A stretch of DNA of 64,000 nt from Bryobacterales bacterium (GTDB lineage Bacteria > Acidobacteriota > Terriglobia > Bryobacterales > Bryobacteraceae), in contig PLDF01000505.1 of NCBI GenBank assembly GCA_003135055.1, positions 18,263 to 82,262 on the forward strand, given 5' to 3'. This document shows, piece by piece, positions 1 to 64,000 of this stretch. Every line of letters begins with the position of its first letter. Position 1 is the first letter of the stretch. The notes under the pieces are model-generated. The model was given only the letters and a program-made list of their open reading frames with translations. It had not been told where the DNA came from and ran no database searches. The position numbers and the translations under genes were made by a program.

Positions 1-539
1 TCTGCGTCCAGACTGCCCACCACGGCGCGACTGCCGATGAAGGGGACGCCATACCGGACACCTTCTTCTTCCGAGAAGCCGATCAACTCGATGGCATACC
101 GCAGCGCACGGGCCGCCAGGTCTTCGAGCAGCGCCACGCCCAATACAACACCCAGGATGCCGTCGAATGCGCCCGCATTGGGAACCGTGTCGAGGTGCGA
201 TCCGATAACGAAAGTAGGGCGGACCCCCTGGTCCGCGGCCGACGACCTCGTCGGCCTCTCCGGGGGCTCCTGGGACTGATTCGGTTGAGGAAGAGCGGGT
301 CCGGGGGGACCCGCGCGGACCAGGGGGTCCGCCCTGCAACTAGTAGCGCGAAGATTGCCCACTGCGTCGATGCGAACCTCGCAGCCGGCCGCGGTGAGCC
401 ATCCGGCGATAAGCGCGTGTACTTCCTTCATCGGCGCGGAAAGGTAAGTGCGCGTGATGCGCCCTGGTTCTTCGGTATAGCCGGCAAGCAGACGGCACCG
501 CTCGACGGCCGTGCGTGCGGCGCTGCTCCATCGACTCAT
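1..539 (-). CDS. Allantoate amidohydrolase / M20-family Zn hydrolase, N-terminal part (truncated by window edge)
   Basis: My translation of the minus strand from ATG at 539: MSRWSSAARTAVERCRLLAGYTEEPGRITRTYLSAPMKEVHALIAGWLTAAGCEVRIDAVGNLRA...PTFVIGSHLDTVPNAGAFDGILGVVLGV; GSHLDTVPNAGxxDG is the M20/AllC metal-site signature; context is a uricase operon. Open to the window edge, so absent from the ORF track. Confidence 0.85.
   Translation of the reverse strand, partial: MSRWSSAARTAVERCRLLAGYTEEPGRITRTYLSAPMKEVHALIAGWLTAAGCEVRIDAVGNLRATSCRADPLVRAGPPGPALPQPNQSQEPPERPTRSSAADQGVRPTFVIGSHLDTVPNAGAFDGILGVVLGVALLEDLAARALRYAIELIGFSEEEGVRYGVPFIGSRAVVGSLDA
216..335. repeat. REPIN-like inverted repeat inside the allantoate amidohydrolase ORF
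   Basis: Arms AGGGCGGACCCCCTGGTCCGCG (216-237) and CGCGGACCAGGGGGTCCGCCCT (314-335) are exact reverse complements; each arm is itself a hairpin (GCGGACC/GGTCCGC); third hairpin GCGGGTC..GACCCGC near 295-314. Confidence 0.85.
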
Positions 540-892
540 TACGAGCCCCTATAGGTGGTGTACCCGTAAGGAGAGAGCAGCAGCGGGACGTGGTAATTGC
601 CGGTCTCTTCGGCGACGCCGAAGCGGATCACTACTTCATCGAGGAACGCCGGGTCGGGGAGTGTCACTCCCTGTTGCCGCAGATATGCGCCCGCCGCGAA
701 AACCAGCTCATAAATGCCGGCTGGAATTCGATCGCCCGAAAGTAGAGGCACGTCCGTGCGCCCGTCGCGATTGGTGACTGCGCTGGCGCAATGTTCGCGG
801 AGGGCGCCGGCGATGCAATAGAGACTCACGGCAACGCCCGCCGCCGGCCGGCCTTGCGATGTGTCCAAAACGTGTGTGGAAAGCCGCGCCAT
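539..892 (-). CDS. 5-hydroxyisourate hydrolase (transthyretin-like)
   Basis: ORF 117 aa: LSTHVLDTSQGRPAAGVAVSLY ... HVPLLLSPYGYTTYRGS, with the TLP family C-terminal YRGS motif; adjacent to uricase. Confidence 0.93.
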   Translation of the reverse strand: MARLSTHVLDTSQGRPAAGVAVSLYCIAGALREHCASAVTNRDGRTDVPLLSGDRIPAGIYELVFAAGAYLRQQGVTLPDPAFLDEVVIRFGVAEETGNYHVPLLLSPYGYTTYRGS

Positions 893-893
893 G

Positions 894-1808
894 TTATCTC
901 CGCAGACTCAAACCCAGACAGCCGTAAGGCGGCCGCGAATCGGTGTAAACGCCCATCAGGTCGCCCTGCTCCACGATGGTATCCCAAGTGCGGTTGTTGG
1001 CTTCGAGGTCAATCTGCGAAATAGTGGGAATGTCTTCCAGCACCCGGCAACCGATCTGGTAGATCACTTCCTGAATGCTGCCCGATTCGAAGGCGGCAAA
1101 GACATCGTGGACGATGCGGCGCACGCTTTTCGCCGCGGCTTCTTGAGATGCAGCCCGATCTTGAGGCGACGCGGCGCCTTGAAATGCAGCGGCGTCTTGA
1201 AATGCAGCCTCGAAGCTGGTGTAACTCCACTCCACGTCCAGCCACATGTGCAGCGGGCGGTTCTTGATATCGGGCAGCGTGGTGTATTGGTCGCGCACGA
1301 AGCCGTGAAAGGCGCTGCCGCCCAGGCGGAGCAGCCGGAAGCCGCGAATTCCCGAGCGCGCTTCCACTATGTTGAGGCCATCGGCGGAACGGCCCATTTC
1401 CACGCGGGCAAAAGCGCGGTCGGGTCCCGCGGGCGCAAATGCCATGTGGCTTTCTGCGACGCCGGAGTACGGAATCTCCGATGCCGAGACTTGCGCGCCG
1501 GCCGTGTGCGGATAAGTGGCGAGAAACTTATCGCAGAGAAAGCGGCAGTAACTTTCCAAGTGGAAGCCCGTGTAATTCAGCGTTTCGCGCTGAATGAAAT
1601 TCTTCATGGAATCGGTAGCCACAAGGTTAGTGTTGTCGCCTGTTGTGTAAGTGGGCCAAAAAGCGTCGCCATACAGCAGCATGATTACATTCGCGCCAAA
1701 TACCGGGCAGCAGCCTTCGGGGACAGCGCCGCCCCGGTGTAGACGGTAGACAGTGACATCGCCTTTTCCGTAGTAGTTACGCTTCCAACCGCTGGCAAAT
1801 CGTTCCAC
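894..1808 (-). CDS. Urate oxidase (uricase)
   Basis: 304 aa ORF with uricase motifs (YGKGDVTVYRLHR, DNTNLVATDSMKNF, ADGLNIVEARSGIRGFRLLRLGGSAFHGFVRDQYTTLPDIKNRPLHMWLDVEW, NRTWDTIVEQ). Confidence 0.95.
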   Translation of the reverse strand: MERFASGWKRNYYGKGDVTVYRLHRGGAVPEGCCPVFGANVIMLLYGDAFWPTYTTGDNTNLVATDSMKNFIQRETLNYTGFHLESYCRFLCDKFLATYPHTAGAQVSASEIPYSGVAESHMAFAPAGPDRAFARVEMGRSADGLNIVEARSGIRGFRLLRLGGSAFHGFVRDQYTTLPDIKNRPLHMWLDVEWSYTSFEAAFQDAAAFQGAASPQDRAASQEAAAKSVRRIVHDVFAAFESGSIQEVIYQIGCRVLEDIPTISQIDLEANNRTWDTIVEQGDLMGVYTDSRPPYGCLGLSLRR

Positions 1809-1825
1809 TCTTTACTTACCTCCTT

Positions 1826-1948
1826 TGTGGGGCAGGTTGTCTTGCCTGCAGCCGCCTTTTCAGGCGGCTCTATCGGGCCATGCGCCAGTCTTCGCACCCG
1901 ACGAGCGCCGGCTGAAAGCCGGCGGCAGCCAGGATTGGCCGCCCCACA
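1826..1948. repeat. REPIN-like element, family B (TGTGGGGC...GCCCCACA)
   Basis: Inverted termini plus internal hairpins GCCGCCTTTTCAGGCGGC and CGCCGGCTGAAAGCCGGCG; second copy at 7780-7901. Confidence 0.8.
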
Positions 1949-2010
1949 ACTTGTGCAGAACTCCCAGTCTCGGGAAAAGTAGCGGTGTTAGATTGTCAAA
2001 TCTGCCCCAC

Positions 2011-2538
2011 TTAAGTACTCCCAAGCATCTGCTCTTCTAACCGAAGCTCTTCCAATCGAAACCAGGCGATGCGGTAGACCTGTTCCAGCGCTTCACGCAA
2101 CTCACTCTCCGGCGTGGCCTCGATCCGCCGGCGCAGCGCCTCGATGATATCGCGATTGCCGCTGCCTTTTACCGCGAACAAGAAGGGGAATCCGAAGCGC
2201 TCCCGGTATTCGTTGTTCAACGCCAGGAGCGAACCGTGTTCTTCCGGCGTAAGCTGGTTCAACCCCGCGCCGGCTTGTTCGCGAGTGGATGCTTCGCTCA
2301 TCCGCACCCGGTTGCCAAGGTCGGGATGCGCGCGCAGCAGCGCCAATTGGCGCTCCGTCCCGGCGTCTTCCACCTGTTGGCGCATCGCATGGTGTAACTC
2401 GCCGAGTGAAGCGAAAGGCCGCGAACTCCATGCCCGTTCGGCGACCCACGGCGAGTCTTCAAGCACCCAGCCGAAGGCTTTAACAAAGTCCTCGCGAGTG
2501 AGAGCATTGATCTGTTGCAAAGTCATGTGCCGGGTCAT
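2011..2538 (-). CDS. 2-oxo-4-hydroxy-4-carboxy-5-ureidoimidazoline (OHCU) decarboxylase
   Basis: MTRHMTLQQINALTREDFVKAFGWVLEDSPWVAERAW...LLRAHPDLGNR...GLNQLTPEEHGSLLALNNEYRERFGFPFLFAVKG; start chosen at the ATGA overlap with the upstream gene rather than at 2586. Confidence 0.93.
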   Translation of the reverse strand: MTRHMTLQQINALTREDFVKAFGWVLEDSPWVAERAWSSRPFASLGELHHAMRQQVEDAGTERQLALLRAHPDLGNRVRMSEASTREQAGAGLNQLTPEEHGSLLALNNEYRERFGFPFLFAVKGSGNRDIIEALRRRIEATPESELREALEQVYRIAWFRLEELRLEEQMLGST

Positions 2539-3824
2539 GCGGCTTGGAACACCGGGTTTCCCTCTACACAAGTCTCCTCGATACACTCAGTTCCGGCCAA
2601 GGTGAAGATGGCGCCCAGCAGGCGTTCGGGAGATATCGGGCTCCGCATCACTGCCCTCAAGGGACTGGTTTCCGGCGGACGCAAATAGACGAAGTCGGCG
2701 AATTTGCCCACGGTGAAATCGCCGATTTGATCCTCAAGGCCCAGAGCGTCCGCCCCAGCGCGCGTCGCCAGGTAGAGAAGGTGCGCGGCATTGAGCGTCA
2801 CCGGGCTGGGCGCGAGGCGTTGCGTCAGGTAGGCCAGCAATCCCTCCTTCAACATTCCGAATCCCGTGCCGCCGCCGACATCGGTACCTAGCGCGAAGCG
2901 CACGCCCGCCTGCACATGCCGTTGCAATGGAAAGAAGCCGCTGCCTAACGCCGCATTGCTGGCGGGACAGAATGCTACGGCGCTGTCGCACGCGGCGAGC
3001 CGCTCCAATTCGCCCGGCGCGGGATGAACATTGTGCGCGAAAACCGAACGCCGCTGCGCCAGCCCGAAGCGCTCATACACCGCCAGATAGTCGCTCGCGC
3101 CCGGAAACAGACTGGCAACCGATTCGATCTCCTCCACGCTCTCGTTCATGTGAGTTTGAAAACGCACGCCGGGGTTTTCGGCAAGCAGCGTCGCGCAAAC
3201 TTCCAGAATAGCTTCCGACGCGGAGAGCGCGAACCGCGGCGTCACCGCGTACAGCAACCGGCCCGCGCCATGAAAGCGCCGAATCAACGCCGCGCTTTCC
3301 TTATAGGCTTCCTCGGGGGTTTGGTACAACGCCGGCAATAGATGCCTGTCGGCCAGCACCAATCCGCTGACGATCCGCAAGCCCGACGCTTGCGCCTGTT
3401 CAAATAACTCGGCGGTGGCGCCGGCGAAGTGAGCGCCGAAGACCAGCGCGGCGGTGGTTCCATGCGATGCGAGTGAGTGCAGAAACTCCTGCGCCACCGC
3501 TCTGGCGTAAGAGGGATGCCCGAACTTCACCTCCTCCGGAAGCGTGATATTTTCCAGCCAATCGAGCAGCGAGTATCCAATGCCGCCCAGCGCACGCACC
3601 TGCGGATAGTGAATGTGCGCGTCGACGAACCCCGGCAATAGCACGCCATCGCGCATGTCGCGGACGTCTGCCTCGGGATACTGCGCGCGCACTTCCAGAT
3701 AATCTCCGCACGCCGCGACTCTGCCATTTTCCACCAGTAAGGCGCCGTCCGGGAAAACTTCAAGCGCATCGTCGTCCCGGAACGGATTGCGCGGTGTGTG
3801 AAAAATGGCGGCGCGCAGAATCAT
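2535..3824 (-). CDS. guaD: Guanine deaminase (amidohydrolase family)
   Basis: 429 aa; PGFVDAHIHYPQ, HMNES, FCPASNAALGSGFF, ALGTDVGGGTGFGML motifs. Confidence 0.92.
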   Translation of the reverse strand: MILRAAIFHTPRNPFRDDDALEVFPDGALLVENGRVAACGDYLEVRAQYPEADVRDMRDGVLLPGFVDAHIHYPQVRALGGIGYSLLDWLENITLPEEVKFGHPSYARAVAQEFLHSLASHGTTAALVFGAHFAGATAELFEQAQASGLRIVSGLVLADRHLLPALYQTPEEAYKESAALIRRFHGAGRLLYAVTPRFALSASEAILEVCATLLAENPGVRFQTHMNESVEEIESVASLFPGASDYLAVYERFGLAQRRSVFAHNVHPAPGELERLAACDSAVAFCPASNAALGSGFFPLQRHVQAGVRFALGTDVGGGTGFGMLKEGLLAYLTQRLAPSPVTLNAAHLLYLATRAGADALGLEDQIGDFTVGKFADFVYLRPPETSPLRAVMRSPISPERLLGAIFTLAGTECIEETCVEGNPVFQAA

Positions 3825-6208
3825 ATGCGGATCGCTTCAGCGGCCGCTTCAACGGTCTCCGCTTCAGCGGCCGGCTCGGCGACCGCTTCCGGGGCTGGCT
3901 CGGCGATCTCCGCCTGCGCCGACCGCGCGCGCTGAATCGCCCAATACACGCGTTCAGGCGTCGCCGGGCTGTCGAGTTCCACGATGCCGCCAGTGCCGAG
4001 CGACGCCCCAAACGCCGATATGGCATCGCGAATCGCCTCCCGCACTGAGATGGCCAGCATCAACGGCGGCTCGCCCACGGCCTTGCTGCCGAAGATCACG
4101 CCCGGCTCCGCCGCGCGCTCCAGAAACGCCACGCGGAAATCTTCCGGCAATTCCGACCACGAAGGCAGCTTATAGGTGGACGCGCTATTGGTGGCCACGC
4201 GGCCTTCGGGAGTCCACAGTAGCTCCTCCATCACCAGCCAGCCGAGGCCTTGCAGGAAGCCGCCTTCGATCTGGCCGCGGTCGATGATGGGCGAAAGCGA
4301 GCTGCCCACGTCTTCCAGAATATCGACGCGCCGGACACGGCAATCGCCCGTGAAACCGTCCAGCTCCACTTCCGAGACGGCCGCGCCGTAAGCGAAATAA
4401 TGGAACGGCCTCCCCAGGCCGGTCTTCGGGTCGTAACTGATGCCGGGCGTGCGGTAATAGCCCTGCGCGAAGAGCGCGACTCTCTGCCGGTAAGCGGCCT
4501 CCACTACTTCCACGAAGGTCATGCCGGCCGCGCCATCGCAAGAGACCATCCCATCCGCGAAGCGTACCTGCCCGGCGGCGCAGCCCATCTGCTCAGCGGC
4601 CACCTCTGCAAGCCTGCTCTTCAATTGCTCGCACGCATCCGCCACCGCCGCGCCGTTCAGATCCGCGCCAGCCGAAGCAGCCGTCGCCGACGTGTTGGGC
4701 ACCTTATCGGTGCGCGTCGGCATCGTGCGAATCGAGGCCAAGGGCACCCCCAGACTTTGCGCCGCCACCTGGCCGATCTTCGTGTACAGGCCCTGCCCCA
4801 TTTCAGTGCCGCCGTGATTCACCTGCACGCTGCCGTCGCGATAAATCAGCACCAAAGCGCCGGCCTGATTGAAGAACGTCGCGGTGAAAGAGATGCCGAA
4901 CTTCACCGGCGTGATGGCGATTCCGCGCTTGTAATGTTCGTTCCGCAAATTGTGCGCGTGGATTTCTTCGCGCCGCGCGGCGAACGAACTAGTGGCCTTG
5001 AGCTCTTCCCAGATGCGCGTGATGCGCCCCGCGTCTTTCACTTCCATGCCGTAGTGAGTGCGATCGCCGGCGCGGTAGAAGTTGCGCTCGCGCACGGCCT
5101 CTGGCGTCATCCCCAGCGATCGCGCGATGCGGTCGAGCGCGTCTTCGATCACTAGCATCCCTTGCGGTCCGCCGAATCCGCGAAAGGCGGTCTGGGACGT
5201 CTTGTGCGTGCGGCACACGTAGCCCGTCACGTCGGCGGTGGGCAGCAGATACGCGTTGTCCACATGGAAAATGGCCCGCCACAAAACCGGCTCGGAAAGA
5301 TCGAGACTCCAGCCGCCGTCGGAATACAGTTGCAGGTCGAGCCCCAGCAATCGGCCCGTCTCATCGTGGCCAACGGCGTATCGCGCATAGAATGGATGGC
5401 GTTTGCCGGTGAGCACCATATCGAGCGCGCGCGGCAGCCACACGCGCACGGGCCGGCGCGTCTTCCATGCGCCCAGCGCGGCGATGGCGGCCCACGGGTT
5501 AGCCTGCACTTCCTTGCCGCCGAAGGCGCCGCCCATGCGCAGGCACTCCACCGTTACGCGGTTTTCCGCAATTCCTAAAACCCGCGCCACAATCACCTGC
5601 GTCTCGGTGGGATGCTGCGTCGAAGAGTGCAGCGAGACGCCGCCGGATTCGTCCAGCCACGCAATGGCGCTTTGCGTTTCCAGATAGAAATGCTCCTGAC
5701 CGCCGATGTACAGCTCGCCACGCACGCAGCGCGGACTCGCGGCGATTGCGGCCACGGCATCGCCACGCCGCAGGTGCGCGGGATCCGAATGGAAGCTCCG
5801 CTGCTCGATGGCCTGCTGCATGGTGACGATGGCCGGCAGAGCTTCGTACCGCACTTCCACAAGGCCGGCGGCGCTCTTCGCCGCGCCGAGGTTTTCCGCC
5901 AACACCCAGGCAACCGGCTGCTGGTGATACAAAACTTCGGTGGGAAACAGCGGCTCATCGCGCCGGCTCGAGCCCGAATCGCCTTCTCCGGGTACGTCCT
6001 CGCCAGTCAGTACCGCAACCACCGCGTCATGCTTCAACGCCGCGGACGCGTCCAGAGCCAGCACCTTCGCGTGCGCATGCGGCACCATCACCGGCCACGC
6101 GTGCAACAAGCCGTGGAAGCGCGTCACCAGATCGTCGGTGTACAAAGCCGAGCCCGTGACGTGCCCTTCGGCGCTCTCATGCGGCAGCGGTTTCCCAGCG
6201 ATATTCAT
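3821..6208 (-). CDS. xdhB: Xanthine dehydrogenase, molybdopterin-binding subunit
   Basis: 795 aa; GQEHFYLETQ, GGAFGGKE, RGFGGPQG, NHGGTEMGQGLYTKIGQVAA, GSKAVGEPPLMLAISVREAIRDA motifs; Ala/Glu-rich C-terminal tail. Confidence 0.94.
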   Translation of the reverse strand: MNIAGKPLPHESAEGHVTGSALYTDDLVTRFHGLLHAWPVMVPHAHAKVLALDASAALKHDAVVAVLTGEDVPGEGDSGSSRRDEPLFPTEVLYHQQPVAWVLAENLGAAKSAAGLVEVRYEALPAIVTMQQAIEQRSFHSDPAHLRRGDAVAAIAASPRCVRGELYIGGQEHFYLETQSAIAWLDESGGVSLHSSTQHPTETQVIVARVLGIAENRVTVECLRMGGAFGGKEVQANPWAAIAALGAWKTRRPVRVWLPRALDMVLTGKRHPFYARYAVGHDETGRLLGLDLQLYSDGGWSLDLSEPVLWRAIFHVDNAYLLPTADVTGYVCRTHKTSQTAFRGFGGPQGMLVIEDALDRIARSLGMTPEAVRERNFYRAGDRTHYGMEVKDAGRITRIWEELKATSSFAARREEIHAHNLRNEHYKRGIAITPVKFGISFTATFFNQAGALVLIYRDGSVQVNHGGTEMGQGLYTKIGQVAAQSLGVPLASIRTMPTRTDKVPNTSATAASAGADLNGAAVADACEQLKSRLAEVAAEQMGCAAGQVRFADGMVSCDGAAGMTFVEVVEAAYRQRVALFAQGYYRTPGISYDPKTGLGRPFHYFAYGAAVSEVELDGFTGDCRVRRVDILEDVGSSLSPIIDRGQIEGGFLQGLGWLVMEELLWTPEGRVATNSASTYKLPSWSELPEDFRVAFLERAAEPGVIFGSKAVGEPPLMLAISVREAIRDAISAFGASLGTGGIVELDSPATPERVYWAIQRARSAQAEIAEPAPEAVAEPAAEAETVEAAAEAIRI

Positions 6209-7674
6209 GCCGCCGCAGCCTCCAGTTCATGCTGGAATTTCGCGAGCAACTGTTGCGCCAGCGCCAGCCGGTAAGCCGCCGACCCGCGATGGTCGCTCAT
6301 CGGTTGCAGCGTGCGCTCCACGGCTCGTTGTGCGCGGCGCAGCGCGGCGTTGTATCCGGCGTAGTGTCCAGCGCCGTGTCCAGCTTGGCTCCAAAGGCGG
6401 CCGATCAATTCGTCTTCCGCCTGCTTGACGCGCCTGGGAACTTCGGCCACGCCTCCATATGCAATGCGCGCCGCGTCTACGCGTCCCGATCGGTCGAGGC
6501 GCAACGCGAAGCACGCGGCCACGGTGCTGATATCGTCCAGGCGCCGCTTCGATGCTTTGAAGAACCGGATCGCATCGGGAAGCGGTTTGGGAATACGCAC
6601 GGAAACCAGCAACTCTCCAGCCTCCATCGCCGTGCGGCGGTAGCCTGTGAAGAACGCGTCCAGCGGCAAAATGCGAATGCCGGATGGGCCGGCGATCTTG
6701 ACCTCGGCATCGAGCGCCAGCAGCAGCGGCGCGGCATCCCCGATGGGCGATGCGGTGGCCAGATTGCCGCCCAGCGTCGCGCGGTTGCGAATCAGCGGCG
6801 ATGCGAACAACCGCAGCCATTCGCCAAACACCTCAGGCGCGCCGTTCCATCGCGCGGCGATTTCTTCCAGCGTGAGAGCGGCGCCAATTTCCACCGCCGC
6901 GGCGCCGTCCTCGAACACGCGCAGTTCTTGCAGCGCTTCCACGCTCACCAGATGCGGAAACTTGCGGCCGCGCAAATTCGATTCCACCGCTAGGTCCGTT
7001 GCGCCCGCTATAATCCGCACGCCCTTCGCGCCCTGGACGCCCGCGTGCTCCGCCAGCAGCGACAGGCATTCGCCAAGCGTGCCGGGGCGCGAAAAGACGC
7101 CATCCGGTCCCGCGTACGACATGCCTGCAACAGCCGGCGCCGCCTGCGAAAGCCTGCGTTGGAATCCGTCATCCAGCGCCGGACCAAGCGAGAGCGCAGC
7201 ATCGCGAATGGGGCGGTAGCCGGTGCAGCGGCACAGGTTTCCGCCCAGCGCATGTACGTCGCATGGTTCGGTTCGGCCGGGACGATATTGTTCCGCGAAG
7301 AGGCTCATCACAAAGCCCGGAGTGCAGTAACCGCACTGCGATCCGCCCGCACTTGCCATGGCTCGCTGCGCTTCGTGCAGCTCGCCGCCCGAAGCCAGCG
7401 CTTCAATAGTGTAAATTTCCTGGCCGGCAACGGAAGGCAGCAACAGCAGGCAACTGTTCACGGCGCGGTACGCGGATCGGGTCCCATGCTCCTTCACCAT
7501 AACCACGGTGCAAGCGCCGCATTCACCCTCGGCGCAGCCTTCTTTGGAACCCGTAAGCCCGCCGGCGCGCAGGTATTCGAGCAGCGTTGTCTGCACCGCG
7601 GCGCCGCGCACTTCGACTTGCTTGCCGTTCAATTGAAACGAAAAAGACGTGCTGGCGGGCGATTCGAGCCCCAT
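6205..7674 (-). CDS. xdhA: Xanthine dehydrogenase small subunit (2Fe-2S + FAD)
   Basis: 489 aa; GCAEGECGACTV, NSCLLLLPSVAG, QCGYCTPGFVMSLFA, GGNLCRCTGYRPI and FAD domain NRATLGGNLATASPIGDAAPLLLAL. Confidence 0.94.
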   Translation of the reverse strand: MGLESPASTSFSFQLNGKQVEVRGAAVQTTLLEYLRAGGLTGSKEGCAEGECGACTVVMVKEHGTRSAYRAVNSCLLLLPSVAGQEIYTIEALASGGELHEAQRAMASAGGSQCGYCTPGFVMSLFAEQYRPGRTEPCDVHALGGNLCRCTGYRPIRDAALSLGPALDDGFQRRLSQAAPAVAGMSYAGPDGVFSRPGTLGECLSLLAEHAGVQGAKGVRIIAGATDLAVESNLRGRKFPHLVSVEALQELRVFEDGAAAVEIGAALTLEEIAARWNGAPEVFGEWLRLFASPLIRNRATLGGNLATASPIGDAAPLLLALDAEVKIAGPSGIRILPLDAFFTGYRRTAMEAGELLVSVRIPKPLPDAIRFFKASKRRLDDISTVAACFALRLDRSGRVDAARIAYGGVAEVPRRVKQAEDELIGRLWSQAGHGAGHYAGYNAALRRAQRAVERTLQPMSDHRGSAAYRLALAQQLLAKFQHELEAAAA

Positions 7675-7762
7675 TAGAGCATTTTAGCGAACTGCGGCGG
7701 AGTCCGGTTGGCAGCCGTTTGGGTTGTGTCTTTTATACGTTACACTGAAATTCAAAACCGAC

Positions 7763-10700
7763 ATGCAGAACTCCATTCTTGTGGGGCAGGCAATCCTGCC
7801 TGCAGCCGCCTTTCAGGCGGCTTTTTCGGAGCACACACGACCCCTCGCACCCTCCCAGCGCCGGCTGAAAGCCGGCGGCAGCCAGAATTGGCTGCCCCAC
7901 AAGCTCGCGCTAACCATATTCCTGTTAGCAGTCGCGTCCCCAACCTTCGCCCAAGTCTCGGCCGCCGTTTCGGGGACGGTCACGGACCAATCCGGCGCCA
8001 CCATCGCGGCAGCCTCGGTGACGGCGAAGAACGCGGACACCGGCGCAATCCGAACGACTGTTACCGGCGCCGCAGGCCGCTATCGACTGTTCTCCCTGCC
8101 GGTGGGCGAGTATGAGATCCGCGTCCAAAAACCGGGATTCACGGAAAAGATCCGCAAGGGCGTCCACCTGACAGTGGGACAGGATGCCGCGGTGGATGTG
8201 AGCCTCGAGGTGGGAGATGTGAGCCAGCAGGTGGTGGTGAATGCCGATGCGTCGCCGGTGAGCGTCACCGAAACCGGCGCATCCGGCCTCGTCGGCGAGC
8301 GCCAGGTGAAAGATCTTCCGCTCAACGGGCGAAGTTACGATGAGCTGCTCACTCTCAATCCCGGAGTGATCAATTTCACTTGGGAGAAAACCGGCGGCGT
8401 TGGCGTATCAAATTCCACTTCGGGTAATAACTTCGTAGTGTCGGGGAACCGGCCGCAGCAGAATCTGTTCCTGCTGAACGGCGTCGAGTTCACCGGTGCG
8501 GCCGAGAATAACATGCAGCCGGGAGGAGTTAGTCAGGAACTGCTTGGCGTCGACGCCGTGCGCGAGTTTAATCTGTTGAGTGACTCCTATGGCGCCGAGT
8601 ACGGCAAGCGGCCGGCGGCGCAGGTTCTGATCGTGACGCAGCAAGGAACCAACCAGCTTCACGGAGCGCTCTTCGAGTTCCTGCGAAACAACGATTTGAA
8701 TGCCCGCAATTTCTATGACCCGAATGCCCCTCCAGGGTTTCAGCGCAATCAGTTTGGAGGCTCTTTAGGCGGCCCGGTCCGCAAAAATAAGACATTCGTA
8801 TTCGCCAATTACGAATCGTTCCACCAGCATCTGCACCAGACCGGTGTGGACCTGGTGCCCGACGCGAACGCGCGCAACGGATTGCTGCCGTGCGCATTGG
8901 TCAGCCCCGCGCCGAACCCCTGCCCGTCGACCGGACTGGCGTTGGTCGGTGTCTCGCCGCTGATTTCGCTGTGGCCGGCTCCAAGCCCCGGCGCTCCCGA
9001 TTTCGGCGGGATTGCCGAAGCCTTCAACACCCCGCTGCAAACCCTCCGCGACGACTTTGGGAACACCCGGCTTGACCACAACTTCTCCGAAAAGGACTCT
9101 CTGAGCGGGGTCTACACCATCGACGACAGCGCGGGTTTTACCCCGACCAGCACCAATATGTACAGCACTGACGTGGAGAGTCTCAGGGAACAGGTTGCGA
9201 GCATCGAAGAGACTCATGTCTTTTCCCCCACCCTGCTCAACACGGCGCGGCTCGGCTATTCGCGCGCGGGGTATTTCTTTACCGGCGAGCCAACGCCGGG
9301 CACTCCAGCCGCATCGCTTCCGGGCTTCTTGACGGGAGACCCGATAGGCGCAGCCGTGGTCGGCGGCAGCGCGGCATCGAATCCTACAGCCCAGATAAGC
9401 CTCGCGGGCAGTAACAATGGAAGCAATCTGCGCGTTGCCCGGAATCTGTTCACGTATGAAGATCGAGTCTCTTTCACGCGCGGGCGCCATCAGTTCACGC
9501 TAGGCGCGTGGTTCCAGCGGTTGCGTTCGAATGAGCTCCTGGCGCTTAGCCAATACGGGCAAGCCACCTTCACCAGCTTGCAGACTTTCCTGCAGGGAAC
9601 CGTGGCAACTCTACTTTACGATCCGGCGCCTACCGAAATGAACTGGCGCTCCTGGTTCGGCGCGTTTTATGCCGAAGACGCCATCCGGCTGAGTTCCGGA
9701 TTCACCTTGTCGCTGGGCTTCCGCGACGAATTCACCACCGGGTGGAATGAGGCGCATGACCGGGCGGCTAACTATACCTACCCCAACGGCGTGATTTCCA
9801 GTCAGCCGACTGTCGGGTCTTCGGAATTCACTGTCAATCGCGGAAGGTTTCTGCCGCAGCCGCGCATTGGCATGGCGTGGAGCCCATCCGGCGGCGCGGC
9901 CAAGACTATCGTCCGTGCAGGCTTCGGCATGTATAACGATCTTCAAGACGCCTTGGGCTACCGCACAGACCAGAATGCGCCGTTCAATCCGACTTACAGT
10001 TTCCCGAGCGTACCGGTCTCCCAATTGCCGGTCTTACCAGGAGCTTCCGTGCCTTCTACAGCGAAGTTAGTGCCCGGAGGGGTTCAACCGGATTTGTACA
10101 CTCCGACGCTGATTTCCTGGTCGATCCGAGTGGAGCGGGAACTGACAGCCAATACGACTCTCACTGCCGGATACGTCGGGTCTCACGGATATCATGAGAT
10201 CATCGGCATCGACGCTAACGAGCCCTTTCCCGTGATATGCCCCGCGGCGCCATGCCCGGCTAACTACCCGAGTAACTTCCCGGCCGCTTTCGCTAACACG
10301 CCTGTCCCCGCCGGAACTTACTATGTCCCATCCGCAACCAAGCCCAATGCCGCAATCGCTAACACATGGACCTATTTCTCCGAGGGCGACAGCTCTTACA
10401 ACGCGCTCCAGGTAGACATGCAGCATCGCTTCAGCGGCGGTCTGGCTGTGCGAGGCGTTTACACCTGGTCGAAAACCATCGACGACGGAGATTCCGTGAA
10501 CGCTACAACCTCGGGGGGCGAGCCGGCGCTGGCGTCGAATCCATTCAATCTACGCTCCGATCGGGGGCTGGCGAACTTCGATGTCCGCAACGTGGCGGCA
10601 ATCAACGAAACCTATGCGCTGCCCTTCGGCAAGGGAAAGCCTTTTCTGCATGATGCCGGCGGCGCCATGAATGCGTTGGCGAGCGGCTGGATAGTGAGTT

Positions 10701-11152
10701 CCGTAGTGACCATCCAAGGCGGCTTCCCGTTCACTCCGCAACTTAGCTACAACCCATCCAACACCGGCGACACGCGCAATCCGGTGCGCCCCTTCGTGAA
10801 CCCGGCATTCAACGGCCCAGCGATCTTGGGCAACCCCAATCAGTGGTTCAATCCCGCCGCGTTTCTGGCCCCGCCCAACAGCAGCGGCTTCTACGGAAAC
10901 CTGGGCAGAGACACGCTGGCGGGCCCAGGGCTGGCCACCTGGGACTTGTCGTTCCTAAAGGATATGCGAATTCAAGAGAGACTCAGGCTGCAGTTTCGCG
11001 CGGAGCTATTCAACCTACTGAATCGCGCCAATTTCAACACACCGAACGCAGTGGTTTTCACGCCAACGGGCGTATCGCCAACGGCCGGCGTGATCACGAG
11101 TACATCCACTCCGTCGCGGCAGGTTCAATTCGGACTCAAGTTGCTTTGGTAG
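7763..11152 (+). CDS. TonB-dependent receptor with N-terminal carboxypeptidase-regulatory-like domain
   Basis: 1142 aa ORF (track start 7724; ATG at 7763 preferred); VSGTVTDQSGATIAAASV, plug LPLNGRSYDELLTLNPGV, C-terminal barrel ending FNTPNAVVF...RQVQFGLKLLW. N-terminus carries the translated repeat 7780-7901. Confidence 0.9.
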   Translation: MQNSILVGQAILPAAAFQAAFSEHTRPLAPSQRRLKAGGSQNWLPHKLALTIFLLAVASPTFAQVSAAVSGTVTDQSGATIAAASVTAKNADTGAIRTTVTGAAGRYRLFSLPVGEYEIRVQKPGFTEKIRKGVHLTVGQDAAVDVSLEVGDVSQQVVVNADASPVSVTETGASGLVGERQVKDLPLNGRSYDELLTLNPGVINFTWEKTGGVGVSNSTSGNNFVVSGNRPQQNLFLLNGVEFTGAAENNMQPGGVSQELLGVDAVREFNLLSDSYGAEYGKRPAAQVLIVTQQGTNQLHGALFEFLRNNDLNARNFYDPNAPPGFQRNQFGGSLGGPVRKNKTFVFANYESFHQHLHQTGVDLVPDANARNGLLPCALVSPAPNPCPSTGLALVGVSPLISLWPAPSPGAPDFGGIAEAFNTPLQTLRDDFGNTRLDHNFSEKDSLSGVYTIDDSAGFTPTSTNMYSTDVESLREQVASIEETHVFSPTLLNTARLGYSRAGYFFTGEPTPGTPAASLPGFLTGDPIGAAVVGGSAASNPTAQISLAGSNNGSNLRVARNLFTYEDRVSFTRGRHQFTLGAWFQRLRSNELLALSQYGQATFTSLQTFLQGTVATLLYDPAPTEMNWRSWFGAFYAEDAIRLSSGFTLSLGFRDEFTTGWNEAHDRAANYTYPNGVISSQPTVGSSEFTVNRGRFLPQPRIGMAWSPSGGAAKTIVRAGFGMYNDLQDALGYRTDQNAPFNPTYSFPSVPVSQLPVLPGASVPSTAKLVPGGVQPDLYTPTLISWSIRVERELTANTTLTAGYVGSHGYHEIIGIDANEPFPVICPAAPCPANYPSNFPAAFANTPVPAGTYYVPSATKPNAAIANTWTYFSEGDSSYNALQVDMQHRFSGGLAVRGVYTWSKTIDDGDSVNATTSGGEPALASNPFNLRSDRGLANFDVRNVAAINETYALPFGKGKPFLHDAGGAMNALASGWIVSSVVTIQGGFPFTPQLSYNPSNTGDTRNPVRPFVNPAFNGPAILGNPNQWFNPAAFLAPPNSSGFYGNLGRDTLAGPGLATWDLSFLKDMRIQERLRLQFRAELFNLLNRANFNTPNAVVFTPTGVSPTAGVITSTSTPSRQVQFGLKLLW
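7780..7901. repeat. REPIN-like element, family B, inside the 5' end of the TonB receptor ORF
   Basis: CTTGTGGGGCAG...CTGCCCCACAAG termini, same internal hairpins as 1826-1948. Confidence 0.85.
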
Positions 11153-11491
11153 GCGCCGGCTTCCAGCATGGCTCTTGCGGACAATCTGTTGCATTGCGGG
11201 CAAATTGTGCCGGCACATTGTGCCCCCCCCAGAGACTAGCTCCCCGATGGTGAGATTCGGCGCAATCGCCAAACCGCTTGCTGACGGGGCGCCCTCTGGG
11301 CCCGGCTCCGATCAGAGGCACGACCGTGAGGGAGTGTTTTCGAGTGAGAGCTCAAAATCAGGCCGTCACGCTACTCGAACCAGGCTCCTCTAAAAATACA
11401 GCGCCGCCAGTCACACGGGTCAGGTGAAAGAACTCGGCGTCTCTGCGCCTCTGCGTCGAACCGAACCCACGGCCGGCCACCTATCCGAAGG

Positions 11492-14400
11492 ATGGGTCTA
11501 TTGGAGCGTGTGATTTGTTATATCGTCAAAACGGTGGGCCCCGTCTTGCATCCACGCCGGTTCCGGATTTGCGCCGCTATCCTTCTCTCCGTTTGCGGAT
11601 CGGTGCAGGCCGCGGAGTACAGCCACAGAGTGTGGCGGACCGAAGACGGACTCCCTCAGAACCGGGTTCAGGCCCTTGCGCAGACGAAGGATGGTTATCT
11701 TTGGGCCGGCACTTCCGAGGGGCTCGCGCGCTTCGATGGCCTTCGATTCGTGGTCTACGATCGGTCGAACACTCCGGCGATTACCGACAACAGCATCCTG
11801 TCGCTGGAAGCGGCGCCCGATGGTTCGCTCTGGATTGGCGCCGAAGGCGGCGGGCTGCTGCATTACGCGGGCGGCGCATTCCAAAGCTTCGGGCAGAAGG
11901 ACGGACTGACCAACGGCTTCATCCGCGCGACCCATCTCGATCGCCATGGCACGCTTTGGGTTGGGACTGACCGAGGCTTCTTTCGCTTCTCGAATCGCGG
12001 CTTCGAAAGACTGGACGCGACGCCCGAGGTTCCACTCGCATCCGTAGTCGCCATCGCCGAGGATTCTTCGGGAAACATCTGGGCGGCCAGCGGCGCGGGA
12101 CTGCTCAAGTTTGAAGCGGGAAAGCTCGTGCGCGCCGGATGCGGCCGCGCCTCGACGACGGCATCGGCGGTCGCCATTTCGCTGCTCCGCGAAGGGTTGA
12201 TACCAGACGGATGCAGCGCGCCAAAGGTCGCGATTCCGGATCTTAAGGATCTTACGATCGCCGCGCTGCGCAAGGACGCGTCGGGAAATATCTGGGTCGG
12301 CGCCATCGGCAAAGGCCTGATATCCTTCAATCCGCAGACCGGCGAACGCAAAGTATTTTCGGCGCCCGCTGTGCTTCCCGACAACACAGTGTTCCTTCTG
12401 TTCGAAGACCTCCAGCGAAACATCTGGGCGGCCGCGCAGGATGGACTGGTGCGGCTCAGCGAAGCCCTTGTAACCACCGTGGGGGCCGATCAGGGATTGG
12501 CTGACGACAACGTCTCGACGACCTACGAAGATCGCGAGGGCGAGCTGTGGCTGGTTACTTTCTCGGGACAGATCTACGTGCTCAACAGCCGCTTCAACCG
12601 CGCGACCCCGGTTCGGTACTACCTTCCGGCTCCCGAGCGCGATCTCAGATTCCGCAACGTTTTCAGGGACAGCCGAGGCGATTTGTGGTTCGGCGCCGCC
12701 GGCAGCGGAGTGGTCCGTCTGTCCCATGGCAAAGCCACTCGCTACACGATGAAGGAAGGGCTGCGCAGCGATTCGATTCGGCAAATCTTCGAGGATTCAA
12801 GGGGCGCCATGTGGTTCGCCACCAGCAGCGGGATCAGCCGGTGGCAGCGTGGCGTATTCACCAGTTACTACCTCGAGCAAGGTCTTTCCTATCCCAGTGT
12901 GCGGTGCCTCGCCGAAACGCAATCCGGCGACATCCTAGCCGGCACCGATGCTGGCCTGAACAGAATTCACGATGGGAAAATTGTCGACGATGCCGCTTTC
13001 GCGCCGCTGAAACAGGAGAAAATCTGGTCGATCTACGTCGATGGCAAGAGCCTGTGGCTGGGAACTCGCGGGGGCGGGCTCGTATTGCTCCGGGGCGGCA
13101 GAGTGACCCGATTCGCCAGGCAGGATGGCCTGATCAGCAACTCGATTTACCAGATTGTCGACGATCTTTCAGGCCGGTTGTGGCTGAGCAGCCCCGTCGG
13201 GGTGTTCTCGCTTCGCAGAACCGAGTTGGACGCCATTGCGGACGGAAAAGCCCGGCAGCTCCACGCCGTCGCGTACGGAAGTTCGGACGGCATGGCGACC
13301 AGCCAGATGTTTGGCGGCGCTCAACCGGCGGGTTGCCGCAGCTCTTCGGGCGAGCTTTGGTTTCCCAGCGTCCGGGGCGCGGTGAAGCTCGATCCGGCCC
13401 GTTTGCCGGAACGCCGGTCGGGGCCGGCGCTTATTGAAAGCGTATCGGCCGCCGATGCCGCATTGCCGCTTTCAGGTGAAGTGTCCGTCCCGCCGGAGCG
13501 CGGCAGATTGCAAATCGATTTCACGGCGTGCAACCTCATTGCGCCACAGCAGGTGAGCTTCCGGTACCGGCTGGAAGGCTTTGACGGTTCGTGGACGGTC
13601 GCGTCGCGTCAGCGCTCCGCTTATTACTCCAGCCTTCCGCCGGGGCACTATCGGTTTCGAGTGGTGGCGGAAGATACCGGTACCGGAAGCGCCTCTTCGT
13701 CGGAGGCATCGCTTGCGATTTACGTAATGCCGGCGTTCTTTCAGACCGGCTGGTTCTATTCTCTGCTGGCGGCGCTGGCTCTCGGCGGCGCCTGTGCCGG
13801 CATGTGGCTCTACGCGCGGCAGACGAGATCGCGCTTCACCCTGCTCTTGAATGAGCGGACGCGGCTGGCTCGCGAGATGCACGATACCGTCATCCAGGGC
13901 TGCGTCGGGGTTTCCACATTGCTGGAGGCTGCTTCGCGATTCCTGCGCACCGACGCCGCCGAGGCTGCTCACTTGCTGGCTCATGCCCGATCGCAGGTCA
14001 AAGAGACGCTCGAAGAAGCCCGCCAGGCCGTTTGGGACTTGCGCCATTCGGCCGGCAACCGGTCGCCCATCGCCGATCTGTTCGATCTTGCCCGGAACCT
14101 GGGGAAGGAACACGGCGTAGTTGTGGAGACGGAGATTGTGGGCGCACGCGTTCCTCCGGACTTGCTGGCCGAGCGCGCTCTGCTGCTGGTCGGGCGCGAA
14201 GCCCTGCGCAATTCCGTGTCGCACGGAAATCCGGCGCGGATCTCGGTTCGAATCGTCTTTGAGCCGCAGTGCGTGAGGATGGAAGTGCGGGACGATGGAG
14301 TGGGTTTCGACGCCGGCGCAGCCCGCCTCGAATCTCAGGGTCACTTCGGGATCGTAGGCATGCGCGAGCGAGTGGAGCAGGCGGGCGGCGCATTTACGGT

Positions 14401-14509
14401 GAGCAGCCAGCCGGGGAAAGGAACCGTTGTGGCAGTCTCCGTCCCACTGCGGGAAACCGGATCGTCCGCCCCGAAGCGCTCGCTTCAAAACTCCACGATT
14501 CCCCGCTGA
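11492..14509 (+). CDS. Two-component sensor histidine kinase with periplasmic reg_prop beta-propeller and Y_Y_Y domain (HisKA_3/HATPase)
   Basis: 1005 aa; repeated propeller motifs (WRTEDGLPQNRVQALAQTKDGYLWAGTSEGLARFDG), TM segment, LAREMHDTVIQGCVGVSTLLEAA, GHFGIVGMRERVEQAGG. Confidence 0.93.
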   Translation: MGLLERVICYIVKTVGPVLHPRRFRICAAILLSVCGSVQAAEYSHRVWRTEDGLPQNRVQALAQTKDGYLWAGTSEGLARFDGLRFVVYDRSNTPAITDNSILSLEAAPDGSLWIGAEGGGLLHYAGGAFQSFGQKDGLTNGFIRATHLDRHGTLWVGTDRGFFRFSNRGFERLDATPEVPLASVVAIAEDSSGNIWAASGAGLLKFEAGKLVRAGCGRASTTASAVAISLLREGLIPDGCSAPKVAIPDLKDLTIAALRKDASGNIWVGAIGKGLISFNPQTGERKVFSAPAVLPDNTVFLLFEDLQRNIWAAAQDGLVRLSEALVTTVGADQGLADDNVSTTYEDREGELWLVTFSGQIYVLNSRFNRATPVRYYLPAPERDLRFRNVFRDSRGDLWFGAAGSGVVRLSHGKATRYTMKEGLRSDSIRQIFEDSRGAMWFATSSGISRWQRGVFTSYYLEQGLSYPSVRCLAETQSGDILAGTDAGLNRIHDGKIVDDAAFAPLKQEKIWSIYVDGKSLWLGTRGGGLVLLRGGRVTRFARQDGLISNSIYQIVDDLSGRLWLSSPVGVFSLRRTELDAIADGKARQLHAVAYGSSDGMATSQMFGGAQPAGCRSSSGELWFPSVRGAVKLDPARLPERRSGPALIESVSAADAALPLSGEVSVPPERGRLQIDFTACNLIAPQQVSFRYRLEGFDGSWTVASRQRSAYYSSLPPGHYRFRVVAEDTGTGSASSSEASLAIYVMPAFFQTGWFYSLLAALALGGACAGMWLYARQTRSRFTLLLNERTRLAREMHDTVIQGCVGVSTLLEAASRFLRTDAAEAAHLLAHARSQVKETLEEARQAVWDLRHSAGNRSPIADLFDLARNLGKEHGVVVETEIVGARVPPDLLAERALLLVGREALRNSVSHGNPARISVRIVFEPQCVRMEVRDDGVGFDAGAARLESQGHFGIVGMRERVEQAGGAFTVSSQPGKGTVVAVSVPLRETGSSAPKRSLQNSTIPR

Positions 14510-15117
14510 AGGGCCGCCACCGCCGCCTGAGTTCGATCGCAGACGTTGAGGCGGCTAAGCAGAATATTCACGTGCCATTTCACGGTGGGTTCGGTTATGC
14601 CGAGCGCTTCCGCGATCTGGCGATTGCTCATGCCTTTGACAATCAGCCGGAGGACTTGCAGCTCCCGGCCGGTCAGCTCCGATTTCGGGGGGCGGTTCGC
14701 AAGCGATTCGCGAACCGGCTGGGGTAAGTAACGAAGGCCGGCGTGCACGCTGCGGATCGCCTCCACCAGTTCGTTGTCGGACATGCCTTTGAGCAGATAA
14801 GACTGAGCGCCCGCTTGCAGTGCGCGATGAATGTCTTCATCGCCATGATAGGTGGTGAGCACTACGAAGCTCGCGTTAGGGCTGATTTCGCGGATCGCGC
14901 GAATCGCGTCGACGCCGCTCATCCCAGGCATGCGCAGATCCATCAGGGTAACGTCGGGCCGGTGTTCCTGAAACATTCGCACCGCCTGTTCGCCGTTGAA
15001 AGCCTGGCCCACCACGGACATGCCCTGCTCGGTTTGCAGGATCGCCGAAAGCCCCCGGCATACCACGGGGTGATCGTCCACCACTAGAACGCGAATTTTC
15101 CCGGAACGAACAGGCAT
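14485..15117 (-). CDS. NarL/LuxR-family response regulator
   Basis: 210 aa; receiver VLVVDDHPVVCRGLSAIL, LMDLRMPGMSG, C-terminal LTGRELQVLRLIVKGMSNRQIAEALGITEPTVKWHVNILLSRLNV. Confidence 0.95.
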   Translation of the reverse strand: MPVRSGKIRVLVVDDHPVVCRGLSAILQTEQGMSVVGQAFNGEQAVRMFQEHRPDVTLMDLRMPGMSGVDAIRAIREISPNASFVVLTTYHGDEDIHRALQAGAQSYLLKGMSDNELVEAIRSVHAGLRYLPQPVRESLANRPPKSELTGRELQVLRLIVKGMSNRQIAEALGITEPTVKWHVNILLSRLNVCDRTQAAVAALQRGIVEF

Positions 15118-15154
15118 TCCCGTTTGCCGATTTTACATCTTTTGGCGCTTAAAC

Positions 15155-15352
15155 CTAAAAACGGCGGTTGAAACGCCACTCACGAGCATGGCCGCCGTTC
15201 CTCGTAGCGCCGGCGATCTTGTCGCCGGTTCTTTTTCCCGCGGGCGGTCTCCAGCCGACTCACCCATTGGGTGAAGCACGCCGCAGAGGGAAACCTCGAC
15301 CGGTCATAGACTCGCCGTCCACCCTGGCAGTCAACTGCCGTTTTTAGGATAA
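15155..15352. repeat. About 195-bp MITE-like inverted repeat element
   Basis: Left TAAAAACGGCGGTTGAAACGCCA and right TGGCAGTCAACTGCCGTTTTTA are near reverse complements; interior carries GTAGCGCCGGCGATCTTGTCGCCGGTTCT palindrome. Confidence 0.55.
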
Positions 15353-15827
15353 ACGGATTCGGGAAACGCAGCTTGACCGCGTTCGTGAGCAGGTTGTTAG
15401 CCTGGTTGCTAACCGGCTGTCATGCTGACTGTTGATCCGGGCGGCGGCTCAGAGCCCGCGTCCGCGGCCCGCTCGCAAGGCGCGCCAAATCCCGGTTGTG
15501 ATGGTTAAAGCCTCGCCCGAAAACGTGTACAGGCCGACGGCGCTTCCACCAACGGCCGGAGGCGCGTTTCCCGTTCCCGATCCTTCCGGGATCGGGACTT
15601 ACGATACGGCGCTAAGGACTTCACGGGACTGATCTCCCAGAACGCCGTTCGTGGTCAACCTGTTAAGTTTCGCTCGCGGCTGGCGTGGCAATGCCGGCAG
15701 GATCCTGTTCAAATGGCGATGTGATTGCGTGCTGCCAGCGAATTCGCGCCGCGAGGCCGTCAACATCTGGAAATAGGGAAGATGCGTGGACTCTTCGATT
15801 CCTCCCGTGAAACGCCGATCACGGAAA

Positions 15828-16130
15828 TCAGTCCCGAAAAGTCCTCTTCTGACCGGTGGCGATGTGCGTCATGATGCCTGGCTCCTGCTCGCCGTGCTCT
15901 TGCGCCACCTGGGCGTACATCCCATCTGGCGCCAGGTCGATATCGCCGGGCCAGGCAACCGCGCCGGAATCGATATAGACGCGTCTGAAGAAGTCCACGT
16001 CGAGCAGCGGCCCAAGCGCGCCTGTCAAATCTTCACGATGCAACCGGACACGACCCCTTAATCCATCTTTGAACCGTACATAAAGACAGTAGTCTGGTTC
16101 CGGTATCACTTCGACGATGTCCCAATACAC
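15828..16130 (-). CDS. DUF2442-like protein
   Basis: YWDIVEVIPEPDYCLYVRFKDGLRGRVRL...GPLLDVDFFRRVYIDSGAVAWPGDIDLAPDGMY; GTG start at 16130 preferred, just after the upstream DUF4160 stop. Confidence 0.75.
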   Translation of the reverse strand: MYWDIVEVIPEPDYCLYVRFKDGLRGRVRLHREDLTGALGPLLDVDFFRRVYIDSGAVAWPGDIDLAPDGMYAQVAQEHGEQEPGIMTHIATGQKRTFRD

Positions 16131-16143
16131 GGTAGGCCTCCAG

Positions 16144-16404
16144 TCACGGCAGCGGCTCGATATTCGACGGCAGCGCCTTTTCACGGCAAAGCCGCCAGTT
16201 CTCCAGCAACTCTTCTTTATGTATCATCGCCCATTCCTGGACAAGATTTAAAGCGCGCCGCGGCAACTGCCCTTCGAGGACCTCTAGCGTGCCGACGTCG
16301 AGGGTTACCTCAAACTCGCCGTATCGGGCGTGAAAATGCGGCGGCGGATGATCATTGAAAAACATACGGATCAAGATCCCATAGAACGTGCTGATCGTCG
16401 GCAT
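16144..16404 (-). CDS. DUF4160-like protein (partner of DUF2442)
   Basis: MPTISTFYGILIRMFFNDHPPPHFHARYGEFEVTLDV...RRALNLVQEWAMIHKEELLENW. Confidence 0.82.
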   Translation of the reverse strand: MPTISTFYGILIRMFFNDHPPPHFHARYGEFEVTLDVGTLEVLEGQLPRRALNLVQEWAMIHKEELLENWRLCREKALPSNIEPLP

Positions 16405-16502
16405 TCCGCGAGGCTGATTCTACCATCTGGCAGGATTAGTTAGTTAGTAACGAAAGCCCGCTTGTCGGCGCTTGGCGCTTGGCGCCGATCGGCTCGGAAA
16501 CG

Positions 16503-17035
16503 TCAGTCGCGGTCAAGAATCAGGACCGCGAGTTCGGGATCGGCCGCGAATTTCGTCATCCGGATGGCCTCCCGGCGCAATACGCGCTCCGCGTCCCTGG
16601 TCGGGTGCGTCCAGCGCCGGAGCCACGCGACCTTGGGAGGCGGTCCGATGGCTGTGGCGAGTGCGTAAAGTCGGCGTCGGTGCTGAGGCGAAGTTCCCTG
16701 CCTCAGCAAACTCCCAATCTCGCGATCCGGCTTTCGAGCAGGCCGAACTCCGCAACATGAGCCGGCTCAAGGTTTGATTCGGCGGGCCGGACGACGAGCT
16801 TCCGCGATAGGTTCTCGTCAAACAGCAGTTTCACGGAGCCACGCGCCTACCCATCCTGGCGGCAAATTCGTACGCTGCACGGAAATCGTAAGGCTCTCCT
16901 GGTATCGTCAAGAATTTGCTGTTCTGTCATGCCCCCGGCGAGCCAAGCCAACACATCCCATACCGTGATCCGTAACCCGCGGACACACGGCTGGCCGGAG
17001 CGTTTGCCGGGCTCGATCGTGATGCGGGGAATCAT
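16503..17035 (-). pseudogene. DUF433 antitoxin / DUF5615 PIN-like toxin pair, frameshifted
   Basis: DUF433 N-terminus MIPRITIEPGKRSGQPCVRGLRITVWDVLAWLAGGMTEQQILDD is followed in other frames by KLLFDENLSRKLV..., SRDWEFAEAGNF and YALATAIGPPPKVAWLRRWTHPTRDAERVLRREAIR...LAVLILDRD; the toxin spans all three minus frames. Confidence 0.75.
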
Positions 17036-17233
17036 TCTTCGAGCATATCGCTGGCGTCGCTTTTCCCAAGATTCCGCGCTTCCCCAAACCCAGTCACAAC
17101 AGCACCTCCGCCTTTATTTTTTCGGCTGTTTTTCGGCCCTTCTCAAGCACTTAAGCAACACTTAATCCCCTCCCCGCCAGTCAGCCCACAGAGCGTCCGC
17201 TACTCTCTAATCGAGGACCTAATTCGAGGACCT

Positions 17234-17740
17234 ATGCCAACAGCTAAACAAACCGCGGCCAACCGCCTGAATTCCCAAAAAGCCACCGGACCGCGTACCA
17301 TTCGTAGCAAGGCGGCATCCCCGCTTCAACTCCCTAAAACGTGGCATCTTCGCAAGTCACGGGACCCTCTTCGACTCACCGCCGAGTATCACGACCGGCA
17401 CGGCCCATCCAATTCCGCTGAACGCTTCCCCGTCGACGCCCCTCATTCACAACCAATGGCGCCGCCGCCGCGTCGAAGCCAACTCCGGAATCGCGCTCAA
17501 ACCACCTTCCTGGTTAAAAATATCGATGTGTAAATATCAATGTAACGTCCACCTGTTCATCCGGCGACGCCTTCGCTATCGATTCCCCCAACTTCGAGCG
17601 GCTCCAAGGTCAATTCCTGCGCGCGCACCTATCCGGGCTATCCTCGCTCCCTCAAAGCAACCCTTCTGGTCTGTGACTCCCGGTCAAGTCGTTTATTTTC
17701 AACATCGACCGGAAACGGCTCTAACGTATTTAACATGCTG
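17234..17740 (+). pseudogene. Degraded copy of a hypothetical protein family (NSQKATGP-type), several frameshifts
   Basis: MPTAKQTAANRLNSQKATGPRT...LTAEYHDRHGPSNSAERF in shifting frames; related N-terminus (NIANSQKSSGPKTEPGKHRTRLNAYRHGLTG) in the intact ORF at 40691-41425. Confidence 0.6.
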
Positions 17741-17968
17741 TAAACCCGCCCGGAATCACAGACCGGTTCAATCCGGCCCCCCGGTGGCAGGGCTGACTTC
17801 TGGCTCCTGACTCCATCGACTCCCATATCCCGCAAGGATATCAGCGGCGAAGCCCTTGCCCAGGCCGGCAGACCCAACTAAAGTATGATGTCTGTCCTTC
17901 CCCGATGTGATAGTGTTTGACGCAAGGCTCAGGTTAAATCGAAGAGGGTTCTTTAAGGAGGTTCCAAA

Positions 17969-20900
17969 GTGCGGCCTGTTTCCGCAGTGTTTTTCTTATT
18001 CGCATCCGCTCTGGCTATGTTCGCTCAGAACGATCGCGGAACTATCACAGGTGAGGTCAAGGATCAGGCTGGCGCCGTCGTTCCCGGCGCGTCGGTCATC
18101 GCCACCAATACCGGTAGCGGCGACCAATCGAAAACCCTTGCCACCGAAACCGGCAACTACACGCTTCCATCCCTGCCCGCCGGCATGTATACGCTCACTG
18201 TCGAGGTGAAGGGGTTCAAGAAGTTCGTCCAGCAGAATATTGAAGTTCAGGTCTCCATCACCAGCCGCGTCGATGTCGGTCTGGAGGTTGGCGCGGCTAC
18301 GGAAGTGGTAACGGTTACGGCCGAAGCCCCTCAGCTCAAGACGGAATCGGCGGAGCAGAGCACCATCATCGGAACCGAAACCATCAACGGGCTGCCGTTG
18401 AACTTCGGCGGCGGCGGCGGCAGCTCCGGCAACATCCGCAGTCCGTTCGCGTTCAACATGCTGTCGCCTGGGGTAGCGGGATCGGGAGCCGACACGTCGC
18501 AGGTGAACGGCCTGCCCACAAGTACTTTCCGCATCCAGGTGGAAGGGCAGGATTCCACCAGCCAGAACGACCCCGCCTGGACGTCGACGGTGTCGCATGC
18601 CTCTGTGGACTCGATTGAGGAATTCTCGCTTCAGACCAGTAATTTCGCGGCTGAATTCAGCCAGGCGGGCGGGGGCTTCTACAACTTCACCACCAAATCG
18701 GGAACCAACCAGTTCCACGGCGGCGGTTACGAGTACCTCACCAACGAGGATTTTGACGCTCATCGTCCGTACTTTACCCCTACGGTTCCCGAAACCAACC
18801 CCCGCAGCCGTAAGAACGATTTCGGCGGCACCATCGGCGGTCCGGTGTGGATCCCGAAAGTGTATAACGGAAGGAACAAGACGTTCTTCTTCTTCAGTGA
18901 AGAGATCTTCCGCAACAAAACCTATCCGAATGGGTCGAGTTTCCTCACGTTCCCCACAGCCGCCATGCGAGCCGGCAACTTCAGTTCCAACGCCATCTTC
19001 CCTGGCCAAAACCTCGGAACCGATCCGGGAGGCAACGCCCTGTTGAATGGAGGCATCTACGACCCCGCGTCACGCCAGACGCTGACGAACGGCACGGTTG
19101 TCGCCAACCTCTTCCCCGGCAACATCATTCCCGTAAACCGCTTCGACCCGGTCGCCGTAAAGATCCAGAACCTGATCCCGGCGACCACCAACGCCAACCA
19201 GACCAGCAACTGGGTGGAAGCGTGCGTGACTCCCAACAACCAGGATACGCCGACCATCAAAATCGACCAGATCCTGCCCGACAATTCCAGATTGTCGTTT
19301 TATTTCAATAAGCTGACCACCAATCAGTTGACCTCGCAGAATTGTGTGCCCTACCCGATCTCGGGTGTGCGCGTGCAGGCCATATATGGCACGGTTCCCC
19401 GGCTCAACTACGATAAATCCATCACGCCGCACCTTCTGGTTCACGCGGGCGTCGGCTATCAGCGGTTCCATAACCCCGATAGCTCTCCGCCCCCGGTGCT
19501 GCAGTATGACGCCGTCGGCCAGCTTGGATTAATAGGCAGTTCCACTAATCCCGCCGGTTTCCCGGAGCTCACTGGCCTGGGTGGCACCCAAACTCTGGGG
19601 CCCACCAACGCCAACAGCTACTATGACGGTACTCTCAGCGCTTCGCTCGCCACTACTTGGGTCCATGGCAACCATACCTCCAAGATAGGAGCCGAATGGC
19701 GCCTGAACAGTTGGACCGACGACAATTCGCGAGGAGCCCAAGGCATTTACAATTTCAGCGCCAACGAAACGGCCGATCCCTACAACAATACGGCCACCGT
19801 AAACGGCAACGGCATTGCCGGCAGTACGGGCAACGGCTATGCCAGCTTCCTTCTCGGACAGGTGGACACCGCCACCGTCAACACCGTTCAGGATCCCGAG
19901 CTCCGCAGGCAAGCCTGGGGTCTCTTTATCCAGGACACGTGGAAAGTCACCCACAGGTTCACGTTCGACTACGGTCTGCGTTGGGATCTGCAGAGCTGGG
20001 GCCACGAAATCCACTACCGTTGGACCGAGTTCGGACCGAACGTTCCCAATCCGGTGGATAACAACATACTGGGCGCAATCTCTTATCAGGGTTACGGACC
20101 CGGACGCTGTAACTGCACCTTTACCAACACCTATCCGTATTCCATCGCTCCCCGTCTCGGCGCCGCTTACCAGCTTGATTCGAAGACCGTCCTCCGGGCA
20201 GGCGGAGGCATCAGCTACGCGCCCATATCCACCTTCAACTACATCACCAATGCGGCCATACTCGGAGTGGGTTTCAATCAACTGAACTTCCCGTCGCCGG
20301 CCTTCGGCGTTCCGGCTACAACCCTTAGCCAGGGATTGGTCTACAACCCGTCTCAGCTCACCACCGCGTCGCTTGGGCCCGGGCTTTATTCCGCCGCCAA
20401 CGGCACGCCCAGCGCGGCCCCGTTTTACATCGATAAGAACGCAGGCCGCGCGGCGCGGATTCTCCAGTGGAGCTTTGGGGGCGAGCGGCAACTCTCGCGG
20501 GATCTCGTCGTGGACGCCAACTTCGTCGGCAACCGCGGCGCATGGGAGAACAGCAGCAGTCTCCTGGGCGGTCTGAACACGCCTAACCCGGCGACCTTCG
20601 CAAAATACGGCATCGACCCCACCACGGCGGCCGGCCAGGCCACGCTTACCTCCACCATCGGCAGCGCTCTCGGAAAAGCTTCCGGGGTACCGCTTCCCTA
20701 TCCCACATTCCCGCTTACCCAGACGGTGTTGCAGGCCCTGCGGCCGTACCCGCAGAATTCGAGCATTGGAACCATCTATGGCGCACCTTTGGGCGATAGC
20801 TGGTACGACTCGCTGCAAGTCAAGCTCACCAAACGAACATCCTATGGCTTGTCGCTCCAGTCGGCCTTTACGTGGGCCAAGACAGAGGCGAATCCGGCGG

Positions 20901-21625
20901 GAACCGTTAACAACATCTTCAACCGCCCGGACCAGAAGGGCATCACCAGCACCGAACAGCCGCTGATCTTCAACACGGGCTTTACCTACCAGCTTCAAAA
21001 GTACGGGTTCCTCGGCCAGAACAAGTTTGTACGGGGAGCGGTTGCGGGATGGAACCTCGGAGCAGTGCTCCAGTATTCATCCGGGCTTCCGATCGCCACC
21101 CCGACATCGTCCAATAACATGAGCGGTTGGTACGGGCAAAACACCCTGGAGAACCGTGTACCGGGACAGCCTCTCTACATCACCAGTCCCAACTGCAATT
21201 GCGTCAACCCGACGGGCCAGTTCATTCTGAACCCGGCGGCGTGGGCCAACCCAGTGGCTGGGCAGTGGGGGACTTCGTCGCCTTACTTCGGCGATTTCCG
21301 GCAACCGCGGCGTCCAGCCGAATCCATGAATATCGGCCGGACATTCCGTATTCGCGAAAAGAAAACCCTGGAGATCCGGGCGGAGTTCTTCAACATCTTT
21401 AACCGCCTGTATCTCAACACGGCTAGTGCCAGCAGCCCGCAGGCCAATCGGGGTTGCACCATCACTACTCCGACCTCCGGCTTGGCAAGCAGCGTCACGG
21501 TTGCGGCAGGCTCGTACACTTGTCCGGCAGGTTACTCGTCTCCCTCGGGATTCGGGTCCGTCAGCTATACCTCGGTGAATACTCAGCCTAGAAACGGCCA
21601 GTTGGTAGCTCGCTTCACGTTCTGA
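17969..21625 (+). CDS. TonB-dependent receptor with carboxypeptidase-regulatory-like domain
   Basis: 1218 aa; signal peptide, GTITGEVKDQAGAVVPGASVIATNTGSGDQ, typical barrel and C-terminal aromatic VARFTF. Confidence 0.92.
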   Translation: MRPVSAVFFLFASALAMFAQNDRGTITGEVKDQAGAVVPGASVIATNTGSGDQSKTLATETGNYTLPSLPAGMYTLTVEVKGFKKFVQQNIEVQVSITSRVDVGLEVGAATEVVTVTAEAPQLKTESAEQSTIIGTETINGLPLNFGGGGGSSGNIRSPFAFNMLSPGVAGSGADTSQVNGLPTSTFRIQVEGQDSTSQNDPAWTSTVSHASVDSIEEFSLQTSNFAAEFSQAGGGFYNFTTKSGTNQFHGGGYEYLTNEDFDAHRPYFTPTVPETNPRSRKNDFGGTIGGPVWIPKVYNGRNKTFFFFSEEIFRNKTYPNGSSFLTFPTAAMRAGNFSSNAIFPGQNLGTDPGGNALLNGGIYDPASRQTLTNGTVVANLFPGNIIPVNRFDPVAVKIQNLIPATTNANQTSNWVEACVTPNNQDTPTIKIDQILPDNSRLSFYFNKLTTNQLTSQNCVPYPISGVRVQAIYGTVPRLNYDKSITPHLLVHAGVGYQRFHNPDSSPPPVLQYDAVGQLGLIGSSTNPAGFPELTGLGGTQTLGPTNANSYYDGTLSASLATTWVHGNHTSKIGAEWRLNSWTDDNSRGAQGIYNFSANETADPYNNTATVNGNGIAGSTGNGYASFLLGQVDTATVNTVQDPELRRQAWGLFIQDTWKVTHRFTFDYGLRWDLQSWGHEIHYRWTEFGPNVPNPVDNNILGAISYQGYGPGRCNCTFTNTYPYSIAPRLGAAYQLDSKTVLRAGGGISYAPISTFNYITNAAILGVGFNQLNFPSPAFGVPATTLSQGLVYNPSQLTTASLGPGLYSAANGTPSAAPFYIDKNAGRAARILQWSFGGERQLSRDLVVDANFVGNRGAWENSSSLLGGLNTPNPATFAKYGIDPTTAAGQATLTSTIGSALGKASGVPLPYPTFPLTQTVLQALRPYPQNSSIGTIYGAPLGDSWYDSLQVKLTKRTSYGLSLQSAFTWAKTEANPAGTVNNIFNRPDQKGITSTEQPLIFNTGFTYQLQKYGFLGQNKFVRGAVAGWNLGAVLQYSSGLPIATPTSSNNMSGWYGQNTLENRVPGQPLYITSPNCNCVNPTGQFILNPAAWANPVAGQWGTSSPYFGDFRQPRRPAESMNIGRTFRIREKKTLEIRAEFFNIFNRLYLNTASASSPQANRGCTITTPTSGLASSVTVAAGSYTCPAGYSSPSGFGSVSYTSVNTQPRNGQLVARFTF

Positions 21626-21720
21626 TCGGTAACGCCGCCGGTCTTGCCGATTTGGTAGCGCCGGCGGTCTTGCCGCCGGTTCTTGTTGCGAGGCTTGGCG
21701 CTGCGATGCCTTCCGGGAGG

Positions 21721-21882
21721 TTGTAAGACAGGCCTCCCGGCCTGTCTCTTCGCAGTTGCATCTGCCTCCGCCGCAAGTGGCGCGGGCCCATGGCCTGCGG
21801 CGTTGTAAGTTGTATTTCCTCCCCAGGAACGCGATGAACCGTTCATGGCCGGGATAGACAGGCCGGGAGGCCTGTCCTACAA
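21721..21882. repeat. REPIN-like element, family D (GACAGGCCTCCCGGCCTGTC arms)
   Basis: TTGTAAGACAGGCCTCCCGGCCTGTCT (21721-21747) versus AGACAGGCCGGGAGGCCTGTCCTACAA (21856-21882), reverse complements with one mismatch; preceded by GTAGCGCCGGCGGTCTTGCCGCCGGTTCTT at about 21656. Confidence 0.8.
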
Positions 21883-21895
21883 TGTTCGGCAAGGA

Positions 21896-23596
21896 ATGCA
21901 CCGGCGTCGATTCATCGGCAGCATGTCTGCCGCAAGCATTGCACGAACTGGAAACCCTGTGACCTGGCGAAACGGCGGCCGGCACTATCGGCGCGTCTCC
22001 CTTCCGCTCTGGATTCTGCTGATTTCCGCGCTTCCCTTGCCGGCGGCGGAGTGGGTCGGGTCGAAAGTCTGCGGCAACTGCCATGGCGAAATCTACCGTA
22101 AGTACGCCGCAACTCCGATGGCGATGACCAGCGGCCCTGCTGCTTCTGCCACCGTCCCCGACCAATCTTTCCAGGCCAATGCCGGCTATCGATATTCGAT
22201 CGCTCATCGTGACCAAAAACTGGTTCTCGAATTCGGAAAAGCGCGCCGCGAGCTTGCTAACAAAGAGGTCCGCGAGCCTGCTAACAAAGAAATCCGCGAG
22301 CTTGCTTACTTCGTAGGCTCCGGCGCGTCGGCGCGAAGTTACCTGATAGCGGTGGATGGCTTTCTATATGAGGCGCCCGCCACTTACTACAGTCGCCCTG
22401 GCGCCTGGGCTCCGTCGCCAGGCTATGACCGTTACAGTTATCCGTTTCTGACGCGCGCCATTGCGCCCGCATGCCTGCAATGTCATGCAACCGGCGTGCA
22501 GTCGATCCCAGGCACGCAGAACGGTTATCAATCGCCAATATTCCTCGAAGCCGGAGTCGGCTGCGAGCGCTGCCACGGGCCGGGAGCGGCTCATGCAGCC
22601 AGCGGAAAGCGCGAGGCGATTGTCAATCCGGCGGCGCTGCCGCCCGAACAGCGCGACAGCGTTTGCGCTCAGTGCCATTTATCCGGCGAGATCCGCGTCG
22701 ACCGCGCCGGGAAATCGATGAGCGGCTTCACTGCCGGCGATAAGCTTTCCACCTGCACCACTGCCTTTGTGCGAGCCACCTCGTCGCCCGGCATGAAAGT
22801 GACCAGCCATGTGGAAGACCTCGCGCAAAGCGCCTGCAGCCGGGCGAGTGGCGGCCGTCTCTGGTGCGGCTCCTGCCACGATCCGCACGTGGTGCAACAC
22901 GTGGCGCCGCCGCCGGCTGAAAAGGCCGCGTGGTTCCGCTCGAAATGCCAGAATTGCCATGCCCCGACCGTGTGCCAGCGGGGCGATAATTGCATCGCGT
23001 GTCACATGCCCGGCACGCCGGTAACAGACGCGGACCATGTGGTCTTCACGGACCATTCGATACCGCGCCACGCCCTTCCACGCAACCGCAAGCCCGCGGC
23101 CGGCACGCCGCTGGTCGCATTCGGCGGTACGCCGTCCGGTCCCCGGGATTTGGGGCTCGCCTACGCCATCGTCGCCCTTCGCGAACAAAACGCCGTCTAC
23201 GGCGCGCGGGCGTTCGATCTGCTGCGCGAAGCCGAGCGCCAAAACCCCAACGAACCGCAGACGCTGTCATATCTCGCCGATCTTTACAAGACCCGTAAAG
23301 ACGATCAGAACGCCGAGAAACTCTATCGCCGGCTGTACGCACTCGACCCGACCCTGTCCAGCGCTCCCACGAACCTCGGCGCGTATGAGATGGAGCGGGG
23401 CCACAATGAGGAGGCGATCCGTCTATTCCAAGAGGCTCTTCGAATCAGCCCCGCGCTGGTGCTGGTCCGGCTGAACCTTGCAGCCGCCCTGATTCGCACG
23501 GGGAAGCCGCTCGAAGCCCGAGCCGTTCTCGAAAAGGCTCTCTGGTTTAACCCGTCATTCACGGCCGCGCGGGAAATGCTCGATCAGATTCGGTAG
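21896..23596 (+). CDS. Multihaem c-type cytochrome with C-terminal TPR repeats
   Basis: CGNCH, CLQCH, CERCH, CAQCH, CGSCH, CQNCH, CIACH motifs; C-terminal TPR (AEKLYRRLYALDPTLSSAPTNLGAYEMERGHNEEAIRLFQEAL). ATG at 21896 preferred over track start 21845, which lies in the repeat. Confidence 0.88.
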   Translation: MHRRRFIGSMSAASIARTGNPVTWRNGGRHYRRVSLPLWILLISALPLPAAEWVGSKVCGNCHGEIYRKYAATPMAMTSGPAASATVPDQSFQANAGYRYSIAHRDQKLVLEFGKARRELANKEVREPANKEIRELAYFVGSGASARSYLIAVDGFLYEAPATYYSRPGAWAPSPGYDRYSYPFLTRAIAPACLQCHATGVQSIPGTQNGYQSPIFLEAGVGCERCHGPGAAHAASGKREAIVNPAALPPEQRDSVCAQCHLSGEIRVDRAGKSMSGFTAGDKLSTCTTAFVRATSSPGMKVTSHVEDLAQSACSRASGGRLWCGSCHDPHVVQHVAPPPAEKAAWFRSKCQNCHAPTVCQRGDNCIACHMPGTPVTDADHVVFTDHSIPRHALPRNRKPAAGTPLVAFGGTPSGPRDLGLAYAIVALREQNAVYGARAFDLLREAERQNPNEPQTLSYLADLYKTRKDDQNAEKLYRRLYALDPTLSSAPTNLGAYEMERGHNEEAIRLFQEALRISPALVLVRLNLAAALIRTGKPLEARAVLEKALWFNPSFTAAREMLDQIR

Positions 23597-23868
23597 CGCA
23601 GGCGAGCCTTACCCGTCCTTTGGATCCCCGTGCTCCGAACAGGCCTGTTCTTTGTTGACAGCGCAACATAACGTGGGCTGAACATCCCCAAGAGGCAGCC
23701 AGTTTCGTGAACGACTGAGAATCAAAACGAGAACACTTCGGAATCAAATCAACGATCCAAGTGCTCTTCTCGCTGTAGACGCCGTTCCCAGCACTTGGCC
23801 GCGCGTCGCAAAAGTTGCCCTTTACGCAACGTCACGCCGACTTCAATACGCCGCGTGACCGTGTGCTC

Positions 23869-24120
23869 TTTTTCGGCGCCGGCGTGGAACGCGACCGGGG
23901 CGGGGGCGTGCTCTCCATTGCGGCCCGAAGGATATGATTGATGCGCGTCTGATAACCTCTGCCGTTGGCCCTCAGCCAATTCAGCACATCCGCATCGAGG
24001 CGGATAGTGAGTTGCTGTTTGGCCGGAGGCCATGCGGCCGTGGCCTTCTTGAAAGACTCATCCCCAAGAGGCTGAATGTCCGAATAGTCAATGGGCGCAG
24101 CATCCAGTCGCCGCGCCTCC
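23869..24120 (-). CDS. BrnA-like antitoxin
   Basis: My translation: ARRLDAAPIDYSDIQPLGDESFKKATAAWPPAKQQLTIRLDADVLNWLRANGRGYQTRINHILRAAMES...; BrnA signature. Exact start uncertain; the frame is not among the listed ORFs. Confidence 0.7.
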
Positions 24121-24127
24121 GCGGGCG

Positions 24128-24472
24128 TCAGTTGCCGGGGTTTGTTCGCGTCAAGTCGATTAGCGTTTCGTCATACTTCCTCTGTTCGCGTTCGTTCGCC
24201 TTTCGCGCGGAAATCAGCCGGATGACTTGTGCCGCGCGGGGTATAGGCGACTGCAATAAGCCTCCCTTCAATCTTGCCGGGACCGAGCCACCGCTCCTCA
24301 CCGTAATCGCGGCGGGTGTCCTTGCTGTCGAGCCGCTGCGGATCGAGAAAATCCGTACCGCGTACTCGAAAGGTATGCCGTGTCTAGCGACATTTTGCGC
24401 GGCCTTGCGTTCGTCCCATTCGAATATTCGAATAGCATCCGTCAGTGTAGTTGTTCTTGTAGTTACATGCAA
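24128..24472 (-). pseudogene. BrnT-like toxin with two compensating frameshifts
   Basis: Frame 1 IFEWDERKAAQNVARHGIPFEYAVRIF, then BrnT-like residues in a shifted frame (LDPQRLDSKDTRRDYGEERWLGPGKIEGRLIAVAYTPRGT), then back to frame 1 (VIRLISARKANEREQRKYDE). Confidence 0.75.
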
Positions 24473-25040
24473 GCAAAGAGCTCGCCCCGGCGATGAGGGC
24501 CGGGAGCACAGGCCTGAGCGCAGGCCCCAAGCCCCCAGCCCGCATGGCCGGGTGCCATATCGCCCGCTCCGCCAGATCGGTCACCGAAGTTTCAAATACT
24601 CGTAAACCGCTAAACCGAAATGTCTTAGCCGCAATTCCGAAGCCTCTTCCCCGGAATTCCTAGGTTACGTAAGAGACAATAAGGCAGCGGACTCACACCA
24701 AAGCTCCCTGGCGCGGGCGCGCCGAATCCGTTGATACCCCAATTATGCCAGTAACCGCGACGTTCCCCCATACATTCAATAACTTGCCCTACTTGTCGGA
24801 TCCCCCCGGGCGTAACCCCGCTCGAACCCAGACCCACGGTATACCAAACGACCCCAGTCCCATTTCCGAACACTTCGCCCCCAAACCTCAGCAAGCCGGG
24901 GCACGCGACACTCCAGCCCGAGGTAAGGCATTCTTGCCGGGTCGGATCTGCGACACGGGTGTGAAATCCCCCAAATCGGTTAAGTACCCTACCCCGGTCG
25001 CCCATCCTTTGGATCGGTGTGTTCCGAACAGGCTAGCAGG

Positions 25041-25046
25041 TATAAT
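25041..25046 (+). promoter_or_regulatory. Candidate -10 box TATAAT upstream of the DUF1592 gene
   Basis: TATAAT 23 nt upstream of the preferred ATG (25069). Confidence 0.35.
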
Positions 25047-25068
25047 CGCGTCGAAGGTGTTAACGTTG

Positions 25069-27918
25069 ATGCCCCATGGTGCGCCCAGAAAGCGCCTTTC
25101 CGCTGTTGAGCGCGCGCTTGCCGTTACTCTTTTGGCGGGTGCCATGGCGGCCGCGGCAGCGGCGCCAGATCATGCCGATCAAGCTGGCTTCCAGTCTTCA
25201 GTTCAGCCGTTTATCGCTAAGACCTGTTTCGGGTGCCACAGCGCGAAGGTTCAATCGGCCGGTCTGAATCTAGAGCGTTATGCCAGTGCCGATTCCGTCG
25301 CCTTAGACCGCGCGCACTGGGAGCTGATCCTCGACAAGCTGCGTTCGGGCCAGATGCCGCCGCCGGGAATGCCGCGTCCAGTCGCGTCCGAACTGGCGGT
25401 GGTTACGAAGTGGATTTCGAGCGAGCTTGATCGCGAGGACCTGGCTGTCAAGCCCGATCCGGGCCACATCACTGCCCGCCGGCTCAATCGTACCGAGTAC
25501 GATAATTCCGTCCGCGACCTGCTGGGCGTCGATTTCCAGCCGGCGGCCGACTTTCCGCCGGACGACAGCGGTTACGGGTTCGACAATATCGGCGATGTGC
25601 TCTCCATGTCCCCATCTCTGATGGAAAAGTACGTCTCGGCGGCCGAAAAAATCGCGCGTGCTGCCCTGTACGGTCCTCCGCCATTGAAGCCCACCCTGGT
25701 CAAACATGAGCCGTGGTATGTCGATTTCGACACCAAGCCTGGCGTAAAAACCGATTACGACCTCACCGGGCTGAGCCTGCCAAGCGCGCTTCACGTGATG
25801 CATACTTTTCCCGTGGAGGGCGACTACGACATCGCCGGACTGTTGCGAGGTACGCGGCCAGCCGGGTCCGAGCCCCTGCAGGTGGCCTTCTGGATCGACG
25901 GCAAGCAGGTGAGTGAACTCTCCTATCCCATCCCGCCGACGGGTGAGGTATCGGGGCAGCGGAAACAGTTCCGCACGCACGTCGCGGCCGGCGAACATTG
26001 GCTGTCGGCGTCGTTCCTGCGCATCTATGAAGGATTGCCGGTTGCGTTTCATGGGCCGAATCCCTCGAAGCTGCCCCCGCCGGCGGCACGAGGCGGCGGC
26101 CGGGGAGGTCGCGGAGGGAGAGGAGGCAGAGGCGCCCCCGCTGCCCCAGGACCTGGAGGCGCGGCGCCAGTCCAAATCACGGCAGCTACTGCGGCTTTGC
26201 CCGGGGCGGCTGGTGGTGGCCGTGCGGCGGCGCCCGTGGTGGCGGAACAAGGAGGCGCGGCGCCAGTCCAAATCACGACGACAGCTACTGCGGCGTTGCC
26301 CGGGGCGGCTGCTGGTGGCCCCGTGGCGGCGGAACAAGGAGGCGCGACGCCCATCCAAACCGCGGCGCCGCTAACCGCAGCCTCGCCCGATCTGGCTGGT
26401 GGAGGCCGTGCGGTTAGTCCAGCGGCGGCGCCTGCGGCCGCGCGTGGCCCCCGCGCCGACGCCGCGCCCAGCAACAATGATGAACTGGCGTCGGCCGGCG
26501 GCGCCGCAGTTGGTTTTTTTGTCAGCAACCTGGAGATTATCGGACCGTACAACCAGGTAACCGGCCCGTCGGACCAGAGCCGCAAAAAGATCTTCGTCTG
26601 CACGGAAGAGACGCCGGCCTGCGCGAAGAAGATTGTCACTACTTTGGCCGGACGGGTGTACCGCCGTCCCGCGACCAGGCAGGAAGTCGACCAACTCACG
26701 GGCGTCGTAGAGATGGTGCGGCAGCAAGGCGATTCGTTCCGCGAAGGGCTTTGTCTGGCCATCCAGAGGACGCTCATTTCTCCCAATTTCCTGTTCCGGA
26801 TCGAACAAGACCGGAAGCCTGCGGCAGCGCCAACATCGCGTCCGGCGGCGCCAACGGCGCGTCCAGTGAGCGACTACGAGTTAGCCACGCGTCTCTCCTA
26901 TTTTCTCTGGAGCAGCACCCCGGACGATGAGTTGCTGCGCCTTGCAGCGGAACCGAGACTCCGCCGGCCCGCGGAATTGAAAGCCCAGGTGCAGCGCATG
27001 TTGAAGGATCCGAAATCGATGGCGCTGGTCGAGGATTTCGGGGGTCAATGGTTACAATTCCGGGGGCTTGAATCGCACGAGCCCGAACGCAAAAAATTCC
27101 AGCAGTACACCGAATATACAAAGATGTCGATCGGGAAAGAGACTGAGCTCTTCTTGGAATATCTGATGCGGGAAGACCGGCCGATTACAGACCTGATCGA
27201 CGCAAAGTACACTTTTCTAAACCAGCGCCTGGCGGAATTCTACGGGATTCCCGGCGTGCAGGGCGCGGAATTCCGCAAAGTGGATCTTACCGGCACGAAC
27301 CGGCAGGGCGTGCTGACGCAGGCGAGCGTGCTGACCATGTCGTCCTACTCCAACCGGACATCGCCGGTGCTTCGCGGGAAGTGGGTCCTCGATAATATTC
27401 TGAACACGCCTCCACCTGCCAAACCTGCCGGCGTGCCCGACTTGGATGAGACGGCGGTGGGCGTCAGCGCGTCGCTCCGCGAGCAATTGCAGAGTCACCG
27501 GGCCAACGCGGTCTGCGCGTCGTGTCACTCCCGCATGGATCCTCTGGGCTTCGCGCTGGAGAACTACGATGCGGTCGGCCAGTGGCGGGATAAGGACGGC
27601 AAGTTCCTCATCGACGCCTCGGGGCAGCTACCCGACGGGCGCAATTTCGTGGGAGCGAAAGGCCTCGCCGATATCCTGATGTCCAACCCGAATGCTTTTG
27701 CGAAGGCCATGACCGAGAAGATGCTGATCTACGCGCTGGGTAGGGGACTGGAGTCGTACGACCGGCCGGCGGTGAACCAGATCGTGGCCGGCCTGGCTGC
27801 GAATCAGTATCGCTTTTCCAGCCTGGTGCTGGGCATTGTCGACAGCGTTCCCTTCGAGGAGCGTCGCGCTGTTCCCCGCACCTCCGCGGTGGCGGAAGTC
27901 ATCAAGAAGCAGAAGTAA
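25069..27918 (+). CDS. DUF1592/DUF1588/DUF1587/DUF1585 planctomycete-type cytochrome domain protein
   Basis: FIAKTCFGCHSAKVQSAGLNLE, RRLNRTEYDNSVRDLLGVD, FLFRIEQD, YELATRLSYFLWSSTPDDELL, CASCHSRMDPLGFALENYDAVGQWRDKD. Ala/Pro/Gly-rich internal repeats. ATG at 25069 preferred to track start 24745. Confidence 0.9.
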   Translation: MPHGAPRKRLSAVERALAVTLLAGAMAAAAAAPDHADQAGFQSSVQPFIAKTCFGCHSAKVQSAGLNLERYASADSVALDRAHWELILDKLRSGQMPPPGMPRPVASELAVVTKWISSELDREDLAVKPDPGHITARRLNRTEYDNSVRDLLGVDFQPAADFPPDDSGYGFDNIGDVLSMSPSLMEKYVSAAEKIARAALYGPPPLKPTLVKHEPWYVDFDTKPGVKTDYDLTGLSLPSALHVMHTFPVEGDYDIAGLLRGTRPAGSEPLQVAFWIDGKQVSELSYPIPPTGEVSGQRKQFRTHVAAGEHWLSASFLRIYEGLPVAFHGPNPSKLPPPAARGGGRGGRGGRGGRGAPAAPGPGGAAPVQITAATAALPGAAGGGRAAAPVVAEQGGAAPVQITTTATAALPGAAAGGPVAAEQGGATPIQTAAPLTAASPDLAGGGRAVSPAAAPAAARGPRADAAPSNNDELASAGGAAVGFFVSNLEIIGPYNQVTGPSDQSRKKIFVCTEETPACAKKIVTTLAGRVYRRPATRQEVDQLTGVVEMVRQQGDSFREGLCLAIQRTLISPNFLFRIEQDRKPAAAPTSRPAAPTARPVSDYELATRLSYFLWSSTPDDELLRLAAEPRLRRPAELKAQVQRMLKDPKSMALVEDFGGQWLQFRGLESHEPERKKFQQYTEYTKMSIGKETELFLEYLMREDRPITDLIDAKYTFLNQRLAEFYGIPGVQGAEFRKVDLTGTNRQGVLTQASVLTMSSYSNRTSPVLRGKWVLDNILNTPPPAKPAGVPDLDETAVGVSASLREQLQSHRANAVCASCHSRMDPLGFALENYDAVGQWRDKDGKFLIDASGQLPDGRNFVGAKGLADILMSNPNAFAKAMTEKMLIYALGRGLESYDRPAVNQIVAGLAANQYRFSSLVLGIVDSVPFEERRAVPRTSAVAEVIKKQK

Positions 27919-27932
27919 AGGAGATCGCTCGA

Positions 27933-29273
27933 ATGTTTGTGACGCAAAAGTACCTTCAACGGCGAACGTTTCTGCGAGGAGTGGGCGCGGCCATTGCCCT
28001 GCCCATGCTGGACGCCATGGTTCCCGCCTTTGCCGCACCGGGCAAGGCCGCCCAAGCCCCCATCCGGACGTCTTTTGTGTACGTCCCGAACGGCATCGTG
28101 ATGGATAACTGGACGCCCAAGACCGTGGGCAATGCCTTTGAGATCACGCGGACGCTCAAGCCTCTCGAACCGTTCCGCGATCGAATGCTGGTGATCTCCG
28201 GCCTGATGGATAACAACGCCAACGCGCTGGGCGACGGCGGCGGCGACCATGCGCGTGCCGCCGCGAGCTTTCTGACCGCTGCGCACCCGAAGAAGACCGG
28301 CGGCTCGGACATTCACGTCGGCATCTCCGTCGATCAGGTGATCGCACAGGCCAACAGCGCGGAGACCCGTCTGGCATCGCTGGAGCTGGGGTTGGACGAT
28401 AGCCGCGTGGTGGGGCACTGCGATTCCGGATATAGTTGCGCCTACACCAACAGTATTTCGTGGCGCACGCCGTCCACGCCGCTGGCGCCGGAAGCCAATC
28501 CTCGCGTGATCTTCGAGCGGCTGTTCGGCGACGTGGACACCAGTCTCGACGCGGCCACGCGGGCGCGGCGGGAACGCTATCGCAAGAGTCTGCTCGACAT
28601 GGCTCGCGACGAAGCCCAAAAGCTCTCGGGTACTCTGGGCGCCTCCGACCGCCGCAAAGTGGACGAATACCTGGATTCTATCCGCGAAATGGAACGGCGC
28701 ATCGAAAAAGCTGAAACCGACGGCCGGAACATCGCTCCCACCATCGACAAGCCGGCGGGTATTCCCGCGGTGTTCGCCGACCACGCGAAGCTGCTGTTCG
28801 ATCTGCAGTTTGTGGCCTTCCAGACGGATCTGACCAGAGTCGTCAGCATGGTGATCGGGCGCGAGGGCAGCGTCCGTACGTACGATGAGATTGGTGTTTC
28901 CGATCCTCACCATCCGCTTTCGCACCACCGCAACATGCCGGAGTCACTCGAAAAATTAGCGAAAATCAATACCTTTCACGTAGAACTGTTCGCGCAGTTC
29001 ATCGCCAGGCTGAAGGCGGCGCCGGATGGAGACGGCACGCTGCTCGATCATTCTATGGTTCTTTACGGCTGCGGCATCGCCGATAGTAATCGTCACACGC
29101 ATGAGAAACTGCCCATTCTGGTGATGGGTGGCGCGAATGGGACCATCGCCACCGGCAGACACATCGCGATCGAGAAGGACACTCCGGCGGCGAACCTCTT
29201 TCTGGCGATGATGAATCGAACCGGCGTCCGGCGCGATTCTTTTGGCGACAGTACAGTAGCGTTAGAGATCTGA
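27933..29273 (+). CDS. DUF1552 domain protein
   Basis: 446 aa; RRTFLRGVGAAIALPMLDAMVPA, SVDQVIAQ, HHPLSHHRNMPESLEKLAKINTFHVELFAQF; canonical partner of DUF1592 proteins. Confidence 0.9.
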   Translation: MFVTQKYLQRRTFLRGVGAAIALPMLDAMVPAFAAPGKAAQAPIRTSFVYVPNGIVMDNWTPKTVGNAFEITRTLKPLEPFRDRMLVISGLMDNNANALGDGGGDHARAAASFLTAAHPKKTGGSDIHVGISVDQVIAQANSAETRLASLELGLDDSRVVGHCDSGYSCAYTNSISWRTPSTPLAPEANPRVIFERLFGDVDTSLDAATRARRERYRKSLLDMARDEAQKLSGTLGASDRRKVDEYLDSIREMERRIEKAETDGRNIAPTIDKPAGIPAVFADHAKLLFDLQFVAFQTDLTRVVSMVIGREGSVRTYDEIGVSDPHHPLSHHRNMPESLEKLAKINTFHVELFAQFIARLKAAPDGDGTLLDHSMVLYGCGIADSNRHTHEKLPILVMGGANGTIATGRHIAIEKDTPAANLFLAMMNRTGVRRDSFGDSTVALEI

Positions 29274-29283
29274 GGAGATGCTC

Positions 29284-31119
29284 ATGCGACTAGAACCCGG
29301 TTTCTCTTTACGTCGATTATCCTCACCATCTGCGATTACCAGAACAGAGATCGGGCATGCTTTAGCTTGCCCTCCGCGCTTAGAACCCGGTAACGCCGGC
29401 GGTCTTTGCCGCCGGTGTTTTTCTTTACGTCGATTGTCCTCACTTGTGGGGCATGCTTTAGCTTGCCGCTCAATTCGAATCGTCGCGGCAGCCTCGCTCG
29501 CCGTCACTATTCTCGGCGCACAGACACCCGCTCCAGGCATTGCGCCGGAGCGGCAGCCGGACTATCAAGCCCTCTCTTCGGCCGTGCGCGCGCTACGGCG
29601 CGCGGCAACCGGCGAGGCGCTCACGGCTCAAGCCGATAAACTGATAGCAGACAGCGGCTCCGGCATCCCTAGAGGCGAGGCTCGCCGCAAGCTGGCCAAC
29701 GCGTGGGTGTTGCTCAAAGGCGGATCCTGGGACGCGAAACAGGAGTACCAATGGTCTCTGGCGCTGCGGCCCGATGCGGTGGTAGCGGATTCGTCGCTGC
29801 CATTTATGGTCCGTCTTGCACAGACATATCCCGCCTCTTACAAGGGAACGGAAGCGTTGAAGATCAGGGTGTCCTTGTCGCACAACGATGAGAAGGAGGT
29901 GCGCCAGATCGGCATCTTCGACCTCCCCGCGGCCGATCTTATCGAGCAGCCCTTTGGCATGTACGCCAACCTGGACGGCGTGCCCGATGGCGCCTACCTT
30001 GTGCGTGCGGAAGCGATGGATGGCGGCAACCTGGTGGCGACAGTCGTCTCTCCACTGGCAGTGGTCAAGGGCATCACACGGGATCACGCCGCGATCGAGC
30101 GCCGGCTCTCCCCGATTCAGGGTCACGAGGGCGCCAAGGCGTCAGTTCGGTATCCTTACGTGCTGGCGGAAACGGTCAACATGGGCCGCCGCCGCTTGAA
30201 CGATGCCGATTTCGGTCTGCCTTACCAGCCGCAGCCGCCGTACGACTTCGCGGCAGGCGTGGTTTCCTCGAATAGCCTTCTTAAGTCGCTGGAGGCCGGA
30301 AAGGATCTGCTTTACCGCGCAAAGGGCGACCACGAACGGTACTACTGGTTCGAAGACGCGGGCGAAATGATGGCCTACCATGTGTACGCGCCATTGAAGT
30401 GGGATGGCAAGTCGAAACTGCCGATGGTTCTGGTGCTTCACGGCAACACGCGCGACCAGGATTATTATTTCGATCGCGACGACCACATTCTGGCGAAGCT
30501 CGCCGAACAGCACGGTTACCTGGTAGTTTGCCCCATGGGCTACCGGCCCAGCGCCGGGTGGGGGGCGAATTCTCTCAATCGCCCGCCGGCTAACGCGGCT
30601 AACGTGGCCGCGTCCGGAAGGGGAGGTTTTGCCGCCGACCCTTCACGGCTACGGCAGGGTGAGTTGAGTGAAAAGGACGCGCTCAACGTGCTCGACCTGG
30701 TGACAAAAGAATACCCCGTCGACCCAAGCCGCATTTACCTCTTCGGCCATTCCTCCGGCGGCGCCGGAACCTGGTACTTGGGCGAGAAATACGCCGAAAA
30801 ATGGGCGGCGATGGCGGCCAGTGCGGCGGCCACGCGCCCCGCCGGTTTCCCCTTCGACCGCCTCAAGGGGATGCCGATCCTGATCTGCCACGGCGACCAG
30901 GACGATGAGGTGCCCGTTGCCAGCTCGCGGAATATGGTGAAGGCGGCCAAGGATGCGGGACTCGATCCGCAGTATCTGGAAGTGCCCGGCGCGACGCACC
31001 TGACCATTGTGGCGCTTGTGGAACCGAAGGTTTTCGAATTCTTCGATGGGCATCCGCACAAAACTTCGACTGCCGCGACAGGGGTGAAACTGCCAAATGC
31101 GGGCGCCGCACGGCATTGA
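29284..31119 (+). CDS. Alpha/beta hydrolase (PHB depolymerase/esterase-like), secreted
   Basis: LPMVLVLHGNTRDQDYYFD, DPSRIYLFGHSSGGAGTWYLGEKY, MPILICHGDQDDEVPVASSRNM, GATHLTI; GAGGAG Shine-Dalgarno 5 nt upstream of ATG 29284. Confidence 0.85.
   Translation: MRLEPGFSLRRLSSPSAITRTEIGHALACPPRLEPGNAGGLCRRCFSLRRLSSLVGHALACRSIRIVAAASLAVTILGAQTPAPGIAPERQPDYQALSSAVRALRRAATGEALTAQADKLIADSGSGIPRGEARRKLANAWVLLKGGSWDAKQEYQWSLALRPDAVVADSSLPFMVRLAQTYPASYKGTEALKIRVSLSHNDEKEVRQIGIFDLPAADLIEQPFGMYANLDGVPDGAYLVRAEAMDGGNLVATVVSPLAVVKGITRDHAAIERRLSPIQGHEGAKASVRYPYVLAETVNMGRRRLNDADFGLPYQPQPPYDFAAGVVSSNSLLKSLEAGKDLLYRAKGDHERYYWFEDAGEMMAYHVYAPLKWDGKSKLPMVLVLHGNTRDQDYYFDRDDHILAKLAEQHGYLVVCPMGYRPSAGWGANSLNRPPANAANVAASGRGGFAADPSRLRQGELSEKDALNVLDLVTKEYPVDPSRIYLFGHSSGGAGTWYLGEKYAEKWAAMAASAAATRPAGFPFDRLKGMPILICHGDQDDEVPVASSRNMVKAAKDAGLDPQYLEVPGATHLTIVALVEPKVFEFFDGHPHKTSTAATGVKLPNAGAARH
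29291..29465 (+). repeat. Two tandem imperfect copies of a REP-containing unit within the esterase 5' coding region
   Basis: TAGAACCCGGTTTCTCTTTACGTCGATTATCCTCA...GGGCATGCTTTAGCTTGCC and TAGAACCCGG[TAACGCCGGCGGTCTTTGCCGCCGGTGT]TTTTCTTTACGTCGATTGTCCTCA...GGGGCATGCTTTAGCTTGCC. Confidence 0.8.
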
Positions 31120-31334
31120 GATAGTAATCGGATGTCAGCATCCGAAATCTTTGGCCAGAGGCCGGGGGGACTGTGTGGCTCGCTTCATATTAGGACGCCG
31201 CAGTCACTCCTTCAAGAGCGCTTCCTGAAGCGTTTGAGAAGGTCCCCGGCCGGCAGCGCTCCCGCACCAAGGCGAAAGACCAACGATTTTGAGTACGATA
31301 GTTACAAAAATGGGTACAGCCGCAAAAAGCAAAA

Positions 31335-31354
31335 GCCGACCATTTCTGGTCGGC
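31335..31354. terminator. Perfect 8-bp-stem hairpin GCCGACCA-TTTC-TGGTCGGC
   Basis: Seen directly; no strong U-tract, so function uncertain. Confidence 0.35.
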
Positions 31355-31378
31355 ACTATTCAAGTACCTTATAATCTA

Positions 31379-31401
31379 TTTGGTGCGGAGAGGGGGACTT
31401 G
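31379..31401 (+). repeat. Candidate att site: 23-nt copy of the tRNA-Leu 3' end
   Basis: TTTGGTGCGGAGAGGGGGACTTG identical, same orientation, to 57548-57570 (3' end of the tRNA-Leu gene). Confidence 0.75.
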
Positions 31402-32324
31402 GTCTTCGGCTGGATGTTGATAGGACGTAAGTTATTGATTTTACGTTATGCCAAAAGGACAAGAAGTGCCACAAACGCATGGTGTGGGCACAATTTGGGC
31501 ACACGGATTTTTGTCCAGGATTTTTTCAAAGCATTCAAACTAGCGCCGCTCCCCCGAACATTTCTGGCCACTTTGGCGGATTGCGATTCTGGCGGTGAGC
31601 GTTGCGGGGTCTCTCACCACTCCAGCCTGATTTCACGCCGCCTACGGGCAAGCAACCTCGCGGCGGCGGCGCGCTCGTCGGAGCCGGGCTGGTTCTCCCA
31701 ACTCGCAAGGCTCGGATTGTAGCCGATGCGGGAAAGCCGGGAGAGCTTGGCGTAGCCTTTGCTCCACTGGCCGGTGTGATAACGGCTCGCAACGATCCGA
31801 TACGCGGCGCATGTGAGAATCGATCCACACTTCTACCAAAAGCTATGCCAGTGAGTTCCTCGGGTCGCTCTGTGGGATCACGCCATCCGGTCGGAAACCT
31901 GTCAAGAGGAGGATTGCGGTAGCGGCAAGGCTTGATTGAGAGACCGGGCTCAAACCTGTCGGGGTCCAGCTTTGGAAAACGGATTTCGATTGTTAATAGA
32001 GGATTTAGTTAGGCGTTCGAGGCGCTCTTTTCTGGTCGAGGAAGTCTTCTGTTTTCAATGCCGGCTCTCTCAGAGCCACCTGAGCGAGGTAATTAAGGTA
32101 ACGGTTCCAACTGGGATGTCTTCCTGAGAATTGCATTAGGGATTGCTGCCTGCCAGCCTCGCTGGGCTGGCTAGTCCGGTCGGCAGATAGTCCGCCCTTT
32201 CGCCGATTCCCTCCCTGGCCTCGTCCCGGCCTGTGATACTTTTCGTATGTGTCTGTTGCCGTAGTCTGCGATGTAGATGTGCCGGCGGATCAACGGCTAT
32301 AGCAACGGGGGTCGTTTAGAGTCG

Positions 32325-32700
32325 CACTGATAGCTGGCCCGCCGTCGCCCAGCGGCTCACGTGGCGATCGTGGTCCTTTATTCGCGATTCGGAACTGGAA
32401 TGCTTTGGCGGCGCGCCTTTCAATCTTGTCGTTCTTGACCACTTGTTTAAGCGGGAACCAAGGGACATTGACCTTCTGGAGGGCATGGGCCGTCTCTGCA
32501 AGATGTGCTCGTCCGTGTTAGTTGGCGGCGTGGCGCCGCACTTCTTTGGCGTGCGCGATCTCAAGTCTCTGTCGCCGGCTTCCGATATCGACCGCCTCCT
32601 CGCCTCTCACTGGTTTTCAAGGCGGAATGAACTCCGCGCCTCGGAGTTCGCGCCCTTGATGATCCTCACATTTCCGGAATTCACCGCAGAAGTCGTGCCG
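32325..32700 (+). pseudogene. TssC/VipB-like (T6SS contractile sheath) fragment
   Basis: DSELECFGGAPFNLVVLDHLFKREPRDIDLLEGMGRLCKMCSSVLVGGVAPHFFGVRDLKSLSPASDIDRLLASHWFSRRNELRASEFAPLMILTFPEF resembles the conserved TssC core; truncated on both sides. Confidence 0.5.
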
Positions 32701-32701
32701 A

Positions 32702-34090
32702 TCACTGGCGGGTGGCGCTACTCTGGCATGTTATCCCGCTGGCCTCGGCTCCGCGGCTCCGAAATCTGCCGACGAGGGCCAGGTCCGTCCAAGCCTGTTC
32801 GGGCAGGAACTCCAGGAGTTCGCACAGCGCTCTGGCCTGCTCGCGAGGCTGAAGCTTCGTCAACTCGCTCAGGACGGCCGACACGACAATCCGCCTGCGG
32901 TTGGCATGGAGTCCGCGCGCCGCGGCACCCATTGCGATCAATCGCAAAGACGGCTGCCGTAGCGAGCGCGCAATGTCCACTGCCCGCTCCAAAAGGCTCG
33001 AGGACAATTTCGGCGCCAACAGGTTGATGGAGCGGGCGACGGCGCGTTCGTCTGAACTCTGCTGCACAATGCCGAGCGCCTGGTCTGAGCTCAAAACCTT
33101 CAACTGAACACATCGCAGCAAAAATTCGGGGAAAACCGCGCTGCTGTGACATAAGAGACAGTGGATTTCCATGGCCGAGTCGCCGGCGCGTTCCGCAAGC
33201 TCCCAAACCGCGCTGATATCGTTTAGGAACTCCGAGTACGTGCCCTCGCGTGTGTACCATGCCTCGAGCCATTCCCGTGATACCAGCCTGTAAAATGAGG
33301 CTCTGGGCGCCTTCAGTCGCGCCAGGTGCACCCGATGATACTGGATGACGTATTTAGGAGCCTTCGCCGGCGATAACCCGCCCGCTTCCATATCATCAAG
33401 CGTGCGCACGCCGTGGTCGACAAAGCGCTGGTCCCACTGGTAACGGTTCCTTTCGGGGCCAATCAGGCGCTCATAATGATCTCGCAGGAGCGGATGGCTG
33501 AACACGTATCCTTGCCGGCGGCCGTCCCCTACGATGAAGCGCGCGATAGTACGGACAATTTGCTCCAGATACATCGCATCGTCCAGACGGCTTTCGATTG
33601 GCGCAACAGCCGCAATATCATCGGTTGTCATCGGGCCGACTGCCATCGCCAGGATAAAGAACAGAGTCTTCGATCACGGTTCCAGTTCGTCGGGATTCTC
33701 TCCACGCGCCTTCCATTGAGATCGCTGGTCTTCAACCCAACGTTTGATGAAGCCTTCGAGCCCGGGCTTTATATCGGGAAGGTCCTTGATCTCCAGAAAC
33801 GCGCCGCCCACCCCTTTTCCATGCAGGGCTTCAACGTACATGCGGACAAGCAGCGGATCGCCTTGCGTCAACCGCAACAGTTCGACGACGAGGCCACCGG
33901 ATCCCACGAACCGAAGGGTTTCCCGGTTCGCATGCAGCAACTGTTGTAAGCCATCGCGATCAAGACGCGGGAGGTCGATGCTTGTAGCGCGGTCGGTCCA
34001 TCCCACCCGTTCGGCCCAGCCGGTCTGATCGATATCCCCTGCCAGCATGCGAGCGGAGAGGAGCAATTTTACTCCCTTGCCAAGCCGGTA
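32702..34090 (-). pseudogene. STAND/NACHT-type NTPase fragment interrupted by an in-frame stop
   Basis: LLLSARMLAGDIDQTGWAERVGW...LLRLTQGDPLLVRMYVEAL...GENPDELEP*SKTLFFILAMAVGPMTTDDIAA...GYVFSHPLLRDHYERLIG; same frame across a TGA near 33660; no P-loop portion present. Confidence 0.65.
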
Positions 34091-34375
34091 GCGGAACCTG
34101 ACATCACCGAATCGGGTTCGCTTGCGCTACGGCTCGCAGGTTTGCTTCCCGGTTTCCACCAGACGGATTTACTCCGCCCCGCTCCGGTTCAGCTACATGT
34201 ACGAGCGAGCAATTTACATGATGAACTCCTTTCAGTTCACAAGATCAAGCCAAGCTGATCTTGGTGTTCCTAAGAACGCCAAGCCAGGCTTCAACTCTAT
34301 CGACTACGCAGCTCGGCCCTTCGGTTCCACAGTGCCGCCGAGAAACACTTGCCAGTCCTCGCCTCGGGAAAAATC

Positions 34376-37300
34376 TCAGCGGCTGTTCAGATCTTCAAGG
34401 AGTCGCCGCACCGCCGCGCTGGCCGGCTTTCGGTCCAGCAGTTCGTTCAGGATGCCGATGGCAGTGTCGCGCCGGCCCATCATGGCATAAACCCGGGCCA
34501 GATTCAGGTGGAGAGGCTCGTCGTCGGGAAGTTTCGCGATGCCGTAGCGAAAGACCGCGACGGAATCGTCGTATTGGCCCTTCTGAGCGAACAGCACGCC
34601 CAGATTATTGAGCGCGCCGGAGTGGTCCGGCTGCGCTTCAATGGCTCGCTCAAACCACTGGCGGGCCCGCTCTGAATCGCCGGATTGCACTTCGAGAAGT
34701 CCCAGTTGGTTAGCCGCTTCCGCGCAGTGCGTATCCGCTTCGAGCGCTCGGGAGAACATGGCGCGCGCGCCGGGCCGGTCGCCTTTCGCGAGAAGCGAGA
34801 TCCCAACGCTCACCATCGCCCCGGCGTGGTTTGGCTGAAGCGAGAGAGCACGCTGAAACGCGGCCAGCGCCGCATCCGGATTTCCCAGCTCGCGATGAAT
34901 CTCCCCAAGAGCGAGCGACGCGCGCCAGTGTCCGGGGTTTGCGCGAAGCGCTTCTTCGAGATAGGGCAGAGCTCGCCGCGGGTATCCGGCCCAATAGGAC
35001 GCGATGCCGAGCTTAAAGTAATTCCGCGATGGTTCGGTGTAATACTTGCCCGGAAACGGAAGAGCGAGCCGACGAAGCTGCGATTCATCTGCGGAGCGCA
35101 GCTTGTCTACATCGGCTCTTATCGTTGACGCCGGTGGCACTGCGGCGTAGATCTTCCGAATGCGGCTGTCGCGATCCACCAGTAGCGCGAGAGGCAGCGA
35201 GAGCCCGGTCCGGTACTCAAATATATACCTGTGCAATAGATCGTATGCGGCCGCGAGCTCCTCGGGCTGTTGCCTCAGATCGATGGCGCGAACATCCGGC
35301 AGCAGCGCCTCTCGGTGGGGCGTGCCGGAATGCAGTAGAACGACAGCCGGACCAGTTTGGCGATCAGCATGGCGACCCGGATCGGGTATCGGTTCCAGCA
35401 GCCAGGTGTCGGCGAACTCCGGGCTGTTGTACGCGATAACCTTCGCCTCAGGGTATTCGGATCGAGGACGGAACGGTGCCTTTGAGGGATTTGAACCAGT
35501 GGGATTTGAACCAGCGGGATTATCGGAACCCTCCACGACAGTCCACGTATACCCGGGCCGCAGCCCGGTCACTTCCTGCCTCAGCCCCGACGGCCATAGA
35601 ATGTGGACGTCCGCCGAATCGCGTCCCCCAAGTCCGAAGTGCAAGCGCTTCGAATGCTGCGACAGGAAGCCGCTGCCTGCCGTTATCTCCTGCGTGTACC
35701 CATTGACGGTGACGCGAGCGCCGATCGCATCGCGATTCGATTCCGTCCCGCGAAGCCGCAGCGCGATCGCCGGCCGCCCCAGCGCGCAGCGGTTCTGCAT
35801 CATGCGAACCTGCGGCCCCAACCGGCTCTTCAGCACGATGTCGGGATATCCGTCACCATCGAAATCCGTGACCGAGAACGCCCGGCTGTCTTCGGCGAAG
35901 TCCAGGCCCGATATTCCAGAAGCGTCGGTGTAACGGCCGTCCCGCCGGACATAAAAAACGTTTGGCTCCTGCCCGTTCCAACTGTATTCCTCGCGGAATA
36001 ACTGACCGATCGCGTTCCATCCGTTCTCGTATCCGGCGTCCGCGCCGGCAGCGGAAGCTGGAGATCTGGCGACCACCTGCCGCCAGAAGAAACTCTCGAG
36101 ATCCGGACTCTTGCGGTTAGATCCAAACCCGCGGTTCGATTCAAACCCGTTCGAAACCATGCCCGCCGCGATGAAGATTTCCGGCGATCCATCGAGATCG
36201 AAATCGAATCCACCCGAACTCCATGCCCAACGCCCCATTTCGACGCCTTCGCCCGGACCCGTTTCCTCGAACGTGCCGTCTCCGCGGTTGCGATAAAGGG
36301 AATTGCCTTTCGTGTGGCGCCGGTAGGCCTCCTCATTCCCGACGGCCGGCGCGAACGCGGCATCGCGCACAACGCGTTGTCCCGCGGCGGTCCACATGTT
36401 GGATACATAGAGGTCCGGAAGGCCGTCTCCGTTGTAATCGAACCATGACGCGCTCATGCCGGCGCCGATGTCCTCGACGCCCGCGTGCGCCGCTTCATCC
36501 GTGAAGCGGCCATTCCGGTTGCGATACAGATTGTTTCCGCCGAAATCGTTCGCAACATAGAGATCGGGCCAACCATCGCCGTCGAAATCGCACCATGCGG
36601 CGGCGAAGCTGAACCGGTTATTGTTCTGGTCTATGCCCGATGCTTCGGTAACGTCGTCGAAGATGAGGCCGCCCGCGTGGGGTGAGTCATGCGCCGAGTC
36701 ATGCGCCGAGTCATGCGCCGAGTCATGCGCCGCGAGGTTGCGGAACAGATAATTCGGCGGACCGTTGCGCGCATCGTGGTAAGGCGCGGGATATTGATAT
36801 ACGTCTTCGCCCTGCACGTAGACGTAGGTACACAAATACAGATCGACGCGGCCATCCCGGTCGTAATCCGCGGCGGCCATTCCGGTGAATGCTCCTCGCG
36901 GCGGACGGCGGAACCGAAAGGCATCCGGCCGCTCACGGAAAACGCCGTTACCATGGTTCAGGAACAGCAACGGACCCGAGCGGCGGAGAACCACCAGATC
37001 CTGCAGGCCGGAGTTGCGAAAATCGGCAAACAGCGCGCAGGTTGTTTCGTCGAGGATTTCGAGGCCCGCCTTCCGAGTGATGTCTTCGGCCTTGCCTCCG
37101 GGGCCGAACTTGTATAAGCGGTTGGGCAGCCCTCCGGGCTGGCAGACGTAGATTTCATCGATACCGTCGTTGTCGATGTCGGCCGCGGCGATGCCCTGAT
37201 TGCCATCGACATCGATGCCAACGGCCGAATCGAGCCTCGCCCGCCACCAGGGATTTCCTTGCAGGAGTTGTTGCGTGAATGAGGCGGCGACGCCCAATAT

Positions 37301-37783
37301 GTGGCCGGTGACGTCGCGGAACCAGGGCGCGGGCGATGCGATGGAACGGGCCGCGATGGGAGTAAAATCGGGGAGCGCCCACAGCCCGGTGTGGTGCTCA
37401 AGGCCTTGCTCATTGACATGCTCAGTGACAGGCTCATTGACACCCCTGCCTGCAATAGCGATCTCGAAGCGAACGCGGGCTTCGGGCAGAACATGAAAAC
37501 GCGTCCAGCGAATGTTGGTCCGCCGTGAGGCCCAATCGCGAAGCGCGGGCGGCGCGGCTTCGGTTCCCGCGAAAATCCGGCGCAGCCGTTCCTCGATTTC
37601 GAGCGCGTCCTTCTCGGCCGGAAAGGCGTCGAAGCCTGGCTCGATATAGCGAGCAAGAGCGTCGCGCGGGCTGGCGCGGGCATAGTGAACGGGGAACGGC
37701 GCCCAAGCCGATGCGCGTGGCGGACGGAGACCGGCGAACGCAGCCGCCGCGGCAGCCGTGGCAAAATCCCGCCGTGTCATCAT
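34376..37783 (-). CDS. FG-GAP/VCBS-repeat protein with ASPIC/UnbV domain and C-terminal TPRs, Tat-like signal
   Basis: MMTRRDFATAAAAAAFAGL signal; GIAAADIDNDGIDEIYVCQPGG, AAWCDFDGDGWPDLYVANDFGGNNLYRN; ASPIC-like IGARVTVNGYTQEITAGSGFLSQHSKRLHFGLG; TPRs. Track start 37882 lies in repeat sequence. Confidence 0.88.
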   Translation of the reverse strand: MMTRRDFATAAAAAAFAGLRPPRASAWAPFPVHYARASPRDALARYIEPGFDAFPAEKDALEIEERLRRIFAGTEAAPPALRDWASRRTNIRWTRFHVLPEARVRFEIAIAGRGVNEPVTEHVNEQGLEHHTGLWALPDFTPIAARSIASPAPWFRDVTGHILGVAASFTQQLLQGNPWWRARLDSAVGIDVDGNQGIAAADIDNDGIDEIYVCQPGGLPNRLYKFGPGGKAEDITRKAGLEILDETTCALFADFRNSGLQDLVVLRRSGPLLFLNHGNGVFRERPDAFRFRRPPRGAFTGMAAADYDRDGRVDLYLCTYVYVQGEDVYQYPAPYHDARNGPPNYLFRNLAAHDSAHDSAHDSAHDSPHAGGLIFDDVTEASGIDQNNNRFSFAAAWCDFDGDGWPDLYVANDFGGNNLYRNRNGRFTDEAAHAGVEDIGAGMSASWFDYNGDGLPDLYVSNMWTAAGQRVVRDAAFAPAVGNEEAYRRHTKGNSLYRNRGDGTFEETGPGEGVEMGRWAWSSGGFDFDLDGSPEIFIAAGMVSNGFESNRGFGSNRKSPDLESFFWRQVVARSPASAAGADAGYENGWNAIGQLFREEYSWNGQEPNVFYVRRDGRYTDASGISGLDFAEDSRAFSVTDFDGDGYPDIVLKSRLGPQVRMMQNRCALGRPAIALRLRGTESNRDAIGARVTVNGYTQEITAGSGFLSQHSKRLHFGLGGRDSADVHILWPSGLRQEVTGLRPGYTWTVVEGSDNPAGSNPTGSNPSKAPFRPRSEYPEAKVIAYNSPEFADTWLLEPIPDPGRHADRQTGPAVVLLHSGTPHREALLPDVRAIDLRQQPEELAAAYDLLHRYIFEYRTGLSLPLALLVDRDSRIRKIYAAVPPASTIRADVDKLRSADESQLRRLALPFPGKYYTEPSRNYFKLGIASYWAGYPRRALPYLEEALRANPGHWRASLALGEIHRELGNPDAALAAFQRALSLQPNHAGAMVSVGISLLAKGDRPGARAMFSRALEADTHCAEAANQLGLLEVQSGDSERARQWFERAIEAQPDHSGALNNLGVLFAQKGQYDDSVAVFRYGIAKLPDDEPLHLNLARVYAMMGRRDTAIGILNELLDRKPASAAVRRLLEDLNSR
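36684..36731 (-). repeat. Four tandem 12-nt repeats (GAGTCATGCGCC) in coding sequence
   Basis: Encodes AHDSAHDSAHDSAHDS. Confidence 0.95.
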
Positions 37784-37895
37784 GCTTTCACCCGATGTAC
37801 GACAGGCATCCTTGCCTGTCGCCGCGCCGCCGCAAAATCCTGCCGTGTCATCATGCCCTTTACCCTGGTTGTCGCAGGGCATGGCCCCGCGCCAC

Positions 37896-39548
37896 TCAGC
37901 GGTTCAGGGTATAGGCGTATACCGTATCCTGCGCCGCGATCATGACGAACTGAAAGCCGTCGAGCAGGTACGTCTGGGCGCCGTTGGTAGGAAGCGACTG
38001 CATCCACGTGTGCCACAAAATCTTCCCCGTGGCGGCGTCGAAGGCGCAGAAATTGGTCGAGCCGTCGTGACCGAACAACAAGCCTCCGGCCGTTGTCAGC
38101 AGACCCTGCGGCCCGCCGCCTTCATGCATCCACTTCGTCTCGCCCGTATGGTAGTCGATGGCGCGGATACCCTGACGCCCGCCCGAATTGCCGCCGCCGC
38201 CGCCGCTGAAGCCATAGCCCTCCGGCCGGTCGGTGGTATCGACCAGGTAGCTCATGCTCATGCTTTCGCTGGTGCCCACATAGAAGAGCCCCGTCTGCGG
38301 GTCGAAGCTCGGAGGAGGCCAGTTGGTAGCGTTCCCCGCGCCGACAAGCACGCCGTCGACCGACGATTCTTTCTTCGGATTGTTAATGGGCTGCCCCTTG
38401 GCATTGATCCCGAGCGTCCAGTTGAGAAACTGCTTATCCACCAGCGGCGTGGTCAGCAGGTGCTCGCCCGTAACGCGGTCCAGCACGAAAAAGTATCCGT
38501 TGCGGGCGGCCTGCGCCACCATCTTGCGCGGCTTGCCCTCCCACGTGCCATCGAATAACACGGGAGCCTCCGTACTATCCCAGTCGTGCGCATCGTGAGG
38601 CGACGTCTGGTAATACCAGGCCATCTTGCCCGTATCGGCATTGAGCGCCACAATCGAACACGTATACAGGTTGTCGCCTTTGCGGCTCTGGGTCGCGCCC
38701 ACGGGATTGGGATTGCCGGTTGTGACATAGATCAGATTGAGAGCCGGATCGTAGGTAAGAGGCTGCCACGGCCCACCGCCGCCATGCTTGCGGGAGTAAT
38801 CGTCCGGCCACGAATCGTAGCCGGGATCTCCGGGGTTCTGGGGGGTTGAGTACCATTTCCACTGAACTTCGCCGGTCTCCGGATCGCGTGCCTCCAGGTA
38901 TCCCTGAATGTCGAGGGCGTCGCCGCCGATTCCCGTGTAGACATGATTGCCCACCACCAGCGGCGCAGTGCTGCCGTAGTAGTCCATCTCGACAGGCGCC
39001 AGCTGCTTGTACCACCGCTCCTTGCCTGTCTTTGCGTCGAGCGAGACCAGGTAGGCGTCCGGCGTCACGAAATAGAGCCAGCTTCCGTACATGCCCATAC
39101 CTTTGTTGCCGTTGAAGTGATGGCCCCCGCGCGTCTTAAAAAAATAACTCCATAACTGTTCGCCGGTGCGCGCGTTGATGGCCCAGGCGCGGTCCATGGC
39201 GGAGATGTACATGACGCCGTCGACCATTAGCGGCGACCCCGCGATCCGGTAGCTGTCGCTGGGGCCGCCCCAGTAGGTGGGATCGCCGGGCTTCCAGGGG
39301 CCTCCCACATTATTGGCTGACTCGGCCGTAGCCAAAGCCTTGAATTCCCAGGCCAGAGTCAGGGTATTTACGTTCGACTTATTGATCTGAGTGAGCTCGC
39401 TGTAGCGCTTGCCCGAGTAGTCGCCGTGATAGGTGGGCCAGGCGTCGACCGGGTTGGGCTTCTTCAGGACGTTCGGGTCGAGGAACTGAGCGCTGAGAGC
39501 GATGGGGAGCAGCAGCAGCGCGGCAACGGAAACGGAACGGAATCTCAT
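37896..39548 (-). CDS. PQQ-dependent quinoprotein dehydrogenase
   Basis: 550 aa; WPTYHGDYSGKRYSELTQIN, GDNLYTCSIVALNADTGKMAWYYQTSPHDAHDWDSTEAPVL, FVLDRVTGEHL. Confidence 0.92.
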   Translation of the reverse strand: MRFRSVSVAALLLLPIALSAQFLDPNVLKKPNPVDAWPTYHGDYSGKRYSELTQINKSNVNTLTLAWEFKALATAESANNVGGPWKPGDPTYWGGPSDSYRIAGSPLMVDGVMYISAMDRAWAINARTGEQLWSYFFKTRGGHHFNGNKGMGMYGSWLYFVTPDAYLVSLDAKTGKERWYKQLAPVEMDYYGSTAPLVVGNHVYTGIGGDALDIQGYLEARDPETGEVQWKWYSTPQNPGDPGYDSWPDDYSRKHGGGGPWQPLTYDPALNLIYVTTGNPNPVGATQSRKGDNLYTCSIVALNADTGKMAWYYQTSPHDAHDWDSTEAPVLFDGTWEGKPRKMVAQAARNGYFFVLDRVTGEHLLTTPLVDKQFLNWTLGINAKGQPINNPKKESSVDGVLVGAGNATNWPPPSFDPQTGLFYVGTSESMSMSYLVDTTDRPEGYGFSGGGGGNSGGRQGIRAIDYHTGETKWMHEGGGPQGLLTTAGGLLFGHDGSTNFCAFDAATGKILWHTWMQSLPTNGAQTYLLDGFQFVMIAAQDTVYAYTLNR

Positions 39549-39557
39549 GGGTATCTC

Positions 39558-40448
39558 CTACTTGTCGTTCAGATAGGCGGCGAGATTGTGGATGTCGTCA
39601 TCGGTGTACTTCAACATCAGATCGATGTGAGCCTGCAACCGGTTGACCTGAGTTACCTTTGGCCATTCGCCGTCGCGCAGCCAGGTTTTGGCGTCGCCGT
39701 TCGGGAGCCGGATCTCGACTACGAAATCGTTCATCAAAGCGGGGGTTCCGGTAAACTTTTCGCCGGTCTTCAGAGTGACTGTGGCAGTCACATTCGCTCC
39801 GCCACCACCGCGCCCGCCCCCACCGCGCCCACCCCGTCCGCCGCCGCCACCCCGGCCGGCCAGAATTGAGCCCTGCAGCGCCGGTGCGTCGTGATTGCTC
39901 TTTTCGCCGATGCCTTTCAGGTCGCCCGTCACGGAATGGCAGGTATTGCACTTACCTACCGGGCCGTTGAAAAACGCTTCGCCGGCCTTCGCGTTTCCCG
40001 AGAAGACGTTGAACTTTACATACGCGCCCCGGTCCGCGGCAACGCTGACCTGGTAATGGAGCCAAGTCGCAACGTCGACGCCTTCGTCGTGCGAAAGATC
40101 GAACTTCGGCATGCCCTTTTCAGGACGGCCGAATTTGAGGAATTCCGGCAACTCGCGCCCGCCGTGATCGAGGAGGACGATATCCGAACGGATCAGGTCG
40201 GCGCCGGTCTTACCCTTGCCGCCGCGCGCGTTATCGCCATGACAGGATGCGCATTGCGCGGCGAAGATTTTGCCGCCACGCTCGACCGCCGGCATATCGA
40301 AAGAGCGTGTGGCGGTGATATCGACCGGACGCGGCGAAGAAGACGACGACGGCGCCCCCGCGCCGCGGCCGCCTCGTTGCGCGAACGCGGCCGGCATGGA
40401 GGCCGCGAGACTCACCACCACGATTAAAGAAATGCCGCGAAAGCTCAT
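39558..40448 (-). CDS. c-type cytochrome, secreted
   Basis: MSFRGISLIVVVSLAASMPAAFAQRGGRG; CASCH and CNTCH motifs; Gly/Arg-rich linker. Confidence 0.85.
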   Translation of the reverse strand: MSFRGISLIVVVSLAASMPAAFAQRGGRGAGAPSSSSSPRPVDITATRSFDMPAVERGGKIFAAQCASCHGDNARGGKGKTGADLIRSDIVLLDHGGRELPEFLKFGRPEKGMPKFDLSHDEGVDVATWLHYQVSVAADRGAYVKFNVFSGNAKAGEAFFNGPVGKCNTCHSVTGDLKGIGEKSNHDAPALQGSILAGRGGGGGRGGRGGGGRGGGGANVTATVTLKTGEKFTGTPALMNDFVVEIRLPNGDAKTWLRDGEWPKVTQVNRLQAHIDLMLKYTDDDIHNLAAYLNDK

Positions 40449-40537
40449 ATGACCTCCGTTGCCCCGAGGCGGAAACATAATTCGCGTACGGGGAAATTAT
40501 CATTGGAACATAATCGGGCCGAACTGAGCTAGAAAAT
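40419..40537 (+). repeat. About 119-bp direct repeat, copy A (esterase end / cytochrome start junction)
   Basis: CACGATTAAAGAAATGCCGCGAAAGCTCATATGACC...AATCGGGCCGAACTGAGCTAGAAAAT; about 4 mismatches to 47989-48107. Confidence 0.9.
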
Positions 40538-40554
40538 CCGCGCGTCTTCGTCGC

Positions 40555-40614
40555 CGCCCCCGCCGGGCAGCGCGAAAAGCGACAGACCGGGAGGTCTGTC
40601 ATACGCCCCCGCCG
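40555..40614. repeat. REP element (family D) flanked by an 11-bp direct repeat CGCCCCCGCCG
   Basis: CGCCCCCGCCG-GGCAGCGCGAAAAGCGACAGACCGGGAGGTCTGTCATA-CGCCCCCGCCG; flanks match the esterase coding sequence at about 48757-48795. Confidence 0.7.
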
Positions 40615-40690
40615 TGCAGCAGGTTAACGCGTTCACACGATTGTGTGTGGTGCACGCAGGGGCCCATGGAGCCCGTGCGCCACGCCGGCA

Positions 40691-41425
40691 TTATGCGGCG
40701 GGAGATTCGCAGGCCATGGGCCCGCGCCACTGGTCCTTGGCGCATTGGCGGGCCTCATTTAGGCGCTGATTTCGAGCGATCAGGCGGCGGATACCGGCGC
40801 TCGAAAAATCAGACCCAATTGCCAGTATCTCCGGCGGGAAGTCGGTGGCCGGATCGTACTTTTCGCCCTTGCTATAGGCAAGCTGAGCAAGCAGTTGGGC
40901 TTCTTCGATCGCCTGTTGAACGACGGCTTTGCGTTCGGCCCGCAGAGTGCGGAGTTGAGCCATATTCTTCTCAATGGCGCGGTGGATGCGCTGCTCATAG
41001 AGAGCCAGAAGCTGGAAATTTTCGCTCTTGGCGAGCCAGGTGTGGGCTTTGGAGAGCGCTTCGTCGATGGGAACCTGGGCGGCGTCTTCTCGAATCCCCC
41101 CGAAGGGGTGGCCGAGTTGACCGAGCACGCCAGCAGCGAAAATGCCGGTTTCGATGGCGCGGGCGCGTTTGAGGCGCCAGTGGTCTTCGGCGATGGATTG
41201 GGCGAGGTCAAGCTCAAGCGCGCCCACGGGTGCGAGGGATTCGCGGATGCCGGTGCAGTGTTGGTCGAAGGCCTCGTTCTCCTCGGCGGTGAGGAGGCGG
41301 ATCTGGCCGGTGAGGCCGTGACGATAAGCGTTGAGGCGGGTGCGATGCTTGCCTGGTTCGGTTTTGGGGCCGGAGGATTTCTGAGAGTTGGCGATGTTAG
41401 CGGTTATCTGAGCGGGGGATGCCAT
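40691..41425 (-). CDS. Hypothetical protein (NSQKSSGP family)
   Basis: 244 aa intact ORF; similar N-terminus to the decayed copy at 17234. Confidence 0.75.
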   Translation of the reverse strand: MASPAQITANIANSQKSSGPKTEPGKHRTRLNAYRHGLTGQIRLLTAEENEAFDQHCTGIRESLAPVGALELDLAQSIAEDHWRLKRARAIETGIFAAGVLGQLGHPFGGIREDAAQVPIDEALSKAHTWLAKSENFQLLALYEQRIHRAIEKNMAQLRTLRAERKAVVQQAIEEAQLLAQLAYSKGEKYDPATDFPPEILAIGSDFSSAGIRRLIARNQRLNEARQCAKDQWRGPMACESPAA

Positions 41426-41915
41426 GTTGTTTTACTCCTCGGAACGCAGCCCATGGGGCCGCGCCACGACCCAGCTATAGCATGGGGTTCTGCGGCTGCA
41501 GGGGTGGAAGGCTTGTATGCTGTTGAAAGGAAAGGATGGATTTATTTTGCCGAGGCGTGATCGTGAATTTGGCTCAGGGTGGAAAACGTGGGTGGGATTG
41601 TTTTTCAGCGGGGATTGTAGCCCCTTATTGGGTTCCGACTATACCGGGTCAGGCTCGGACACCGTTCGCTCTGCGATGCCTCTTGCCGGCGTTTCGTTAG
41701 ATTGCAATGCCCGCGCGGATACTCGTTCGCCGCACTATGATCGGAGCGCAAATCCGATTTGGGAGTGATAGGTCTACTGGTCTATTTGATCCGACCAAGT
41801 CCGTGAGGCGTATCACAAGGGGTAGGTTTTGCATCATTGCCGGAACGCCCATATACAAAGGGCTTGTCATGTTGCAAATGTTGAGTGCGAGACTGAGGGC
41901 AGAAAGACACCCCGC

Positions 41916-42878
41916 TCAACGAGAAGTTTGCGGAAGAGGTTCCACGGGTAGCAACTGTGGATCTAAGGGATATATCGATTCTCTGCGCGCTGCCGCAGGA
42001 AAATCATGGTCAGCTAAGTCTAATAGCTTTTTGTAAGGTCCATAGATCAAAGAAGGCATCAACCAACTTGAACCGTACACGACCCAACGAAAAACGTGAG
42101 TTGATCCAACGGATCGCGCCTGTATAATCTCTTCCCACTGGCCGTTTCTGGCCGTCATGACTGCCATGTAGTAGGCAGGCGATTCCACTGGTTCTGGAAG
42201 GGATACGATTATCGCACCCGCCAAGCCAGCACTGGACTCATCACGCTGTATAGTCCCCCCAAAACTACGGATTTGCTTTGGGTCAGACCGAGACCTGTAT
42301 GCCCTCCCAACGGAAACAGACAATCGATACAACGGATACGTTCCTTGTACTTGCAGCGAGAACCCTATTTCATGCTTACCATCCGCCGTCGGATTGAGGG
42401 CTGGCATTGCGAACGGGAAAGCATTTCCGCCGGTCGTGACAGATACGGCCTCCTGAGTTTTTGTTAAAACCGCATCGAAACGCTTCATCGTCGCGTCAAA
42501 CTCAGCTTGATTTTGCTTTAAGATGCCAGCAAATCTATCGTCTTCGTGCCTCCGAGCGTCATTCTGTTCGCGATCATGCTCCGTCCTGTCCCTGTACAAA
42601 TTGTGCACTTCAAAGCTCATTAGCAGGGCAAATAGAACCACCCACGCGGCCTTTGACCATCCCCTGTTTTCCGCTGGAGGCCAAATGGTGACGAGAGCCG
42701 CCCAAAAACCTAATATGGCAACGTAGGTTCCAATCGGGGGCAGCGGAGTACGGAAAAAGTACAGGCAAAGTGCCCAGGCCCCCGCCAAAAGCAGAAGAAT
42801 AAACGGAGCAGCGTTAAGCAGCTTTTTTCCAACGGGCTCAAATCCTGATCCTTTCGACCTCGCCCAGGCTGATGTCAT
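41916..42878 (-). CDS. Hypothetical membrane protein (two N-terminal TM helices, soluble C-terminus)
   Basis: FILLLLAGAWALCLYFF and AAWVVLFALLMSFEVHNLY; the listed N-terminus lies inside the recombinase 3' end, so the true start may be downstream. Confidence 0.6.
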   Translation of the reverse strand: MTSAWARSKGSGFEPVGKKLLNAAPFILLLLAGAWALCLYFFRTPLPPIGTYVAILGFWAALVTIWPPAENRGWSKAAWVVLFALLMSFEVHNLYRDRTEHDREQNDARRHEDDRFAGILKQNQAEFDATMKRFDAVLTKTQEAVSVTTGGNAFPFAMPALNPTADGKHEIGFSLQVQGTYPLYRLSVSVGRAYRSRSDPKQIRSFGGTIQRDESSAGLAGAIIVSLPEPVESPAYYMAVMTARNGQWEEIIQARSVGSTHVFRWVVYGSSWLMPSLIYGPYKKLLDLADHDFPAAARRESIYPLDPQLLPVEPLPQTSR

Positions 42879-43393
42879 CGTTACGCCGGTCGCAAAGGCC
42901 GGTCGTTTTCGCGTTCGAGTGTCCGGCCATGCGCTGGTGCGACCTCGGTCCGGCCGCCGTTCGTAAGGTAGTCCGTAATCCCCGTGGCGCGGAAAGTGCG
43001 GCAGCCTATCGCGGCTTCAATTCCCGCATCGGCAGCGCGGCGGCGCACCATGTACCAGACGTCGGTACCCGCCATGCCCTCCGGTCCGAGTTTCTTTGTC
43101 TTGCGGATTGTGGCGCAGAACAGCGGCCTCTTGCGATCATCCGCGACGCCCGCGGTCCGCGCATTAGCTTCCCGCATGTTCGGGTTGTAAATGTTGACGG
43201 TGAAGAATTCGAGGAAGCGGTGCGCGGCCCGCGCATACGCTGCCCGCGTATTGCGGTTGCGAATATGGACGGTGAAGAATTCGAGGAATCGCCGCGCGAC
43301 TCGATCTCCAGTGCTGGCGATGAGCGCCGGAAGTCCGTCAGCGACGATAGCGGAGGGAGCGATCAGTTGAACGGCGCTCATACCAAGTCCCAT
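42837..43393 (-). pseudogene. Tyrosine recombinase remnant F1: duplicated N-terminal piece joined to C-terminal catalytic region
   Basis: LPALIASTGDRVARRFLEFFTVHIRNRNTRAAYARAAHRFLEFFTVNIYNPNMREANARTA, then DVWYMVRRRAADAGIEAAIGCRTFRATGITDYLTNGGRTEVA and, after a 1-nt shift, HQRMAGHSNAKTTGLCDRRNDDISLGEVERIRI*. Confidence 0.85.
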
Positions 43394-43806
43394 GGATTGA
43401 AGATCGTGACGCCAAGACCAGCGAAGTCTTTTACGTTGCGTGTGACGACCGTCAGGTCATGCTCCAGCGCGGTTGCGGCGATCTGGCCATCGGGCACATG
43501 GAGTGGTCTCCCCGCAAGTTGCCGCTGGCCCTCCAAAACGCCCCACCGCTCAGCGATGGATCGTATAACTGACAGAACGCGGCCGGAAAATAGGATCGAT
43601 AGATCGGCTTCAACCCAGGCTTCGAGCGCCTCTCTCCGCTTTCCCGGTGGTAGCAAGATGATTCCTTTACGGAGCTCGCCGAAACTCACCGCGCTGATGA
43701 ACAACATTTCGAGGGCCTGCGCGGCAATCCACGTTTTAACCTTTGTCTCGGGCTGGGGCCGTACCAACTCGGACGGAACGTTGGTATCCAACAGGAATCC
43801 CCTCAT
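43378..43806 (-). CDS. VapC-family PIN-domain toxin
   Basis: FLLDTNVPSELVRPQPETKVKTWIAAQ...ISAVSFGELRKGI...VPDGQIAATALEHDLTVVTRNVKDFAGLGVTIFNPWDLV. Confidence 0.93.
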   Translation of the reverse strand: MRGFLLDTNVPSELVRPQPETKVKTWIAAQALEMLFISAVSFGELRKGIILLPPGKRREALEAWVEADLSILFSGRVLSVIRSIAERWGVLEGQRQLAGRPLHVPDGQIAATALEHDLTVVTRNVKDFAGLGVTIFNPWDLV

Positions 43807-44063
43807 TCAAAATCGACGGGGCGGGCAAAGGAGGGGTTGCGTCTAAAGAGTGTATCCACTTCTTCGTCCGTCAGCACGCCCCGCACCTTGGCGCATGCAT
43901 CGATCACTTCCTGCCCAGTACGCCGTGGCAGTTGTGCGGCCGGAAGATGGACGGCCTCTTCGAGTAACGTTGCGACGTAAGCCTCAACCGGCCTCCCGCG
44001 CATGGACGCCCGACGCGCCAATTCGGCCTCGACCTCCGGCCGGACGTCAACCGTGATTGTCAT
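43803..44063 (-). CDS. VapB-type antitoxin
   Basis: MTITVDVRPEVEAELARRASMRGRPVEAYVATLLEEAV...FARPVDFE; ATGA overlap with the VapC gene. Confidence 0.8.
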   Translation of the reverse strand: MTITVDVRPEVEAELARRASMRGRPVEAYVATLLEEAVHLPAAQLPRRTGQEVIDACAKVRGVLTDEEVDTLFRRNPSFARPVDFE

Positions 44064-44118
44064 GCATATCCTCCAGAGCTTAACCGTACCGCCGCCTGTA
44101 TCTGAAGTCAATGAAAAC

Positions 44119-44189
44119 AGCGCTACATAACGTCCTTTTTGTGTCTGGTAATACGCGTAACGCATTGAAACTAAGTAGCTTATTCCTTA
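44119..44189 (+). repeat. Conserved junction element J1
   Basis: AGCGCTACATAACGTCCTTTTTGTGTCTGGTAATACGCGTAACGCATTGAAACTAAGTAGCTTATTCCTTAA; roughly 80% identical by eye to J2 at 45961-46029. Confidence 0.75.
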
Positions 44190-44491
44190 AGCTGCCCGGG
44201 GCTCTGCTTCTGTCGTGCGCGGCGGCGGCTCGGTCCGCGCGCGTAGCTCGCGTCGTTCGCTCGGACGGCTATACACGGCCACCTGCACCGGCTGAACGTC
44301 ACTCCCTGCCCTTCACACCAGCGCAGAAAGGCGCCCGCGGCCCGCGCATTAGCTGCCCGCGTGTTACGGTTGCGGATGTTGACGGTGAAGAATTCGAGGA
44401 AGCGCAGTGCGGCCCGATCCCCGGCTACGGCGATGAGTGCCGGAAGTACAAGCGGGCGCGTGTTCGTGGCGGCCAGTTGCGCGGCCATCAT
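44180..44491 (-). pseudogene. Tyrosine recombinase N-terminal fragment F2
   Basis: LPALIAVAGDRAALRFLEFFTVNIRNRNTRAANARAAGAFLRWCEGQGVTF; ATG overlaps the DUF3368 stop. Confidence 0.8.
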
Positions 44492-44878
44492 CGTTCCTCG
44501 GACCCTTTATTCTTGTTGAGCAGCTCACCCAGTAAAGCGAGCGGAATCGGAATGTCGTGAGTTTGAGCGCCGAGACCGCATGCGCGAAATCAGTCAGTGT
44601 ATGCTCAGCAGCGAGGTCGAGGACTCCCAGCGTGCCAGTTACGTTCAGGCCCTGTCTTTCCGCAGCAATTACGCCCTTGCGGTCATCCATCAACAACAGG
44701 TCGGCATGGAGTCGAGAGGCCAATGCGATAGCCGCAGCTTCGCCCTTGCGATTCCAGCGGAAAGCGTGACGGCGGGCGACTCTGCGACTTCAAGCCAGGC
44801 AGGGGCGGCGACGGCCCAGCGTTGGACGGATGCCGGGGCGAGTTCGTGAGAAAGCTCGGCCAGCACAATGCTGGGAAA
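44488..44878 (-). pseudogene. DUF3368 toxin-like gene (a), N-terminally truncated and frameshifted
   Basis: IVLAELSHELAPASVQRWAVAAPAWLEVAESPAVTL, then in a -1 frame WNRKGEAAAIALASRLHADLLLMDDRKGVIAAERQGLNVTGTLGVLDLAAEHTLTDF. Confidence 0.75.
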
Positions 44879-45184
44879 CCAGTCGAATAGCATGCGGATA
44901 CAGGCGAGATGTTGCTTGACCGTGGGATCTGCGCCTGCCCTTGCAGCAGCCCGATAAATGCGGCCACATGAACCGGCTGAACGCCGGCAATGGACGTGAC
45001 ACCTTGCCCTTCGCACCATCGCAGGAAAGCTTCGGCAGCGTGGCCATAAGCGGCCCGCGTGTTCCGGTTCCGGATGTTGACTGTGAAGTATTCAACGAAG
45101 CGCAGCGACGCCCGCTCCGCCGCATTGGCGACCAAAGCCGGAAGCACGGGGCGTGCGTGGCGACTGGTTGGTCAGCGCGGTCAT
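44879..45184 (-). pseudogene. Tyrosine recombinase N-terminal fragment F3
   Basis: LPALVANAAERASLRFVEYFTVNIRNRNTRAAYGHAAEAFLRWCEGQGVTSIAGVQPVHVAAFIGLLQGQAQ/DPTVKQHLACIRMLFDW; then joined directly to DUF3368 (a). Confidence 0.82.
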
Positions 45185-45665
45185 GGTTTGTCCAGCCTCT
45201 TATGTTTGTTGAGCAGAGATTGCAGGAGCGCTTCAGGCCGCCGAAAGCTTGTGCCTTCCAGCTTGCGGATTGCATCGGCGAAATCAACCAGGCCGCGCCC
45301 GGCAGCAAGATCGAGTACGCCGAGGGTACCGGTGACGCGAAGCCCTTGTTGTCTGGCGGCGCGAATGCCCCTGCGGTCGTCGATTAACAGCAGGTCTGCG
45401 TGCATGGCAGCCGCCAGAGCGATAGCCGCCGCTTCGCCTTTGCGATTCCAGTTGAAAGAGTTACATCTGGCGTCTGTGCGATCTCCATCCATGCGGGAAA
45501 ATCAGCGATCCAACGCTGAACGGCTAGCGGCGCGAGTGGGTTGGAGAGTTCAGTCTGAACGGCGGCAGGTAGCACCATTCGTTCAAACATGCGAGGCAGA
45601 AGATCGATGTGGCCGATCAGGATCAGGTAATTGACGGGGCCAGTGTCGGCGATTACCAGCCGCAC
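45181..45665 (-). pseudogene. DUF3368 toxin-like gene (b), apparent -1 frameshift
   Basis: MRLVIADTGPVNYLILIGHIDLLPRMFERMVLPAAVQTELSNPLAPLAVQRWIADFPAWMEIAQTPDVTL, then in a -1 frame FNWNRKGEAAAIALAAAMHADLLLIDDRRGIRAARQQGLRVTGTLGVLDLA...KHKRLDKP. Confidence 0.82.
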
Positions 45666-45670
45666 GGGTT

Positions 45671-45919
45671 TTACATTCCCAGTTCTTTGAGCGATCTACG
45701 TTCTTCCTCAAAGTCTTCGAGGGTGTATTCTTCGAACACGCCGTGAGACTTAAGGAAGCCATCCACCTGAATACGGGCCAGGCTGAGCGTGTCGCATAGT
45801 TGTACTTCGGTGATGCGACCGGCCCTGAGTTCTTCCAGAGCAAAGGCTTCGAGTGCGCGGCGCGGCAGGTCGTCGGTAGTGGTGACCAGGTCGTCCGGGA
45901 TCTGAAAGGTGACTTCCAT
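45671..45919 (-). CDS. UPF0175-family antitoxin
   Basis: MEVTFQIPDDLVTTTDDLPRRALEAFALEELRAGRITEVQLCDTLSLARIQVDGFLKSHGVFEEYTLEDFEEE; known partner type of DUF3368. Confidence 0.88.
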   Translation of the reverse strand: MEVTFQIPDDLVTTTDDLPRRALEAFALEELRAGRITEVQLCDTLSLARIQVDGFLKSHGVFEEYTLEDFEEERRSLKELGM

Positions 45920-45960
45920 AGAACCACCCTAACCCGTGGGGGAAACGGAGTCAAGCGTAT

Positions 45961-46029
45961 AGCGCTACATAACTTTCTTCGTGTCGGGTAATAGCGTAAT
46001 GCATTGAAATTAAATAGCTTATTTCTTCA
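45961..46029 (+). repeat. Conserved junction element J2
   Basis: AGCGCTACATAACTTTCTTCGTGTCGGGTAATAGCGTAATGCATTGAAATTAAATAGCTTATTTCTTCA. Confidence 0.75.
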
Positions 46030-46299
46030 GATTGCTCTCGGCGCCGACCGCTCGCGCCGAAGCTGCTCGACATACGCGGCGACATGCGAAGGCTGCACGC
46101 GCCGAGCGCGTCACTCCCTGCCCTTCACACCAGCGCAGAAAGTCGCCCACGGCCCGCGCATTAGTTGCCCGCGTGTTGCGGATGTTGACGGTGAAGAATT
46201 CGAGGAAGCACGGTGCGACCCGATCCCCGCCGTCGGCGATGAGTGCTGGAAGTCGCCAGCGATGGTAGCTGAGGGAACGACCGATTGAATGGTCGTCAT
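46030..46299 (-). pseudogene. Tyrosine recombinase N-terminal fragment F4
   Basis: MTTIQSVVPSATIAGDF/LPALIADGGDRVAPCFLEFFTVNIRNTRATNARAVGDFLRWCEGQGVT...VQPSHVAAYVEQLRRERSAP, then stop. Confidence 0.78.
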
Positions 46300-46480
46300 G
46301 CCGAATCCCAAGGGTAGAGGAGAACCAGCCCGAAGCCGTTTCCAGTTCGCCGATGCTCACGACGCTTAGAAACAACGCGCTGATATCCTGGGCAGCTACC
46401 CTGCCCTTCACTTTTGGTTCGGGGCGGAGACGCATCAACTCGGAAGGAATGTTGGTGTCCGGAAGAAAGCCGCCGTTCAC
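46296..46480 (-). pseudogene. VapC-family PIN toxin with internal deletion
   Basis: FLPDTNIPSELMRLRPEPKVKGRVAAQDISALFLSVVSIGELE joined to a frame-shifted C-terminal tail LVLLYPWDSA*. Confidence 0.75.
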
Positions 46481-46770
46481 GACAGGTCCACGGGCCGGGC
46501 CCCCGAGGGATTGCGGGTGAACATCCGATCAATCTCTTCGTCGGTAAGCAAACCACGGATTTCCGCGAAAGCGTCGATGATCGCTTGCCCGGTGCGGCGT
46601 TCGGGTTGAGTTGGTTCGGCTGTGGCCGCCGCCGGTTGCTGGCTGGATATGGGATTGACGGCGCCTTCGAGCAAGGCCGCGGCGACCACCTCAACCGGTT
46701 GGCCCTGAGCGGCAGCCTGTCTGGCAAGCTCGGCCTGAACCTCGGGTCTGAGATCAACAGTGATCGTCAT
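46477..46770 (-). CDS. VapB-type antitoxin (paralog of 43803-44063)
   Basis: MTITVDLRPEVQAELARQAAAQGQPVEVVAAALLEGAV...RRTGQAIIDAFAEIRGLLTDEEIDRMFTRNPSGARPVDLS. Confidence 0.82.
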   Translation of the reverse strand: MTITVDLRPEVQAELARQAAAQGQPVEVVAAALLEGAVNPISSQQPAAATAEPTQPERRTGQAIIDAFAEIRGLLTDEEIDRMFTRNPSGARPVDLS

Positions 46771-46824
46771 GTGTCGGCCCTCCTTTCAAGCCATCCCCCA
46801 CCCTACCCCGTCGCGTCTGCCAGC

Positions 46825-47012
46825 GTCAACCGTTTGGCGCACCTGCCCTTCACACCAGCGCATACGCAGCCCGCGTGTTGAGGTTGCGAATATAGACGGT
46901 GAAGAATCCTGGAAGCGCCGCGCGCCCCGATCCCCGGCTCGCCGATGAGTGGCGGCAACTGTAGTTCCGTGGAAGACGTTGCCCATACGAGCACCGCTCC
47001 CTGAGCGTTCAT
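46825..47012 (-). pseudogene. Tyrosine recombinase N-terminal fragment F5, degraded
   Basis: MNAQGAV...IGEPGIGARRF.D.FTVYIRN.NTRAAYA across frames, then RWCEG; ATG overlaps the ParE stop. Confidence 0.6.
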
Positions 47013-47326
47013 AAAGGCCGTCCTTCCAGAGCCTTTTTCAGGTCGCGCTTGCCGTGCAGGACGGCGACGACTTGCAGCGGAGCGGAATCGGGCATATAGA
47101 CAATGACGTAATTGGAAAACTTCGGTAGCGTCCAGAAGCGCACCGGCAGCAGCGTTATGTCTTGCCGCTTGGTTCCCATCAGAGGGTGCTTCGCCAGTCG
47201 CCGACAGGTCGCGACGATTTCCATCTCCACCCGGTCGGCGGCATCCCGGCTATGCTCGGCGATGAACCACCAGATGGCGTCAAGGTCTTCCGTCGCCTGC
47301 GGCGTGAACTGAAACGGCGCATTCAT
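47009..47326 (-). CDS. RelE/ParE-family toxin
   Basis: FQFTPQATEDLDAIWWFIAEHSRDAADRVEMEIVATCRRLAKHPLMGTKRQDI...FWTLPKFSNYVIVYMPDSAPLQVVAVLHGKRDLKKAL. Confidence 0.92.
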   Translation of the reverse strand: MNAPFQFTPQATEDLDAIWWFIAEHSRDAADRVEMEIVATCRRLAKHPLMGTKRQDITLLPVRFWTLPKFSNYVIVYMPDSAPLQVVAVLHGKRDLKKALEGRPL

Positions 47327-47598
47327 CCCTGCGGCAGCAGCCGCTCGGAGCGTCTTTGCCGCAGGATCTCAATCGCCGCGTCCCCGTCGATCAGTTCGCC
47401 GCGCTCGGCCTGAGCAAAGCCTGTCTCGATATGGGCGGCGAGGGCCTCGCGCTGGTCAAACATCCAGTCTTCAAGATCGAGTTGTTCGCGGATGATCTCA
47501 AAGGCCTGATCGAGAACCTCGCCGGGGTTCCGATAAGCTCCGGACCGGACAGCCAGATCGATCACACGCTGCTGTTCAGGCTTCAGGTCGATTGACAT
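47323..47598 (-). CDS. ParD-like antitoxin
   Basis: MSIDLKPEQQRVIDLAVRSGAYRNPGEVLDQAFEIIREQLD...; ATGA overlap with the ParE gene. Confidence 0.85.
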   Translation of the reverse strand: MSIDLKPEQQRVIDLAVRSGAYRNPGEVLDQAFEIIREQLDLEDWMFDQREALAAHIETGFAQAERGELIDGDAAIEILRQRRSERLLPQG

Positions 47599-47689
47599 CG
47601 TGTCCCTCCCTTCCAAAGGTAACTGTTTCTCGCCGACCACGCTAGCCCACCGCGCGCCCGTGCCTCAAGAATAAGACGCCGACCGCTCG

Positions 47690-47900
47690 CGCCGCAGCAA
47701 CTCGGCACACGCGGCGACATGCGCCGGCTGCACGCGGCGAGCGCGTCAAATCCCCTCCGCTTCGCACCAGCGCAGAAGGCAACCGCGGCCCGCGCATACG
47801 CAGTCCGCGTGTTGCGGTTGCGAATGTTTACGGCGAAGAATTCGAGGAAGCGCCGTGCGGCTCGATCTCCAGCGCTGGCGATGAGCGCTGGTGTCCGCTG
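47690..47900 (-). pseudogene. Tyrosine recombinase N-terminal fragment F6, degraded
   Basis: LIASAGDRAARRFLEFFAVNIRNRNTRTAYARAAVAFC.WCE... (mixed frames), ending at a CGAGCGGTCGGCG breakpoint shared with F4. Confidence 0.65.
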
Positions 47901-47988
47901 ACACAGCTTCGAGGAATATAAGATGCGGCCGGAACAAGCGCAACTGCCTGATGACTTATACGGCCTCCCAGGAGTTGACGATCGAAGA

Positions 47989-49374
<1,386 letters not shown>

Positions 49375-49629
49375 TTAATATTCGCGGGCGATTAATATTA
49401 TAGTTACCTGAACACAATTCCGACAGGTGGTACGCCTGGCCGCCTAGCGCTGCTCCGGGGGTGCTTAAGCTATGCGGTGCGTCTGCGGGATGGTTGCGCA
49501 ATGCCCGTTCGGCAATGCCGCGGACCAGGTTCCGTTCCGAATCGATCCGCGAATCGAACAACATCTTTGCATCTGGCCTTCGAGGGGCGATAATGACATG
49601 ACAAGACCCCGTTGTTCGAGGAGTAAGGA

Positions 49630-52122
49630 ATGTACGCGCGCCGGGAACTTTTTTGGGTAGCTGTCTTGGCAGCTGTATTGGGTTTTGCCACATGGCTTCC
49701 CGCTCAATCCGACCGGGCCGAGAATCTGCAGAACCCGTTTGCGGGCGATGCCGCGGCGCTGGCGGCAGGCAAGGTTATTTTCAGCGCTTCATGCCAGTCG
49801 TGCCACTCGGCTAACGGAAGCGCTTCGTCCTTCGCTAATGGCGCCTTCCAGCGCGGCGGCGCGGACGGCGAGATCTTTCTCAACATCCGTAATGGCGTCC
49901 GCAACACAGCCATGCCTCCCTATGCCCGGCTGAGTACGGATCAGATCTGGCAGGTGGTGACGTACCTGCGCAGCCTTGCCGCTACCGGGGCGGTTGCCAC
50001 ATCCGCGGCGCCCCCAGCGTCTGCCGCCGCGGCAGTTCCCGCACCCGGCGACCCCGTCAACGGAGAGCTTGTCTTCGCGGGCAAAGGGGCCTGCCTGAGT
50101 TGCCATCAGTTCAACGGAAAGGGCCTCGCCATCGGCCCCGACCTCACTTCTTCGGCTTTGACCGCCGCTCAATTGCAGGCCCTGATTGCCAACCCGAATG
50201 CCGCCGCGCCAGCCACAGCGGGCGCGCCGGCCGCACAAGGGGGACGCGGGGGACGCGGCTTCGGCCGTGGCGGCAATACCGGTCGCGCCACCGTCACGGC
50301 TACAACCGCCGACGGCAGAGTCTACAAGGGCACGCGCAAATCGCAGGACTCTTTCACGATTCAGATCGTCGACACTACTGGCGCATTCCGGTCCTTTGAT
50401 CGCGCTGAATTGAAGGATCTGAAGATCGACGCCACATCTCTTATGCCATCCGACTATGGCACGCGTCTCACCGCGAATGAGATCCGCGACATCGCCGCTT
50501 ATTTGAAAGCGTCCTCCGACCCCAGCGCCCCCGCGGATTCCGCTCACAGCGTCCTTTCATGGAATCGCCTTCTTAACGCCGCGAAGGAACCCGCCAACTG
50601 GCTTACCTACTGGGGCGATCTCGCGGGCACACACTATTCGGGTCTGTCGGAAATCACTGCCGCGAACGTTAAGAACCTGCAGGCACAGTGGATGGCGCCG
50701 CTCACCGATGGCCAGAACCAGGCCACGCCTCTGGTGGTGGACGGCATCATGTATACCACCGGACCGGTCGGCCCTGCGAACGCCGGTTCGACCAAGGTCT
50801 TCGCGCTCGATGCCAAAACCGGCCGTCAGTTGTGGCGCTTCGACCGTCCCCAAAAGGTCAGGAATCAGTATGAGAATAATCGCTCGAACCGCGGCGTAGC
50901 GATCCTCGACAACCGGCTTTTCGTCGGTACGCTCGATGCCGCGCTGATCGCGATCGACGCGCACACCGGCAAGCAGCTCTGGGAAGTTCAATTGGCCGAC
51001 GCCATGGCCGGCTACGAGCTTACGGCGCCCCCGCTGGTCGTGAAAGACAAAATCATCACGGGCATCTCGGGCGGCGAGTTCGGCATCCGCGGATTCATCG
51101 AAGCCTATGACCCGGCGACGGGCAAGAAACTATGGCGCTTTAACGCGATCCCCGGGCCGGGCGAGTTCGGCAACGAGACATGGCTCGGCGACAGCTGGCA
51201 GCACGGGTCCGGCGGCACATGGATGCCCGGCGTCTACGATCCCGAACTCAACACCCTCTATTGGACCGTCGGCAACCCGGGGCCGAATTTAAACGGCGAC
51301 GTTCGCAAGGGAGACGACCTTTTCACCTGCTCCGTGGTCGCTCTCGACGCCGATACCGGGGTTCGCAAATGGCACTACCAGTTCACCCCCAACGACACGC
51401 ACGACTGGGACTCTAACCAGGATACGATTCTGGTTGACAGAATGTGGCACGGTCAGCCCCGCAAACTCATGCTGCACGCCGACCGCAACGGAGTCTTCTA
51501 TGTGCTTGACCGCGTGACTGGCAAGCTGCTTTCGGCTACGCCGTTTGTACGAACCAGCTGGGTCAAGGAATGGGACGACAATGGCCGTCCCATATTTCTC
51601 GACGGCTGGCGCGCGACGCCTGAGGGCGTGACCGTCTATCCTTCTTTGGGTGGCGGAACGAATTTTCAGGCGCCGTCTTACAGTCCGAAGACCGGCTGGT
51701 ATTACCTGGTGTATCATGACTCGCCCGGGAATTTTTCGGCCGGTCCGCAGGCTTACGAGGAGGGCCGGCAGTACCAGGGCCGTGGCAATGGCGGCGGATT
51801 CGGCGGTCCGCCGCCTGGCGCTGCGCCCAATACGGCAGGCGTGATGGCGATCGATCCGGAAAACGGCAAAGTTCAATGGAGATATAACATCTCGCAGATG
51901 GCGCTCTCGCCCGGCCTCATGGCAACCGCCGGTGGCGTCGTCTTCTGTGCCACAACAGAAGGGTATTTCATCGCCCTCGATGCGGTGACAGGCAAACTCC
52001 TGTGGCTCTATGCGGCTGGAGGCCCGCTTTCCTCGTCGCCGATGAGTTACTCGTTGGACGGCAGACAATATATCGCAGTTTCGGGCTCTGGTGCTGTATT
52101 CAGCTTCGCCTTACCCAAATAG
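49630..52122 (+). CDS. PQQ-dependent alcohol dehydrogenase fused to N-terminal cytochrome c domains
   Basis: 830 aa; CQSCHSANG and CLSCHQFNGKG haem sites; NWLTYWGDLAGTHYSGLSEI...TPNDTHDWDSNQDTILVD; FSFALPK end. Confidence 0.92.
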   Translation: MYARRELFWVAVLAAVLGFATWLPAQSDRAENLQNPFAGDAAALAAGKVIFSASCQSCHSANGSASSFANGAFQRGGADGEIFLNIRNGVRNTAMPPYARLSTDQIWQVVTYLRSLAATGAVATSAAPPASAAAAVPAPGDPVNGELVFAGKGACLSCHQFNGKGLAIGPDLTSSALTAAQLQALIANPNAAAPATAGAPAAQGGRGGRGFGRGGNTGRATVTATTADGRVYKGTRKSQDSFTIQIVDTTGAFRSFDRAELKDLKIDATSLMPSDYGTRLTANEIRDIAAYLKASSDPSAPADSAHSVLSWNRLLNAAKEPANWLTYWGDLAGTHYSGLSEITAANVKNLQAQWMAPLTDGQNQATPLVVDGIMYTTGPVGPANAGSTKVFALDAKTGRQLWRFDRPQKVRNQYENNRSNRGVAILDNRLFVGTLDAALIAIDAHTGKQLWEVQLADAMAGYELTAPPLVVKDKIITGISGGEFGIRGFIEAYDPATGKKLWRFNAIPGPGEFGNETWLGDSWQHGSGGTWMPGVYDPELNTLYWTVGNPGPNLNGDVRKGDDLFTCSVVALDADTGVRKWHYQFTPNDTHDWDSNQDTILVDRMWHGQPRKLMLHADRNGVFYVLDRVTGKLLSATPFVRTSWVKEWDDNGRPIFLDGWRATPEGVTVYPSLGGGTNFQAPSYSPKTGWYYLVYHDSPGNFSAGPQAYEEGRQYQGRGNGGGFGGPPPGAAPNTAGVMAIDPENGKVQWRYNISQMALSPGLMATAGGVVFCATTEGYFIALDAVTGKLLWLYAAGGPLSSSPMSYSLDGRQYIAVSGSGAVFSFALPK

Positions 52123-52152
52123 AGTTCTGAGACGACCATCCATGAAATAAAT

Positions 52153-52490
52153 CGACGCCGGTTTCCCGCACGGCCCAGACCGCAGTCGCTTTGGGGCTGC
52201 TCGCGGCGCTTCCCGCCGTTGCGCAATACTCCGCCCGGCAGGAAGGCGATCTCGTCCACCTTGAGGACGCGAAGAATCACACCGTCGTCTCAGTTATCAC
52301 CTCAGTAGGCAATGTCGCCTATGAAATGAAAGTCAACGGGACGAATGTGCTCTATTTTCCCTTTGCCACGATCAACGACTTCAGACAGAGGGACGGCTTG
52401 AGCGGAATTCCTTTCTAGGGCTGTGGGCCAATCGTCTGGATGAACCCGCGTTTTGTGCCAACGGGAAAAAGTTTACGTTTACGGGGCCAC
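52153..52490 (+). pseudogene. Aldose-1-epimerase-like N-terminal fragment
   Basis: LEDAKNHTVVSVITSVGNVAYEMKVNGTNVLYFPFATINDFRQRDGLSGIPF, frame break, then WANRLDEPAFCANGKKF, then abrupt switch to another gene. Confidence 0.55.
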
Positions 52491-53088
52491 CATCGGGGTG
52501 ACGCGCCTGCTGTTCTCCGACCCTCCGCTGGTCTCGGCCGAAGTGCGTGCGCGCGCCGAAGATGCCCTGATCTCCGCCGCCGAAAATGTGCTGCGCAATG
52601 GCGATTCGCAGACCGGCATCTACTACGCCGCTGCTCTCGGGGGCGTGCACGACCCGCGCGCCCGCGGGCTGCTGTGGAGTTTTGTCGACCGCGATGTCGT
52701 GACGGAGGAGTCGCTCATCGCCATCTCCTGGTTCAAGAATCCGGCGGATCTGCCACGTCTGGCCGGCCTGCTCGAAAGCCCTGCCCACGGCGACCCGATG
52801 CAGACTGCTTTGGCGTCTATACCGTACGCCATCCACAACGGGTATGGCGACGCGGCCCTGCCGGTGTTGGAGTCGGCCATCCGGAAATCCGGTTACGTTT
52901 GGGTACAGACCGCCTGCGCTCGCGAGTTGGTCATGGCGGGCCGGAAATCCGGCTTCGCGTTCATCTCGCAGGCCATCGAGCAGAACAAGTCTTACCGGGG
53001 AGAGATGGTGCGGTTTCTCCAAGAACGTTTTCCAGAGTTGCGCGGCGCGGACGATGCCAGGGTATTGGGGTTTCTCAAATCACGTTAG
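52485..53088 (+). pseudogene. C-terminal fragment of a HEAT-like hypothetical protein
   Basis: VRARAEDALISAAENVLRNGDSQTGIYYAAALGGVHDPRARGLLWSFVDRDVV...VLGFLKSR; N-terminus missing, fused to epimerase debris. Confidence 0.5.
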
Positions 53089-53291
53089 GCGAAGGCGGTA
53101 GCAATCGCGCTGCACATTTCGCGGGGCGGAGCGACCCGTAAATCCCCGGAATCGCAATCCCGTTTGGGTCAAGGCGTGCCGCATTCCGTGGCCGTGGAGA
53201 ACCTGGCTGCTTGCCACTCGCAACCGGTTCCGGATGATAGGTGGAAGGTAACCGGTCGTGTCCGGTCTCCGGAAAGCCCGTTTTGCGGCGG

Positions 53292-53507
53292 TCAATGACG
53301 ATTGACGCGGTGTCGCTGCCATAGCAGGACTGCGCCGAAGGCGGTCCCCAGAACCATAATCAAATCTGCCGTAAGACCCGGCCAAAGGATGGCGTCATCG
53401 CCTGCAATCCCACCCGCATCGTAGTAGGCGAATGGGAAACCGATGTGAGCATGACAGTCAGCGCAACGCGCAGGGAAGGTCCTGTTGAGCCACACGTTCA
53501 GTGCCAC
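53292..53507 (-). CDS. Small membrane protein with a CADCH motif
   Basis: MALNVWLNRTFPARCADCHAHIGFPFAYYDAGG...LTADLIMVLGTAFGAVLLW. Confidence 0.5.
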   Translation of the reverse strand: MALNVWLNRTFPARCADCHAHIGFPFAYYDAGGIAGDDAILWPGLTADLIMVLGTAFGAVLLWQRHRVNRH

Positions 53508-53857
53508 GAACCCTAGCAGGCCAATAGCGAGGCCGCAAAGAACGGAACAGCCTGCCGCCAGTTTGTCACCAAAGCCCCATTACCCGACACCGTGTTCTCA
53601 TCCGAACTGTCCACCGCCTATATTAGACCGTTGCACACGCGATGATTGTTCCCTCGAGTCTGATATGAAGCTGGGGCGTCGGTCAATTGTCGTGAAGTGG
53701 GCTTTCCGGAGAAGTGCCGCTCCTCGGCCCAGCCCAAAATCCACTTCTCCGATAAGGCCGTCTTTTGTCCACAAACCAATTGCGGCGCAGTTTCGGGGCA
53801 TCTCCGATTTTGCGCCAGGGACTCAAATTGCGCCGCAATCAACTCAATCGGCGCTGC

Positions 53858-54541
53858 TCACTTGAGGCTGCCACGCTGGACGGGCACATGGACGCGGTCT
53901 GTGCGAGGCACATTCGTTTTCGGATCATCGGAAGAAAGAATTTCGTGGACTAACCCTATGATCTGGGAAGATTCGAGCAATCCCCAGGAGCGACTGTCGG
54001 ACGAATAGTCTCGGTTGTCGCCTAATACGAAGTAGCCGCCTTCAGGGATGAGCAACTCGCCGGAAGCGGCATAGCGGTCTAGCATCTTTCGGGCGCCTGG
54101 AAGGACTAATGGTTCTTTATCAGCGTACGCAGGAAAGTTGCTGAAGAACGGCGATACGCTCGCACCGGCCGAATGCTGAACATAGGATTCGGATACTCTT
54201 CGGGAATTCACAATCAGAACGCCACTCATGATGCGAATGTGGTCGCCCGGCAGCCCAATTAGCCTTTTGATGAGAACGACCTCGGGGTCGGGAGGGTAGT
54301 GAAATGCAATCACGTCGCCACGGCGAAGATCGCTGATGTGCTCGCCGCCAGGTGCGAGTACATGATCGCCTATCAAAAAGGTCGGCTCCATTGCGCTGGT
54401 CCGTACGGTGTAGATCGGACCAGCAGCGTTCCCTGCCAGGATCAGCATTGTGGAAAGCGCAGCAATTATCGGTAGGTGGCCCATCGCGTCCATTTTAAGG
54501 CACCAAAAGCCGCCCCGCTTGGGGCGCTTCTGCCGTACCAT
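53858..54541 (-). CDS. lepB: Signal peptidase I (start possibly 54493)
   Basis: TSAMEPTFLIGDHVL, RRGDVIAFHYPPDPEVVLIKRLIGLPGDHI, VPEGG-like LIPEGGYFVLGDNRDYSSDSRSWG. Confidence 0.93.
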   Translation of the reverse strand: MVRQKRPKRGGFWCLKMDAMGHLPIIAALSTMLILAGNAAGPIYTVRTSAMEPTFLIGDHVLAPGGEHISDLRRGDVIAFHYPPDPEVVLIKRLIGLPGDHIRIMSGVLIVNSRRVSESYVQHSAGASVSPFFSNFPAYADKEPLVLPGARKMLDRYAASGELLIPEGGYFVLGDNRDYSSDSRSWGLLESSQIIGLVHEILSSDDPKTNVPRTDRVHVPVQRGSLK

Positions 54542-54726
54542 CCGATGTTCATCGAATACGAGCCAACTCCCAGCCCCAAGATACAGTCATCGGCAGCGCA
54601 GTTTCCGATGAGATCCCGATAGGTGGGCTTTCCTTCCATTGACCTCGGCTGGGCAGTCGGCGCGATGGACCCGGCCGGGGTAGTTACCGATATCCCCGTC
54701 TGCCAGCCAGTATGTAGAATTGAGGC

Positions 54727-55074
54727 ATGGCCTCGCCGACGGCAAATCTGCATGTCCAGATCGTTAGGTTCGTCATCGATCATCAGCCTCCGATAGTCGC
54801 GTGCGAATTTGTTGATGCAGACGGACAGAAGCACACGGTTGTCGACAAGGTCTGGATGTTCAGCGAAGAGACCCCGAGTGCTCAGAGCCACTATCCAAAA
54901 CCGGGGGAGATTCGCTGCGGCGTCGTGTCGCAGTGGCGCGATTCCGAAGGTCGAGACGTGGTCAGGATCAACACGGCAGACCCAGACCAGATCGAGTCCA
55001 TCGAAGGTCTGACGGAGTTTACTGTGCTTCGGGATCTGGTAGCGGAAGCCTCAAGCTCAGTCAATGAACAGTAA
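54727..55074 (+). CDS. Hypothetical protein, 115 aa
   Basis: Intact ORF with protein-like composition; no family recognised. Confidence 0.5.
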   Translation: MASPTANLHVQIVRFVIDHQPPIVACEFVDADGQKHTVVDKVWMFSEETPSAQSHYPKPGEIRCGVVSQWRDSEGRDVVRINTADPDQIESIEGLTEFTVLRDLVAEASSSVNEQ

Positions 55075-55514
55075 CGCCGTTTCGGCTTGCTCGTCTTCGC
55101 GCAGAGCTACCATGAATCCCGTGGACAGCCGCGCGCAATCCTCAAAGCAATCTGCAATCGTTACGGTGCGACCGCTTTATCGGCCATCACTATCACTGCG
55201 CTCATCGCGTACCCGCTTCCGTTTTGCATCACATTGTAGAGCGCGGCTCCCCGCAAGTTCCCGATGTAGTCGGGTTACCGGGAAACTGTCGTGCGGGCTG
55301 TCACTTGGACGGATCACGCCGATCTCGCGGATGTGCCCGCGGACGCTGGCCTCAAGTTCTGGGAGATGAGGCTTGGGCTGCCTTCGCCGGCCGCGTCGGG
55401 CGCCGGGCCGTTTAGTCGGCTCCAATCTCCGTGACCGGCGTTTCACGGGATCTATCGGGAATGGGGGTAGGGTTGCTACTCCCGATTCCCCTCGTCGAGC
55501 GTACAATCGAGGCT

Positions 55515-56250
55515 ATGTGGCTTTGGCTTCATAATCTGTTGGTCGTCGGAGTGCCTTCGATCGTAGCGGCGCTGGTGGCGACGGCAGGCCTCTGGAAGTG
55601 GTTAGGCCAGAAATGGGTCGAACAGCGCTTTGGCATTCGGCTGGAGAGATTTAAAGCCGACCAACAAAAAGAGCTGGAGGCACTTAAGGCTGAACAGCAG
55701 AAAGAACTGGAGGCCTTTAAGGCTCACCACCAAACGGAGCTGGAACGGTTTCGACATCGTTTGTCTATATGTGAACGCGAAGGATGGGCGTTTTCGAATA
55801 CCAGACTTGCGGCCGGGGCGATATCGGGTGGAGTCCGGCTACAGTTATGCGCAGTCGGTTCGTCTGGGTGCGCTGATGAGCGGCGGGAATGTGATTGATG
55901 TGCGTCCCGGAATGGGTGGGCAGACGCTGGTGGTGACGTTGAGCTCGGGGTTCGCGAGCGTGGCGGGCGTCGTGCGGGATACGAAGGGGCCGGTTGCAGG
56001 GACCGTGGTTTACCTGCGACCGGAGAACGGAGATCCGTTGGCTTGGACGTCTCGCGTGCAGACTCGCGAGGATGGAAGCTACTCGTTTTCCTCGGTGATG
56101 CCGGGGAAGTATCGACTGGTGGCGGTGGAAGCGGACGACTTAGCGGCGAGGGCGGGCTTGGGGTTGGAGGAGTACGCCGGGGCGGCGGAGTTACTGGATT
56201 TGCATGAGAGGGAAGATCTGCGGCGGGATTTGCGGGTGGGGGCGAGGTGA
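55515..56250 (+). pseudogene. Chimeric locus: membrane/coiled-coil N-terminus joined to a carboxypeptidase-regulatory-like C-terminus in another frame
   Basis: MWLWLHNLLVVGVPSIVAALVATAGLW... with KELEALKAEQQKELEAFKAHHQTELERF repeats, then DGRFRIPDLRPGRYRVESGYSYAQSV...VAGVVRDTKGPVAGTVVYLRPENGD. Confidence 0.55.
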
Positions 56251-56440
56251 ACCTATCAGGGCTCAAGGCGCCACCCGGTCAGGCTTCGGAGAATAAAGGC
56301 AGTGCCCACCCTTCAACGCTCTGCCCCGGGACATTTCGGAAGAGCGCGGGCGACGCCGCCAAGACGCTTCGGCAGGATCGCCGGCCACTCGTACAGAGCA
56401 GCGTGCGGTGTTCCTGCGTTCACTCCCGTGAAATCCTTAG

Positions 56441-56521
56441 CGCCGTATCGTGAGCGCTCCGGCCGACAGAGGCCACGGCAACGGCAAGAATGCGCGGGGC
56501 CGGAGCGTTCACGATACGGCG
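56441..56521. repeat. REPIN-like element, family F
   Basis: CGCCGTATCGTGAGCGCTCCGGCC (56441-56464) vs GGCCGGAGCGTTCACGATACGGCG (56498-56521), 23/24 complementary. Confidence 0.8.
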
Positions 56522-56695
56522 ACTTGTACTAAGCCGCCCCGGCGTTTGGCAGGGCAATTGCTTTATGGGGAAAGTATCAGGGCGCTATACAAATGTGGGA
56601 ATCGTGCGTGAACAGACGAAACTGTTCCATCGTGCAATTGCCCTGACAAACCATCGCGCTTTCACAGTCTACCGCGAAGCGGTTTAGTACAAGTC
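56521..56695. repeat. About 175-bp MITE-like inverted repeat element
   Basis: GACTTGTACTAAGCCGC / GCGGTTTAGTACAAGTC termini, with nested AGGGCAATTGC / GCAATTGCCCT. Confidence 0.7.
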
Positions 56696-57547
56696 GCGTT
56701 GGGGGAAGCATCGAGGAAAGGCGTCAGCCCGCGGCCTGATCTCCTCGAACGTTCCCGGACCACGAAGGGCAGGAGTCAGCGACTACGGGTCCGAGTGCCT
56801 CTGACCGGGGAAATGTCCGGTTTCCGGAAAGCCCGTTTTTTGTCCACGACTGTCAACAACTATTGAGCAACGCGGTACACCCGAAGCTTGGCGGAGTCGG
56901 CAATTGCGACTGTTTCTCCGCTCTCGGAAACTGCCGACGCGAAATTGACATCGTCCATCGCAGGCGCGTGCCACTGCGCAAAGGCCTGTCCCGTTTGTGC
57001 GTTCGACATGTCCTGATCCGCGCCCTTGAAAACAAAATCCGTACCCAACAGGTGAAAAGGCAGCATCACCACTCCGGAGCGGGAGACGATAAGTTTGTCC
57101 CCTGCGGCCCTAACCGGGATTTCTCATCGACCAACCCCACGTCTGCGTGGTGGTGCAGCGAATCCAAGAGGAGGAGCGTTGAGAGCCCCTCGGGCCTGCG
57201 GGAATCAGCGAAAAGACCGAGAAAAGAACGAAAAGTGAGTCCAATCTCGGACTTTGGCAGGTGGACCCGAACCTGCCTGGTCGCGAAGTGTTTACCGATG
57301 TTTCGTTTTTGGGTGCTCGGAGCGAATCACGGTGCAGGATTCCGCCCGTGAAACGCCGCTCTCACGTCATCGGGAGCAAAGGAGCAAATGACCTTGCATC
57401 TGAAAGCGCCATCATCACGTAGAAGTGGAATCCATCAGATTAAAGACATCACGGGTTAAGGTTCAGGCCCCTTCGCCTCGCCGTTTTGGGCACAATTTGG
57501 GCACAACGAAAATGGCCTCCGTACCTTATTGATACGAAAGCCAGATG

Positions 57548-57570
57548 TTTGGTGCGGAGAGGGGGACTTG
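57548..57570 (+). repeat. Candidate att site at the tRNA-Leu 3' end
   Basis: TTTGGTGCGGAGAGGGGGACTTG, identical to 31379-31401. Confidence 0.75.
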
Positions 57571-57636
57571 AACCCCCACGAGATTGCTCCCGCTAGCACC
57601 TCAAGCTAGTGCGTCTGCCAATTCCGCCACCTCCGC
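57550..57636 (-). tRNA. tRNA-Leu (anticodon GAG)
   Basis: GCGGAGGTGGCGGAATTGGCAGACGCACTAGCTTGAGGTGCTAGCGGGAGCAATCTCGTGGGGGTTCAAGTCCCCCTCTCCGCACCA: acceptor stem pairing, long variable arm, TTCAAGT loop, encoded CCA. Confidence 0.96.
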
Positions 57637-57646
57637 GTTTTGGGCG

Positions 57647-58054
57647 CTACTTCTTTGCCGGCGCCGGAACCAACGGCACAGGCCCCTTCGTGTTGTTCTG
57701 GTCCCGCGGCGGCAAAGGAATCGTGACCGTCTTGCCCGGTGACTGTGGTTGCGTCACCGGCATCGTCTTCACCGGGATGGACTTCACCGGCTGGTCTTCC
57801 AAAACCGTGGTAGCCAGACCGGCGTTCCGGGTTGCCAGGATCGAGAGCGTGAGCGACGTCACCATAAAAATCGCCGCCGATGCCGTGGTCGCTTTGGAAA
57901 GCAGCGTCGCCGAACCGCGCGGCCCGAAGGCCGTCTGCGAGCCCATGCCGCCAAAAGCACCCGCCAAATCCGCCGCTTTCCCGCTTTGCAGCAGAATCAC
58001 GACGATCAGAAACAGACACACCACCACATGAATCAGGAGAACCAAAATGTACAT
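57647..58054 (-). CDS. secG: Preprotein translocase subunit SecG
   Basis: [73 protein letters not shown]. Confidence 0.95.
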
Positions 58055-58157
58055 TGCAGTCTCTTCAGTATAGGAGATCGGCGGAAGTGCGGTCAAATCG
58101 GGTTGTGCGCTACCTGCGCGACACGCGTTACATTTAGCGCACAACTAGCGCACATCC

Positions 58158-58970
58158 TCAAATCGCGTTCATGGGCGCCTTGGGCGCGCCGGCTTCGGCC
58201 AGTTCCCGGGCGTATCGAAAAAACAGCTCCATGCCCTCGTAATCGCGCGATTCCAGTTGGTGCACGATGTGCCGAGTCAGATACTCCCGCACCAGCGCGG
58301 GCGGGAATTCGCGCCGTGGCGCTTCCGAAGCGACAATCTGCTCGATCCGCTCGCGGCCGAAGCGGCACGAGTCGCGAAAGGCTTCCGCCACGGACGCGGC
58401 GCCAACTCCCGGCCGGGCTGCCCAAACCGCAAACACCATCGGCAGGCCCGTCATTTCCACCCATTCCGCTCCCAAATCGTAGGAATAATACGGCAGCCGC
58501 GCAGGGTCGATGCGCAAGGCCGGGTCGCCGATAATCAGGGCGGCGTCGGCGGAGCCTAGCATCGCTTCCAGGTCGGGCGGCTGGCGAATCAGGGTGGGCG
58601 AGGCGCCGTATTTCCGTTCCAGAATCACGCGCGCCAGTTCCACCGATGTGCGCGAGCTGGAATCGGCCGCCAGCGTTCGAATCTGGGCCGCGGGCCGCGA
58701 CGAAATCAGCAGGATGCTGCGAACCGGGCCATGGCACGCGATTCCGGTTCCCGGGATGGTTTCGAGGTTCAGCCTTGTTAGCTCGAACGACGGTACGATG
58801 CCGATATCGGCCGCGCCCGACGCCAGTTGGTCCGCGCAGCCCGCGGGGACGCGAAAATCGAGCTCGAACAGCCCGCGTTGCGGACCATGCAGCATTCCCC
58901 AAACTAGCGGCGTGGTATTCAGATAGCTGACGGCGCAGACGCGCAGGCGGCCCATGGAGGGTTGAGTCAA
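58158..58970 (-). CDS. mqnA: Chorismate dehydratase of the futalosine menaquinone pathway
   Basis: RVCAVSYLNTTPLVWGM, DIGIVPSFEL, GDPALRI, DLGAEWVEMTGLPMVFAVWAAR. Confidence 0.93.
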   Translation of the reverse strand: MTQPSMGRLRVCAVSYLNTTPLVWGMLHGPQRGLFELDFRVPAGCADQLASGAADIGIVPSFELTRLNLETIPGTGIACHGPVRSILLISSRPAAQIRTLAADSSSRTSVELARVILERKYGASPTLIRQPPDLEAMLGSADAALIIGDPALRIDPARLPYYSYDLGAEWVEMTGLPMVFAVWAARPGVGAASVAEAFRDSCRFGRERIEQIVASEAPRREFPPALVREYLTRHIVHQLESRDYEGMELFFRYARELAEAGAPKAPMNAI

Positions 58971-59154
58971 CCCACAGTTTAACCCACCCCGCGCGGGTCT
59001 CGCCGGCTTTCGGTGTCGTCCTAATAGTGCGCCATCGGCCTTCGGTTGCGGAGCCCTGTGTTTGTTAGTACTTAGCCCGATACCCGGTTGAGAACGGCTC
59101 TGGTATTCTCAAGAGGAGCGCTGTCCGCGTCTGCGCCCGCCTTGGAGTATTCCG

Positions 59155-62100
59155 ATGAAACCAAAGCACCTTGTAATTCTTAGCCTGATCTTATCCGGCG
59201 CCACAGCGGCTTTTTCGCAGATCACTCTGAACCCGGTGGCGTCGCGCGCCATCGGCCAACCGAATCTCGTGCCCGAAACCGCCAACCCGAATTGGGTGGA
59301 TGGACGCGAATTATTTCAACCGGACGGTATCGCGCTCGACACCTCGGCGTCGCCGCCCATCGTCTATGTAGCCGATACAGTCAACAACCGCATTATGGCT
59401 TGGAAGAACGCCACCGGTTTTTCCGACGGACAGCCGGCCGACCTGATCATCGGCCAGCCGGATCAATTCACTACGAAAATAGCGGGACCGGGCACAACGT
59501 TCAGCAGCGGCCTGAATTCTCCGATTGGCGTAACGGTATTCAATGGCGACCTGTACGTGGCCGATACCGGCAATAACCGCATTCTGCGATTCCGAAAGCC
59601 TTTCGCTCAGACCAACGGAAACATTTTTCCCGATCTCTGGCTCGGCCAGCCCAGCCTGAGCTCGAACACGGCAAACTACACCGGGTCGCTAAGCGCGCAA
59701 GGAGTGAGTTTCGCGGGTTTTTTTCAGGTCTACATGGCATTCGATTCGTCGGGAAATCTGTGGGTCTCGGACGAGGGTAACAATCGGGTGCTGCGGTTTC
59801 CAGCCTCTACGATTTCGTGTTCGAACTGCGGAGGAATGCAAGCGGACATCGTGATCGGCCAGCCGAATCTCACCAGCAGCTATTCGACGCCTCTCGCTAC
59901 CGGCAGTTCCAGCAGCGGCGTCATCGGGAACCAATTCGACGTCCCTGGGGCGATCGCCTTCGATTCCGCCGGGCTGCTGTACGTTTCCGATAGGGGCGTC
60001 AATGGCTATCCCGGCCGCATCCTGGTCTTTTCCCCGCCATTCCTGACGGGCGGAATGTCGGCCACACGAATTATGGGAGTTTTCGCGCCTTCTTCTACCC
60101 AAACTAGCCAGGCTCAAATCGACAGCACGGTTATGGCTTCGCCCGGCGGCATCTTCTTTTTTCAAGACCAGAGCGTGGGCGTGATCGATTCGGGCTTCAA
60201 TCGCATCCTGGTCTTTCCGCCGTACTCGCAGTGGCCCGCACAGAACACTACTTTTTCGCCGCAAGCCACTCAGGTTTTCGGCCAGAACACATTCACCAAT
60301 TTCGGAAGCAACGGCTCGCAAAGTACCACCATCGTCACGTCTATCCCCGCGGCAAACCGGTTCTCCGACCCGACCGCGGCATTTTTTTCCCAAGCCACCA
60401 ACGAACTCTATCTGGCCGATACGGGAAACAATCGCGCGATTGTGCTGCCGGTTTTTTCCGGCGACGCTCTGGGCAGCGCTACCCGCGTACTCGGGCAGGA
60501 CCGCCTCAATCAGGGATCGATTAACTTGATCGAAGGCCGCGAGTTCCAGTTCATCCAGTACACAGCCACTTCGGCCTTCCTGGATGCCGGAATTGCCATC
60601 GATAGCAGCGGCAGCGTGCCCCATCTATACGTCTCCGACCCGAATAATCATCGCGTGCTGGGCTTTAAAGACATTCGCAATCTGCAATCGAGCGCCAAGG
60701 CCGACATCGTGATCGGGCAGCCGGATCTCGGCACGGCGCTTTGCAATTACCCCACCGGCGATGCCGCCGATCCCAGCAATACCAGTCTGTGTTACCCCAA
60801 GGGAATCGTGGTCGACGCGCAGGGCAACCTGTATGTGGCGGATTCGTTTAACGGGCGGGTGCTGCGCTTTCCCGCGCCGTTTTCGCAGCCATTCGGGCAG
60901 GTTACGGCGGATTTGGTACTGGGGCAAGCGAGCTTCACTTCTTCCATCAAAGACCCCAGCAACTCCACCATGGCCAGTCCCTATGGCGTGGCGTTTACTG
61001 GGACCAACGGACTGCTGGTCTCGGATTTGGTACACAATCGCGTCTTGTATTTTCCCTTTTCCGCGAATGGAACGTTCGCCGCGGGCACGGATAACGGCAA
61101 GGCCGCTACCAAGGTTTTTGGACAACCGGATTTTAAGACAGTAACCGCCGGTAACACGGACGCCACTTTCAGCAGCCCGCACCACATTGCGTGCGACACC
61201 AGCGGGCAGCTTTACGTCGCCGATAGCGGCAATAACAGGATTCTCATTTTTGGCGACCCGAACAGTTCGCAGACCGCTGCTGCAGCGCAGGCTTCCATAT
61301 TGTCTATCAGCGGCCTCAGCTCGCCGGAAGGCGTTTACGTGAATCCTTCAACCGGCGAGATCTGGGTGGCTAACACGGGGGCCGGCACGGCGGTGCGCTA
61401 TCCCAAGTTTGAGACGCTGCTCTTCAATCAGACGCCGCTTGACGCCAATCCGATACCGCCGGCTTGCAGCGCCTGCTACTCGCTGGCGGTGGCGCAGGAT
61501 CAGTTCGGCGACCTTATACTGGCGGACGGGGCCAACCGGGTATCGTTTTTCTATCCCGGTCTTTTCGGTCTGAACGGCGCCAGTTTCGCCCCCGACAAGC
61601 AGTTCGCGCCGGGTATGATCGCCTCGATCTGCAACTCACCCACCTGCAATTCGTTGAACACGACCGGCTCGACCTTCGGCAGCCAGACGGTAGCCAACAG
61701 CGGTTCCACTTGGCCGACAACCCTGGGCGGCATTCAGTTGCTGTTCAACGGTACGCCCGTGCCGCTCGACTATGTCTCGCCCACGCAGATCAACTTCCAG
61801 GTTCCGAACGGCGCGCCCATCACCGGGACGGCCAGCGCACAGGTAGTGCAGGCCGCCACGAGCCAGATTCTAGGCGCCGGGCTGCTGCCTCTGAATGCGG
61901 TTTCGCCGGGGTTGTTTATTTGCGGCGCCGCAACCGGCACGCTGCGGCAGGCTTGCGTTACCAATCAGGATGGCACCGTGAATAGCGGAACCAACGCGGC
62001 GCCGCGCGGATCCATCATTGAGATCTATGCCACGGGCGAGGGTTTCGTGCCAGGCGCGCCCCCGGATGGCACGCCTGCGACTGCGGCCACCGCCGCCCCC

Positions 62101-62349
62101 AATCCGGTTCGAGTCTTCATCGGAACCGACTTTGTGGACGAAACGCCGCTTCAGCCGGGCGAATCGAACGGGGGTAATTTCCTTAAGTATTCCGGGCTGG
62201 CGCCGGGTTACGTCGGGCTCTGGCAGATCAATGTTCAGATTCCCATGGCCGTGGGGCCGAGCACTCAGGTGCAAATCGCCATTCTGGTAAACGGTGTGGC
62301 CGATCCGGACGTCTTCTCCAGCTATCACGCGATCATCAACGTAAAGTAG
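59155..62349 (+). CDS. Secreted NHL-repeat protein with TIGR03437-type C-terminal domain
   Basis: Repeats YVADTGNNRILRF; C-terminus VQLLFNGTPVPLDYVSPTQINFQVP...IEIYATGEGFVPGAPPDG...VGLWQINVQIP. Confidence 0.88.
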   Translation: MKPKHLVILSLILSGATAAFSQITLNPVASRAIGQPNLVPETANPNWVDGRELFQPDGIALDTSASPPIVYVADTVNNRIMAWKNATGFSDGQPADLIIGQPDQFTTKIAGPGTTFSSGLNSPIGVTVFNGDLYVADTGNNRILRFRKPFAQTNGNIFPDLWLGQPSLSSNTANYTGSLSAQGVSFAGFFQVYMAFDSSGNLWVSDEGNNRVLRFPASTISCSNCGGMQADIVIGQPNLTSSYSTPLATGSSSSGVIGNQFDVPGAIAFDSAGLLYVSDRGVNGYPGRILVFSPPFLTGGMSATRIMGVFAPSSTQTSQAQIDSTVMASPGGIFFFQDQSVGVIDSGFNRILVFPPYSQWPAQNTTFSPQATQVFGQNTFTNFGSNGSQSTTIVTSIPAANRFSDPTAAFFSQATNELYLADTGNNRAIVLPVFSGDALGSATRVLGQDRLNQGSINLIEGREFQFIQYTATSAFLDAGIAIDSSGSVPHLYVSDPNNHRVLGFKDIRNLQSSAKADIVIGQPDLGTALCNYPTGDAADPSNTSLCYPKGIVVDAQGNLYVADSFNGRVLRFPAPFSQPFGQVTADLVLGQASFTSSIKDPSNSTMASPYGVAFTGTNGLLVSDLVHNRVLYFPFSANGTFAAGTDNGKAATKVFGQPDFKTVTAGNTDATFSSPHHIACDTSGQLYVADSGNNRILIFGDPNSSQTAAAAQASILSISGLSSPEGVYVNPSTGEIWVANTGAGTAVRYPKFETLLFNQTPLDANPIPPACSACYSLAVAQDQFGDLILADGANRVSFFYPGLFGLNGASFAPDKQFAPGMIASICNSPTCNSLNTTGSTFGSQTVANSGSTWPTTLGGIQLLFNGTPVPLDYVSPTQINFQVPNGAPITGTASAQVVQAATSQILGAGLLPLNAVSPGLFICGAATGTLRQACVTNQDGTVNSGTNAAPRGSIIEIYATGEGFVPGAPPDGTPATAATAAPNPVRVFIGTDFVDETPLQPGESNGGNFLKYSGLAPGYVGLWQINVQIPMAVGPSTQVQIAILVNGVADPDVFSSYHAIINVK

Positions 62350-62393
62350 GACAGACCATCGCGTTGTGGTGGTCTGTTGCGCGGGGCTGCCGG

Positions 62394-62570
62394 CCCGCGA
62401 AATTTCATGAAGAACCCGTAGCGCTCCGGGGATTCCCCGATGTGCGAGGTGGTTTCTCGACCCTGTTGGGATGGGCGTTCCGCCCGCGAAACTTCATGAA
62501 AAACCCGCCGAGGCTCGGGGGATTTCCCGATATGCCAGGTGGTTTTTCGCCCCTGTCATGCCTCGCTTGC
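62394..62570 (+). repeat. Two tandem copies of an approximately 89-bp repeat
   Basis: CCCGCGAAATTTCATGAAGAACCCG...GGTGGTTTCTCGACCCTGT and CCCGCGAAACTTCATGAAAAACCCG...GGTGGTTTTTCGCCCCTGT. Confidence 0.8.
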
Positions 62571-62839
62571 TAGCGCCCCGAGCGCGCGTCCCGGTCCACG
62601 CGCCGGATGAAGCCGTACATCGTCAGGCATGCCACGCAAAGCACACCCGATACGATCGCGCCGGGCAGCGCAGTTTCCCTATGCCCCGCGAGAAATGCGT
62701 CGAGCGTCGCGGAAAGCAGCCAGACCTGAACGACTAACAGAATTACAATCAGGGCCGTGACCGCGTCAATCGCCGTCAGCCCGCGGCGCTGTTGAGAAAC
62801 GTGCCGGGGAATTTGTTGAGGGCTTGAGTGGTGGGACAT
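62570..62839 (-). CDS. Small two-TM membrane protein
   Basis: AIDAVTALIVILLVVQVWLLSATLDAFL...PGAIVSGVLCVACLTMYGFIRRVDRDA; immediately follows the Rieske gene. Confidence 0.7.
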   Translation of the reverse strand: MSHHSSPQQIPRHVSQQRRGLTAIDAVTALIVILLVVQVWLLSATLDAFLAGHRETALPGAIVSGVLCVACLTMYGFIRRVDRDARSGR

Positions 62840-62842
62840 CTT

Positions 62843-63361
62843 TCAAACCTCGGGTTCCATCTTGATAGCGATCAATTGGCCGCCGCTACGTTCCAGCACG
62901 ACGCGTGGCAGCGGGCGCGTGGGCGGCCCTTGCAATACAGAACCATCCTGGACGGAGAAATAGCCCTGGTGGCAGGGGCATTCCAGGCGATCATGCTCAC
63001 GCGAATAGAAAACCGCGCACGAGAGATGGGTGCATTTTTGGCTGTACGCCGCATAAGCGTCTTCCGCGGTCCGGATCAGGATGCATTGCTCGCCGGGGTT
63101 TGGATACTGAAACAACTTCACGCCTCCGATAGGAATCTCACCCGCTTTCGCGACCAGGGTGCGGTGGTAGACTGGCGCCTTCCGCAGCCAACTTCTTACC
63201 AGGATCCAAAGGTTTCCCGCGAACATCCCCAAGCTTGCCAAAGTGAGGAACTTGGCAAGCTGCCTTCGGCTGACATAACGCTCATCGGCTTTAGAGATGG
63301 AAAACTCGTCGCGCCAGAGCGGCTCCCGCTCTGCAGGCGCCTGCTTTATGCCATCAGGCAT
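62843..63361 (-). CDS. Rieske 2Fe-2S protein
   Basis: CTHLSC and CPCHQGYF cluster ligands; N-terminal TM. Confidence 0.9.
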   Translation of the reverse strand: MPDGIKQAPAEREPLWRDEFSISKADERYVSRRQLAKFLTLASLGMFAGNLWILVRSWLRKAPVYHRTLVAKAGEIPIGGVKLFQYPNPGEQCILIRTAEDAYAAYSQKCTHLSCAVFYSREHDRLECPCHQGYFSVQDGSVLQGPPTRPLPRVVLERSGGQLIAIKMEPEV

Positions 63362-63932
63362 TGGCTTTCTCCCACATGAATTCGGCGATATCGAGCTTCA
63401 CGGAATCGGTTCCCGCGGGGATCATCATATAGACTTGCGTCGTAATCGTTTGATTTCCGAAATCGAAAACATTGGATGGCTTTTCGCGGCGCGCCGCGAT
63501 TTCCTCACTCCGCACGTAAGCGAGCGCCTGGCTCGGGCAGACGGTCGCGCACATCGGGCGTTTGCCGGCGGATGTCCGGTCGTAGCACATGTCGCATTTC
63601 ATCATCTGCTCGTATTCCGGGAAAATCTTCGGAATGCCGAACGGACACGCCAGCACGCAGTTCGAGCACGCAATGCAGCGCGCCTTCAGCGCGGATAGGA
63701 CGATGCCGTCGTCGCCCTTCTTGATCGCATCCGCGGGGCAAACCTGCGCACAGGTAGGATCCTCACAATGCCAACAGACGTAGGCCGCCGTGCCGATAGT
63801 TTCCGCGCGATCGATGAAATCGAAGTTGATCATCGAGTGGCCGCGATGAGTTTCACACTCCTCGCAGGCCTTGACGCAGGACTGGCACCCGATACAGCGC
63901 GATGGATCGACGTAGAACTCGTAGCCGAACAT
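63354..63932 (-). CDS. 4Fe-4S ferredoxin-type electron-transfer subunit (DmsB/NrfC-like)
   Basis: CIGCQSCVKAC, CWHCEDPTCAQVCP, CIACSNCVLACPFGIP, CDMCYDRTSAGKRPMCATVCP. Confidence 0.92.
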   Translation of the reverse strand: MFGYEFYVDPSRCIGCQSCVKACEECETHRGHSMINFDFIDRAETIGTAAYVCWHCEDPTCAQVCPADAIKKGDDGIVLSALKARCIACSNCVLACPFGIPKIFPEYEQMMKCDMCYDRTSAGKRPMCATVCPSQALAYVRSEEIAARREKPSNVFDFGNQTITTQVYMMIPAGTDSVKLDIAEFMWEKANA

Positions 63933-64000
63933 TATGCCGGGCTTCCTTTCCGAGAGGAAATACCTGAAGCGATCTGGGCCAGCTCGATCTGCACCAGCTC
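63931..64000 (-). CDS. C-terminal tail of an upstream ORF in the Rieske/4Fe-4S operon (truncated by window)
   Basis: ...ELVQIELAQIASGISSRKGSPA* with TAATG overlap to the next start; identity not determinable from 22 residues. Confidence 0.55.

Follow-up and report, generated by a model that had tools for sequence, protein, structure and literature searches.

The allC gene of a Bryobacterales soil bacterium, which encodes an allantoate amidohydrolase, carries within its coding sequence a REPIN, a palindromic element of a mobile repeat family of the same genome. In the reading that we favour, with a probability of roughly 0.82, a RAYT-type REPIN would have entered a turn between two beta strands of AllC, ahead of the GSHLD motif that binds metal, and would have taken the place of part of a loop whose length varies in orthologs. 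The frame would have stayed open because a GC-rich palindrome is poor in stop codons and because the net length change was a multiple of three, and the insertion would have been kept since AllC, carrying a disordered, tolerated loop of 41 residues, most likely still folds as usual.

The window, meaning here the whole analysed stretch of 64,000 nucleotides, covers positions 18263-82262 of contig C456 in a draft genome of 10.7 Mb (G000). At its edge, allC belongs to a group of purine-degradation genes (Table 1). The ORF continues across the edge to a normal end and comprises 440 codons; the first-pass annotation had considered that it might be broken there, and it is complete. Its product scores 486 bits against the NCBIfam allantoate amidohydrolase model NF006775 (cutoff 479). 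The next gene of the cluster is the allantoinase gene allB. At ortholog-level similarity allC is the sole copy in the genome, the next members of the superfamily being 37-39% identical.

Table 1. Purine-degradation genes and outer arms of the REPIN in the window
Feature	Position	Strand	Remark
allC, allantoate amidohydrolase, N-terminal part	1..539	-	remainder beyond the window (G000:C456, L009:5480-6802)
Hydroxyisourate hydrolase	539..892	-	TIGR02962 over cutoff; purine-degradation cluster
Urate oxidase	894..1808	-	TIGR03383 over cutoff; purine-degradation cluster
OHCU decarboxylase	2011..2586	-	TIGR03164 over cutoff; purine-degradation cluster
Guanine deaminase	2535..3824	-	TIGR02967 over cutoff; purine-degradation cluster
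Xanthine dehydrogenase molybdopterin-binding subunit	3821..6208	-	TIGR02965 over cutoff; purine-degradation cluster
Outer REP arm GTAGGGCGGACCCCCTGGTCCGC	214..236	+	codes for the end of the insert (minus strand, AADQGVRPT)
Outer REP arm GCAGGGCGGACCCCCTGGTCCGC (on the minus strand)	315..337	-	first codons of the insert, CRADPLVR

The element measures 124 bp (214-337), its GTAG-type tags included. The double hairpin described in the first-pass annotation stands, and its extent, given there as 120 bp at 216-335, is widened to these limits. Two REPs lie in inverted orientation; the terminal 23-nt arms match as inverted repeats at 22 of 23 positions, and each outer arm consists of a GTAG-type tag followed by a hairpin GCGGACC...GGTCCGC. 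One tag, in the arm that encodes the first codons of the insert, is mutated to GCAG, and the other arm keeps GTAG; on the coding strand this change would turn TGT into TGC, which is synonymous. Folded as DNA, the REPIN region reaches -54 kcal/mol (z -6.4 against shuffled sequence), and as RNA the element reaches -91 kcal/mol (z -7.7), beating 200 of 200 shuffles. A plasmid similarity search with the element returned no match.

The core of this family (family 1), GCGGACCAGGGGGTCCGC, occurs at 133 sites in the 10.7-Mb genome with up to two mismatches, against 3 for a reversed control. Dozens of family-1 cores form inverted pairs, mostly about 116-137 bp long, and most of the other copies carry a GTAG or GTGG tag. 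Related cores were found in 12 of the 61 genomes searched (G000 counted), and are abundant in G036 and G020. Family-1 REPs flank L012, one of six Y1-type transposase genes, on either side, an arrangement known for RAYTs. L012 lies above the Pfam cutoff for Y1_Tnp (33 vs 23 bits) and under that for REP_Tyr_transpos (59 bits, cutoff 80), and its reading frame terminates within REP sequence (AADQGVRPTL). Because of the high copy number, the GTAG tags and the REP-flanked RAYT, the element in allC is a REPIN of a mobile family, as the first-pass annotation had proposed. GTAG-tagged REPs are recognised by TnpA-REP enzymes, with cleavage at nearby CT dinucleotides (PMC8266576); if the same mechanism applies here, family 1 would be mobilised by the L012 RAYT. 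Two further RAYT-like genes, L014 and L015, are each flanked by distinct REP hairpins, which suggests that the genome holds several REP-transposase pairs.

Read on the minus strand, the element contains no stop and spans codons 68-109 of allC, starting at position 2 of codon 68 and ending at position 2 of codon 109. It contributes 41 residues, including the peptides ADPLVR and AGPPGPALPQPNQSQEPPER; both the stop-free read-through and the peptide quoted in the first pass proved correct, and from the open frame we infer that the insert is translated. The length of the element leaves a remainder of one base after division by three, and simple addition of 124 bp would have thrown the downstream codons out of frame; some bases of the host gene must therefore have been deleted or added as well. 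In nine close orthologs, NLRG is followed by a short variable stretch and then by the IGSHLDTV motif, and all nine lack the insert. The span from GN to SHLD is 57 residues here and 20-31 in 88 orthologs, which come from Acidobacteriota, Meiothermus and other taxa and all lack the insert. Alignment and loop lengths thus agree with the earlier claim of an in-frame insertion into a variable loop, and the residues of the insert, whose presence in homologs would have spoken against that claim, are not shared by these orthologs. Without the element the loop would retain about 16 residues, below every ortholog, and part of the original loop therefore seems to have been replaced.

AllC keeps 112 of the 116 columns that are invariant in the nine close orthologs; the best ortholog is about 57% identical over its length, and identity rises to 63-65% after the insert. 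All 63 invariant columns of a 58-sequence alignment are present, including H115, D126, E158, E159, H215 and H410, the putative metal-site and catalytic residues of this M20-family enzyme. An AlphaFold2 model built with the 58 sequences has a mean pLDDT of 91, with most of the core above 90, and block means of 52-55 across the bulk of the insert, which is bracketed by strands at 63-67 and 109-115. The predicted fold agrees with that of E. coli allantoate amidohydrolase (1z2l, 2imo; TM about 0.82-0.91), a member of the same family that is 29% identical to AllC and lacks the insert. The loop is predicted to be surface-exposed, and the simplest and most likely reading of the model is that it is disordered and tolerated. 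AllC would probably retain its activity.

An alternative, which we consider improbable, is that the insertion is recent and the gene is decaying, with a frame that is open by luck and an enzyme that is impaired or dead, too early for stops to have accumulated. The near-perfect match of the outer arms fits a young insertion, the codon-usage score of the insert is non-coding-like (-0.14, vs 0.32 downstream), and so stable an RNA hairpin could slow ribosomes. However, 440 codons have remained without frameshift or stop and the conserved residues are kept, the other genes of the cluster are intact, allC and allB overlap at stop and start (ATGCCTGA), and the insertion site is a loop tolerant of length changes. 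Because the orthologs include no close relative with an empty site (best about 57%), long tolerance and a very recent event in a now-dispensable gene would look alike. If tolerated, as we favour, the insertion would make allC a clean natural experiment on how a folded enzyme accommodates selfish DNA, as the gene has a single copy in a pathway that is intact apart from it, the mobile element is defined, and numerous orthologs lack the interruption.

The case in allC has counterparts. In the same genome, family-1 REPs lie in frame in a membrane protein (L030) and in a DltB-like acyltransferase (L093), at places where the loop of the orthologs is shorter. The neighbouring allB, outside the window, holds a single REP of a second family (GTAGGACAGGCCTCCTGGCCTGTC; L009:5421-5500, minus strand), which has 178 sites in G000 with up to three mismatches; it is in frame and supplies eight codons (VGQASWPV), a net gain of about 6 residues over the aligned orthologs, which lack the REP. 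Among relatives, in-frame family-1 REPs occur in the same loop of DnaE2 in two genera (L216, L218; G036, G020) and in the central loop of an MFS transporter of G020, cases that form a biased sample as they were found through the peptide of the AllC insert. By codon usage, roughly a quarter of family-1 sites have coding-like flanks on both sides, on one strand and mostly in the same frame, a rough estimate from a partial census of 55 distinct sites. A broader reading, tentative and on balance doubtful, is that REPs of several families are recurrent in-frame insertions in this acidobacterial family, in variable loops of working enzymes such as AllC and AllB, DnaE2, the DltB-like protein and the transporter. 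If so, REPs would go on creating variation in the length of proteins and would not be purely extragenic parasites. The interest lies in the recurrence, not least in two neighbouring enzymes of a single pathway. Genomes from this family would probably be good material for gauging how often repeats become protein.

This recurrence could also be taken to mean that the AllC loop has been domesticated and is useful, as an interaction surface or for regulation or stability. We regard that as very improbable: REP-derived peptides in one DnaE2 loop of two genera and in the adjoining AllC and AllB would fit it, but the AllC loop is modelled at low confidence and is probably disordered, its insert occurs in no ortholog, the other inserts lie in unrelated proteins and vary in frame and family, and coincidences are likely at such copy numbers. 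No evidence of usefulness was seen, and we infer that the insert is neutral rather than beneficial. An assembly artefact, with two palindromic copies misjoined inside allC, is hardly credible: such palindromes are hard for assemblers, the draft comprises 515 contigs with 9.3% contamination, and several other REPIN copies contain runs of N, but the allC copy has no N and lies on an 89-kb contig with its frame exactly kept, both flanks align with AllC orthologs, and the search for a donor copy gave no near-identical sequence, the next best being 86%.

Intragenic GTAG REPs are described from ORFs of many bacteria, with DnaE2 among the targets and encoded stretches of 20-82 residues (Di Nocera et al. 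2013, PMC3733652). As in the present case, these are REPs and dimers in the ORFs of unrelated genes, and the RAYTs are REP-flanked; among the phyla with GTAG families Acidobacteria are not listed, whereas acidobacterial tyrosine transposases are named. When the literature was searched for intragenic REPs in Acidobacteria, this paper alone came up. In-frame intragenic REPs are thus already published, and the AllC case, as far as we found, is new to Acidobacteria and extends intragenic GTAG REPs to that phylum. The palindromic elements of Rickettsia, the classical parallel (reviewed in PMC10969869), are likewise mobile palindromes translated in frame in metabolic genes and apparently tolerated in folded proteins, but RPE-4 and RPE-6 are CGTC-tagged and have no dedicated transposase (PMC3733652), whereas the AllC element has a GTAG tag and a RAYT. 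The REPINs of Pseudomonas fluorescens SBW25 (Bertels and Rainey 2011, PMC3116915) resemble it as paired inverted REPs that replicate, in many copies and with a RAYT; they were defined from extragenic space, in contrast to a copy within a coding gene.

Several candidates were set aside. Most long open frames over REPINs had no family match or a negative codon score, or had the REPIN upstream of the gene start. A single fixed translation frame (that of ADPLVR) was dropped, since the search that yielded the cases in relatives had used that peptide and an ImuB-like and a GltD-like gene differ in frame. The GltD-like (glutamate-synthase-small-subunit-like) gene (L091, G000:C89) is interrupted by a REP with N, which leaves its frame undecided, and was no longer counted as broken. 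The ImuB-like gene (L236:1-1413, G000:C159), upstream of dnaE2, seems to contain a REP in frame close to the C-terminal end and is likely a further case. The DnaE2 loop also carries unrelated insertions in G072 and G035. Within the window, a REPIN-like element (GTGGGGCAGG...GGCCGCCCCAC, 1827-1947) lies between the genes for urate oxidase and OHCU decarboxylase. In the open frame of a TonB-receptor-like protein, a REP of a third family (GTGGGGCAGG...CTGCCCCAC, 7781-7903) precedes the signal peptide. This REP may supply the N-terminal part of the peptide, or else translation may start downstream of it.
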